The translations under genes and the position numbers were made by a program. DNA of 64,000 bases, taken from NCBI GenBank assembly GCA_025093555.1, contig JAIWNF010000014.1, forward strand, positions 124,001 through 188,000, given 5' to 3'. Shown here piece after piece: positions 1 to 64,000 of this stretch (positions are counted from its first letter, which is position 1; each line of letters begins with the position of its first letter). This stretch comes from Circinella umbellata (taxonomy: Eukaryota; Mucoromycota; Mucoromycetes; Mucorales; Lichtheimiaceae). The notes below the pieces were generated by a model. It did not search any database. It saw only the letters and a program-made list of their open reading frames with translations, and was not told the origin of the DNA.

Positions 1-179
1 GCACCCTCATTACGAACAATGGAGAGCATTGTTTTTAACATGCCAGCTTTTTCATGACCTGTCATTGTTTGCAATCGCACTTTGGTCAAGTCTAAAGGGT
101 GAACTGTTATGGAGGCTATCATAGAAGCAGCACCACCAAAGAAAAAAGGTGTTGAACGTTTAACAGTATTCGTTGCCAT
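1..179 (-). CDS. Mitochondrial dicarboxylate-type carrier, 5' part (gene runs off the left edge)
   Basis: The minus strand from ATG 179-177 encodes the first 59 residues of a mitochondrial carrier family (SLC25) protein. Visible are a short N-terminus, the first transmembrane helix (FFFGGAASMIASITVHPLDLTK) and the first carrier signature PxDxxKxR as HPLDLTKVRLQT, followed by a matrix loop ending in IVRNEGA. The HPLDLTKVRLQT form is typical of dicarboxylate/oxoglutarate carriers, which exchange malate and other dicarboxylates for phosphate or oxoglutarate across the inner membrane. The frame is open to the window edge. A decayed paralogue lies at 2356-3690 in the opposite orientation. Family assignment is firm; the exact substrate is inferred. 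Confidence 0.85.
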   Translation of the reverse strand, partial: MATNTVKRSTPFFFGGAASMIASITVHPLDLTKVRLQTMTGHEKAGMLKTMLSIVRNEG

Positions 180-2355
180 AATTATTTTCCAAAAGTAATA
201 AAATAATAATAAAAAGGGTAAAGAAGTGAAGAAAAGAAAACGAAAGAAAAGAAAAGGGTTATATTATGTATGAAAAAAAAAGTTGGAGTGAAACATTTCT
301 TATGTTATAGGTTTAAATAATTGAAAATAGAAAAAAGTCGATTTGCAATGAATGGAAAATACCGGTGTCAAAAATTTGCTCCCCACAATGCATATACTCC
401 CAGCATAATACAATCATCGGAAAGGGAAACCTTTTATCCGACGTTTGTATTTGTTATTTATTCATGATGAATCATCTTAGGCACACCAATGATTCTCTTT
501 AATAATAATCCTTTCACTCTTTTAGTTGTTATTACAATACTGTCACCCCCCCTATCGATCCTGCTGCTGCTGCAAGTGCATATAGGAGCAGAAGAGATAT
601 CCCCTAAATTTTTAGAAATAAAGGTTTTCACACCGATAAGGAGCACTTTTTTTTTTGTATATTTACGTATAAAAATGAATGGCGGCAATAATTAAACAAA
701 AATGATTCCGTTCTCTTGAACGAGAACAATCTTATATATGTTATCTATGTATTCCTTTGAAAAGCTTATTATTGAAGAATTCTTCTGCACCACTTTATTT
801 TTAATGGATAACTCGACTGTTTTCATAATTATTATTACTTGAATAAAAACATTTGTTTTGATAAATCTCTGAAGCATTTCTAGCTCATATCATACGTAGT
901 AAAATATGAATCATGGATCAACATGGCTACTACATATATTGTTATATGAGGCTTTCTGTCGCTTTTAATCACAAGAATTATCATACCACGTATCCTTTTT
1001 AGATAATACCCATAGTCCAATCAAAATTCTTAATTGGTCAGCATGGATACATAAATTTAATTATATCTTACATATGAAAAAAAAATTGTAAGTCGCCCTT
1101 TGTAATGAAAAATTGTTTCAGTTTCAAGACGTGTAATTGCGTGGCCATTATAATTGTGGGCTGATAAAATGTACCGGTATGGGGTAATTTTTCATTGGCG
1201 GTACCACAAAATGCACGTTATATTATATATGCTAACAATAATAAATTATATAACAACTGTAACTTTGGATGGCAACAGAAGCACCTAAAGGGGGTGTGAT
1301 TAAAGATGTCTTATTCTATTTTTATATTTTTGATGAACGCAAGCACATGCATAGTTCACTGTATAAATTGAATACACTTAAAAAAAACATTCTTTGGGTG
1401 TTCTCACATCTTCTTTCTACGGCAACATTTGAGTTGACTCATTTTTTTTAAAAAAAAAAAATCTGGGTGCGGTAATTTTGCTACGTATCAAATGAAAATA
1501 ATTTTTAAATAAAGGTTGTTGTCGCTGTTTGCAAAAAAAAAAAAACCAGGGCATAATGATAATTATAACACTCCAAAAAAAAATATAAAAAAAACTTTCT
1601 ACGCATATACGTAAATGTTGGTACCTGCATCGAATTATGCAAATCAAAAGAGGTTTATCATAGGTATTATGGATACCTGCTTTATGTATGTATGCGTTTG
1701 TTGTTGGGTGTTTTAATAAAACTTTGAGATTACCTATATAATATAAAATGGATAGAACAATTCATCCCAGGATAAATGGATTGACTCACCAGAATTCGCT
1801 TATGTATATATCTTCGCTGTCTTTATATGAACTCACTCGCATCATTATTCATCTTGGTCACAACAGTTTTTCAAAAAAAAAAAAAATCTTGTTTTTATGG
1901 TAAGGAGCAGATTATGTATGTGCGGGACAAATCAATAAAAACGCTTCGCTTCATGCAATACGTATCCATTAATGTCCAAAAAATAGAATAGCAAGAGCTT
2001 TCTTTTCTGAAAATCACTACGTAGCTCGGGCGTTCACGGAAAAACGTTTTTACTATTGAACTCTACTACAACGGTTGCCCCATCAGCATTATCCCCCTCT
2101 TTCTTTTATGTCTTTCTTAACTTCTAAGGCACTGTTGTCTCGTATTCAATTGGATCAAAAGAAAAATGCCCCACTTGCCTGAAAATTGATTGCCCTTCTT
2201 TTCTTTTTTTCCTGTTATAATCTTGAATCATATATTCATATTAACCATTTCTCCCCTTATTTTTTTTTCTCTCTATTCTTCCACTCCTCTGCATTTTTCT
2301 TGTGATACTGTGTTATTGTTTACTACTACTATTATCTTTTTTAATAATAAAAGCA
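180..2355. other. Intergenic region between divergent carrier gene and carrier pseudogene
   Basis: AT-rich DNA with many A and T homopolymer runs. It should hold the promoter of the minus-strand carrier gene, whose start is at 179. Short open frames exist but show no recognisable domain, biased codon use or splice structure. I see no RNA gene here. Confidence 0.5.
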
Positions 2356-3690
2356 ATGGCTACAACTAAAAAAGTAAACAATCCACACCTTTTTAGTTGG
2401 TAAAATGGCGTCATGTGTTGCCGCAATAGTAGTTCACTCCCTCGATCTAACCACCGCTTACAAACAATGAAGGGTAATGATAAAACTGACATGTTAGTTA
2501 CCATGGTCAAAATTGCACGTAACGAAGGTTTTTTACGACTTTATGCTGGCTTATCAGCAAGCATTATGAGACAGGCTACATATTCTACCGTAAGCTTTGG
2601 TGTTTATGAAAATACTGAAACAAAACATGTCGACCCATTATCAAAGAAAGAATAGGATATAGGTATGATGGGGTAAAAATAAAACTGATTGAAATGAATA
2701 CGACTTTTTTTGAAAAAAAAAATACCTTAGAACAGGTTTAAATGTACCTGATAATAAGCTTATCAACAAGTGTAAACTTTTCACGTTTTTCTTTTTGAAT
2801 TGTAAACAGGTCTTAATGTACATATGGCAATTATTAATTTGTTCAAGTGTTGCTGGTGCGATGGGAGGTGATAGCGGTAATTCAGCTGCTGAATCATTGA
2901 ATGTAAATTTGTTATCTTTTTATTTCTACCTATATGTACTACAACCATTAGATGTTAGACTCATGTATTAAACCAATCAACAAAAAAAAATCAAAGACGT
3001 TCGAATGCAAAATGATGGTTGCATCAACGTCGTAAACTATAAAAAATGTTATGGATGGTTTTATAAGAATGAGTCGAGAAGAAGATATACTATCTTTGTT
3101 CCGAGAATTGGGGCCCAATGTCAACAGAGCAATATTGATGAACTCATCCCAATGTGTTTCTTATGATACATTTAAAGATCTATTATTATAATTTTCATTA
3201 TTAAATGATGGATTGACATTACACTTTGTATCAAGCATACTAGCTGTAAGTATCTTTTTGAGAATGAAACATCTATATATAAAGAGAAACTACAGTTCTA
3301 ATAGCAATGATACCAACTATTATGCAGGAATTGATTGCTAAAAAAATGTGCCTGAAAGGTCAGTTATATCACTTCACGTACCGCTATTCTAATAGTTTCA
3401 CTTTGTATTTTCTGTGTGTATAGGGCTTAGCAGCAACTACAATATGTAATCCGGTTGACGTTATAAAAACCCGGGTTATGAGTGCAAAGAATAGCCAATC
3501 GTCGTTTTCAATCATGACAGATGTATAAAATGGAAGGACTTGTCTCTTTTTTTTTTTCAAAGGATGGACACCAGCATTTATTCGATTGGGTCCACAAACC
3601 CATTATTACATTTGTAGCACTTGAACAGCTTAAAACATGGCATCAAGCATTTCATAGTGAAGGAAAGAACGACAACAAGAAAAATGGATC
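2356..3690 (+). pseudogene. Decayed mitochondrial dicarboxylate carrier paralogue
   Basis: Successive segments match the carrier family but sit in different frames. From ATG 2356 the N-terminus breaks at a TAA near 2401; MASCVAAIVVHSLDLT (2405) then loses about 4 nt before RLQTMKGND. The block ending MRQATYSTVSFGVYE is the dicarboxylate/oxoglutarate signature, intact at 2468-2655. Later blocks are SSVAGAMGGDSGNSA (about 2850), DVRMQNDG (about 2998), RELGPNVNRAILMNSSQ (about 3100), NPVDVIKTRVMSAKN (about 3450) and KGWTPAFIRLGPQT (about 3562), followed by a 1-nt frameshift before ITFVALEQLKTWH. An in-frame TAA lies near 3526. The proline of the first signature is also changed (HSLDLT). Several stops and shifts cannot all be introns, so this is a pseudogene. 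Confidence 0.85.
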
Positions 3691-5290
3691 GTTGCTAAGT
3701 TTTAAAAATAAACATTTCTTTCTTTCATTATTTTTCTTTTGAGTTGTCTTACCTGAGATTATAATTTTGGCCCTTTTTTTCGGTAGCTTTTCCGGATATT
3801 TATTAATTATCTTAACTCTTTCAAAAAAAATGACTCACTGATTCCGTAAACTTTGATTTTCGTATGTTTGTACAACCTACTCTATTTTACTGCCTTTGTA
3901 TCGCGATTGTAATCTGCGATTTTCTAAATGTGACCTCAGATTTCTATTTATATATGTATAAGAGGTTTTGTATTCTTGGTATTTACGTATATGAAACTAT
4001 ATTATACTACGTAAATAATAAAAATAAATTATAGTCAGAAATGAATATATATATTATATCTATTGATGCAAGATCGAATTTTCTTTAATAGCTGTTGTGT
4101 GATGACTTTGAAGGTACCTTTTCACTCACACATGAATTGTAATGCCGTTATTTAGGCGGCTGCTAAAATTTATTCCGCATATTCACCTGTAACAAGGACC
4201 GCTTGCATGATTCTTCTTTACATGCAATCCTTTTTTTTTTTAATATATCATGAAATAGCTATACGTACATTTTGGTACGTCTTATAAAAAGAAATCTAAT
4301 ATACATATGCTTCTTCAGTGCTACTTGGGTCAGCTGATTAAATTATTGTATTCATATCAAATTTAAGTTTTTTTTTTTTTCATCATCTACAAAATAAACC
4401 GAAAAAAAGCTTGAGTTTTTTCTCCCTTTTTTTTCAACCTTACGTACGTATTTAACATTCCATGATACGCATGAAAAGTTAGAACACATAGTACGTAGCC
4501 TCTAATCTCCAGGAGATAGTTTCGGCCTATATCTAATTATTATATTAAAGAAAATTGGTATTAAATAAATCAAGTTAATAAAAATGAGATATTTAATTAA
4601 AATAAACTTATAAATTTAGAAATACCACGATCTAGATGTTTTTTAATACGTAGCAAGCTCATAGTGTAGAGTTCATTGATGTATAGCCAGACACCATAAC
4701 ATGTTTTCATATTCTTATTTTCAAAATCCCTATCTAGAACATTGTTATTTTCTAATTTAAATATTAAAGTGCTTTTTAAAGCGAAGTGAGTCGTATAAAT
4801 TAATAGATATAAAATTAGTGCTCTTATCATCCTATAACGAGTGTAATCTAACTTTTTATTTCAACACTCGTTCCCTCTACTCAATTTATCGATCTATCTT
4901 CTTTTTTATTCGTGAAAATCGTTGTACATAATCTTCTTCCCTTCTCTATCTTATTTTCTGATCAATAACTATACCATTATACATCTTCAGCTTTGAAAAA
5001 TACATCAAGTTTCTTTATTCTACTTTGTTGGCGTTGTTATGAACACGTGATAAATAACAGAATTTATAAATTAAATGATTGTCTTTTGTTATTCTTAAAG
5101 TTGAATCCAACTATTGCTCCACGGTCCCTTTCAAAAAAATGTATATGCCAAATGCCTTTTCTGCATTCAATTAAAACCCCGCTATTTTTTAGTGTGTTAA
5201 TAGGGCATAACTAGACGCGGGTCCATTTTCCGTAGCTTTTTTTCTTTCTATCATTTTTTTTTTCATCTTGGAACAGCAATTTCAAAATAA
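3691..5290. other. Intergenic region upstream of AIP1
   Basis: AT-rich sequence with poly-T runs and scattered TACGTA words. No domain-bearing ORF, tRNA or repeat array was recognised. The last few hundred bases should contain the AIP1 promoter; a pyrimidine-rich stretch (about 5229-5275) precedes the start codon. Confidence 0.45.
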
Positions 5291-7935
5291 ATGTCTTACA
5301 CGAAAAGTAAAGAAAATATGAATAAATCTCGGTTATTTAAAAACCAGAAGACAAAACGAAATGACACATTAAACCAATGTTAAAATTATTATCTTTGTTC
5401 AAATAGAATACACGTTTGCTCCACTTCCACAAACAAACCGTGGTGAAAGTATCAAACTAGGCACAGACCCAAAAGGAAAGAACTTTGTTTATACCAATGG
5501 CAAGTCCGTGTTTATTCGTGATATTGAGGTAAATATAAAATCTTTTCCCTTCGTTTTTTTTTTACCGTTTAGTGTACAAAGTAAGTTGAAAAGTTAAACG
5601 CAGAAATACTTTTTTGTCATTCCTTTAAAATATTAGAATCCTACTTTAGCTACTGAATATATCGGACATAACGCGCAAACAACTGTAGCTCGTTATAGTC
5701 CAAGTGGTTTTTATATTGCTTCCGGAGGTATATTATACGAATGACGAAACTTATGTGGGAAACAACAATAAAATAAAAAGTGGCGTCGGTATTAATTAAT
5801 GCTTGGCTTTAAAATAGATGCCAATGGTAACGTTCGTATTTGGGATACTGTTAACGAAGAACATATTTTAAAGAACGAGATCCGCCCTATATCCGGTAAA
5901 ATTAGTGATATTGCTTGGGATTCAGAAAGTAAACGATTAATCGCTGTTGGTGAAGGCAAGGAACGGTAAGTTAAAAGTTAACCGAAACCAAAAAAAAAAG
6001 CTGGTAACAATTATAACTTATCAACTTTTAATAAACTTAAAAAAAAAAGATTCGGTCATGCCTTTTTATTCGATACACTTTCTTCTGTTGGCGAAATTAC
6101 TGGTCATTCCAAAGTAATCAATAGTGTCAGTATTCGTCAACAAAGACCTTTCCGTGCTGTTACTGCATCCGACGACATGACTGTCGCATTCTATAATGGT
6201 GTTCCTTTCAAATATGCCAAGACCATTCGTGACCATACCCGTTTTGTTCACGCTGTTGAATTCTCACCTAATGGTGATCATTTTGTCAGTGTTGGTGCCG
6301 ATGGCAAGGTTAGTTTTGATTATTTATTTTTGGAAATAATCGATTAAAGAGAGTACAGAAAGGAGAAAAAAAAGAAACTAATTATTGGCACTATTATTAT
6401 TATTATTATAATTAGATTTTCTTGTACGACGGCAAATCGGGAGACAAGATCGACGAATTGACAAGTGATGATGCTCATAGTGGTAGTATATTCTCTGTCA
6501 GCTGGTCGCCTGATAGTACACAAATTTTGACTTCTTCAGCAGATTGCACTGCCAAGCTTTGGGATGTATCTGCTAAATCTGTTGTAAAGTAAGTGTAATT
6601 TTTTTTCCCCTTCTTCGATGGGGCTATATGAAAGACGATGGATAGATTTGATTGAAGTTTTTATATTTATTATTACTATTATTATTTGTTCAAATGATAA
6701 AGCACATTTGAATTCACTTCATCATCCAATGCTATCAGTAACCAACAAGTTGGTAATTTATGGCAAGGTGATTGGTTGCTCAGTACATCGTTATCTGGTG
6801 AAATCAATTATTTGGATAAGAACAGCGGCAAAGTTACTAAAACAATTGATGGTCATGAAAAAGCTATTACTGCTCTTGCTATTTCTTCTGATGATACCCT
6901 ATTCACTGGTTCATATGATGGTCGTGTTTATTCATGGCCATTTGGAACTGAAAGTGATCACACAGCTGCTAAAAACTTTAATGGTGAAAATCATTCCAAC
7001 CAGGTCGTTGCTTTAAATGTACAAGATAATAAACTTTTCTCTGCTGGTATGGATGACACACTTCGTGTTGGTGATCTTGAAAGCAAGAGCTTTGGGTAAA
7101 GTATTTCTTTGTTGGAAAGATTGAGGGATTTAGGGTGTATCCTTTTTATTTTTTTCCTTGTTGATTATTTTTATTAACTAAAAAAATAATTATAGTGGTA
7201 AACTAGTTTCAACGGGTGCATTGCCAAAAAGTTTATCATCAACAAGTGGTAAAACTGTTGTTGCCACCTCAGAAAATGTTCAAGTATATGATTCAGAATC
7301 TAAAAAGGTTTGCCAACAAGATAATCTTGGTTATGCACCAACAGTAGCTGCTATTGATCCAGCAGGCAACACTGTCTTTGTTGGTGGTGAGGTAAGAAAT
7401 GCAACAAAAATTAATAAAGGAGTGAGAAAAGAAACTATTGCTCACACTATATTCTTTTCTTTTTGTACGGTGGATACATTTATAGGATAATAAATTACAT
7501 ATTTATGAATTGACTGGTGATTCTCTTAAGCATACCAAAGATATTGGTAACCATCTTGGTTATATTTCTGCATTGGCACCTCACCCTACTTCCAACACGA
7601 TTGCTGTCGGTGATAGTGTAGGTAAAATCTTTTTATATGATATTGAAAGCGGAAAGCCTACTATTCAAAACTGGGTATTCCATTCGGGTCGTATTACTGC
7701 TTTGAATTGGTCCAAGTGTGGTCAATTCTTGGTGAGTGGTGGTATCGATACCAATGTTTTTGTATGGAATCAAGAAAAACCATTCAAGAAACTTGCTATT
7801 AAGAACGCACACGTGGATGCTGTCAATGATGTTGGATTTTTGAATTCAAGTCTCAGTGACGAGAGTAATATTGGTGTTGTAAGTGTCGGTCAAGATGCAG
7901 CTGTACATCTTTATGACGCTACTAAACCACAATAA
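5291..7935 (+). CDS. AIP1: Actin-interacting protein 1 (Aip1/WDR1), WD40 protein
   Basis: Nine exons assemble in phase: 5291-5306, 5407-5528, 5637-5727, 5818-5965, 6050-6308, 6416-6588, 6739-7095, 7196-7391, 7486-7935, giving 603 aa, the usual Aip1 length. The protein begins [20 protein letters not shown] and runs through two WD40 propellers, with blades such as [47 protein letters not shown] and [20 protein letters not shown]. In known systems Aip1 works with cofilin to disassemble actin filaments. The donor at 6589 and acceptor at 6738 leave that junction about six residues shorter than in animal WDR1, so a small exon could be missed there. The TAA at 7933-7935 is followed by a poly(AT) tract. 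Confidence 0.93.
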
Positions 7936-8205
7936 ATAAAATTTATATATATATATATAATTTGTTACTCATATTATTCATAAATATAATAAATGATCCC
8001 AAATTTGTCTTCAATGATGTAAAGAGTAATTTTAAAGTAGCTATGGTAAACGGAGCGGCTGTTCTCTCAGATCAAAAAATCAAAGAATTATTTGATTGGA
8101 TACTGGGTTTAGAAAATTTTTTATCGTGAAGGCGGCTGGTCTGCGCTTCCAATGGTTCCTTCTCTTTTCCTGTTCGCTTCCTCTTTATAGCAACACACAC
8201 GAACC
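7936..8205 (+). other. AIP1 3' region and RPS19 promoter, with a short unexplained open frame
   Basis: This 270-bp gap carries a (TA)n tract right after the AIP1 stop. An open frame with protein-like composition at about 7990-8130 (reads NDPKFVFNDVKSNFKVAMVN, then GAAVLSDQKIKELFDWILGL) ends at a TGA and has no clear start. The pyrimidine-rich stretch at 8158-8190 resembles the leaders of ribosomal protein genes. I recognise no family for the open frame. Confidence 0.35.
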
Positions 8206-9262
8206 ATGGGTGGTATTACTGTCAAGGACGTTAACGCTCACGGTACGATACTATTTTTTTTATGTATTCATAGAGGGGGAAGAAAGAGAAAAAAGAACTT
8301 CTAGGCATTACGACATATAAAAAAAAAGAATTGGGAGTTATAAATCAAAAAGTTTTTATTTCCATTTGGAGAAAAAAAAACCGTTTTTCGAAAAAAAAAA
8401 AATACGTCAACAACAATGCATTCTATTACGACCATTATAAAACTCTCGATTCTTTTTTTTTTACGCGTAAACTTTATACGACCATTCTTTTCTTTTTATT
8501 ACCTTTCTATTATAGAAAAGGAAAAAAAATGCCTCATGTACCTGTGGAAATTGGGGGGGAGAGATGAGAAGGAATGGTGGCTTGGCTTGACATGAATGTT
8601 GGAACAAAAAAAAATTAATTAGTTATATATATTTATTTTCAATAATAGAATTTATCAAGGCCTATTCTGCCTACCTCAAGCGTACTGGTAAGCTCGAAGT
8701 CCCCAAGTGGGTTGACATTGTCAAGACCGGTACCTTCAAGGAATTGGCTCCCTATGATCCCGACTGGTACTTTGTCCGTGCTGGTAAGCTTTTCTTTAAA
8801 TTTTTTTATTTTACTGGGTTTACCATGTGATATGTTCAATATATAAACTAAATATTAATAAACGAACAACTATTATAATTTATTTTTATAGCTTCCGTCG
8901 CTCGCCACATCTACATCCGTAAGAGCGTTGGTGTTGGTGCTTTGAACAAGGTTCACGGTGGCCGCGTTAACCGTGGTTCCCGTCCCTCCCACCACGTCAA
9001 TGCTTCTGGCTCCGTTAACCGTAAGGTTCTCCAATCTTTGGAAAAGATTGGTGTCTTGGAAGCTGACAAGAAGGGGTAAGAATTATAGTTTTATTGATTT
9101 AAAAAGAGTGAAAAAAAATCTTTAACATGAACGATCATGTATACTGACTTAAATTTTTATTTATTTCTTATTCAAAATAGTGGTCGTAGAATTACCCAAG
9201 ATGGCCAACGTGATTTGGATCGTATTGCCATGACTCTTGTCGATGAAGAAGATGACGAATAA
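8206..9262 (+). CDS. RPS19: 40S ribosomal protein eS19
   Basis: Four exons (8206-8242, 8649-8783, 8892-9075, 9181-9262) give 145 aa, the family length. The protein starts [20 protein letters not shown] and shows the eS19 core: [59 protein letters not shown] and [15 protein letters not shown]. eS19 sits in the small-subunit head and is needed for 18S rRNA maturation. A 406-nt first intron after codon 12 is the longest in this gene. The coding DNA is GC-richer than its surroundings and uses C-ending codons, as expected of a highly expressed gene. Confidence 0.97.
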
Positions 9263-10919
9263 ACAAAAAAAAAATCCTAGTGCGTGTGTGTTTTTTTGTT
9301 ACTTGAAAAAATAAAACAAGCAATTTTATTAAAAAAAAATAATGATGGGAAAATTGTATGGGGGTGGTTGAATGTTTGGAGTGTGTATGTTATAATGCAT
9401 GTAATTATGTATTGTCATGTTTATGTTTGTTTGTTTTTTTTTGCCTGAATATTTTTATATTTGCAACATTTGGAATCGAAACCAAATCAACTGAACCCAT
9501 GAATGATGATTTGATGAACTATGTGGTGTAATTTTTTTTATAACATACAAAAACACAGAATATATTGGGTTCAATGGTGCCTTATCTATTCTTGTCCTAA
9601 TACTGTTGGTACAAAATGATATCTGTTGTTTTCAAGTTCTGATCACAAAATGGTTAGTAAACCATCACAAGACTAAGCCAAAGTCATGGTACATAAAGCT
9701 TTTCTTTTTTCTCTTTCATGATGAAACATGAAAATGAAACGAACCCAGGTTTTTCTACAACAATTTTTATATATATATATAAGCTTTTCCATACACTTCT
9801 TGTACCACAAGTAACCACACCAACCACGTGGCAATGCCAGAAAAAGCGATTTTCATCCGTGCGTCTATCTTGTGGACTAGTACATCTTTATATTCTCAGT
9901 CATAATGAACGGATGTCAATCCTTTTGTAATATGAGATCTTTAGTATAATATAAAATGACACGAGGAAGATGAAACGTGTTAAAGCGACAAGATGCTTCG
10001 TGGGGTTCAAGTTTGAAATAGTGCTTTTTTTTAACGTATCTTATTGAGCTTATAACCTCTTCTCTTTATATATATACTGGTTATAATTATCTGCATTTGT
10101 TTATTAGTATTCAACTTTTTTTTTTACATTTTCAAAAAATGTAAACTTGTTTTTAAGGGTCTTATCGCAACCCCAACAATTCAACAAAAGTTTATTTGAC
10201 CATATGAATGGATGGGTTGATTAGAAAACTTGTAAACAAAGTACAGTGATTTTTCTTTTTTCTTAGAGTGGTCATATTAAGGCCCGCACCATTAATCAGT
10301 AAAATTCACAGACCTCGATTATTGAACTTTATTATCTGAATGACGAATCTTATCAAGTTCGAAGCATCATATTAATATAAAACTATTTGTTATATTTGAT
10401 AAAGTAAAAGTGATAGTGAGATAAGTCTTTAAAGCGATTATATATTGAATTTTATTAGAGAACAGAGACATTTTAGTTTATAGTTGAATGCCCCATCTAT
10501 TATTAACTTTTTAGCGATTGTTGGCAAATTTCATTTGTCTTTTTTTTGATCGGGAATAGGGCGTGAACTTGTCCTCTGTAGGAAAATCACGACCAATTCT
10601 TCTTAATTTGGTCCTATTATTAGTGGTGTGTAACCCTAAATTCTTGTTTATTTCCCTTGTCAGTTTTTTTATTTTTTCACTTCTTTACCTCTTTACCTTT
10701 TTTTTTTTCTAACTTCCTAAAACCTCCCTCTTTAATCTCCCGAAAGCGTCATTCCTTCTTTTTAAAGCTTGTATGTGAGTTTATTTGTTGTTACTTGTAA
10801 TTTTTTTTGTTTCAAAATATTTTGTTACTAAAACTTTTTTTTTATTATTTTTTCGTATCAAGCCTTCTTTTCCTCCTTTTTTTCTTCTTCTTAATCCGTA
10901 GATTTATAAACCCGTTATC
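9263..10919. other. Intergenic region between RPS19 and beta-tubulin
   Basis: AT-rich sequence without recognisable coding or RNA genes. The final 250 bases are strongly pyrimidine-rich (CTTCTTTTCCTCC type) up to the tubulin start and presumably hold its promoter and leader. Confidence 0.5.
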
Positions 10920-12648
10920 ATGAGAGAAATTATTCACGTTCAAGCAGGTAAATTAAACTGGAAGAGAAACGAAAAAAGTTTTTTTTTCATGCTTTTCATG
11001 TTTTTGATTCAAGGTCTCTAACAGAAAATATTTTTTATTTTTCTTTTCAGGCCAATGTGGTAACCAGGTACATACTTTTTTTTTCTTTTGCCCTCTGAAA
11101 CGTTTATTTCTACGTAACAGAGAACTAAATTATAAAACAAAATAATAATATCAATAGATTGGTCAAAAATTCTGGGAAACCATCAGTGCTGAACATGGCC
11201 TCGATGGCAATGGTAACTATGTTGGTGACAATGAACTTCAACTTGAACGTATCAATGTCTTTTATAATGAAGGTTCTAAAGGCAAATATGTCCCAAGGTA
11301 AATAAATATACTATAATTAATATGAAATAAAAATAATTAAACCGGTTATATGTATATAATAGAGCCGTATTGGTAGATCTTGAACCTGCTACCATGGATG
11401 CTATCCGTAGCAGTCCCTATGGTAAGATTTACCGTCCTGACAACTTTGTCCATGCCCAATCTGGTGCTGGTAACTCGTGGGCCAAGGGTTACTACACGGA
11501 AGGTGCTGAACTTGTCGAATCCATTTTGGATGTTATTCGCAAGGAAAGTGAAAACACTGATTGTTTACAAGGTTTCCAACTTGCTCATTCCATTGGTGGT
11601 GGTACTGGCTCGGGTCTCGGTTCTTTGTTGCTTTCCAAGATCCGCGAAGAATACCCTGATCGTATCTTGAGTACCTACTCTGTTGTCCCATCACCTAAGG
11701 TCTCTGATACCGTTGTTGAACCTTACAATGCTGTTCTTTCCGTTCATCAATTGGTTGAAAACTGTGATGCTACTTTCTGTATTGATAACGAAGCTTTGTA
11801 CGATATTTGCTTCCGTACATTGAAGCTCGCTAACCCCGGTTATGGTGATTTGAATCAATTGGTTTCTGCTGTTATGTCTGGTGTTTCTACTTCCTTGCGT
11901 TTCCCAGGTCAATTGAACTCTGATTTACGTAAATTGTGTGTCAACATGGTTCCTTTCCCCCGTCTTCATTTCTTTATGGTGGGTGTTGCTCCATTGACCG
12001 CTTTCAACTCTCAACAATATCGCAACTTGAGCGTTCCTGAATTGACTGCTCAAATGTTTGATGCTCGTAACATGATGGCTGCTTCTGATCCTCGTCACGG
12101 TCGTTACTTGACTGTCGGTACCATTTTCCGTGGTCGCTTGTCTACGAAGGAAGTTGAAAATCAAATGTTGGCTGTTCAACAAAAGAACTCTTCTTATTTC
12201 GTTGAATGGATTCCTAACTCTGTCAAGTCATCCTTGTGTGATATCCCTCCTGTTGGTTTAAAGATGTCTGGTACTTTTATTGGTAACAGCACTGCTATCC
12301 AAGATTTGTTCAAACGTGTCAATGAACAATTCACTGCTATGTTCCGTCGTAAGGCTTTCTTGCATTGGTACACCAGTGAAGGTATGGATGAAATGGAATT
12401 CACTGAAGCTGAATCCAATATGAACGATTTGGTATCAGAATATCAACAATACCAAGAAGCTACCATTGATGATGAAATGATGGGTAAGTTAATTACATAC
12501 ATGGGAAGGGTTTTTTTTGAAAAGAAAATAGAAAGAAGTGCTATTCTATGGTGATAACTAATCATTATTATTGTTCAATTAAATAGAAGATGATGAATAC
12601 CTTGAAGAGGACCAATATGAAGAAGATGTATTGGATGATGAACAATAA
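10920..12648 (+). CDS. Beta-tubulin
   Basis: Five exons (10920-10947, 11051-11067, 11158-11297, 11363-12483, 12587-12648) give 455 aa. It starts [17 protein letters not shown]; the MREI start is the tubulin autoregulation motif. The GTP-binding loop GGGTGSG lies in [20 protein letters not shown], and [17 protein letters not shown] and [20 protein letters not shown] are also clear. A 17-nt second exon encodes only GQCGNQ-region residues, a known feature of fungal beta-tubulin genes. The acidic tail ([19 protein letters not shown] then [10 protein letters not shown]) is somewhat longer than the usual 445-450 aa products. Function: polymerises with alpha-tubulin into microtubules and is the usual target of benzimidazole fungicides. 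More than one beta-tubulin gene is common in these fungi; which paralogue this is cannot be told. Confidence 0.97.
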
Positions 12649-15600
12649 ATACAGTGAATAATTTTTTGAGTGAAAAAGAAAATAATCAGCAGATAAAAAT
12701 CATCCTTTATTTCATTTATAAAATTTCTTTTTTATTATTAATATTAAATAAATATAATCCCGTTTTAATTACCCTTTTTTTTTATTGCTTTAACTTAACG
12801 TCAGCAATACAGAACCTTTGTTTTTGTGATCTTTTTCTTTTATATAACTAACAATAAGATTTAATAAGTTAAATAAGGAATTCAGGAAAAAGGGTGTTGT
12901 GCATAGTATCTATCTACTGCCAATGGACGAAGAAAAAAAAATTAGTAGATTTGAAAGTACTGTATACTTTTCCCACCCAGTACTTTACTCATTCCTTAGC
13001 TGTCATAATGAAATATTTTGATTTATTGATAAGCAAAGTTAATACCAAGGCAATGTTACATTTTCATCAAACTTTTTAATCTTTTACAAGTAGTTATCCG
13101 TAATACGTATTCCTTCATTCGCATCTTTACTGTTTATACTAAACATAATACAAAACTGTTAAAGAACATTGCGCATGCTATGTGTGTATTATTATATTTG
13201 ATTTTAGCACAAAAGAACGTAACATTAAGTAAAGATACATACATACGTAAATAATACTAAGATATGGTAATGAACATTATTACCTGTCTTCACTATATCT
13301 GTGCCACTCTTATACAATAAGAAATTCTTTTTAACTTGCTCATTTTTGAAAATCTACGTAGTGAATATATACATCTTTTTGTTTGTTAGTACATGCTTTG
13401 AAACATTTTCTCCTTCTTTTGATAATATTCTCGACAACACACCACTATTGGAAATAATTTATATACAGTATTTGACATTTAGTTACTGTGCCTATTAATA
13501 ATTCTTTTTATATACTAATATCATGCGCATACCATCTACCACTGTTTATTCATATATGGCTGACGTTTTTTTTTCGTGATACACTGTGAACTATGAGTTC
13601 GCCTCTAGTGTTACGTATTATGTATTAAAATCAAAATAACAGACTATCCGATTTACCAGTTTTGAAACGCGTTCATTATTTTTTAATCATAGTAATAAAA
13701 TAATATGTAGTACACTATTTAACTTTTTTTCCACATATGTATCAAGTCCAAAGATAAACTCTTTCAATGCTTTACGTGCTACTGGTGCTCCTTATATCAT
13801 TCTTTTCATGTTCCATTATAGAGAACATTTTTTTATCATTTTTTAATGTATTGTATAATACTACATATACACAACTTGTATAAAATTTTGACTCTGTCAT
13901 AAGCCAGGCATTTACTTACGTACAGTACTGTGCAGAAATCACTCATACATTAATGTATATATTTGCATCATTCTGTGTATGTAACGTATGCAAATAGATT
14001 TGTCCGAAATGATACCATCAGGAAATGATACCATCAGGATGTGTCTTACAAACAGCCAGTATAATGCAATAAGCGATTTATGTTATATAGCAACTGCACA
14101 TTTTGCTTTTCAAATTTTGAATGACACCAATTTCCATTTAGCAGGTCAAAACTTTAAAATGACGACACTTAATGAATTATACTTTGATACACGATTTGCA
14201 TCGGATAGATCTTTAATTTTTTTTATTAAATACGTATCTGAAATTTTGGTAAAGAACTGTCAGGGAAAATAACTTTGACTTCAGTATATTTTTGTGTTGA
14301 GCATTACTGTAAAGGTATATCAAAAGTCGTACATGCGTAGAAAGTTTTTTATGCTCAAATCCTATTTATTTATTTTTTTCATTTTTTTAATTGTGTCAAC
14401 ATTGTTTGTCTATCTTATCAATGCTAATTAAAAAGGAAAGTAGATAGATGTGAAAAACATTAGCAAAGTTATATATGTCTCTCTTGATATGTTTATTTTT
14501 AGCTAATATGTACTGAATCCGTTACGAATATTTATCACTAATTGACGTGAAGCTATTTTAGCATGCTTTTAGACTTTAACTATATAATTTTGTTAGTTAG
14601 GTTTAACTAACTACTCTTTTGTGTGAATGGAGAATAGGTATTTCCTTTTTTATGTATGTCGGCAGTTCTAGAAGGGATAATGTATCGATAAAGCTTTTTT
14701 TTTCCCAAATAAACGGGATATTTTGTTAGAAACGCACTCGAAATACATATTTCAGTCAAATAATCTCTGTTTCTTTTTTTTAAAAAAAAAACACAATTAC
14801 TCAGTATTACAGTGATAATAAATTGACATTTCAAAATGGTGAAATGATATATAAAGATAAAACAAATATTGTCATTTTGATGAAAGAAAAGTTTACCAGC
14901 TCAAAATGATTATTACTATTGTTAATGAGATTCTTATTTTTTTACATAGCTAGCCAGGACAGAAATTTACTTGTTTGTATATTTGATAATAATTTAATAA
15001 GTAGTCTACAACACTGACCAAGTCATTAGCATCCAAAATGAAGACTATTTGATTATGATGTGAATCAATGGTTTAAAGACGTGCTTTCAGCAGTATGGAG
15101 CTTCTGTTTATACAAAGGTGGCATTGCTATCATTGCTAGTGTTAGTTGATGGAGAACGGATTGTTTTTTTGTTGATTACCATTAATTTCGCGCCCCACGT
15201 TTCGTTACTAGATAATCTATTTAAACTAGATTTTACGACGAACAATTATTTTGGTTGTGAATCTTACGTGGTTCATCGAGCGTGAAATGGTTATTTGTAG
15301 AATAACTATCTTTTTTATCATAGCAAGAAGTTTGATGTTAAATTTATCATTATGGAAATATGATAAAAAAAAGCCAATATAAAAGGTTCTCCAGTAAAGA
15401 TGTATCTTTATATTCTATGCATTTGTCCACTTTTTTTTCAATTTCAGCTGATTTTAGTCTATCTAACTGGTTCTCAAACGGTCTCTCTACTGATGATTGC
15501 CTGGTTCATTAACCAGGAAAAATTCAGCTGAGTTATATCATACGAACTTGCAGGATTTTTACAGCCTATTAGTATGCGGCCTTTGAATCTTAGCAAGAAA

Positions 15601-16229
15601 AGTACGAATATTTCCAACTACTAGAATTATAGAGCTCTTTCATGAAATTTATTATTTCCCTTTGGTCAAGATCCAAAAAGCGCGTCCAAAAAAAAAAAAA
15701 CTCTGTGCATGGGCGTGATCGAAAGCAAAATCCTGTACCTCTCTTTCTGCAATTCATATTCCCACATCCAATTCCGCAGCTCTTGAGCAAGGTATAATTG
15801 TTTTCGTAGAACATGTTTTAAAATAATAAAGAGAAGTATATAGTACTAATGTTTCATTTCATAGTAATGGAAGAATACATTACAAATTCGAAGAATCATC
15901 CGTTGCCCTTACAAAAATTCGTTGCTGAGAAGCGCGACTTTATTATCGACAATTTAATTCTAGGAGAAGACTGCCAAACGCACTGGTCGTCAATTTTCTT
16001 TTTTTTTCTAAAAAAAAAACAGCTAAAGATAACAGTATTACTGCGGTATGTAACTATTGTCAATATTTTTATTATCTGTATTTTTTTTGTTTGAACGACG
16101 CATCAAAATGTTGAATCTTGATACTTTTTCATATCGCGTCTAAATTTTTATTTCCTGTACATTTAATATCAAGTGGGGCAATCATTTGCCCTGCGTAGGC
16201 TGTAATTATCATTAGCATAATGAGGCATA
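12649..16229. other. Long AT-rich gene-poor stretch left of the transposon island
   Basis: About 3.6 kb with no recognised gene apart from a weak ORF listed separately at 13988. Short frames at 15590-15814 (minus) and 15849-16094 (plus) look like protein scraps but contain homopolymer-encoded F or K runs and match nothing I know. TACGTA and ATGTAT words are frequent. It marks the change from conserved genes to the accessory island. Confidence 0.4.
13988..14272 (+). CDS. Unrecognised 94-aa open frame
   Basis: ATG 13988 to TAA 14272 is open for 94 codons in a very AT-rich area, with fairly ordinary amino-acid composition (MQIDLSEMIPSGNDTIRMCL at the start). It contains a tandem duplication near the 5' end, where GAAATGATACCATCAG is repeated directly. 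There is no known domain, signal peptide or membrane segment. It could be a small gene, an exon of a larger one, or chance. Confidence 0.2.
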   Translation: MQIDLSEMIPSGNDTIRMCLTNSQYNAISDLCYIATAHFAFQILNDTNFHLAGQNFKMTTLNELYFDTRFASDRSLIFFIKYVSEILVKNCQGK

Positions 16230-16299
16230 CACCATAAAAAAAATCCTGTGGATTATGTAAAATCCTGTAAAATCCTGTGAAATCCTGTAAAAATCCTGT

Positions 16300-17101
16300 G
16301 CGCTATTCTTAATTTGGAAATAGGACGAAAAAAATCCTGTGCATCTTGTGAAATCCTGTGAAATCCTGTAAAAATCCTGTGGACCAAAAATAAAATGATA
16401 TCGGTGTTGTAAACACTGTAAAATCCTGTGAAATCCTGTGAAATCATGTAAAAATCCTGTGGACCAAAAATAAAATGATATCGGTGTTGTAAACACTGTA
16501 AAATCCTGTTAAATCCTGTGAAATCATGTAAAAATCCTGTGCGCTATTCTTAATTTGGAAATAGGACGAAAAAAATCCTGTGCATCTTGTAAAATACTGT
16601 GAAATCCTGTAAAAATCCTGTGGACCAAAAATAAAATGATATCGGTGTTGTAAACACTGTAAAATCCTGTGAAATCCTGTGAAATCATGTAAAAATCCTG
16701 TGGACCAAAAATAAAATGATATCGGTGTTGTAAACACTGTAAAATCCTGTTAAATCCTGTGAAATCATGTAAAAATCCTGTGGACCAAAAATAAAATGAT
16801 ATCGGTGTTGTAAACACTGTAAAATCCTGTTAAATCCTGTGAAATCATGTAAAAATCCTGTGGACCAAAAATAAAATGATATCGGTGTTGTAAACACTGT
16901 AAAATCCTGTTAAATCCTGTGAAATCATGTAAAAATCCTGTGGACCAAAAATAAAATGATATCGGTGTTGTAAACACTGTAAAATCCTGTAAAATCCTGT
17001 GAAATCATGTAAAAATCCTGTGGACCAAAAATAAAATGATATCGGTGTTGTAAACACTGTAAAATCCTGTAAAATCCTGTGAAATCATGTAAAAATCCTG
17101 T
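16300..17101. repeat. Higher-order tandem array: 80-bp A units and 81-bp B units built on AAATCCTGTG
   Basis: A units (80 bp, beginning GGACCAAAAATAAAATGATA) start at 16381, 16461, 16622, 16702, 16782, 16862, 16942 and 17022. B units (81 bp, beginning GCGCTATTCTTAATTTGGAA) start at 16300 and 16541. Both end in three to four 10-bp AAATCCTGTG/A-type repeats. Adjacent A units are nearly identical, which points to recent amplification or homogenisation. Since 80 is not a multiple of 3, the open frames reading MFTTPISFYFWSTGF on the minus strand are by-products of the repeat. Probable role: transposase-binding subterminal repeats of the surrounding element. Confidence 0.95.
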
Positions 17102-17615
17102 GGGCTGTACCTATTTGAGAATTGGGTAAATACTGTAAAATTCTGTAAAGTCATGTAAAATCATAATGGTTTACTTGTAACATATTTATTTAAAAAATAG
17201 TTCAATTGGCATTTGGATCAGGAAAATTAATATAATATGTAAGCGTAAAAGGATATACCAACCAAAAGTAAAAGTAATGGCGAATTAGAAGGATAAACAT
17301 ATATTGAGCTCTAAAAAAATATATAGAATACTGTTTGAAGCTATAATGTTAATTGAGTTATTGAACTTGCGTTTAAACTAATGAAAGATGTATAATAAAA
17401 TAAGTATTGTCAAATTTATGCTTTTAAGCTATGAATGAAATGAAAAATATAAAAAACGCGGAAGAAAAAGAGAAAGATGTTTAAAGAGATGAAATATAAA
17501 TGTGAAAAGAAGAGCTATGAAAATAATAATAAAAAAGAAGCTGTATGAATCAATAAATGAATATTAGTAATAAAAAAAGATAGTAAATTCGATGGTTTTG
17601 TCTGGTTTGTTTTCT
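17102..17615. other. Spacer between the left array and the 3' end of the transposase gene
   Basis: Degenerate copies of the 10-bp motif fade out by about 17165. The rest is A-rich, non-coding sequence that should carry the transposase 3' UTR and polyadenylation site (minus strand). Confidence 0.5.
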
Positions 17616-20600
17616 TTAAAGTAAACCCACATCACCGACTACAATGGTTTTAGGTACCATTTTTGAGTAAATATAATAATTACGATGAGTTGTTACATTG
17701 TCAGTTATTGATCCAGCTGTCAATGGTATGCTTAAAATACCAGCATGACAGGTGACTGCTTCCACTTCAACAACGTAACGTTTACCACCAGTATGACCTA
17801 TCGTGTAAGGGCCACACGGACAACCAGCACTATTGAGACCTACGCCATTAAGAATGTCTACAAAGCACAATATTTGCTTTTTGCCTACCAATGAAAATAA
17901 ATGGTTAAATCTATTATCTACTCTTTTAGCAAACGTGTTCTACTTTACCGTTATATTCATGCACAAAGTACATGATAACTTCTCCAAAAAATGTCTGGAC
18001 TTGCAGATCCACTGGAGCATTGCGCCTGGCTTTTTTTATGTCTACTTCTATATCCATCTTGACAAAATGATATAGTTTATCCGTCTTCCTCTTCGTCTTA
18101 ATTGCATCATATACTGTCTCATTCATATAGAGTCTCTGTCCTACTATAATATTGTCAGTAATGTCGTCATATCCAATACTATCATTAGGGAACTTTCGTC
18201 TCCAAAATTTCACCAGATAATGTCTTAAGTTGACATCAGCGTAGTCCTCAATGCTACTTTCAAAATGATTCCACAGCTGTGTATCATCAGAAAGCATATC
18301 ATTGGTACAATTATTGATAGAGTACGCTGTTGCTGGTTGATCATCATCCACGTCTTCTTCTAGTCCTTTTTTATCCTCTAATAGCAAGTTGTAATATCTG
18401 CATGCCTGCTGACGATGAAGTATATTGCCAGCATTAACTCCTGGGTTTTTTTGCGATTTAATACGCTTTTTAAAAAATCCTACATAGATTCTGTTAATAT
18501 TTATTATACTTTCGTATATATACACTTAAAATTTTGTAGAACATTGATTTACCTATGGCTCGCTCCATTGATCGTGCACTGATGCAACGAAGTGGTCCAA
18601 GTAACTTTACAATTTCTGGTATATGACGAAGATAATGCATGTTCGAGGAATACATGTTTACTGGAACAGCATCGTGCATATACTGGTGCCATTGAACAAA
18701 AGAGCTACAATCACTCATTAGTTAATATGATATTAAACATCTATATAAATAAATCTACTGAAACTAAATATCATACCTTTCCATCTTCACAAGATCGTCT
18801 TCGGATATTTTCCAAGCTAATGCGATGGCACATCCTGTTACCAAGGAAACTAGTGCATCGACAACAGCTTTTGCTTGCTCAGCCCCAAGCTGTACCTCAA
18901 GCATGTCACAAACCATCGTTGGGACAACAAACAGTAAAAAGCAAATCCAATCCACCGATCTCATATTACCAGGTTTCATATGATAATCTATAGATCGAGT
19001 AAGTATAAGAGTCACATGTATAGCAAAAGATGATGTATCCAACTTACTCCTAAAGTCACCCTCGAATATCGATGATGGGATCGTATTGGCAGAGGCTTCT
19101 ACAGAGCTTCCAATAAGTTGTCTTTTTGCTGTACCTAGTTCAAATGAGGTAGTAGAATTCTTAAACGAGCCACTAATCATTTCCCAGATACGCTTAGATA
19201 CATTTGCGCCGATCAAGTGCATTTCATCCAAACCAAAGAACGATGCACCATGGAAGCTTTCCAGTTCCGCAAATTTTGTTTTTTTCTTTATCGAAAAAGC
19301 CTATATTATAGATAAATACAATTACTCTATTTCACAACATTTGTCAAACACTTACTGGGGCACCATCTATAAATTGTCTAATATCTCGGAATTGCTGAAG
19401 AACGTCGCGCGAGCCTCGAAAATAATTACCATTCCCAGCACCTTCAGGACTTACTGCGTTTATGGTTCGGATAGGACATATCCGGCATCCATGTAAAGCT
19501 CTGTACGAATGATAGACAAGTTCTTGAACGGCTACTATGTCACCGCTTGTGAGCATTAAATGGACATTCAAGCGAAATACACCACTAGAGCACTTGACTT
19601 CTAGTCCAGCTTTCTGAAGTTTGCGCAGTTCTATGAACAATGGTTCAAGAAAATTGTCCATTGATTTCGGCTTGACTGGCAATATGCAGACTTGGATCAT
19701 ATTTTCATTTCTATATCTACAGTCAACAATGTTAATACAGCAACTTTTTTTTGGATCAGCATATTACTCTTACCTTTCTTTTGGAGGAAGGTTCAAAATG
19801 ATGATGTTGAATATTGTCATGCTGGTTTTACTCTTGCGAAAAGGTGTAAATCCATCAATGAACAAAGATACAGCAATATCTAGATCTCCCTTAAATAAAC
19901 TTTTTTGTTTTATATATATTGCCATCGAAAAAATCTTCCCGTACTCCTGGCTCCTCACTTTCACGATTCGATAGCGTCATTAAGTGTCCTCGTTTAGAGT
20001 CACTTGCAATTAATGCTGCTAATTGCTGCGCCAATGGCATGTATAGCATTGATGATACAGCCTTCAAGTTGGGTAGATTGTTTGTTTTATATCGCTGTAA
20101 ACCACACGAACATGCAACAGATATATAATCCGTGTACAAGCGGCAGCCGTTTGGACAATAATCATAATAAACCGGCTTAACAGGGTACATTTCAGTGATT
20201 TTTGTTTCCGCCATATGTTTCGACAGAATCGGTTTTCCAGCTATATAGTTCGGTCATGAGTAACAAATTAAATATAATAGCAATGATCCCATGTTATAGT
20301 CTTACCTAGTTTTTTGCTGGTTAGGCAATCATTGACAAACTTCAAGATCTGCGCATATGCATCATCAGTGATGTTTTTTTCTTGTATTATTTGATACAAC
20401 TCAACGCTTCGCTTGAGCTGTTCATCAAATTCTTTGATAGGAGGGACACTGCATTTAACAGGCTCTCCATCATTATTCGTCATCATAACTGAAGATTGGT
20501 TTTCGTAATGTGCTTCAAAAATTTCTTCTTCGTTGTTGTTGTTAATGACGTTATCTTCCATCTCGTTTTCGTGGTCAATATCCATCATATCATTAGTCGG

Positions 20601-21074
20601 GGCAGAAAGACTTTCGTCACCATTGTCACCCATGGATACTTGTAACTGATCATTGTTTAGCAATTCTGAATATGAATCAGTCACACTACCATTATCAACA
20701 TCAAGAATAGTGTTGTTATTGTCATCCATATTATCCATATTATTAGCATCGTTCTCCCACAAAAAATCGTCATCATAGTAGTCATACATGCTGTCTGCAA
20801 CATTTGACACATTGTTGCTCACAATGGGCTCATTTATACTTAAATCCACTGAGTCATAATTCGTATCGAACGAAGTGGTCGGAATGCTAGTAGGTGCAGA
20901 TGGACCTGACAAACTGACGTTTCGCGTACTTCTTTTTTGTTGTTTCTTTGGCGGAATTGGATTATTGGGATCAGCGTACGGATTCTTTTCACATTCATTA
21001 TCTTCATGTTGTTTCAGATTCGCAGTGAAAACAGGATGACCGCACCAAAAACAATCTTTTGTCTTTACACGCAT
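17616..21074 (-). CDS. Tnp2-like (En/Spm superfamily) transposase, one frameshift
   Basis: Minus-strand exons: 21074-20306, 20240-19774, 19716-19356, 19300-19048, 18987-18777, 18713-18553, 18479-17949, 17884-17616. With one surplus base removed from exon 2, every junction is in phase and the product is about 1006 aa. The N-terminus holds a Cys/His cluster (CFWCGHPVF...HEDNEC) and a long acidic low-complexity stretch. The Tnp2 core follows: YYDYCPNGCRLY and a Cys-Gly pair, DFFDGNIYK, FIDGFTPF (likely first catalytic Asp), SGDIVAV (second), HGCRICPI and FFGLDEMHLIGANV (likely Glu). The C-terminal region has HYLRHIPEIVKLLGPLR and ARSMERAIG. The break lies in a run of six A near 19895-19905, just after DFFDGNIYK. 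It may be inactivating or a sequence error. An alternative label is Plavaka-type, which shares this transposase family. Confidence 0.85.
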
Positions 21075-21284
21075 TATAGGTTGAAGAAATAGCAGTAGGT
21101 ATAGTGTCCTAATTGATTAAAGTTATAAATAAAGTTAGTAAACACAGTAATTATTAAAATACTCTTTCTTAAGTATTTGAGGTCCGCCAAGGTGATATAC
21201 CATTTACGCATCATAACATCTGAAGGTATAGTACCTCTTTTTTGTTTTCAAATTTTTATTACTAACTTTACTTTTTTTTTTATC
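21075..21284. promoter_or_regulatory. Divergent promoter region of the Tnp2-like element
   Basis: Only 210 bp separate the start codons of the minus-strand transposase and the plus-strand accessory gene, so both are probably driven from here. The sequence contains AT-rich stretches but no motif I can name, and the AAATCCTGTG terminal motif is absent. Confidence 0.5.
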
Positions 21285-22635
21285 ATGACTGTACCTAGAG
21301 CCAATGATCAATCCCAGCCTACATCGCAGGCTCCTCATCAGCATCCTGGAGCATCTTTTGCTCAGTTGATGAACCAACCGATTTACCATCCTTTCGGTTC
21401 AACTTTGTCGCCATCCAGCGAAGCCATAATAATGGGAAGACTGGATAGCATCCAAGGCGAGATGGCTTCCATAAATCAAGCCATTAGTAGATTGCAGGAA
21501 ACTGTTAATCTACTAGTGGAACGTCAAGGGCAACCAGACGTGGCAAGTGGCGTCCAAATCGGAGGCCTAAGCGATGACGAAGCAGAAGAATTGCCGTTGG
21601 CATTCGTTCGTCAGCCTCGTAACGGCAAAGGCAAGGTGAGGAATTCAACAAAGTCTGACGTTGAAGCCGCCGTCTTGGCATTGGTGAATGGGAGTGTTGA
21701 GGAGCAACAAAAGAAGTTGGCTGGCATCGACAAACATCTCGATTCAGTCCTTGAAAGAATGAAGATGGAGGTGCCGGAGAACAAGTGGTCTGACTCTTGG
21801 ACACTTATATCTGAATCATCTCGTAAGACTGCTATGAAGATGTTTCTTGACTCGGTGGCCAAGAGTCATCCTTTCGTCCCTCTCGACGAATGTGAAAAAA
21901 ACTGGATTGCACGCCACGTCGTCATACAGAAGTGGAATAACTTCCACGGGGTTAATCCCGTGCAAAGGTTAGTGATTTTAAAAGGGAGTCTAATAATGTA
22001 TAAGCTGATATTTTGTGAATAAATTGTTACAAATACTTACTTCATGATTTTTACAATATAGCACGGTGGTGACCAATGATTCTCAACAAAGGTAACTCAT
22101 TATTTACATCTGTATATATTGCTGAAAAAAGATATGTAATTCTAACAATATATATATATTTAAAAGAGATGAGGTTACAGGATTAACAGGAGGCGCCATG
22201 TCGATCTGTTCTTCCATGCAATCCAGGGAGATTGTACGCCAGCTCTCGGCTCCACGCACCAAGTAATATATAATTATAGCTATGTACTATATGAACAAAA
22301 TATTAAGATGTCTCTAATATCAAAATATAATTTATAGTGCTTCTGGTCCCCGTCCTGCTGCTCTCCCTCCTGCTCTTACACGGGAAGTATCAATGTATGG
22401 TTTTTTTTAATATGTTTATTATCTCTCATTAATGTCTCTCTCATAGCTCTGATTTTTTCATTTATATTAGGCATTCCGTCGGTACTAGTGATAATGCCAG
22501 TGCCAACAGCCCGCCACCCACAGGTACGTTTTTGGTATATATATTTGATGGATGAATTCTATAGTAACACCCTCACAATTTATCACTGCAAATATTTTGA
22601 ACCTATTTTGTTTAGCACCACCACCACCACGGTAA
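21285..22635 (+). CDS. Transposon accessory protein with predicted coiled coil
   Basis: Six exons (21285-21967, 22062-22091, 22167-22262, 22338-22394, 22471-22523, 22616-22635) stay in phase and give 312 aa. The start at 21285 was chosen because MTVPRANDQSQPTSQ begins the non-hydrophobic protein; an upstream in-frame stretch is a run of AT-rich codons. Residues about 45-80 (IMGRLDSIQGEMASINQAIS and on to LQETVNLLVERQG) have heptad spacing typical of a coiled coil. They are followed by acidic and basic segments, then a block rich in W, K and D (KWSDSWTLISESSRKTAMKM). The C-terminus is Pro-rich. If a further intron uses the donor at 22632, the end becomes RRRQRTG near 22706. By position it resembles the DNA-binding TnpA partner of CACTA elements, but I recognise no homologue. 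Confidence 0.7.
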
Positions 22636-22706
22636 GTGGCAGGAAGAGAATGTTGGGTATGGGCAACAACAACAACAACAACAACAGAAGACAAAGAACT
22701 GGTTGA

Positions 22707-23160
22707 ATTTGAAACCAGTTAAATAAAAGTGTTTTTATTATAATATTCTTTTATCACTGCCATGATGTGGGAAATCAATGCCTTTATTATTATTTTTTTG
22801 TTATTCATGGTAAAAGGGAGGAACTAACTTATTAATATTATTTCTTTGAATTGAAATATTTAATATATTATTAATATTTTATAGTAAAACTATGTAGTAA
22901 TTACCTTTTTTGATAAAGGGTTGTAACATTTTTAGTAAAATTACAGCATATGAATGTTTTGATTGTAATAATAAAAAAAAGCAACGAAAAAATATTTTCG
23001 GCATTAATAAATTTTTCGTTTGGAGAATATATCAGTTGTAGATGCTAGATGGCGGCTAGTTTGGGATTGGTCAATACGAGCACACAGATATGATATTGAT
23101 TGTATGTTTTTAGCCAATGAGTATTGGCATTGCGGTCATTAAATTCAAGTAGTTGTTGTA
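22707..23160. other. Spacer between accessory gene and right terminal repeats
   Basis: Contains the accessory gene's polyadenylation region (TTAAATAAAAGTG near 22722) and AT-rich non-coding DNA up to the right subterminal repeats. No further gene is seen. Confidence 0.5.
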
Positions 23161-23166
23161 ACGCAA

Positions 23167-23259
23167 AAATCCTGTGAATTAGAGGTTTCCACAGGATTTC
23201 ACAGGATTATCCTTTTCGACAGGATTTCACAGGATTTCACAGGATTTTTTTTTATGGTG
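23167..23259. repeat. Right subterminal repeats and right TIR of the Tnp2-like element
   Basis: Copies of the motif as CACAGGATTT occur about six times, mostly inverted relative to the left array, with one copy in the left orientation (AAAATCCTGTG at 23167). The block ends in T9-ATGGTG at 23259, the inverted copy of the left terminus. The right array is about nine times shorter than the left and lacks the 80-bp A/B units. Confidence 0.88.
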
Positions 23260-23310
23260 AATACCAGCCTGTTCAAAAAAGAAATCTATATACACTTTTA
23301 GTGCGAATAA

Positions 23311-24878
23311 GTGATTCACTTTGAACCACACCCGGAAACGTCAAAGCCAAACTGGGACCCCATCAGTTTGGCTTATGTCGACCATTTATTGAAAAACAAA
23401 AAACACCACCCACAGCATCAACATCCCGCCCCCTCTCAACCTCAACATCAAGTGATCCCACTAACATATCAGAGGAAGACAGAGCAAATTTCATAAAAAT
23501 GTTTACAGTTGAAGATGAAGGAGCTGGCGATTAACTGTACCCACGAACAGTAAGTTTTTCTATTCTTTCACTCGATAATTATAGCTTATTTTCTTATATT
23601 CCACACTTCGTTTACCACATATTATTATCCATTATTAGCCCTTGCCTCTCCATGATTCTTGATCCTACGGATTGTGTCTGGAGAGATTATTTTACCAAAG
23701 AAGAGTTAGTAGAAATAGAGGAGTACGAAAAGCCAGTGATCGCGGCTCTACCTACTGAAATGAGTAGATATTTAAAAAACTACAAAAACCTGGTAACTTT
23801 TTTTTTCATGCATACCTATAGAGAGTAATATTTATCGTTTCAAAATAAAAGCATCCCGATTAATTAAGTTTGATCCCATAATAGAAAACTTTAACTGAGC
23901 TTTGGGAAGAGAACGACAGGCACCATTTCACAGAATTAAGGAACCCGATATGTACTGGGCACACACATCGGTTTCTCGTGCCATTGATGTGCTGTTATAC
24001 AACATTCATCAAAAGTACAAAACAGAGTCTGATTTGATCGAGGGTCAGTTTTCGTGAAATCGACGAAATTTCATAGATTTCAAAATCGAATCCTGCTTCG
24101 ATGAGGGAAACATAGCTGCTACCTCGTAAGTGTCACACTGCTCTCATTATATTAAAAGTTGAAGCTGGGCTGTTAACGTATTGTTTTATCTATATTTCTA
24201 TACTTATTTAGTGGGAAATCTATTTCCAAGGCGGCGGCTACCCTCGTAAATTCAAATCGTTAATTTGCTGGTTTAAATTCCATGCCAAGGCAAAAAAACG
24301 GTTCAAAAACAGACATCCTGTTCACCACCGAATTCTTCGAATTCGGAATATGTGAAGCAGGAAAAGAAACAGATACTAATAACATCAAAACATTATATGA
24401 GTCAGGAATGAAAATTCCTAAAACTCTAAAAGACATGTTATATGTTTTGGCCAATCAATACCCGCCGCACGTACATCAGTTGAAAACGTGTGGTTTTATT
24501 ATTTCTGGTAAGCCTATTTCATAATTTCAACGTAACCAAATACCTAGAAGATAAGTAAAGGATGCTTACTGATTTATATGATTGTCAGGTCTTACGATGT
24601 TACCTTTATTAATGGATTGCCCGAAAGGGTATGGTGCTCGCGTAAACCGAGCACCTCGTTTTTTCCATTATCCCACCACCGCCTCCGATTTCTTTAAAAG
24701 TATAACCAACATATTATCCGTAATCTATGATGCCAAGATGGTTAGGTCAACCCCAACAGCAGTTGTAAAATACATTTTTTGTAAAATGGAACCCGCAATT
24801 CATCTCCAGCAAATGGATTTGCTGGAAAAAAAATTGACAATCGTTTGTAAATTGCATACCCACACTCAGGGGATGTGA
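23311..24878 (+). pseudogene. Broken copy 1 of an uncharacterised repeated gene family
   Basis: Exon-like blocks read in order: HFEPHPETSKPNWDPISLAY (23314), SMILDPTDCVWRDYFTKEEL (about 23650), KTLTELWEENDRHHF (23884), EPDMYWAHTSVSRAIDVLLY (23946, different frame), SCFDEGNIAATS (about 24090), then NGSKTDILFTTEFFEFGICE (24298) to LHTHTQGM and TGA at 24878. There is an in-frame TAA just before the NGSKTDIL block and at least one frameshift near 23930, so it is not functional. The order of blocks is the same as in copy 2 (31415-33598). No named domain is certain; the pattern of a Lys or Gly, Asp, strand, then Glu-x-Gly could fit a PD-(D/E)XK-like nuclease fold, but that is only an idea. It is wedged between the Tnp2-like element and a Harbinger remnant. 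Confidence 0.65.
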
Positions 24879-24949
24879 AAAAAATTTCTTTTTTTTTACT
24901 TAAACCTTATTGTTTTATTAAAGTTTATTTCACTACCATTGATATTATC

Positions 24950-25897
24950 ATGTCTTCTAAGAAAATCGCTTCTCAAGTCCTAGCTTTCTTCCTCATGAGG
25001 ATAAGCAGGTTTGCTCTTCTTGGCTTGAAAAATCCGAGTGCTCGATCAGGGGTTGTGAGAAAAAGTTTCTCACTCATTGGAAAGAAGTCACTGAGCAGCA
25101 CTACAACAGTGAAAGAGAAAGTGCTGTCAAAGGCGCGAATGAAAGAACCGGACAAGATGATGAGCCAGTGATTCGTACTCTTGCGTCTCTGAAAACTCGG
25201 TGGAATACAATCCACCCAATTGTTTCCAAGTTTTGTGGGCACTATCAATGCCTGCTTAATGACAGTCGAAGTGGGCTGACTGTCGAGGATGTTGTAAGTA
25301 TATATATTTACCCAACGAATATGTACATATCAAGAATATTAAACTAAATGTTTTTTTTTCTTTCAAAATATATTTTATTTGTTCCAAAATGGATTTGATT
25401 TCACTCTGAAGATCTTGGCAGCCAAAGACATTTTTGCCGAGATGGAAGGCCATGAATTTCATTATTTTGATTGTTGGAAAGAAGTTCTTTCTAAGAGTCA
25501 AAAATGGGAAGTCCATCTGGAGGTCGCCAAGGACGAGAAGAAGAAGAAGGAGGCAAAATTAAAGGAAGCTGAAAAACGAAAGGCATCTGATGATGAAGAT
25601 AATGACAATGAATTGTTATCAAAGCGCCCGATTGGCGTGAAGAAGGCGAAAGACGAAGAAGCCCACAAAAGAATGTTGAACGAAGAGCACAAGAAGGATC
25701 GAAAGGTGCTTGAAAAACAGATTCAATTGAATCGCGAGCGCTTTGAATTAATGCGAAGTCGTAATGACATGGAGGTCCTCGAAAAAGACCTCACTGGCTT
25801 GAACGATAACGTACGTGAGTATTACGAATTTCTTCAAGAAAAAATAACGAAACGTATGAGAGAAGAGAAGATGTCGCAAGCCAGTGAGGGAGACTGA
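24950..25897 (+). pseudogene. Harbinger-associated trihelix/NAM-associated-like protein, probable frameshift at N-terminus
   Basis: Two exons (24950-25293; about 25412-25897). The conserved frame reads SFLPHEDKQVCSSWLEKSEC, then KFLTHWKEVTEQHYN and SLKTRWNTIHPIVSKFCGHY, a Myb/SANT-like trihelix arrangement. Exon 2 continues VILAAKDIFAEMEGHEFHYF and a Lys/Glu-rich coiled coil (KKKKEAKLKEAEKRKAS onward). This matches my knowledge of the NAM-associated/Myb-like partner proteins of PIF/Harbinger elements, which help the transposase bind DNA and enter the nucleus. The ATG at 24950 (MSSKK) is one frame away from the conserved block, implying a 1-nt shift in the AAGAAAATC run near 24960. The convergent transposase pseudogene lies immediately downstream. 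Confidence 0.65.
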
Positions 25898-26107
25898 ATA
25901 AATAAATATGTTGAGGAACAGTTTAAAAAGAGTGACTGATTATATTTCAAATGATGCTACATATGAGACAATGAATACAGATATACAAAAAAAAAAGAAA
26001 AGAAAAGGACTACTTTGTTATGCTGTGCTACCATAACAGTTTCATAAATGATCTGTGTTTCGGATAGCTTTATAGTGACTAACATGGTTTCGAATATATG
26101 TATTATA

Positions 26108-27620
26108 TCAGGGAGGTGTTGGGGCATTGTTGGAACGATTATTATTCTTTTCATCCCGAGAATCTATTTCATCAAGATGTGCCTCTAAATCGGCAACATC
26201 TTCTTCATCATCATCACAGCCATTGTCGTCATCGCAATGGGGATGATCACGCCTAAATTCGATGATCATATTATGCAAGATAATACATGTTGTTATGACA
26301 TTTTTCAAGTCATGTTTTTGTGACAATCTTGCCGGTTGCTTCAAGATTGCAAACCGTTTTTTCAACATGCCAAATGCTCTCTTTAAAGTTTAATAAATAA
26401 ATTACAGTGAGGACATGATTACGTTTAGTTATTTTGTATATGAATATTATATAAAATTGAATCTCGTGGGTGATAATAATATATACATACCAGCATCCTT
26501 TCTAACACCTTCTTTCATTCTTGCAAATGGCTGTAAAGAAAAAACCGTCCATTGTGATGCAGTAGAATAAATTATTAAAATATATACCATTCTAATATAT
26601 AAATGAATGTTTTTTTCTTACCTTGAGTTTAGGGGATTTTGGGTCAGTGACAGATTGTATCAATGTTGCCCATTTTGGATACATACCATCTGCAAGATAA
26701 TAACCGATATTGTATTCGTGGCTATTGACAGTAAATTCCACTGGTGCAGTATATGCATAAATCAATTCATCAAACAGAGTTGAGCGCTGAAGAACATTGA
26801 TATCGTTGAGGGAACCAGGAAGACCAAAGTATGCATGCCAAATCCACCCATCTTTGGAAGCAACAGCTTCAAGCACGACTGCTGCCACCTTCTCCTTGCC
26901 AATAGATTGGCCATGTCATGCCTTTGGACAGTTTTACCACTCCCAATGCATGCAATCAAGAGATCTGAGCATGCTGGGAAAGCCACGTTTTTCACCTTCG
27001 TCCAGCAATCGCTCAATATCACTCTCATTTGGAGCATGCAAATATTTGTCGCCAAATACATCAATGACTGCTGAACAGAAGCGTTTCAGAGAGTTATTCG
27101 CAGTAGTAGCTGATATCTGGAAGTATTCATCTACTAGAGAATCAGCACTAACAGAATAGGCGAGTTGACGAAGTGCTGCTGTAATTTTGATATGTGGCGA
27201 TATACCACATTTATTAGCAGCATTTGTCTTTTGCTAAAAATACGTAATTGTCATGGTCCACTATTCTATCCATGATTCGTAAAAGTAATTGCTTATGTAT
27301 TCTGAATCGACGACGGAATTGCCTTTTTACATATTTTGACTCACTTATAAAATAATCGTTCATCAAACGATTGTGAGCTTCTTCATGATTACGCTTAACT
27401 GAACCTAAGCGACCAAGAAAAGAACCACCCCACTTGCACTTGCGTAAGTTTTCTAACTCATGCTCGTATTCTTCGACGCGTAATTAAAACTCTCGTATCT
27501 GGCTTTCTTCTTCTTGATGATGCTCAAAAAGGTCGAAATTAAGATCAATATCAAAAAATTCAGCTTGGTAGTTGTTATCAAAAGAAACTTTTTTGTTTGT
27601 AAAAAAGAGAAGGAAATAAA
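26108..27620 (-). pseudogene. PIF/Harbinger transposase (DDE_Tnp_4 type), inactivated
   Basis: Read on the minus strand: an acidic N-terminus (QAEFFDIDLNFDLFEHHQEE), LRKCKWGGSFLGRLGSVKRN, KRQFRRRFRIHKQLLLRIMD, KCGISPHIKITAALRQLAYS, RSLDCMHWEW, VLEAVASKDGWIWHAYFGLP, GSLNDINVLQRS, NIGYYLADGMYPKWATLI, RMKEGVRKDA and RAFGMLKKRFAIL to a TGA at 26108. These are the Harbinger DDE landmarks (Asp in LDCMHWEW, Asp in NDINVL, Glu before RAFG). Two in-frame stops follow MHWEW (TAA where K is expected, TGA where W is expected), another stop precedes the VEEYEHELE block, and there is a frameshift near 27230. It is dead. Introns are visible near 26381 and 26500. Confidence 0.85.
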
Positions 27621-28099
27621 AAACAAAAAGCAAGAACAATAAATGTTTTTAGCTCCTCCAAATAGCAGCTCACTGCTGGATTTGCTAAAACGAGTTTATT
27701 CTGATTCTAAAATAGAAGCGATTATACCTCCACTGCTGGGGTTGCCCTCATGGAGAATGTGAGTAGGCTCCCGGTTTTTGCAAGTTTACATTTTTTTTAA
27801 AAAGGAAATATCACAAAAAGCAGGGGCTTTCAATCAGCGGGGTCATGTATTCAATAGTTTTTATTACTACAGATGATGATCCAGTAGATATACCATATGT
27901 GTATCTATTACTTTTATATTAATGTATTGAATATATTGAAGATTTACATATGCCTTGCAATTTACAATTATGCAAGTTTTTGTGGCGGGGTGCAAAAACT
28001 GGGGGTCTATTGTACACTCTTTCCAGAAAGTAAATGCGCCCAATGGCAAGAATAAAATTCATGTACGAAAAATAATTCATCTGATGACAAGAATAAAAT
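27621..28099. other. Spacer between Harbinger and Tc1-like remnants
   Basis: Holds GC-richer fragments (CTCACTGCTGG, GCTGGGGTTGCCCTCATGG) that may be eroded transposon ends, but no matching inverted repeat was found on the other side of the Harbinger genes. No gene is recognised. Confidence 0.35.
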
Positions 28100-29512
28100 T
28101 TGTTTCCATTGACAAATCAGATGTCCTGTTGCCAAGAATGTTTTTTAGCACAAGCCTTGGCATTCTTTAGATATATAAAAAAGAATACACCAAATGCTCG
28201 TCTTCCTTTTATTTTATCCACAATTACACCAGAAACCGACCACATGATAATGAACATTCGATTCTTGTATGAAAATGGGAAAGGCTCTGTAGTCGACAAG
28301 TATGGCATGCCTAAACCAGTGGATTATATTGTTGATGAGGAGTAGTTTCGTCTTGGAACATTGAGCTCAACAGCCTCTGGAGAGCGAGAAAGAGACTGAG
28401 GCAATGCAGGTAGAAAAGGAAGTGATAAAGCCTCGTAGTAATGTTGTTATGGGTAAAGCTTCAATAAAACGGAATTATGCACGCTATTCTGATCAGGACA
28501 AAGTGAGATTCTTTAAGCTGCTGTTTGAAAAGTGTCTTAGTGCTGATGCTGTTGTTGCAAAATGGCTTGGGATTCACGTTCGTACAGCACAGAAATAGGC
28601 CGAACAGTACGAGAGAGATCCTAATAGTATCTTTGAGAAACGGAGAAAGACTGGTCAACCATACATTCTCAATGAGAAACACAAAAACGTTATTGTTGAG
28701 TGCATTGATGCAAACCCTTCTGTTGTCTTGGACGACGTGATGAAGCACCTAAGACAAGTATTCACAGAATTAAAAGTATCTAAAAGTACTGTGTTTGATT
28801 TAGTAAAAAAGCATTGCAACTTGACCCTCAAAAAAGCTAGGTTTCAACCTATTGATTGGAACAGCGAGGAAAAGATTCAAGAGCGCCTGGACTAGATTCT
28901 ACCACTAACTGTGTCTTTCTTGATGAATCTGCATTTCATATTAATTTGAAACATAGTATGTTATGGTCAAAGAAAGGCTCTCCTGCAGTCATCACCATTC
29001 CCAAAACACGAGCAAAAACAACAATCATTCTAGGCGCGATTTCTGCCCAAGGTCTGATTAAATGCAGCCTCAGGCTTCCTCAGCCTCCACCAAATAAAAA
29101 GAGAAAGCGAGGAGAAGGCGCTGGGTTTGTGAGGAAAGGCACAGTTAAGGTTCACTATGTTGGTTTTTTAAAAGCCACAATGGATGAAATGGACCGGTAT
29201 CTACATATGAAAGGTCATTACCTCGTGATGGATAATGCTTCAACCTATACATCGGCTGATATCGCTAAATATGCAGAATCTCGTGGTTATCACTACATCT
29301 ACTTGCCCCCCTATTCTCCAGAGCCTAATCCAATTGAACAGTTTTGGTCAGTGGTTAAGAGTAAAGTAAAACGTAACAAGTTTCTAGAAACAGAGACCCT
29401 GATGACAAGAATCGGCGATGCTTCTAATAGCCTGAAACTGAATGACTTCAAATACTTTGTTTGGCATTCACATGAATGCTTGGACAAGTGCCGTAATAAG
29501 CAGAGCCTCTGA
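28100..29512 (+). pseudogene. Tc1/mariner-like (IS630-Tc1 superfamily) transposase, inactivated
   Basis: The 5' part reads NTPNARLPFILSTITPETDH, then a helix-turn-helix region (RYSDQDKVRFFKLLFEKCLS, WLGIHVRTAQ) ended by TAG at 28596-28598, continuing KTGQPYILNEKHKNVIVECI. The catalytic region is in another frame from about 28860: CVFLDESAFHIN (first Asp), YLVMDNASTYTS (second Asp), and YSPEPNPIEQFWSVVKSKVK (Glu), with 34 residues between the second Asp and the Glu, i.e. DD34E. The frame change at about 28885 and the stop mean it cannot make transposase. The catalytic half alone is a clean 218-codon frame ending at TGA 29512. Confidence 0.85.
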
Positions 29513-31414
29513 AAAGCCTGCAAAGTAACTTTTTTGATGACCCTCGTTTTTTTTCAGCAATCTCAAACACAATTCACCGCATTTTCGATGATGCCGCCTC
29601 TCTTTTTCTTTTATCAGATACACATTGACCTAGCTTCTGATCATACTTTCGCGCTTGGGACTACTGCTATGTAATAGTCCAGGGTAACAATTAACATTTT
29701 TATTGATATGAATATTCAGATACATAATTATATATGTGGGGGGATGGGTATTGTGACTAATACTAACTATCAAACTATCACACACTATAATTAGTACGTT
29801 TATCATCATTACTCAAAACGTAATGCGCAAAAGCGACGCCGATCCTTGGTGGAATCAATCAAAGAGTAGATGGTAGAGTGAGACGGACGCCATTTCATTT
29901 CCCAAAACTCTTCTTCATTCAAAGGTCGACACAGCCGCCAAAAGGTTTCTGCCACCATCAGCAGAGTGAGTATATTCTTCAAATTAACAAATGACGCCAA
30001 TTCTTCCAAGGAACGTGGAATGTGAGCTGGTCAATTTCTTGTACAAGATTGCACGCTTGTACTTTAATAATAATTCTACCATGAAAAAACCTACTGATAA
30101 AAAAAAGTCATCTTACTGTTTGCGTGCATGTGATTTGGGCCACCTGGAAACCTGTTCGGCTGTTGAAAGTCTTTCATCATAAGGACAGTCTCAAGGGCGT
30201 TCGGTTGTGCCTTTTAAATAAACGACAAAACATACTAATCCCAAGCATCTCTCAAGTTTCTCAAACCAATTAGTCAAAAAAGATAGAAGATGAGGCAAAA
30301 ATGTAATCGTCTTGTTGATGTAGTTATGCTTGTACTGATATAGAATAGCTTGGTTGTCGCTGTTAATAGAATGATACTATCTAGACTATAATAATAATGT
30401 TTCGAAATACATACCAACTCTGGAGGTTGGTGAAGAAATGATTATTTATAAAAAGAAGGAAAAGGGGAGAGCAAATTACAATTGTACTATATATACTATT
30501 TAAGACAAAAAGTATTATATGACTCCTGGATTTTTAGACTGCTTTTGCGCATCATGAGTTTTTTTTTTTTTTTTTTTGCTTGGTTAGAAAAAGGATTATT
30601 ATAAGGTCCAAGAAGGGGATTGCCTTTGCATATAAAAGGAATGACATATTTTTTTCTTACCATAGTACCGATCATGTCAGTAACAGTTTCCTCATAGATC
30701 CTTCTTGCTCACCATGTTCGTTTTGGACTGTTTAAAAATTCCAAAACACTTGTATTTCTCTAAGATAGATTATCTAATAAATATGGAAGGCGTAAATGTA
30801 AAATATTGATTAATAGAAAACGAAAAAAAAAAATGAAATGTATGTAATATAAACAAATATAGAAGAACGTGTAGTCAAGGAGAGGGAAGAGAGGCAGAAC
30901 GAACTACATGGTCCATCACTGTCTACTTGGGTTACAATGAGCGGGAAACAAAGCAGAAGGATCTACAGAGTCCATCAAAGAGCCCTTTTGAAAATTATTG
31001 TAAACGATAAATAGGAAGAAAAAAAATTGTTTGATACTTAGTTTTTACCTTGCTTCCAGTAACAAGTAATTCCTCCACCTTCTTTTTTTTCAGTGTAAAA
31101 TTACAGAGAAAAATATATAAATTACACCCCTTTTTCAATATGATGGAACAGCACTAACACAAAAGAATGTCTATATATTATACTGATAAATAAAAATATA
31201 TTAGAAAATACAAATGCATGTTAAAACATTACGACTTAATAATAAACTCTTACTATTTGTTTTTGATTGTGTGGGCAAAAAGAGAAACGCAATGGTTGTG
31301 TGTGCTGCACTGGTAAGAGTTGTCTGAATGTAAAAAAACAGAGTTGCTTGGCTGCATTGATTTGCTGCCTGGTTTAGTTGTTGCCCTTTATTTTAAAATC
31401 ATTGTTTGGGTACC
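29513..31414. other. Gene-poor stretch with coding scraps
   Basis: A minus-strand frame at 29809-30009 (contains FWRLCRPLNEEEFWEMKWRP) looks protein-like but has no family I know and no clear start or splice partner. The rest (30200-31400) is AT-rich with homopolymer runs, including about 18 T near 30560, and I see no gene. Confidence 0.35.
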
Positions 31415-33598
31415 ATGGCAACGCAGGAAGTTGAACAAGTTATCCATCAATACTTTGATACCAATGAAAACTGTAGTATCGTAGACTTTGTTAAAAGCAT
31501 GTCGACTATATTATCCAAAATAATACTCCTCATAACAAAACAATCAACAAGTTTTGGCCAGCTGCCATTGATAAAGAAGTAAGAATAATAGGCAAGAATT
31601 TGGTAAGTACTTTTTTTGAAAAGATCTGCTATATATAATCATACAACATACTAAGTCAAGTTATGTGTATTAGGCAAAAAGCAGAGTGAGTTGGAAGTTG
31701 TTTGGTAAGCTTTTGTCTGTTTTTTTCTCGTGTTCATGTTTATATTTGTATATACATCAATGGTTATTTAAAAATTACAATAACTATTGCTAATACTTTT
31801 TTTTACTACTAACAACTACAACAATTCTACACGTACAGGTTCCACCACTAATAATAGTAATAATAATAATATAACTGCTACTACTTTTTCTACTGTCAAC
31901 AATAACAAGTTAACAACTACTACTTTTACTACTTCTACTACTACCTCCACTGCCAACAATAGCAATGATAAGAACAACAATTTATGTACATCTGCTTCCA
32001 CCTCAAATAATAATATAGGAACTGCCCCTCTTATTTGCACCAGCACCAACAATAACAACAACATAAGAAATGGCACTACTTCTCCCATCACCGATAATGC
32101 TACTACCTCAAATTCATCAAGTCACAATACATCTTTGACTGCTAATAATTGTCAATATGTCCAGAATATGTATGAGAATCTTCAACCATATCAAAAGTGG
32201 TGGATAAATGCTAGTAATGCAGGTTCTGTATCTGGACAAGTAGAAAGAGTGGCAGTAGAAGATAAGATGAAATTGGTAGCTTTAAAGTATTTACACCACC
32301 AGTAAGTTTAAGAAATATTTTTTTTGAGGATGGGTGAAAGTCTTTAGAAGAAATAACATGCTGATCAATATTCTCATTTTGTATTTAGTCCTGCCCATTC
32401 AATTATTTTGAATACTAAAGACAATGTTTGGAAAAATATTTTTCACCTGAAGAACTCCATCAAATTAATACATTCAAACCTATCGAACTTCCTCCATTGC
32501 CTGAATCTCTCAAGGATTACTTATTGTCTTATAATGGAAAGGTAAAGTGTCATGTTGAGCATATGTGAGTAGTGATGAGTTTTTTATAAGTGTATGCCGG
32601 TTAGTAATTTAAGACTGTTTCATCATGCAGAATACCTTGGATGAGCTTTTGAAACACAGAAAACTGCATGACTTTGACCCTATAGTTCAATCTGATTTGT
32701 TTTGGGCTCAATTGTCCATTATTCAGATCACCAACCTCTTCTTGCACAGAATATTACCTACAAATGATGACACAGAAGCAGACCTTGTACACCGAAAATG
32801 GGGCTTTATTCAATCTTGTTTCGATGATTCAGAATTCCGTGTTCAAAGGTAAACTTTTTACACTAAATTATTATGATGGCACGATTTGTGCATGTGTAGC
32901 AACATAGCCATTAATGTATTCATGCTTATATATAGTGGTGAGAAAATGAGCCTCAGCTCATCAATTAGAAAAAATATGGACCGATCTACCAATGAGCAAG
33001 GTCAACTCGACAGGAAAGCGGTGGGAGCAAAAGTAGATTTGGTTATAAAACATGGAGATGTTGAATACAGTTGTATAGAAGCAGGTTGCTCTGATGACCC
33101 ATTCAACACAAAAGCAATCAATGAAGGCTGCTTGAAACTTCCATGAACATTAAAAGATATTTTGACTTATTTGACCAAAGAAGCTCTAAGTAAGATAAAT
33201 GATATTAAAGTCTTAGGCCTTTCATTTCTGGTAAATATATTATTTAGTATTCATATTGTGTTATCACACTATAATGTCAACCTATTGAATATTATTGCTT
33301 TTAAATAGGTAACAATCTTACATTGTACATTGAAGACTGTCCTACTGGTTCTGTTATATATATTAAAGGTATTGGTCTATACAAATTTCCTGCATCTATC
33401 AATGACTTCTCAAAGAAATTCATTCCACTTCTTACTTTGGTGTGGTAAACAAAAGCAATAATGAAAGCTACTCTTGTAACTATCAAAAATGATTATGAAA
33501 TTGTCCTTCCATCAATTGAAGGCCCTGACCCTTCACCACTTCCACCATGTATGCCTTCACCTAAGATAGGATCTAAAAGAAAAATTAATCAAACTTAA
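31415..33598 (+). pseudogene. Broken copy 2 of the same uncharacterised repeated gene family
   Basis: From ATG 31415 the blocks are ATQEVEQVIHQYFDTNENCS, HVDYIIQNNTPHNKTINKFW (after a 1-nt shift), an Asn/Thr-rich low-complexity exon (31840-32150), YQKWWINASNAGSVSGQVER, YFSPEELHQINTFKPIELPP (after a shift in an A-run near 32435), NTLDELLKHRKLHDFDPIVQ, VHRKWGFIQSCFDDSEFRVQ, SGEKMSLSSSIRKN, VGAKVDLVIKHGDVEYSCIE and TLKDILTYLTKEALSKINDI, ending at TAA 33598. In-frame stops occur at about 33144 (TGA) and 33447 (TAA). GT-AG introns are recognisable between several blocks. The gene is longer at the 5' end than copy 1 and more easily read. Function unknown. Confidence 0.7.
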
Positions 33599-34431
33599 CC
33601 ATGAGGGTTAAATTTAAATCTAATGATTATAAAAATTTCTTTATTTTTATATCATCTGTAATATTTATATAACTATAAAATAAATAAAATTTATTATTTA
33701 TTTATACATATTATTTATTATTAAATATTTTAGCCCTAAACCACTTGCACTACCACCACTACTTACTATTAATAAAAAACAACTACAAATGACTATAAAA
33801 GAAAATCATTTTATTCTTTCCTTTTTCTGTCTAGTACAAATATCTTTATATATTTGTAAAAAGAAAGAGAATCCTTTCTTTTTTAAAATATTCCATCAAT
33901 ATTTTATTTTTTTATTATTAATTATATATATAAAAAACATTTAAGATCAATTAATTTTTATGTTTTTCAGAAATAAATATATATAAAAATAAAAGTTTAT
34001 TAATAAGAATCAGCTTGCTACTGCAAGCTTTTAACCCTTCATGGTGATTCTTATTGATATTTAATTTATAATATATTTAATATTTCAAGATGTTTATAAA
34101 CATAAAATTAATTTTAAGAATTATATATCTTTATTAAATTATAATTTTCACATGTTAATTAAATGATTACGTAATCATTTTAACACGTGATATAATGGCG
34201 GGTCTGAAGTGCCTGGGCCCAAAAATTAGTGAATCAATTTTTGAGATAGTCTCTGAAACAATGTCAAACAGCCTATCAAATTGTGAGATAGTCTCTTTTG
34301 TACTACGCGAAAAAAGCGTGCTTTTCATACCCCTCTCTTTTTTGCATTGACAATATCAAAATAAAAGAGGCCAATAGGCACCTGTCACTTTATTTCTTTT
34401 TCCTTTTTGTTTTATACTTTTTTTAATAAAA
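33599..34431. promoter_or_regulatory. Upstream region of the DDE-exonuclease gene with several palindromes
   Basis: Contains an 11-bp inverted repeat AATAAGAATCA / TGATTCTTATT spanning about 33999-34052, a perfect 20-bp palindrome at 34161-34180 (AAATGATTAC and its complement) lying inside a longer imperfect palindrome (about 34149-34189), and two direct copies of TGAGATAGTCTCT about 50 bp apart (near 34232 and 34283). None is a named site. Position suggests promoter elements or binding sites for the encoded protein. Confidence 0.45.
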
Positions 34432-37400
34432 ATGAATACTGGAAGCCCGTTTAAATTTAATACAAAGCAAAGAGGAAGAAAAAAGGGTGGTGCTAATCCA
34501 AATGGTGGCAGACATAAAAAGCAAGTAGCAGGTCAAACATCTTTAAATTTTGGATCAGCTCTACTATCCATTGATCATCAAGAAGCTAGCAATTCCGCTT
34601 CTAAAACGGTTCGTCAAAATATTTAATAAAACATCGTGAAAAGTATTTTTTTAACAGTAGGACATGTATAATGTAATATAGAGTTCTCGTCAACAAAATA
34701 TCCCTATAGTATCGAGCGATGATAATGTTCCTTCATCATCAAACAATAGTGATATATCTTTATCATTCGACAGTAACATAGATGATAGAGTGCCTAACTC
34801 TGGAAACAATGTGAGTAGGCTTGTGTGGCTCTAACAAAATAAAAGCTTATAGTGTATAAAATGCTAACCAACTTTATACTTTCAATATAGCCCGAGGCAA
34901 CAGTTGATAATAACATTTGTACCATTGGTACTTTGTCACGAAACACGGAAGTGGAAGATATGCCTCAATGTGACGACGATGATGATAGCAGCAGTGAAGC
35001 AGAAGATGATCTAACGGTAGAAGATGATAGTACTAATTATGTGGAGGCTCCAATTCTCACCGAGTATTTTGAGAAGTTACAAAACCGTATAGTTAAGGAT
35101 GGCAAGCAAGGTCCACGAGAATATGATCAGAATCATAATACTTTTTGGATTGAACCACCTTCTCCATATTTTGCATTATACTCTGGGCCTGCTGATCCTA
35201 AAAAGTTATATCACCCTCGTGTTTTTCTTTGGTCACCTCATCGTTTAATTACTACAATGTTAAAGTGTCCCGATTGTAAACAAAAACTAAACAGTAAAGG
35301 ATTTAATAGCGACCCACGTGCTCGTCGAGTTGTAGACATTGATAGGTAATAATTCTAGTCTACGTTTTCGATTAATCGAAAACTAACATATATATCTTTC
35401 TTTAGTTGCTTCTACATCATGTCTTCAAGGTATCGATGCACCAATAAAAGTTGTAAGACTAGTTTAAACGCACATGACAGTCGAATTATGGAACAGTTGC
35501 CATCGCATCTTCAAGCTGAATTTCCAGCATATTTAACTCATCGAAGTGCTGTGTCCAAACACCTTGGCGATCTACTGCGTATAGTTATGCAAAATGGTAT
35601 AGGTGTCCATAGGTTACAACGAGCTTTACGAGAATTCCATACACTAAGACATGCCAGACTCCATTTACAATACCTAAACTCACTTGTGCATCGTCAAAAA
35701 TACCCAACCTTTCATGATATCCCTCGTGGTAATAATCCAATTATATACAAACGTTTTTCAAGTTTCAAAGATCCAGAAGGATATGCAGGTTATGTACCTT
35801 CAACTGGATACTTGCGACTAGTGTATACAGCACTTATCGACCAATTACAACCATTGATGGATAAAGAGTTGGCTATCCTTGGTGGGATTATTCTTAAAGG
35901 TGACCATTCCTTTAAAGTACCAAAGCATATGGCAAAACTTGGAGGATCATCCGCGTTCACTGCATTATATACCCTTTGTAACGAGTATGAAGAAATACGT
36001 CTCCAACTTTTAGTTCCAACAAAATCAACCACTCATCTTGAAGCACCGTTGAAGGAAATGATGCATTCGTATCGTTTGTATAACCATCAGCAACCAGATC
36101 TATTTTTTACGGACAATGTAAAGGGTGATCGTCGTCTGCTTGAACGGTCTTTACCGTCTCTCAAACGTACACTTCATACCAATAATACCCATACTCATAA
36201 TATCCAACAATCAACAAACGAAGATCATCAAAACCATCCAGTACCGTTTTTACAATTGCCCAGTAGTGTCTCAGTCAATCTTGTTCAAACCAACGAGCAA
36301 GTTGATCAAGCCGTTCAAGCCATCCGAAACAAATCCGACGGTATAAGTGATTCTCTTGTGGTTGGTTTTGACTGTGAATGGAACTACAATCCAATAACCA
36401 ATGCTACTGGAAAGGTTTCTTTGATACAAGTTGCATGTGCAGATTCAGTTTGGTTATTTGTATCAAATCATCTGAAGGTGTTCCACGTGCTCTGGCGTTA
36501 TTAATTAGTGATTCGACTATAGTGAAAGCTGGTCGAAATGTAAAAGGTGATTTAAAAAAGCTTAACCGTGATTTTGGCATAGCTTGGAAAGGTGCTTTGG
36601 AGCTTGGTGCGTTTTGCCGACGTCGAGGTGCTATTGAGCGTGGTACTTTGGGTCTATCAGACATATCTGCACTTGTGCTTGGTGGTAAATTGTCTAAAGA
36701 TTCGAATTTGCGTTTAAGTGATTGGGAATCCGGCGCATTAGACGAGAATCAGGTGATGTATGCTGCCCTTGATGCTTGGGCATCATTCAAAATATTTGAA
36801 TCGGTCAAGGATCTCAACGTTTTTGGAAAGATCCTCCCGGATTATATACCCGCTGGTCTCCATTGCTCTTTGCAATATCTTGGAAGTCCTGTAGCATTTG
36901 GTCATATTGCTGAACAAGTGACTCAAGATAACCAAACTAATTCGGTGGAGATTCCATTTACTGTTACAAGAGTTGGGATCCCTGGTGCATTGGTGATGAC
37001 AAAAGAAGGTGAAGCTAAAACTTTGTCAGAATTTGGATGCCCTCCTTTTGTTATTCCAGTCCCGATTTCTCTACTTCGTACCGAAAACCCCGATCAGTGT
37101 ATACCATCACCTTCCTTAATACCAAGTGAAAATGATACCTCCGTAGTTCCTGAACGTAATCCTGATGAATATAGAGAAACAAACGATGATTATATCGAAA
37201 CAGCATCAATTGCTACGTCCTCTTCTTCATCTGACAATGATTCCAATGATATACCAATTGCGCATGAATTAATTTCTACAGCAGGATCACAATATCTTCC
37301 AAATTTGACATCAGAACAGCAATATACCCAGTCCCCTAATCCAAGAATTTTAAAAGATATTTTTCATCTCATGGATATGATCAAAGTTCCAAAAAAGCAC

Positions 37401-39161
37401 CTTTTGGCTAAAGAATTCAAACGTCGTTTCCGAGATGCTATATTTGTTGCTAATAGTGAAGACCGTAACCGAATAGAAAAACATTTACGAACAATTGGCC
37501 ATTCATGGGATTACATGCTGACTAAAAATCCTGCTTGGGTTTTGCGCCGATGTAGAAGAACAGTTTCTCAGCCTGAAGATTTATACCCTGTCGTTCAAAA
37601 TCTTTTTGCTGAATATGGTCCATTAGAATGTGATACCACTAGAAAACCTCTTTTTGACCATGAAACATGGAAGCAAGCACGTAATGTTCTGAAGGCTATA
37701 CGTATGGGAGAAGTATCAGACCCACCAGAAATACCATTATATTTTGAAATGGGGGTAGATAAAAACAATCTTCCAATGTATCGATGTAGTAGAGGTACTA
37801 ATTCTCTTGAAGGAGGTGTGCATCAAAACATAATCCGAAAGTTTGGCTCGTTCGGTGCTGGCCCACATATGACCAACTGTATGTTAGCGGATTACCGATT
37901 ACGGCACAATATTGATGTATGTATTTGTACAAAAACCAACCAACCTAAATACTAGAATTAGAATTATTTATTAATTTTTTGTCCTGATATTCTTTTTTTT
38001 AAACTGTAGGTTGGATCAAAAAATAGACATGGTAGAAAACATTTAGGTCATTATGATCCGTGGTTAACACAAACTATCTCCAACTTAGAAGAGTCATTGC
38101 CATTGGATGATAAATCTAAAAAAAGATACGATCCATCAGCATCTCTCATAGTCAAGAATGCTTTGAAATTACGTAAATCTGATGAGACATTTGGTATCAC
38201 ACCTTTTCCACAGGAGATTGCTAGTAATATACACATCGATACTGTTAGCACGGAGAACAACAATAATCATGGTTTAGATCCATTATTACCAATCAGATTA
38301 AGTACGCGATTAGTGTTGCCAATTGGAGCTACAAGTAACCAAAAAGGAAAAATGTACAAGTATATTGCTTCAAGGTTAAAAACCAGATATGCTGTAACTC
38401 CTATTCATACCCGCCAGGAATTCGTTTTATTTTCAAATATAATGCCCAGAAGCACAGATATACCAATTGATTGGAATCAAAAAGCCCAACAATGGAATAG
38501 TAACCATGCTAATGGTAATGATATATTCTATAAAACACCTGAAATTCTCAAATCACACCACAAATCTTGGTGTTCTGGTCAAGTAATAGACCGTACAATT
38601 ACCAGAAATAACACCGAATTGATAACCATGAGGGAACAGTTGCAATCTCCTAGTCGAAGCAATGATATAAGTTTACCGCCGCCTCCAAATATACCAACTG
38701 ATGCAACAATTACTTTATCGAATACCAACTCCTTTGTGCTTCCACCTCCTATATTATCCAATGGCGTATCAAATTCTTCTTTATCAATAACTCCAGCTCA
38801 ACGGCCCCATTCAACATCTACACGCCAACAACAGCACGAGCCTTTCGTTCCGCAGGGTATACAGCCGTACATTCCACAAGATATACGATACTATCCGCCA
38901 CCAACTTCCAGGCCACTTCAACCACCCTCCTCATTTACACCGTCAATACCACCATCAGTGCCACCAACACCGCTAATACTCCCACAACATTCCCATATAT
39001 CTTTATCACCTAATGTACTCACACATCGCTCATCATCAACTGTAGTCCCTATTTCGACATGGGAATTACCACGAAAACGTACACGTACTTGTAGATGTGG
39101 CCTTGCAAACTGTAAAGGGCGCGCACAATCAAAGCTATGCCAAAATCGCAATCCTTCATAA
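34432..39161 (+). CDS. Large protein with DDE-transposase-like core split by a DEDDy 3'-5' exonuclease domain
   Basis: Exons 34432-34608, 34682-34810, 34891-35345, 35406-37916 and 38010-39161; with one base restored near 36459 the product is about 1474 aa. Order: Arg/Lys/Gly-rich N-terminus with QTSLNF; acidic stretch; Cys pairs (LKCPDCKQ, RYRCTNKSCK); LKGDHSFKVPK with D420; DLFFTDNVKGD with D490; then the exonuclease VVGFDCEWN (D576, E578), VSLIQVACADSVWLF, AGRNVKGDLKKL, and DENQVMYAALDAWASF giving the DEDDy Tyr and Asp; further on RGTNSLEGGVHQNI with E about 1056. D420, D490 and E1056 in those contexts resemble MULE/IS256-type DDE transposases. The tail is Pro-rich and ends in a Cys cluster (CRCGLANCKGRAQSKLC). 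Similar fungal proteins with an exonuclease domain exist to my knowledge. No terminal repeats were found, so mobile or domesticated is open. The frameshift lies between VWLF and IKSSEG. Confidence 0.78.
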
Positions 39162-39672
39162 CCCCTAAAAAAAATATTTTTATATTTTTTATAATCAAAC
39201 ATATATACCAATAACGTTCTGTGCTTCTATTTTTTCAAAAATAATCTATTCAATTTTCCTTTTATATCATTGCATCACCATATAATTACTCTTTCTTTTG
39301 TACTTGATAAAAAAGCTTTGATTTGCTTAGCTCAAATGTAATAAATTAAACTCGCAATAGTAATCGTAGTAATATCAATTACGTATATATTTCTTTATTT
39401 TTCCATACATAATGACATGCTTAGCTACTGTGTGTATATCATGGAATTTTTAAAAGTTGAATATCAATGTTCGTTACTACACATCAATAATTTTTTACAA
39501 GGGTATCTTTGGTTATAGATATTCTGGTCATCCTCTTTTTGATATAGTTGAAACCCATTATTCTGACGAACCCCATATATAAAGTAAAAGGTCTTGATGA
39601 CGCTTGATATTTTCGCCATGATACTTTTGATTTATCTAAAACCCATTATTCTAACGAACACCATTAACAAAA
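39162..39672. other. Spacer with a near-duplicate 35-bp segment
   Basis: AT-rich 3' region of the preceding gene. From about 39530, two similar segments containing AACCCATTATTCT(G/A)ACGAAC lie about 85 bp apart, just before the hairpin at 39673. No gene is seen. Confidence 0.4.
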
Positions 39673-39713
39673 AGAAGGATTTTGAGGGTGCTACGCACCC
39701 TCAAAATCCTTCT
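39673..39713. repeat. Perfect 19-bp inverted repeat with 3-nt loop
   Basis: Arms 39673-39691 and 39695-39713 (core GGATTTTGAGGGTGC and complement) are perfectly complementary around the loop TAC. The hairpin sits exactly where the 5' end of the Old Yellow Enzyme copy is lost, so it may mark an insertion or rearrangement point. It is not followed by features of a bacterial-type terminator. Confidence 0.85.
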
Positions 39714-39757
39714 AAAAAATTAAAGAATTAATTCCATCAGGCCCAGACATGTCACAC

Positions 39758-41089
<1,332 letters not shown>

Positions 41090-42395
41090 AACAAATACTC
41101 TTATATACTGAACTACTTCTTTCTCATTTATTCCCTTATATAATTATTTGAATAAAACTATTTTTTTTTTGATTAATAAATATTTTGTAATGATATATTT
41201 AATGTAGCATAAAACAATGATTTCCATGGCTAATACAATAATAAAAGAAATAAGTTCATATATTTTTAAAGGTACTTCTTTGGTTTACTATTATGATTCT
41301 TTTGCCTCATTTCACATTTCAACACGAATTTTCATTTACAGCTTTTCTTTTCCGAATATATCCATTTATAACATTTGACATCCTGTAATAATAGAATATC
41401 CTGAAAGATTACTTAATTTGAGTAGGTTTACACGGCTTTATTCTATTCAATTATATACTCTTATTTATCATTATAAGCAGAATAGTCACAATAATAAATA
41501 ATACATAAGAACCCATAAAATATCCATGCAGTTCCTCGTTTTATAATGGACAGGGTAATGTGATTTTAATCGAATCGCCCAAAGTCTATGAATATCCATG
41601 GTCACACATTATCTATGTAGAAAGGTGTGAAATAAAAAAAAAAGCTTTCACGGTTTTCCATTGTAGTTCTCTTATTAAAAAATAAAATATATTTTAGTCA
41701 TCTTTCATAGAAGAGGGCGGTTTGCCGTGATGCAATTGATAACCAGACAGCTAGAACATAAAGATAGCTATATTCAAAATGAAAATATACATAAAATTAA
41801 AGAATTATATCAAACAGGTAGACAGTGGCTGAAATTCACTGATATTTTACCAAGTCTAGAAAAGTTAATCGAGAAATGCTACTGATTTAACTTACTATCT
41901 GTTTGGCAGCAAGTCACTTTGCTATGCTTCAGCTCATTGTTACACACTTGACATATTTGCTGCAATCACTTGGGCTAAATTGATAAAATATGTGTCGAAA
42001 AAATCACAACACGATATAATGGAATACAATAGAACAAGCAACATCTACATCATCGATATTATTGATACTGACAAATCAAACAAGTTTCGAATAATCAAAA
42101 TATAAGAAGAACTAAATTATGAGATCGTTAAATACAGCCTCACTTGCGCCATTTGTTCTTTTCAGATAAAATATAGTAAATTTCACCAAGTTGAAACTTA
42201 TTTTTCCCCATTATAGCTTTTCAGGTACACAAAAATATACTCCGAAATAAATCACGACAGAGTTGCTGATTAATCTAAACAAAATAATTAATCAGAAAGG
42301 TTTATTAATCTACCTGACATTTTTGGAAGCTAAGAGAAGTACAATTTATCATCACCAAACAAACATTTTTTTTTTTATTATCAAAAATAACAAAT
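41090..42395. other. Spacer between the two Old Yellow Enzyme copies
   Basis: AT-rich, no recognised gene or repeat. It probably contained the promoter of the second copy. Confidence 0.45.
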
Positions 42396-43351
42396 ATGGT
42401 TTCTAACTCTGCTCTTTTCCAACCCATCAAAGTCGGTAACCACCAACTTAAACACCGTTTTGTTTTTTGCGCCATTGACTCGTTTCCGAAGTGATGAAAA
42501 CCATGTTCCTACAGACTTACAAGCTGAATATTATTCTCAACGCGCAATAAAAGGTGGCCTTTTAATCACCGAATCTACTTTTTATTAATGCAAGAAATGC
42601 TGGTGCATATCCTAGAGCTCCTGGTATCTATTTAATCAAGAACAAATAAATGGCTGGAAAAAAGTTACATCGGCTGTACACAAAAAGGCGGTATCATCTT
42701 TCTTCAGTTGTAAGTAACAAAAAAAAATTACTAGAGCCACTTTCTCTTTCCCACTCGACTCCCCTCTTTTTTTTAAAAAAAAACTTATGTTGACTTATTA
42801 ACTTTTATATTTATATATCTTAAAAAAACTTTCATAGATGGCATGTAGGTCATGCAACCATTTCCCACCTCTTGCCTAACAAGGCTCAACCCGTCTCAGC
42901 CTCTAATGTTGCTATCCAAGGATCGTTTATGCTTTCGGCCGATAAGGATTATGAAGTTCCTCACTCTTTGTCTATTGATGAAATTGCTGAAAATCACACA
43001 GGAATATGTCAAGCAGCCAAAAATACTGTTACTGCCGGTTTTGATGGTTATAGAAATCCAGGGTGCCAATGGTTAGTGAAAAAGAAAATCTATAAGATTT
43101 TCATGAATTTTTTAAATAGATGATACGATATTACCATACATGGATATATTTTCCTAATTTATTGTATATAATCATACAGGTTTCTTACTGGACCAATTTT
43201 TTAAATTTTAAGCTCGAATTTCCGTACTGATCAATATGGTGGCTCAACTGAGAATCGTGATCGCTTTACTCTTGAAGTTGTCAAAGCTATCAGTGCTGCC
43301 ATTGGTACTGGACGTGCTGATATCCATTTATTTCCTTGGTCTGGATATCAG
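42396..43351 (+). pseudogene. Old Yellow Enzyme-type oxidoreductase, broken copy 2 (truncated)
   Basis: ATG 42396 begins MVSNSALFQPIKVGNHQLKH, the N-terminus missing from copy 1. Frames then shift repeatedly: the region equivalent to PLTRFRSDENHVPTDLQAEY is split over two frames, and further blocks are KGGLLITEST, WHVGHAT, KAQPVSASNVAIQGSFMLSA, SLSIDEIAENHTGICQAAKN and [20 protein letters not shown]. Homology stops at PWSGYQ near 43351, at what was an exon boundary; the last exon is absent. It is more decayed than copy 1 and in the same orientation, so the pair probably arose by tandem duplication. Confidence 0.87.
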
Positions 43352-44170
43352 GTAGAATAATAATAGAAATTAATTGTAGGGTTTAGAAGATGAAAAAAAA
43401 AAGGGCCATTCATTTGTGTTTTATATAAGACATTATGCATATTATGTTGATACATTCAAGTTGAATTAAAGTATCTACTACATAATGGGAAGTATCGTCC
43501 ATCGATTTACTATTGTTATACGTATAAAGAGAGAGAAGATTCTGAAATAATTCTTTTATTCACTATGCATAATAGTGGTAGAGTGTAGAATACTATAGAA
43601 TTGAAACAACATTATTAAATATTTTATTTGATTAAGATTCCATCACGTACATAGTAAACATATTACAGAGAAGTCTTTCAGATAAAAAAGAAAAAAATCA
43701 TTGAATTTTTCGTATCTATAACTATTAGTATGAAATACTTGGTTTTATTTTTTTTTTGGCTGATGGCATAGAGATAAATTGAATAGTAATATTATTATAC
43801 GTAACAAAACTGTTTAATAACTATTGTGTGCTTGTTTCTATGATATTATACAACAACCTTGTCTGATCTTTAAAACGTTTTTGATAACAGACTCTCATAA
43901 TATATACTATACTTTCTAGGTGAGACTTACTATGCGTGGATTCGAACCTATTTAAGAGCGATTTGATTTTCTATGATATTTAGATTATTTTGAATATTTT
44001 ATGTGTATCATGTTATAAAGAATTTTTTGTATGAATCAGATAACTAATATATTTTATTTATTTTACCCTAACACAACAACAGTGGATAGTGATGATAAAA
44101 TAAAGCATATTACTTAAATAAGATCTCTTCTTGTGTTACATTCATTGACAGGTTTATTATTTTTAACGGT
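43352..44170. other. Spacer left of SEC66
   Basis: AT-rich and apparently non-coding. A tRNA B-box-like word (GGTTCGAATCC on the minus strand near 43940) was tested and does not belong to a foldable tRNA. Confidence 0.45.
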
Positions 44171-44798
44171 TTAATTACTTATTTTTTTCATTTCATCCTC
44201 TAATTGTTCACTTTGTAATTCCATATCCCATCGTTTTTCCTCTCGTTCTAGCATCAATTCTACTTTCTTAAACTCTTCCTTTTGGTTTTCTGATCGAACC
44301 AATTGACTAGCAGTCTTGAAAACACTTGTACCCCAACCTTCAGCATATGTATTGCCTTCTTCAATTACTTCTTTGATTTCTAATACAGTTTCATCTTGAG
44401 AGGCTTTAAAATCATGCCAAATATCATCAGTAATATGTCCTGTCCTCATCAGTTCAACTAATGCTGCTTGTTCTTGATTTATTATTGAATAACGTCTCAT
44501 GGCTTCCATGGCACGTCGAAGTAATGCTGCTTTCAATTGTTCTTCAGATGTTTCTGGTTCTGAATTTAATAAAGCAATGTATTGTTCTTTTTCTTGATTC
44601 TCTGGAAACCACGGTTCAATTGTTTTGGCATCTATATTTATATATAGTTTTGAGATTGAGAATTTGGAGGACTTGCTAATAATAAACCTGTTTTTGTTTT
44701 AAAATCTTACTTTTAGCTCTACGATAAACATGAGAGAAAATGCTCATGGCAGCAATACATCCTCCAAGATATGCAGTTGGTAATATTAATGAAGTCAT
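44171..44798 (-). CDS. SEC66: ER translocation complex subunit Sec66/Sec71
   Basis: Two minus-strand exons (44798-44711, 44631-44171) give 182 aa. The first exon encodes a short lumenal end and one transmembrane helix (LILPTAYLGGCIAAMSIFSH), followed by the basic YRRAKS. The second holds the Sec66 domain: TIEPWFPENQEKEQYIALLN, LKAALLRRAMEAMRRY, TGHITDDIWHDFKASQDET and EEGNTYAEGWGTSVFKTASQ. Sec66 works with Sec62/Sec63 in post-translational import into the endoplasmic reticulum. Length is close to other fungal members. It marks the return to conserved genes after the island. Confidence 0.93.
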
Positions 44799-46230
44799 GT
44801 GGAATGAATTGAAAAGGTAAAAAAAAACCAGGGAAAAGAGTAAAAGTAAAGTTAGTAACTATTATACTTAGCTGTTCAGGGGGGCTATACTATGATTTAT
44901 TTTTCTTTTGCCTAGTTGCATATATGTATATATATATATTATTGTTGCCTCCCTGCTTTTTCTTTTCTTGCTTGACTCAATCTAGAATTCGATATATTTA
45001 CTTAAGCTACTTGAAGTAATATGTTGTTATCATTATAAACAAAACTAAAACTATTATGAAGATAGAACAATTGTTAGCGGCATAAACGAACCAAAAAAAT
45101 CAGTATTGTTCTCTTGTGTAACTAAGGACAGTGATGTTTGGAATATTGAGGTATTCATTTATACGCTTACAGTATATTTTAAATGGGTGACATTTACTTG
45201 CTATTAAAAGAACAAAGCATCTAAATTTATAAATGAATATACTATTGAAGGAATAATAATTGTATATATCATTTAATAAAGTAAAAATAGGTATTCTATA
45301 GTCATCTTCCTCGAATTCATAAATGCACGTAGATTGAGGGAAATATGCTTTTTTTATCAATACATTTACTGATATTCCGTGAACAACAATACATACATAT
45401 ATAAGTTCAAGTCCCTTTTCTTATTTACATAGTCTTCATACAACCGGATGGACAGTTGATCCAACTTGTACAAATAACATCTTCACTTGTCACTACTTTA
45501 TTATGGCATGTTATAATTTGATAGAATTGGAGTGTAAATTTGCATAACCAGGTTTCACTTATTAATGACTCATTATGAATATGGTAGTGTAAAGTTAGTT
45601 TACTTGATAACTCATACTAACGCACTTGAGTTTTTACATAAGATATGTGATTGTTCAGCTCATTATATTTCGATATTTAATTTATACTATCAGTATGTGA
45701 TATAGAGAGTTGGTTATTATGTTGAGTATTATCGTGTATTTATATAGGTTAAAGTAGTTCTTATTAATGATGATTAGGTAATACACTCTTCAAGTACTAT
45801 TTAGTTAATTTAACCGTATCACAGAGTATAAAAAAGAGTTTAACGACATACTAAGTACGTAGCTTCTATCTATTAACAATTAGAATGGTGATACTCTTCA
45901 TAATAAATCAACTATAATATAAAGAGTTTAGTATCAATTTTTTTATACATAGTAGGAATAATCTGACAGTGATGTTTTGCATGATTTTTGCTTGTATTTT
46001 AAATAATAAGTAAAACATTCAAAAAGAATAGAATACATATCGCTTTACATGTTTAATTCCTGGTATAGAAAAAATAAATATGATATATTATGATTGGAAA
46101 AGAAGGTTATATCATTAGAAAATTCGCGACTGAAGATTAGCATGATTTTTACAAAGTCACTTCCCGACAAAATAACTTTTTTTTTTTCCTTCTTGTTTCC
46201 TTTCCCATAACTATATAAAACACTCATAAA
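44799..46230. other. Intergenic region between SEC66 and EAF3
   Basis: The two genes are divergent, so both promoters lie here. The DNA is AT-rich with short random open frames; no gene or RNA was recognised. Confidence 0.5.
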
Positions 46231-46333
46231 ATGACAGAAGAAAATACACATGAAAGAAAATATCAATTTGAAACTGAAGAAAAAGCTTTATGTTTTCATG
46301 GTCCTTTAATATATGAAGCAAAGGTGAACTTCC

Positions 46334-46364
<31 letters not shown>

Positions 46365-47001
46365 GTTTACTTGGACGAATAATAATATTAATAATAAATA
46401 CATAGATTCTTGATCGTCAATGGATGGATAGTAACCCAGATTTCCAAGGACCTTATTATTTTGTTCATTATAAGGGTTGGAAAAGAACGTAACTAACTGT
46501 TTTACATATATATTTTTATTCACGAGAAATAAGAAACATTTATCTTGAATTGTAGTTATTAATGACAAGGTTTTATAATGATAAAACTAAAATATATTTA
46601 TAGTTGGGACGAATGGGTACCTGAAACACGAGTATTACGCTGGACAGAAGCAAACTTACAAATGCAACAAAAACTTAAAGGATTATATACAGTAAGCTAA
46701 AAGGAAACTATTTATGATATATGATGAATAGTAGAATCAATAATTAACTTTTTTTTTTCTTTTTATATATAAGCAACAAAACAGCGGAAAGAAACGACCA
46801 AGAAGTGATTCATCCAATGCTGAAAAGGTAATAAATAATAATTATTATCCAAGTTATTTCATTAAAATATGAAACGTTTTATTTAGGATGAGGATTATTT
46901 AAATCGACCTGAAGTACGAATGGATATTCCAGATACAATGAAAGCACAATTAATTGATGATTGGGAAAATGTTACTAAAAATCAACAGGTAAAAAAAAAG
47001 A

Positions 47002-47032
<31 letters not shown>

Positions 47033-47735
47033 GGGGGGGAATATTCAACAATGTATTATAAATCTAATAATTTTATAAATAGCTTGTTGAATTACCACGA
47101 ACTCCAACAATAACAAATTTACTTGAACAATATCGAAAATATAAATTAGATAGAAAAGGATCAAGGTAAAATATATTCAATCGAGTAGAAGAGATTTGAT
47201 TATTAAAGATTATTATTTATTGTTATTATTATTTTAGTGGTACCGAAGATTTATTATCTGAAATTATTGATGGTGTAAAAGAATATTTTAATAAGGCATT
47301 AGGTACTATATTATTATATCGATTTGAAAGACATCAATATGCAAATATTCGAAAACAATACCCAAAGAAAGAAATGGTTGATATTTATGGTGCCGAACAT
47401 CTTTTACGTTTATTTGGTAAATACATTTCTTTTCTTTCCTTTTGGTTTCTCTTTGGATATACTTATTTATTATTATTACTATTATTATAGTTCAAATGCC
47501 TTCACTTATTGCACATACAGATATGGATGCTGATGCTACTGCTGTTTTAACTGAATATTTAAATGATATAACAAAGTAAGTATTATATATACACTTGAAA
47601 CAAATCTGTATTTTTATTTTCTTACTAATGAATCAAAAAAAAAATAGATATATGCATAAAAATCAAAAACAAATATTTTGTTCAGAATATGAAAATGCTA
47701 CTCCAGATTATGTATCATTAACTAGTAGTATATAA
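46231..47735 (+). CDS. EAF3: Chromatin protein Eaf3/MRG15 (chromodomain plus MRG domain)
   Basis: Nine exons (46231-46323, 46406-46488, 46604-46691, 46774-46827, 46887-46988, 47083-47165, 47238-47416, 47491-47575, 47648-47735) give 284 aa. Residues about 10-80 form the chromo barrel ([38 protein letters not shown]). A basic linker ([11 protein letters not shown]) follows, then the MRG domain from about 115 ([69 protein letters not shown]). Eaf3 belongs to NuA4 acetyltransferase and Rpd3S deacetylase complexes and reads H3K36 methylation. Intron 5 carries a purine-only GAGA/GGGG tract. All junctions are in phase. Confidence 0.95.
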
Positions 47736-47929
47736 AAAATCAATATCAATCTCGATCTCAAATTCATCCAAATCCATCATTCCATTACATCCAACCCCCA
47801 TAATAAAAATCCCTTCTTCATTCTTATTGTCAAAAATCCCATTTTAGTAGGTTCCATTTTTTTTTTATATTTATATTATATACTCCTTAAATAATTCAAG
47901 TTTATTTTATTTCCCTCTTCTTTTTGTTT

Positions 47930-48624
47930 TTAAACACGATAAGAGGAACGTTTGATTTGAGCAATAGGATCAAGATCACCAAAAGCGTTTGTATTTTTCA
48001 ATTCAGTAGCTGGAGGTGGCGGTGGCGCTGGGGAAGCAAAATCACCAAAATCAGCATCACCAGTAGATGTAGAAAATTCTATGTCAATTTTTTAATTGTT
48101 AGTAACCCCCAAAAAAATTATTATATTTTAATTTTTTCTTCTGCTCACCTGTCCATGACATTTCATCCGAGTCTTGGCGCTCATGAAAATTGGGTATATC
48201 GGGTTCTTGTCGTGATAATGATTTTGGTGGTTCAGGAGAAGAAATTACAAGACCACGTAATGCTGCATAAGGATCAACTTCTGGTTTTGTAGATTCAGTA
48301 GATTTTTGCTGTTGTTGTTGAAAAGCTTTGAATGGATCATTTTGTTGTTGTTGTTGTTGTATACTTGTAGTACTTGTAGTAGAAGTGGTGGTTGAAGGAA
48401 TGGTAGTATTTTGAAAGAATGATGCAGAGAATTGTAAACTTGTTGGACTCATTGCACTAGGTGTTGAAGGTGTTAAAATACCACCGGTATAGGTTGCCCT
48501 GCGTGAAGATTTTGATGTTTCAGGTTGTAAACCTGCTAATTCGGAAAATATACTACTGGATGGTGTAATAGGTTGACGTACAGGTCGTTGTTGTGATTGT
48601 TGTGATTGTGACTGTTGCTGCTGC

Positions 48625-48661
<37 letters not shown>

Positions 48662-50206
48662 CTTGCTGCTGCTGTGCTTGTGGCAATGGTGATTGAGGGG
48701 GTTGTGGTAACGATGATAATGATGATTGAGAAGTGCGACGCGGAGTATAATCGATAATGTTTTTGGTTGGTGTAACAGGTACCGGTGATGAAGGTGGCAA
48801 AGCAAAGCCTATTTTTGGATAATAATATGAATTATCAACTTATGTTCTCATCACTTCTTTATATGTACAGAGTAAAATAAGGAAAAATATATATATTTAT
48901 TAATTATCTTTACCTCCTGATGATACGGGTGATGAGCCACTTAGTTCACGTGCCGACATTGGTTCACGATACTATATTTATAAAATTACAACTTGTCAGT
49001 GAAACCCTTAATATATTAAAGTATAAATATATATGAACTTTACCGTGATAGGAGATGATGAATCAATAGTTGATTTGAGTGTAGTAGTAGTATGAGTAGG
49101 TGAAGAAATTTCTGGTTTCCATGCTGATCTTGTCAGTTGCAAAGAGGCCGGTCGAGAAGGTTTTGATAAAGGAGCCGGGGCAGCACCAGATCCATCAGGT
49201 AATGGAGGCGTTTTAACCCCTCGACGACGAAAACCTTCGTCAGTAAACAATTCAGATATAATATCACGTACTTTATCTGTCTGGCCTTGTAATTCATCAC
49301 GGTCTAGCCACTTGTGTTCGACTAAAGAACAAAAAAAAAATCATAAAATAAAAAGGTTCAGTATGAAAACCATGCGAAACAAAACAAACAAAAGCACGTT
49401 TCTTTTTATAAATAAATTAAAAAAGAGGCTAAACTTACAATATTTTTGGCGCATAAATGCTCGAACATCATTATCCGTTTCAGGTTCAACATTATCTGTA
49501 CGATAATTTTTTAACCAAAGGGACTTTGCAACTTCATTACCACCTTGTTGTAATGCTACTACTTCTTGTCCTGAAAAAGTACTTGCTGAGATTGATTTAA
49601 CGCGATGTCCTACTTCACGACTAAAAATATAATTTTTTAAGTTTTAAGTTCAAAATAAGCGGGTCGAATAAAAAAAAAACCGAAAAAAAAATCGCAACAA
49701 AGTAGTTTAGACTCATTTGCAGGAACAATAAGAGAGAGGAAGAAAAGAGAAAAAGCTGAAAGTTTTTTTCACTTACACAAGGCCTGAGCATCTGCTGCAT
49801 ACAAATGTATTTACGCTTACATTAACAAAAAAAGGACTCTATACAAAAAGAAACAATATATTTAATAAAAGATCATATCCACACTATCTTTTTCTTTTGA
49901 GAAGAAACCAACTCCTTATTATTTCCCCCTCTTACCTTTGTCGGGCAGTCGAAACACTTTTTGTTTGCCGGCAAACGAAGCAGTGCTCGCACTTTTCTAT
50001 TAGTTAGTGTATGAAATATACATGTTAGTTGTTTTTTCTTTATATAAAAAAAAGAGAGAATATCAAGAAGTTTTATGTTTTGAAATTCGAAAACGTCAAT
50101 TCAAAGCAATTTGACATTGTTTCTTTTCTCATATATAAACTTACTGGATGTTTCTTTCTTCTTGTTTCTTCTGTTGAAGAGGTGTGAGTCCTCCAATGAA
50201 CGACAT
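47930..50206 (-). CDS. Arf GTPase-activating protein, AGFG/Ucp3-like, with poly-Q region
   Basis: Eight minus-strand exons (50206-50145, 49996-49936, 49838-49777, 49620-49439, 49321-49044, 48971-48914, 48808-48149, 48078-47930) give 503 aa, all in phase. The ArfGAP zinc finger is Cys35-x2-Cys38-x16-Cys55-x2-Cys58, with the likely catalytic Arg63 in CSGLVREVGHRVKSIS. The text GHRVKSISASTFSGQEV and LQQGGNEVAKSLWLKNY is closest to the AGFG family. The rest is disordered: Ser/Pro-rich, a poly-Gln run of about 16-17 coded mainly by CAA, several shorter Q runs, and DPF and DFGDF motifs (NDPFKAFQ, GDADFGDFASP) that in this kind of protein bind endocytic adaptors. Expected role: Arf regulation in vesicle traffic. 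The gene is divergent from the LDAH-type gene. Confidence 0.9.
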
Positions 50207-50568
50207 TTTCTTTTCTTTTTTTGTAACAAGAAATAAATAAATAAATAAAAAGGAAAAAGCTGTTATAAAAGTTGGTATTAAAAAATAAGAAACAAAAAAA
50301 GTAAAAAAGAAGAGAAAGAGAAAGAAAAATATATGTTTTAGCTTTTTTTTTTTTTAGCTTAAAGAAGAGGATATATTTTTTTTGGCAGAATAGACACAGC
50401 CTGACCCAAATCTTATTCTTATTTTTATGATGTCTTCTCACTCTCTCTCTCTTTTTTTTTTTTTAACCGAACAAGTGCATTATCATTTTAGTAACCAAAC
50501 CGACGTGGCTTGTTGTGTTCATTTTAACCTTTTTCTTTTCTCCACTTTTATTTTTATTATTATTAATC
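50207..50568. promoter_or_regulatory. Shared divergent promoter of the ArfGAP and LDAH-type genes
   Basis: The 362 bp between the two start codons must contain both promoters. It is rich in A or T runs with a CT-rich stretch (CACTCTCTCTCTC near 50437) on the LDAH side. No named site is seen. Confidence 0.5.
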
Positions 50569-52048
50569 ATGCGCCTCCCTTCTCAACTAAAAACGCCACT
50601 GCGGTCATATTGGTCCGTGGCTGGCAATGATACAGAAACATTATGGTGGCCTGTAAAACAAAATGTCTCAAATGATAAAAAGAAAATATTGTTCTTTATA
50701 CCAGGCAACCCAGGTCTTGTTGAATATTACACAGATTTTCTCGAGGAAATTCATCGTAATGTCGCATTTCCACTTGAAATCTTTGCTGGTAAAGAAATTA
50801 CATTTCGAAAAGTATTTTATTTGATTGTCATATCTCTCATTTCCTCCCTTTTCTCCATATCCGGTCTCCCCTCCACTCCCCTCCCCCCCCCTTTTTTTTT
50901 TGAATAATTTATAGCTATGCAAAAAAAAAAAAAAATTATAAGCTATTAATAACCATGGCAACTGGTTTTTTTTTTATCTCCTCCGCTATATTTATAATAG
51001 TTTCTAACCTTGGGATGACGATAACAACACCCGCAACAACAAAATTTGGTGCGACCAAAGAAAACAAGCTATTTTCGTTACAAGATCAAATCGATCATAA
51101 AATTGCATGTTTTGATATCCTTCGTCAAGAAAATCCTGATATCGAATTCATTTTAATGGGTCATTCTATTGGTGCCTATATTTCTGTTGAAGTATTAAAA
51201 AAGAGACATACTCAAAATATTACTCGTGTGGTAACTCTGTTCCCAACCATAAGAGAAATAGGCTTATCTCCAAATGGTCTTGCTTTTACAGTAGGTTTTT
51301 ACCTTTTTTTTTTTTTGTAATACCAACAAAACATCCCTAATAATTTTTTTTTTTTTTCACGATTGATTCCCAAAAAAAAATGTTTGCTAATACTAATTCC
51401 ATTTATTATCTATTTTAGAAATTGTTTTCCTATGTTCCTACAAGTATTGTTTCAACTTGTGCAACTTTATTTTCATATATTTCATCCCCTATACTGGAAC
51501 GTTTAGTGATGCTATTAACAGGACAAAAAGATCCTTGCGCACAAGTTACAGCTCATCGATTACTTCAGGGTTCTGTGGTGAAAAATTGTCTTTATATGGC
51601 TCAATGTGAAATGGAACAAGTGGGTGAATTGGACCTTGATTTTTATAATGCGCATGCACAAAAGTTTATTATTTACTATTCTCGTAATGATAAATGGGCT
51701 CCATTCGATCATTATCAATATATGAAACATAATTTCCCAAAACATGGTAAGAAAAAAGAATAATCAACACGAAAAAATTTGGTGTCTAGTATTTCTTATC
51801 TATACTAATTTGAAATCATGTTCTTCTTTCTTTTCTTTTAGAGCATTTATATTTATGTGAACAAGATATCCCACATAGTTTTACTTTAGGTAATAAACAT
51901 TATGATTATGGAATGATTTATTATTAATTTTTGATGTTGCTAAAAAAACAAGTGTTTTTATTATTCCGTCTATTCTAAATTTTTAGATCCACAAAATGCT
52001 ACTTATATGGCTCATAAAGTTGTTAATTGGTTATCTAATGATGAATAG
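50569..52048 (+). CDS. Lipid droplet-associated hydrolase (LDAH family)
   Basis: Five exons (50569-50788, 51001-51290, 51419-51746, 51842-51889, 51987-52048) give 315 aa, the family size. It is an alpha/beta hydrolase: oxyanion-loop region ILFFIPGNPGLVEYYTDFLE, nucleophile elbow GHSIG with Ser129, Asp region IYYSRNDKWAPFDHYQYM and His region EQDIPHSFTL. The segment FSLQDQIDHKIACFDILRQE is characteristic of the family (formerly DUF2305). Members sit on lipid droplets and are reported as cholesteryl or sterol ester hydrolases, with debate on substrate. The usual SHAGH-type motif after strand 3 appears as VSNLGM here, so either the exon 2 boundary differs slightly or the motif is lost. Confidence 0.9.
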
Positions 52049-52762
52049 TTGATAAATTTGATTCAAAAGAATCATGAGAGGGGGTAATAATAATAGTAGA
52101 TAACAAATATTTATCTATATATTATAGAAGAGAGATGTAGATTACTTGATATACCTTTGTAACTAGTTGAATACTTTTAATAACCGTACCAAAAACAAGG
52201 ACGTTTTTTCTTTATAAAAAAATTCATAATCACTCAATAAGCTGTAAAATTACCACGCACTACAAGCAGCATATACTAGATCATAAAATTAAGAGCTGTA
52301 TATATATACATATTATTATTTTTCCTTTGGCTGTGGAATGGATAAGATATATAATGGATAGTCTGTTTACACAACTCACAAAAAAAAATGTAGCTATAAT
52401 GCTACTTATGCATATGATATTGTAAACAAACGATCTTTGTACTGTATCCGGAATAAGCACCATGAAAGGAAATTATTATTTTTATTCATTGTAAAAAAAT
52501 AAAATTACTATGGGAGTTATAATGTTATGAGGATTCATCATAAAGATGGAACAAACAACAATTTATCATTGGAAATCCATCCCCCTTCTCCCCTTGACAC
52601 ATGATCTCCTCTCTCTTTTTTTTTTCTTTCTAATGCCAGTACCCCTAAAAAAAAGTGACTAAATTAAACCGCAAAAAATGATAATACAATACACAGGCAC
52701 ACTCAACATAAAAAAAAAATTCAAATAATTATTATTATTATTATTTTATATACCTATTTTAA
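52049..52762. other. Spacer after the LDAH-type gene
   Basis: Convergent 3' regions of the LDAH-type gene (plus) and the disordered-protein gene (minus). AT-rich, no further gene seen. Confidence 0.5.
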
Positions 52763-53524
52763 TTAAGAGGATGATACATTGCCACTTGATAAATCCATTC
52801 GCTGATGATGATTATGGTGATGCTGTCGATGTTGTTGTTGTTGATGATGATGACGTAACTTGCTATAGCGTACCAATTGTTCATGAAGTGACCTGTGATG
52901 ACGATCTAATTGTTCATGTTGATCCACGTTTGTTCCTTCTGTATCACCATCATAGCCAGAAGAAGGAGTAGGAATATCATGTTGTTGAGGATGATGTGTC
53001 GATGAAGTAATTGAACTATTACTACTACTTGACGGCATAATATCTATTGACGCTGAAGTATTATTTCCACCATGTGTTGCATTCTCAATACCTGCGATAG
53101 CCATGGCTTGTTCTTGTTGTGGTAATGATTCAAGTTGTACCTCCATAGCTGATGATTGCTCTTCTGTTGTTGGTTTATTCGATCTTCCAGAAGACTTGAT
53201 ATTATTGTTGTTTTTTGTAAAAAATTCTTGTTGTCGATATTTATTGGATGACCGCCTTGCACTTCGTACTGCTCTTTGTATTAAACTAGTCTCTTCATTA
53301 CGCTGTGATTGATCGTCATCGTCATAATCGTCATCTTCTTCGTCTGCTGCTGAAGAAACAGATGCTTCAATACCAGATTCTGATTCATTAACATATAATG
53401 GAAGTTGTGTTCGTCCATCCATAGGAGCGTCATTTAAGATAGTATTAGCTGTTGTTGTACTAACACCACCACCACGTGTTGAAATAGAAGAACTTGAAGT
53501 GGATGGGTTTAATTGAGTTGTCAT
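52763..53524 (-). CDS. Low-complexity, probably disordered protein (unknown function)
   Basis: A single 254-codon frame from ATG 53524 (MTTQLNPSTSSSSISTRGGG) to the TAA at 52763 gives 253 aa. An in-frame ATG at 53650 is rejected as the start because the added residues come from an ATATAT tract. Composition is Ser/Thr/Gln/His/Asp-rich with an acidic block (ADEEDDDYDDDDQSQ), one basic patch (RAVRSARRSSNKYRQQ) and a His/Gln-rich C-terminus. No domain, signal peptide or membrane segment is visible. Codon use is steady and no stop interrupts it, so it is likely a real gene, but the product cannot be assigned. The PLDc_N gene lies just upstream on the same strand. Confidence 0.6.
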   Translation of the reverse strand: MTTQLNPSTSSSSISTRGGGVSTTTANTILNDAPMDGRTQLPLYVNESESGIEASVSSAADEEDDDYDDDDQSQRNEETSLIQRAVRSARRSSNKYRQQEFFTKNNNNIKSSGRSNKPTTEEQSSAMEVQLESLPQQEQAMAIAGIENATHGGNNTSASIDIMPSSSSNSSITSSTHHPQQHDIPTPSSGYDGDTEGTNVDQHEQLDRHHRSLHEQLVRYSKLRHHHQQQQHRQHHHNHHQRMDLSSGNVSSS

Positions 53525-53944
53525 TTTGAAAGTTTGTATGATATTATATATATATATATATGAGATATAAAAAAAAATGTTGAGCTTGTTATGTAACCCA
53601 ATATTTTTTTTTATTGGTCGGCTGTTAAATATAACAACAATAAGCTGCATAATAATAATAAATGATTTATTGCAACATCACACCCCATTTTTTAATCAAA
53701 CCCTTGGAAAATAAAAAATAAAAAGGATGTTTGTGTTTTCTTCCTTTTTTTAATATTATTATTTGACTATAGCAAAATATTGATATACAAAGTGAAAATA
53801 AAATGATTCATTGATGTCTGTAACTGTTATTTTTAATATTATGATAGCTAAAAAAAGGAGGAGGAAGAAGAAGAAGAAGAATGTACTATTATTATATTGA
53901 CTTGAGTATAAAACCACATAAGTATTATTTGTCTTTTTTCTATA

Positions 53945-54260
53945 CTAAACAAGAGCTTCATATCGAGAATTATGTTGGGTTCGATTACTGAATAGGCTGT
54001 TTAGTTTTTTTAAATAATATACATAGAAACTGTTAGCATTCACACTCGATTATTCTTTTGTTATATGATTAAAAAAAAAGAACTTACAAGTAAAGAATGA
54101 TACCAATTACAGGAAAGAAAAAGACTAATAACGACCAACCAAGCTTGCCAGATATGGTTCGATTTGAATTAAATACTTCAAAAATAACAATCAAATCAAA
54201 GATAAGAATAAGCAATCCAACGATCCCACCACCGGTACTTAACATTGTATTATGCCCCAT
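53945..54260 (-). CDS. 74-aa PLDc_N-type two-helix membrane protein
   Basis: Two minus-strand exons (54260-54088 and 53996-53945) joined by a 91-nt GT-AG intron give 74 aa. The first exon encodes MGHNTMLSTGGGIVGLLILI continuing into a first helix (FDLIVIFEVF), a polar turn (NSNRTISGKLGW), then a second helix (SLLVFFFPVIGIILYF). The second exon supplies LFSNRTQHNSRYEALV. The turn and the second helix with FFPVIGIILY match the phospholipase D-nuclease N-terminal (PLDc_N) domain, found alone in small membrane proteins and at the start of cardiolipin synthases. No catalytic domain follows. The gene is easy to miss because neither exon alone is long. Likely an integral membrane protein; function unknown. 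Confidence 0.8.
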
Positions 54261-54337
54261 TGTTTTTCTTCTAGTTTAATGTTTGTATTGTTGTGTGGTA
54301 TTTTAAATGTCTCGTGTGAATAAAGAGGAATTGTTAG

Positions 54338-54368
<31 letters not shown>

Positions 54369-55102
54369 TCTTTACAAATTGTGAGGGCTTAAAGCCCCCA
54401 TGAGAAAAATGAAATAAAACCAATGAAAACATGTGACACCTCGCTATTAATAATATCAAAAATATTGATTAATCTTTGATGTTAATACGTACTAAAACAA
54501 TTGTTCTTATTGTTGAATAATGGTATTAATGAAATATATATTATATTCATATCTTTATACCCGGCAAAAAAAAAAGTTCTGATTGAATACGTATATAAAC
54601 AAAAAAAAAAAGTAACAATTTCGATGAATAAATAGTTAAAGAATTATTTGCTATTAGAATAACAGAAAGGATAGGTTGTTTAACTGCTTTATATATAATT
54701 ATTAAATACAAAAAGTATATACCATATTCTCTATCGAATTAAATTTTATATTAAATGTATATTTGCTGCAATTCCTGCATTGCAGCCGCTACATTTTCTG
54801 TTAAGAGGATGCTGTATTAACTTTTCTGTAATCCATATTATAGGACCATAGTTTTAAAAATACGTATGTACGTACAGACTCAGAATATTCCACACATAAA
54901 AAATATCACAGGAGCTACTATTGTTAATGATAACTACTTGTTGATACTTGAAATTAACAGATACACATCTTTCAAAGATATATATACATAAAAGTCACGT
55001 GGAAATCGCGATGGAGACTGTTCAAGTAGCAATACGTAACCTGGATGTCATGTACGATCAAGTCTTATCGGTGAACACATAGAAGCAGATATTACGATCA
55101 AA

Positions 55103-55181
55103 TAGGGGGTTTTCATGAATGAAATTGACGAAATCGACAGATTTCAAAATCGTTTTTTTTTTTCATTTTTGGAACCCCCTA
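55103..55181. mobile_element. MITE-like short element with inverted ends and TA flanks
   Basis: A 79-bp segment starts TA-GGGGGTTTTC and ends GGAACCCCC-TA, so imperfect inverted ends of about 8-10 bp are flanked by TA, as expected for Tc1/mariner-type MITEs. The inside contains GAAATTGACGAAATCGACAG and a poly-T run. A similar interior sequence occurs at 24056-24088 inside family pseudogene copy 1. Confidence 0.5.
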
Positions 55182-55800
55182 ATAAACTGTTGTTCATATT
55201 CAGTTTTTATATATATCAAAAAGAAAAATACAGAAATATAGTACGTTTTCATATAATCAAAGTATTATGTATCAATTAAGAAAAATAAATTACTGAAAAG
55301 AAAATAACAATGAATAAATGTATGTTACGTACGAATTATTTACAAAAGTGGAATCAAAAATAATTTTATATTTCAGTAACATTGAGCAGGCCTTTTTGTG
55401 AATGATATATCATATAATAAAACTACGTACAACTGATGTGAAACAGTTAGCTATTGCAGCAATTTGTATTATGTACTCCTTAGCGTCCGTTTTCAAAAGG
55501 TGCAATATTAATGATTAAAAACATATGTTGGATCCATTTGTTAATACCTTGATCTTTGACAAACAGTATTATGGAAGACCGACTGACTTTTGTTTATGGA
55601 CATGTAGCTGCTCCTTTTCGGTACAAAGAGATAAGGAAATATAATACGTGATGAATCTTAAGGACTTTGATTACCATAACTAATCTCCTTTTAATAGGAA
55701 AGAGGTTTGTTTGAGTAGTTGGGGAGAAAGTAGACTTTGCTCTACTATAGGTATTAAATAATGATATGATGTAAGGGATGACGGAATAGTTACTCTATTT

Positions 55801-55868
55801 ATATGTTAGGAGGTGATAGCACAGTGTAGTTCCTTCCCGATAAACCTCTTCGGGTGCTAGCTTATCAC
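55801..55868. other. Short GC-richer segment with nested inverted repeats
   Basis: GGTGATA / TATCACC (7 bp), GCA / TGC and CCCGA / TCGGG (5 bp) nest in order, so an RNA from either strand could fold into a bulged stem with an internal hairpin. It is GC-richer than its surroundings. It does not fit a tRNA, hammerhead or other class I know. Confidence 0.25.
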
Positions 55869-55882
55869 CGTGATTACATGTA

Positions 55883-56137
55883 TCAGCTGAATGACTTAGC
55901 CTTTGTCAATTTCCTAAATTCCATGAAGTAAAGCAGACCAATTAAACCAGCATTAACTAAGATTGATATCATACCAGCTTCAGGACACGATAATCTGTTT
56001 AGAATTTGAAATATGAGTTGTAGAGATGCAACCAAGTTCAGTATTGGTCCAAACGCATCGAGTATTTTTTGTAAATGGTGTTGCAGATGTGAACAATTGG
56101 TATAGTGTGCTCTAGTGGTTCCTGGTTGGTACTCCAC
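55883..56137 (-). CDS. Unrecognised open frame with hydrophobic segments
   Basis: The minus frame reads EYQPGTTRAHYTNCSHLQHH, then KILDAFGPILNLVASLQLIF and AGMISILVNAGLIGLLYFME, ending RKLTKAKSFS at TGA 55883. The composition and two hydrophobic segments look protein-like. The frame continues upstream to an AG acceptor-like site at about 56154 (AVFVEYQPG). No first exon was found. It may be a gene fragment or a small membrane protein; I recognise no family. Confidence 0.3.
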   Translation of the reverse strand: MEYQPGTTRAHYTNCSHLQHHLQKILDAFGPILNLVASLQLIFQILNRLSCPEAGMISILVNAGLIGLLYFMEFRKLTKAKSFS

Positions 56138-58010
56138 AAAGACAGCCTTTTGTAATGGGTATGAAGGAAGTCAATGCATACGCCATTGGATCAAACTATA
56201 TCACCACAATTTAAGAGTCTTCTTTAGATATATTAATATTAACAAGAAGTGTTTCAATAATTATAATCGTTACCATGGTATATAGCCAATTGAGAATAGG
56301 TTGGAGAAAGGTATTATTTACACTTTCTTATCGTAAGCACATATGCGGTCTTAAAAATATTTATGCATAAATCATGAAATTTTACACACAAGAAAAAAAA
56401 AAGGTTTATTTGTGGGAAAGAACATTCGTTACATATTATTATGCATAATGTGAATGTGAGAGAGAGGATAAAGTGAGGCTGATGTATTCTTAGAGTTTTT
56501 ATTTAGATATTTCTTTGTTACTATATATGGATAATTTAACTTTTTAACCCTGTGATTTATATATATGAGTATATATGATTTTTACAAAGTAAAAAATTAT
56601 TTTGTTTCATATTTGTGTGAATTAATGTAAATCATAACAATACTGTACATAATAGATATATATGGATCAACTACTTTGCAATGCAACACTAAATAAAATA
56701 AAAAAAACCCATATGGTGTTAGCTATTAAAAAGGAGAATACTTAATTGTCGCACGGAAGAAAAATGTTATAATTGCGCGCACTGTTCTTTTGTGCAGTTC
56801 TAGTATACAGTACGTCAAATAACTCCCTTTTCAAGGAGTTACTTATCATAAGATTGGTTTATCACGCTTAAAACTTCTTTTTTTTTCGTTCATGCAACAT
56901 AGCAACACGAATAACGATGATGATGATGATGGATCAACGATTTTTTTTTTTGGTATTTGTTTGCGGGGAATAAGATTACTGAAACGAAGATGATAGATGG
57001 ACACACGAACGAGTTATGTTTGTTTGTTGTTTTTGCTGTTTTCTTAATTTTATGATTAAAAGTGATATTGTTGTTATGATTGCTTGTCATCAAATCATTT
57101 TTATATCCTAACAACAACAGTGTATATATGTACATTTTCTCTTTTACATTAATGCCAAAAAAGAATGATCATTAAAATCCATAATGGTTTCATATGCATT
57201 TGTACAAAGGAGGCAGGTTGCCAAGAAAAAAAAAATAACGAGGAAAGAAGGAACCAAAAAACTCATTTAAGATCATGTACATTTTTGTTTTGTTTTTGTT
57301 TTTAACAGCTCCAAGCCTCTATATATAGTTGTTACTACTATTGCTGCTGTCTCTGCTGCTGTTTATCATTAAACCTTATCGAATTTTAGTATATATTTTA
57401 TATATGGCGAAAATATGTAGGAAGGTACATATGGTTTCTCGATTTGTTCTATGTAGTATTGTACACAAGTGTAATGAATATTTTGGACCCGGTCAAAGGG
57501 TAACTAAAAAAAAAAAGCACCCTGAAAGGTTATTCTCTTCTGGATCAGCGGATATTGTTGAGTTAGTATCATACATACTAGCAAAAAAAGGAAAGCTTCT
57601 TGATTTCCCGTTCTCCTCGTTTTGGTTCTTTTCTTTTACTTTAATCTCGAATATAATTAATTACTCAAGCCTATTTCTGTTTGTGCATTTTACAGCGCCC
57701 CGTTTTTTCTTTTTCTCTTTCATAATAATATACATATATATGTAGTGGTACTTCACTAACCACTAGCCTTAAATTGTTTTTGTCCTACCTTTATTGACTA
57801 AAAACCAACACCCAACCTCCCCCACTATTCTGTATAACTAACTTTTTTGCATCCCGTCATATTATATATTTACATATTCCTTCTTATTTTTCCCTTTCTT
57901 TTCTTTCTTATTATTCTTATTATTTTTTATTACTATTTACCACATTGTTACTGCTATTATCATTCTAATATCATACATTATTCACCATTTTACAAACGCA
58001 ATATAAACAC

Positions 58011-58823
58011 ATGACAAACAATACACCGAACTACATTTCAATATATGACAACACAGCAGCAGCTAATTTAATCTATGTGTCCGAAAGTGTTTGTGAAGTA
58101 CTAGGTTATACACCGGATGAAATGGTAGGAAAAGGTGGTTACCAGTTTTTTCATCCCAGCGACATTAACGCATTAACGCGTGTTCATTCAGCCAACGTTA
58201 TGAATGAGAAAATGTCATCCATGGTTGCTTATCGAACACGTCACAAGGATGGTCATTATGTCACTATTGAAACGTTGGTTCATTACTGCTACGATTTACT
58301 TATGTGTACAAACTATTTGTACGATCCAAACAATGTAGGGCACAAGATTCGCAGCAACTCGGTAGACGAAGTGTTTATCGTAAACGAAAATGGTTCTCTA
58401 GAGTTGATAGGTGCCTGGAATGATAGTCAGGAACGGATGCAAGCATCATTACAAACACACCATCAATGGATCAATAATCGAGTGACACATATTCAAGAAC
58501 CTCGTTTTTGTTTGATATTGAATCGCTATACAGAGGATTCAACCATTGTCTTTGTTTCACAAATGGCGGAACGACTAGTAGGAGTACAATGTGACCAAGT
58601 TTTAGGAAGACCCTTATTGGATTATGTTAGTGATAAGGATGGAGAAGTCGTTCAACAGCAATTGGATATGACCAAAGGATCGGATATGATCATGCGTATG
58701 CGATTTGATTGGATTGTAAATAAAGAAGATAATACAACTCAAGCAGTAGAAGCAATTGTTGGTTCATCAAATGATGGGTTGGTGGTTGTGATTCGGCTAG
58801 CTTCCAGAATGACCGTGTCTTAA
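58011..58823 (+). CDS. PAS-domain protein, two PAS repeats
   Basis: A single uninterrupted frame of 270 aa, from MTNNTPNYISIYDNTAAANL to TAA 58823. Residues about 7-100 form a PAS fold (LIYVSESVCEVLGYTPDEMV, GYQFFHPSDI, YRTRHKDGHYVTIE). Residues about 160-245 form a second (LILNRYTEDSTIVFVSQMAE, VLGRPLLDYVSDKDGEVVQQ). The arrangement recalls White-Collar-type PAS proteins, but the LOV signature GxNCRFLQ is replaced by GKGGYQFFHPSD, so there is no flavin-binding Cys, and no GATA finger or other output domain follows. It may act as a dimerising sensor or partner. The start at 58011 is the first ATG after a long pyrimidine-rich leader. The lack of introns is unusual here. Confidence 0.85.
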   Translation: MTNNTPNYISIYDNTAAANLIYVSESVCEVLGYTPDEMVGKGGYQFFHPSDINALTRVHSANVMNEKMSSMVAYRTRHKDGHYVTIETLVHYCYDLLMCTNYLYDPNNVGHKIRSNSVDEVFIVNENGSLELIGAWNDSQERMQASLQTHHQWINNRVTHIQEPRFCLILNRYTEDSTIVFVSQMAERLVGVQCDQVLGRPLLDYVSDKDGEVVQQQLDMTKGSDMIMRMRFDWIVNKEDNTTQAVEAIVGSSNDGLVVVIRLASRMTVS

Positions 58824-60188
58824 TTAGCTATATATATATGTATGTTCTGTTCTACTTTTCATACATCTATATAAAAGTAAACACAAACACCAATTCATCT
58901 CATTTATCATCACCAATAATAACTTTGTCAATGTGAACATTGATAATAACAACAGCAATTTAGTAAATAGATCAGTAACAACTAATAACAACACCACCAA
59001 CAACAACAACAATAACAACAGTAATAATAATCCTTCTTATTATACACAATTTTCTTTTTCTCTGTTATCAATGCATCCTAAACACAAGTTATGAACTAAA
59101 TGCATACGTACATACATACATAAACACATACATACATTTAAAACAAAAAATAGAAAACATACTACAACAACAACAATTCCCTCCAACACGCATATACAAT
59201 CAAATATACTATCATTCCACTGACATAACTATTTCTTCCTCACTCAACACCAACATGACACACACGGGACACACATCGAAACATATTTTTTTTTAAAAAG
59301 AAAAAGAATTGTTGTTTATACAAAAATTCCCTTTTTTGAGTACTTGACAATCATTGCATATATATATGTACATACAACTTTTATATCTTTCCTTTATATT
59401 CTATAATCATATATTAATATATTGTTTAATGTTTCATTTTTTTTTTCATTTCATTTCCATTTTTTTTGTGAGATATAACAAAATCATTTACGTATCAGAA
59501 TAATAAAGATTGGTCTGTTATATGTGTGATATCAATCCTGTATATAGTAGAGTAGACTGTGTCGTCTTAAAAGAGAATATTATCATTTCAATTGGTTGAT
59601 ATAATGTATTTTTTTTCTAAAAAAAAAAAAAAAAAAAAAAGATGATGATCCAGCATCCTTCTTTTCTTCTTTTTTTTTTTTTTTTTTGAAGTTATCTTTA
59701 ATTGAGAATAAATTGCCAAAAGAAATGACGATAATAATAATATATAGATAATATAATTAAAGGGAAGAGAACTATGTATGTGTTGTGTGTGTGTGGTGTG
59801 TGTGGAGTGAATAGGCATTTAGTAAAGCCAAAAGAAAGAAATACTTCACAAATACTTGATTTTCTTTTCCTTTGTTCAAAAAGGAAAAATATTTGATTTT
59901 AAGGTAACAAGTAAAAAAAGTGTCAGGATATGTTATCACTAAAAGCAATGAAATGTGTGTGTATGTTGGGTGATGCTACAAATAATAATAAGATAATAAT
60001 AATAATAATATAAAAAACAAAAAAAAAAAGAAACGATTACAAAAATGAAATAAAAAAAAAAAATAACAGACAGGAAAACAAAAGTGTTGGGTAATAAAAA
60101 AAAAAAGGAAGGGGGGGGAGGGGGTTATTGAATCTATAATAATAACACCAAAATATGATATATCCGTAAAACCCCCCCTTTTCTTCAT
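58824..60188. other. Convergent 3' region rich in simple repeats
   Basis: Between the PAS gene (plus) and the C2H2 gene (minus). Contains an AAC trinucleotide tract (58940-59035), ACAT-type repeats (59100-59140), a run of about 21 A near 59620, a T-run near 59670, a GTGT tract (59780-59805) and ATA repeats (59980-60010). No gene was recognised. Confidence 0.55.
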
Positions 60189-61574
60189 TTACTGTTCATC
60201 ATGAATCAAACTGGGCAAATTAAAAGCTGATAAATGTTGTTGTTGTTGCTGTTGTTGATGATGATGCTGATGATGAAGATGATAATGTTCTTGTGGTTGA
60301 GCCCAACTTGCAGGTTTTACAGCTAAAGGTTTCGTGGATACTCGACGATCCATTGCTGTTCCCATTGTCACCGAATCCATGTTATTACCGTTGTTCGTTA
60401 TTGCTGTTGATGATGGTGATGTAGTAGTCGTAGTAGTAGTATTAGAACGTTTTGTAGCACGACCAAGACGATGAACACGTAAATGTCGTCGCATATTACT
60501 TTGTACACTAAACTTTCTTGAACAACCAGGTTCAGGGCACACAAATGGTTTTTCACCTGTATGCGAATAAGTATGAATACGAAGAGAGGATGGACGACTG
60601 AATCCCTTATCACAATAAGGACAATGATACTTATTACTACCAGCTTCTTTTCTAGGCTTATCACTTGAATCCGAATGATGACTTTCACTATCTCCACCAT
60701 CACTCATAATAGGCGATTGAGGTGTAGCATTTGTACTTGTCGTAGTGGTAGTTGTGGAAGAGGAAGGATAAAGTTGAGGTGGTTGTTGCTGCTGACTATT
60801 GTTATTGCTATGGTAATCAATAGGTCGTTGCAATGTAGGTTGAAGAATCAAATCCAAAGTATTCGTTGAGATAGCACGACGATGATACCCAGAAGTCTGT
60901 AAATATTGGGGTCGAGCCCTCGTATTATTAACAGAAGGCGTATTTGTAGAAGTTGTAGTAGCGTTGTTGGTCGTGCTACCGTCGCGCATCATCGGAGCTG
61001 CTGGTGATGAAGAATAAAGCGGCGTTGGGTATGGATGAGAATAATCAGAAAAGGAACGCGAGTGCATATTTCGAGGAGATCGGTGCTGTTGTAACAACAT
61101 TGATGTAGGCGATTGGAAATGATATCCTTGAGCTGTAGGTCGTAAGGGAGGTGGGGCTAATTCATGATGAAGTTGATGTTGATGAAGATTAGGTTCAATA
61201 GGTGCAACAGGTGTTGTCGAATTCGAAATAGATAACTTTTGCATATGTCCTGGTAACCCACTTGCTGTCATTTCTGGATGAGGAAACAAACTTCTAGGAG
61301 CATGAGATGAGGGGTGAGTGGAATAAGGGACAGAGTTGGTCATCAGGTCAGATGCATGGCGTTTATGCCCGCTGCTGCTGACTCGATGTTCATTTGGTGT
61401 TGTCGTTGTTTTTTCTATTTTATCATGAGAGAAAAAAAAAAGGATTACATTAATTTGGTTTTTTTTCTTATCAACTTTTTTTCAAAATATGAAAATTATC
61501 AAGTTACCTTCAGCGCCGATACCCTGGAGCATCAATTGAATGGAAGGAAGTTTGGGTTTGTCAATAGTATCCAT
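60189..61574 (-). CDS. C2H2 zinc-finger transcription factor with two fingers
   Basis: Two minus-strand exons (61574-61508 and 61414-60189) give 430 aa, starting MDTIDKPKLPSIQLMLQGIG. The middle is Ser/Thr/Pro/Gln-rich. Two classical C2H2 fingers lie at about 285-309 and 315-339: YHCPYCDKGFSRPSSLRIHT with linker HTGEKP, then FVCPEPGCSRKFSVQSNMRR-HLRVH. The tail has Thr, His and Gln runs (HHQHHHQQQQQQQH). The fingers suggest a sequence-specific DNA-binding regulator of the fungal two-finger class. The target site and process are not predictable from this. The first exon was chosen because its GT donor at 61507 joins in phase and supplies a start codon absent from the second exon's conserved frame. 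Confidence 0.88.
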
Positions 61575-64000
61575 GGCAAGCAATAGAAATAAGGGAATGA
61601 AAAAAAATTATCTTTCTGCAACAAGACTTTAAAAAGAGTACAATGAATGGAGAAAAAAAGGATTAATATGATCAGAAAAACAAGAGTGTGAATAGAAGAG
61701 TGAAATGAGGGAAGGAATGGAGTTAAAAAAGAAAGAGGGAAAAGAAGAGAAAAAGAGTAGTGGAAAAAAAAAATAGACCAAAATAAAAAATAAAAAAAAA
61801 AGGGGGGAGGAAGAAAGGGAGTAGTTCTTTTTAGTATTAGGCGCGGGACTAAACCAAAACCATAAATATAAAAAAAGGTCGATCAGGAAAATAGGAAGGC
61901 TCTTATTTACGATGTTGATCGCTCAATTGTGTAACATACTATTTTAAATTAGCAAAATCTCGTGGACCACCATTAGCCCGAACCGCGCTTTTACATGTTT
62001 TCTCTTCAGTCTTAATCGAGATGCGCACCACGAGTTTTCAATAAAAATACAAAAAAAAAACAACAAAACAAATAGGAACTGTTCCACAAAACGCTTTCAT
62101 ATTTACAGTTTTTATTCCCATCCTATCGTTCTCTTTATATAATGTCTCATTAATACATGTTATAATGGCAACAAGACAAGAACAATAAGGTTAATTAGTA
62201 AAGAAAAGAACGGACCATTTTTTTTTCTTATCTTTTTCTTTTTTATCATGCATAAATAACTATTTGTTAATATTTATTAAAAGTAAAGGAGGTAATTATA
62301 TCGTGAAGATTACAATAGTAACAATATGCGGCTAGCGGCGACCGTTGTTTCAAGCATACCGTTCAAGGAGACAGGAAAAAAGATGTTTTTTGGAATGGCA
62401 ATCAATTTGACTCGCTGAGTTATTAATTATGAATTTTTAAAGGTCGAGAATAATCATCAAACGGGGGGACGGGGCATGGATCTACAATTTTTTGATTTCA
62501 TCAGATCAGCTTAACTTGGTTGTAATTAATATTGTGGAGTATAGAATTAGTTCTTTAATATATTTTAGTTAATATATTTTTGAAAAGTGAATCGCATATA
62601 AAAGAGCTTCAACTTAACAGTATACACGGGCATGTTCAATGGAAACGAATGGCGGCTTATAATCATCGGTATTTTATAATCGCTTATTATTGGTTAAGTC
62701 TGAAAATATCAAAACATAAAAGACATAACAACTATTTTAAGCATCTTGAGCAAATTGATGATGAATTCATTTATACTTTAAAATCCTTTGAATTAAAATT
62801 TATAATGTACAGAAAATTCTTTTTACTAACTTTTAATAACTATGTGATTTTAATATAATAGATTATGCTTAATTATGTATATCAATCCCATACTGAAAAT
62901 TAAAGCATTAGACAGAAATAAATACAAACACGGATACTGTATAATTTCTATACCATGCGAATTATCATACGATTTTCTAGCTTAATTTTTTTATGCAGGG
63001 AGGAATATTGGGTAATTGATAAAAAAAAATAGAATTAGACTCTCTCATGAAACGTGATTAAAAATTCTTTACTGTCAAAGATAGTAAAGTTATAAGCAAA
63101 GAGCTATATATAGGCCTTTGTAATTTGAAAAAGTGATGGTCCGACAAAACACATGATGCAAATTTTTAAAGGTAACAGGTGTTCTATCAGTGAAATGAAA
63201 AATTAATAGCAATCGCCCATAAACTATTAGTAACAAGTATATATGAATAAATAAAATATGAATTATCTCATCATTACACCTTACAAATAAACATTATGAC
63301 TATAAATATCGTTACAGAGTTTGTATGTCGTTGTAATGAATTGTAGCTAATATCGTTCACACTCTTTCCCCATTCATTGATAACATTATCGTTGGTGTGT
63401 ATAGTAAATAGACTAAAGAAACAAAAGGAAAGAAAGAAAAAAGGAAGAAAAAAGAGCCGAAAAGTCTGGCAACGTTGTTACTTCTTAAAAATAGAAAGAA
63501 AAGGACATATCTGTGTGCTACATTTTTGAGCTGGGTAACATAATCTTATTTTGTGTGAGTGCAGAACTATTTATAAGCTTTCTATACACTCTGTACATAA
63601 AAAAAATGCTAAGCTTTTTAATTACTTGACACTCCGTTCTACCAAAAACTAAAGCAGGTATAAAGGAGAAGAGATGATCCTTCATTTATAATATGTACTT
63701 TTTATGAGTGGCATACTTTATTAATAGTGCAAACTGTCCCCTCGAAACCGATCGACAGACACCCTCTTTTTTTTTCTCTCTCTGCATCACACGTGTCGAA
63801 CATTACCGATACCTTTTTATTTTATATAAATGCCTGGTAAAGGACAGTGTAGCACAGTTTATTCTTTTTATCACAATATATATACATATATATATATATA
63901 AACCGGCGATTCGTCTTAATGTTTAAGACGGTGCAACAATAATAATAACAATCGAATTTGAAAAGCTTCTTATTTTTTTTTCGTCGTACAAAAAAAGAAA
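61575..64000. other. Right-end gene-poor region
   Basis: Upstream region of the C2H2 gene (A/G-rich to about 61850), then AT-rich DNA to the edge. It contains a 7-bp inverted pair CTCGTGG / CCACGAG (about 61970 and 62030) that spans a tRNA-like length but does not fold as a tRNA. A 92-codon frame at 62580-62858 and one at 63708-63926 have no recognisable domain. Confidence 0.45.

What the first reader, a model, noticed from the sequence alone, without database searches (positions are those of the whole stretch)
34432..39161. DDE-transposase-like core apparently interrupted by a DEDDy 3'-5' exonuclease
Motif order along one about 1474-aa protein is LKGDHSFK (D420), FFTDN (D490), then a complete DnaQ/Werner-type exonuclease (FDCEWN, NVKGD, and YAALDAW), then RGTNSLEGGVH (E about 1056). 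The first, second and fourth items look like the three catalytic residues of MULE/IS256-type transposases, so the exonuclease would be an insertion between the second Asp and the Glu. Other transposases carry helical or GTP-binding insertions there; an exonuclease could trim cut ends. Proteins pairing an exonuclease with a Cys-rich N-terminus do occur in fungi as far as I know, but I am not aware of this catalytic interpretation.
Basis: partly seen in the sequence, partly recalled or inferred. Interest (0 to 1): 0.8.

Follow-up and report, generated by a model that had tools for sequence, protein, structure and literature searches.

The report
Transposase with exonuclease inside its core
A jumping gene found in many fungi carries a cut-and-join enzyme whose catalytic core is split by a whole DNA-trimming enzyme, and near-identical copies show that it moved recently in this genome; what the trimming part does is not yet known.

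Summary
The protein at 34432-39161 is the transposase of a 5.57-kb terminal-inverted-repeat DNA transposon (34197-39762) in a fungal genome, probably Circinella. Exact 8-bp target-site duplications flank 8 of 13 copies with both ends located, in three subfamilies; one insertion splits a flavin-oxidoreductase gene.

The window copy has a frame break in the exonuclease; unbroken copies exist elsewhere in the genome. No Pfam transposase family was matched over cut-off in my scans. KolobokD transposons also encode an exonuclease, but I found no report of one nested in a DDE core (Repbase and Dfam not searchable). The exonuclease's role is inferred.

The parts
34197..39762 (+). Whole transposon copy, 5566 bp (most other copies of this subfamily 5567 bp)
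   Evidence: Shared unit with sharp ends in 8 copies at 99.4-100% identity
34197..34219 (+). Left terminal inverted repeat, imperfect, about 23 bp
   Evidence: GGCGGGTCTGAAGTGCCTGGGCC against GGCCCGTGTGACATGTCTGGGCC, the reverse complement of the right end
39740..39762 (-). Right terminal inverted repeat
34242..34296 (+). Two direct copies of TGAGATAGTCTCT (34242-34254, 34284-34296) near the left end; possible transposase-binding sites (inference)
39673..39713 (.). Perfect palindrome with 19-bp arms near the right end
   Evidence: the matching inverted hit recurs at other right ends
34432..39161 (+). Transposase gene in several exons, with a frame break in this copy
   Evidence: 865-aa open frame in other copies
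35122..35706 (+). DUF6729 (PF20499), split by a short intron (about 35347-35405); probable end-binding region (function inferred)
   Evidence: E 7.5e-12 and 2.7e-11, both over the curated cut-off
35890..36165 (+). First part of the DDE RNase H core: beta1 with D1 (35902-35904), beta2, beta3, alpha1, beta4 followed by D2 (36112-36114), alpha2
   Evidence: model of the L012 copy; conservation
36247..36830 (+). WRN-type DEDDy 3'-5' exonuclease lobe (D 36370, E 36376, D 36549, Y 36759, D 36771)
36450..36480 (+). Region of the frame break in the window copy
   Evidence: comparison
36861..37100 (+). Small beta-rich subdomain after the exonuclease, part of the same insert
   Evidence: model, residues 486-565; no Pfam match
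37347..37376 (+). beta5 and the DxxH motif (D 37356-37358, H 37365-37367)
37377..37703 (+). Alpha-helical insertion between beta5 and the Glu helix
   Evidence: model; ISCth4 has such an insertion (PMC7780238, passages)
37800..37844 (+). Helix carrying the third catalytic acid (Glu 37809-37811)
38010..39158 (+). C-terminal exon; ends in a Cys cluster
   Evidence: no Pfam family over cut-off
39763..41089 (+). Right flank: rest of an interrupted NADH:flavin oxidoreductase gene (PF00724), the target of the L011 insertion

Best explanation
This is a DNA transposon whose transposase is an IS256/MULE-type DDE enzyme with two insertions in its RNase H core: a WRN-type DEDDy exonuclease plus a small beta-rich subdomain between helix 2 and strand 5, and the usual alpha-helical insertion between strand 5 and the Glu helix. 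Shown by computation: the mobile element and its ends, 8-bp duplications, an insertion into a gene, the nested architecture (by model), conservation of the DDE residues, and conservation of the exonuclease residues in most but not all rows. Inferred: DUF6729 and the C-terminal region bind the ends; the DDE site cuts and joins the transposon 3' ends; the exonuclease lobe, tethered near that site, acts on 3' ends made during transposition, most likely on the donor-flank side rather than the transposon end, so that the broken donor is resected rather than resealed. The confidence given is for the mobile element and the nested architecture; for that exonuclease role I put about 0.35.
Against: No Pfam transposase family over its cut-off in the proteins I scanned; one relative left out of the scans, P0042, carries a precomputed DDE_3 domain, not explained. 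A profile of the family found exonucleases but no transposase among solved-structure sequences. Comparison with five MULE frames of the same genome found nothing significant (hhalign; hmmsearch). Five of 13 copies, the window copy included, lack duplications, and in 11 of 24 fetched loci I located no pair of ends. The exonuclease-absent state rests on Apophysomyces gene models not checked at DNA level. For the exonuclease role: 8 of 57 rows have lost one or more of the four acids while keeping the domain and D1, D2 and Glu. Distances between the acids were not measured. ISCth4 also appears for the full model but at rmsd 7.1 A, and the exonuclease is itself RNase H-like, so that row alone proves little.
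Confidence: 0.88

Rival explanations
1. The exonuclease lobe is mainly a structural or DNA-holding insertion, like other transposase insertion domains; its nuclease activity is incidental.
For: Eight of 57 rows have lost exonuclease acids and keep D1, D2 and Glu; their inserts are 366-390 aa in six and 351 and 353 aa in two. Two of the eight differ at one acid only (P0008, P0023); the others at two or more. The state needs six changes on the tree. Three gene models lack the domain and keep D1, D2 and Glu.
Against: 46 of 57 rows keep the four acids and the Tyr, and the recently amplified subfamily here has them intact, which suggests selection for activity in most lineages.
Confidence: 0.35
2. 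The exonuclease processes the transposon ends themselves, for example trimming extra nucleotides 3' of the end before joining.
For: WRN-type enzymes remove nucleotides from 3' ends (established knowledge), and the lobe is inserted next to D2; that this puts it near a 3' end is inference.
Against: The ends are the same to the base in the five main-subfamily copies with duplications, apart from substitutions in L018, so trimming would need a precise stop; DDE enzymes generally make the 3'-OH themselves (established knowledge).
Confidence: 0.15
3. An ordinary host gene: exonuclease plus a Cys-rich domain, with DDE-like motifs by coincidence.
For: In the window and L012 copies Pfam sees only DUF6729 and the exonuclease over cut-off; names given by sources are of the kind hypothetical protein, 3'-5' exonuclease or DUF6729 domain-containing.
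Against: TIRs, 8-bp duplications, near-identical dispersed copies, an interrupted gene, the ISCth4 fold, the Asp pair kept in 57 of 57 rows.
Confidence: 0.01
4. The exonuclease-less Apophysomyces proteins are gene-prediction artefacts, so no natural exonuclease-free transposase exists.
For: P0018 carries SH3 domains and its junction lacks the residues before DIFH; linkers are 31, 18 and 0 aa. Automatic models can splice out a stretch, though Mucorales introns are usually short (recalled).
Against: Three models, in two named organisms (A. ossiformis and Apophysomyces sp. BC1021), agree and form one clade (100/93 support).
Confidence: 0.35

Closest known systems
ISCth4 / IS256-family insertion sequences
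   Different: Eukaryotic host; 12% identity in the fold match; PF00872 not listed in my scans; exonuclease and beta-rich insert between alpha2 and beta5; DUF6729 N-terminus; long C-terminal region.
MULE / MuDR transposons
   Same: [quoted passage not shown] weak MULE hits in 3 of 37 members (best E 0.0034).
   Different: PF10551 has 77 matches in this genome, none overlapping a core match; no significant profile similarity to five MULE frames of the genome; exonuclease insert.
KolobokD (Kolobok transposons with a DEDDh exonuclease)
   Same: A DNA transposon encoding a DnaQ-type exonuclease and a DDE transposase (PMC9587614, section 11 read).
   Different: DEDDh with similarity to TREX and ERI1, reported from mollusks, arthropods and cnidarians; Kolobok makes TTAA 4-bp duplications. 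In the parts I read it is listed as an accessory protein and its position relative to the core is not stated. Here DEDDy, WRN-type, nested, 8-bp duplications, fungi.
WRN exonuclease domain
   Different: Here inside a transposase; in WRN on a RecQ helicase.
hAT and P-element transposases
   Different: In ISCth4-type and related enzymes the helical insertion follows the strand before the Glu helix (PMC7780238, passages); here an extra insertion precedes beta5. No hAT or P family listed by Pfam.

Membership tests
Terminal-inverted-repeat DDE DNA transposon (general) | TIRs and fixed-length target-site duplications at independent insertions | tested here: met
   13 of 24 fetched loci had both ends located (the ends were found by their sequence); exact 8-bp duplications at 8 of these 13; interrupted gene
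Terminal-inverted-repeat DDE DNA transposon (general) | DDE triad in an RNase H fold | tested here: met
   Topology; fold match; conservation. Distances between the acids were not measured
IS256 | Fold: DDE RNase H core with helical insertion and C/DxxH | tested here: met
   ISCth4 best match; DxxH His in 56 of 57 rows
IS256 | Sequence match to Transposase_mut (PF00872) | tested here: not met
   Not listed at E up to 10 (HMMER filters drop most weak matches); its 6 places in the genome are not at this element's main copies
IS256 | Copy-out/paste-in through a circular intermediate | not testable with these tools
   Needs DNA intermediates
MULE/MuDR | MULE domain PF10551 over its cut-off | tested here: not met
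   3 of 37 members listed, best E 0.0034; the one whose score is shown has 15.8 bits against 27.6; none of 77 genome places overlaps a core match
MULE/MuDR | Profile similarity to MULE transposases | tested here: inconclusive
   hhalign and hmmsearch against 5 MULE frames gave nothing significant; that MULE set is shallow, and the hhalign step produced no output
Kolobok | TTAA 4-bp duplications | tested here: not met
   8-bp, non-TTAA duplications; Kolobok feature from PMC9587614 (passage)
KDZ | KDZ transposase sequence | tested here: inconclusive
   No KDZ transposase family listed at E up to 10; one KDZ-associated CxC5 hit at E 1.7 in P0017; 8-bp duplications also occur in Dileera (PMC12730594, passage)
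WRN-type DEDDy exonuclease | PF01612 over cut-off and D-E-D-Y-D residues | tested here: met
   63.7 bits against cut-off 23.6; residues complete in 46 of 57 rows
WRN-type DEDDy exonuclease | 3'-5' exonuclease activity | not testable with these tools
   Needs purified protein

The most novel reading that the evidence does not exclude
A superfamily-level new lineage of eukaryotic DNA transposons (8-bp duplications, DUF6729) whose transposase holds two nuclease active sites nested in one chain: an IS256-like DDE site that cuts and joins, and a WRN-like exonuclease that resects the donor flank in the same complex, so that the element controls how its own excision break is repaired.
Probability: 0.3. 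Interest if true: 0.88.

Novelty: new variant of a known kind. Interest (0 to 1): 0.74.

Why it matters
It would tie a Pfam domain of unknown function (DUF6729) to a mobile element. It would add an insertion point (before beta5) and a new kind of insertion, a complete second nuclease, to DDE transposases. Natural lines with an intact, a decayed and an apparently absent exonuclease make a ready comparison for asking whether a transposase handles donor-break processing itself. Database proteins of this family, now called hypothetical or exonuclease-domain proteins in Mucoromycota and Basidiomycota, would be renamed as transposases.

Tried and rejected
Rejected: host gene with chance motifs (mobile). 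Not supported: plain MULE. Not supported: the exonuclease-less form as ancestor; on the tree it is nested, though the root is weak and the long branches P0068, P0069 and P0101 meet there.

Led nowhere: a profile search of solved-structure sequences with the family alignment returned exonucleases and a few unrelated proteins, no transposase; NCBIfam gave no transposase; a search from the distant relative P0068 added two proteins, P0101 and P0102. The automatic scan for duplications and inverted ends in 14 divergent loci singled out two clear cases, L020 and L022; L019 was missed there because its duplication has only two letters, and was confirmed. The hhalign step gave no output file (checked).

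Literature: no paper in the held library contains DUF6729. Searches returned 0, 1, 0, 1, 8, 3, 4 and 48 papers (25 of the 48 listed), and one search returned 27 (20 listed); I opened four papers and saw the rest as listings only, so absence of a report is limited to that. Repbase and Dfam were not searchable here, so an entry under another name may exist. Two papers looked up by DOI are not held. Seen: passages of PMC12730594 (the word exonuclease does not occur in it), PMC3985635, PMC7780238 and PMC9587614, and section 11 of PMC9587614. In PMC3985635 an insertion between helix 2 and strand 5 is mentioned for polymerase-B exonucleases; the passages I saw do not mention it for transposases. Recalled, from no call: hAT and P duplication lengths, short Mucorales introns, the MULE kinship of ZSWIM proteins.

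Rows dropped: alignments A1 and A2 used 57 of the 70 relatives; the tree used 57 of 101 rows, those over 60% filled in both halves, P0070 and P0102 being left out beforehand; the Pfam member scan used 37 chosen proteins of 102. The protein searches scored capped candidate lists, so the family is larger than seen.

Full report
WHAT IS THERE. The motifs are present as described. The gene has several exons and the window copy has a frame break in the exonuclease: 35359-36504 and 36378-37955 are in different frames. Five other copies in the same genome are open over the same stretch (865 aa). The genome is eukaryotic in character (50.8 Mb in 210 contigs). One contig length (808062) equals that of the contig of a Circinella umbellata protein record (P0074), so the host is probably that species; this is an inference.

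IT IS A MOBILE ELEMENT. Searching the genome with the N-terminal core gives 82 matches (a lower bound, many of them fragments), six of them 99-100% identical over residues 1-367 besides the window copy. Aligning flanks gives a unit with sharp ends, window 34197-39762, with imperfect 23-bp inverted repeats. I fetched 24 longer loci and located both ends in 13. Exact 8-bp duplications flank 8 of the 13, in three subfamilies with related ends: L011 ATCAAAGT, L012 TAAAATGG, L014 CAGAATTT, L015 GAAAATGT, L018 ATAAAAAG, L019 CTTTTTCT, L020 CAATTTAT, L022 ATACTTAT. They are absent at L009, L010, L013, L016 (the window copy) and L021. Removing one duplication from the L011 flanks gives an open coding start (MVSNSALFQPIKVGNHQLEHRVVLAPLTR...), and a paralogue at window 42396 holds the same site unsplit. 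Three pieces downstream of the window copy match NADH:flavin oxidoreductase, PF00724, over cut-off. The window copy's left flank is shared with contig C174 and its right flank with contigs C11, C157 and C160. Those contigs end within these flanks (at window 29054 and 47422), so the window copy is either recombinant or an assembly join.

RELATIVES. Seventy relatives were found from the core, 60 from P0012, the query included, and 3 from P0068, the query included, with overlap; 102 proteins in all, from capped candidate lists. Named ones include Mucoromycota (Circinella, Phascolomyces, Fennellomyces, Mucor, Parasitella, Apophysomyces) and Basidiomycota (Mycena, Boletus, Ganoderma, Termitomyces and others); distant ones with the same motif order (P0068, P0069) are from JGI-sourced records without organism. 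P0070, from a plant, carries PF01612 and covers 19% of the query, and was left out. In 57 of 101 rows with both halves, D1 is kept in 57, D2 in 57, the DxxH His in 56 and the Glu in 55. The exonuclease acids are complete in 46, incomplete in 8 (P0008, P0010, P0013, P0023, P0064, P0072, P0082, P0089; two of these, P0008 and P0023, at one acid only), and the domain is absent in 3 (P0012, P0017, P0018). On a tree of the core alone, the absent state needs one change and is nested, and the degraded state needs six. So the insert looks old, decayed repeatedly, and was lost once if the Apophysomyces gene models are right.

SEQUENCE FAMILIES. Pfam sees DUF6729 and the exonuclease. Among 37 members scanned at a permissive threshold, the only transposase-type models listed are MULE (3 of 37, best E 0.0034) and the ZSWIM1-3 RNase H-like domain (1 of 37, E 0.12); the MULE score that is shown lies below cut-off (15.8 against 27.6 bits). 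P0042, not scanned, carries a precomputed DDE_3 domain; I did not follow it. The MULE model has 77 matches in this genome and none overlaps a core match. So by fold and motifs it works like an IS256/MULE enzyme, while membership of either family by sequence is not shown.

MECHANISM. Shown: mobility, architecture (by model) and conservation. Inferred: DUF6729 and the C-terminal region bind the ends; the palindrome at 39673-39713 and the paired TGAGATAGTCTCT at 34242-34296 may be binding sites; the DDE site cuts and joins. The exonuclease most likely acts on 3' ends made in the same complex. Since the five main-subfamily copies with duplications share the same end points, I favour the donor flank as its substrate over the transposon end, at about 0.35, against a mainly structural role at about 0.35.

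WHAT IS KNOWN. Transposon-borne exonucleases are known: KolobokD encodes a DEDDh exonuclease and KolobokE a lambda-type one (PMC9587614, passages and section 11). Alpha-helical insertions in this fold are known from Hermes, Transib, the P element and RAG1 as well as ISCth4 (PMC7780238, passages). I did not find an exonuclease inserted before beta5 of a DDE core in my searches (four papers opened, in part); Repbase and Dfam could not be checked. I therefore call it a new variant of a known kind, possibly a new superfamily.

Noticed in passing
window 29054 and 47422: Contigs C174, C11, C157 and C160 end at these points inside flanks shared with the window; the window's join across the transposon may be an assembly artefact or a recombination.
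   Followed up: partly
window 42396-42545: A second copy of the start of the same oxidoreductase gene, with stops in the frame, holding the unsplit insertion site.
   Followed up: yes
window 39673-39713: Perfect palindrome with 19-bp arms near the right end of the transposon, also seen at other right ends.
   Followed up: no
window 28856-29512: Open frame with a DDE_3 domain; DNA around it (28300-29700) has lower-identity matches at other places in the genome.
   Followed up: no
P0010, P0013, P0082, P0089: Relatives with an exonuclease-length insert (353-390 aa) but several lost catalytic acids, and kept D1, D2 and Glu.
   Followed up: partly
P0068, P0069, P0101: Very distant relatives, JGI-sourced, with the exonuclease and the D, D and E positions; host lineage unknown.
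   Followed up: partly
P0042 (Mucor saturninus): Relative with a precomputed DDE_3 domain beside the exonuclease; may be another transposon inserted or a chimeric gene model.
   Followed up: no
L018 (C109): A longer copy (8433 bp between the ends) with matching duplications, apparently carrying an internal insertion.
   Followed up: no
G000 C151:399469-403598: Two pieces of the transposon's left end lie about 4 kb apart with a MULE-domain match between them, possibly one transposon inside another.
   Followed up: no
window 11370-12554, 58011-58823, 60189-61343: Other open frames in the window: tubulin, PAS-domain protein, C2H2 zinc-finger protein.
   Followed up: no
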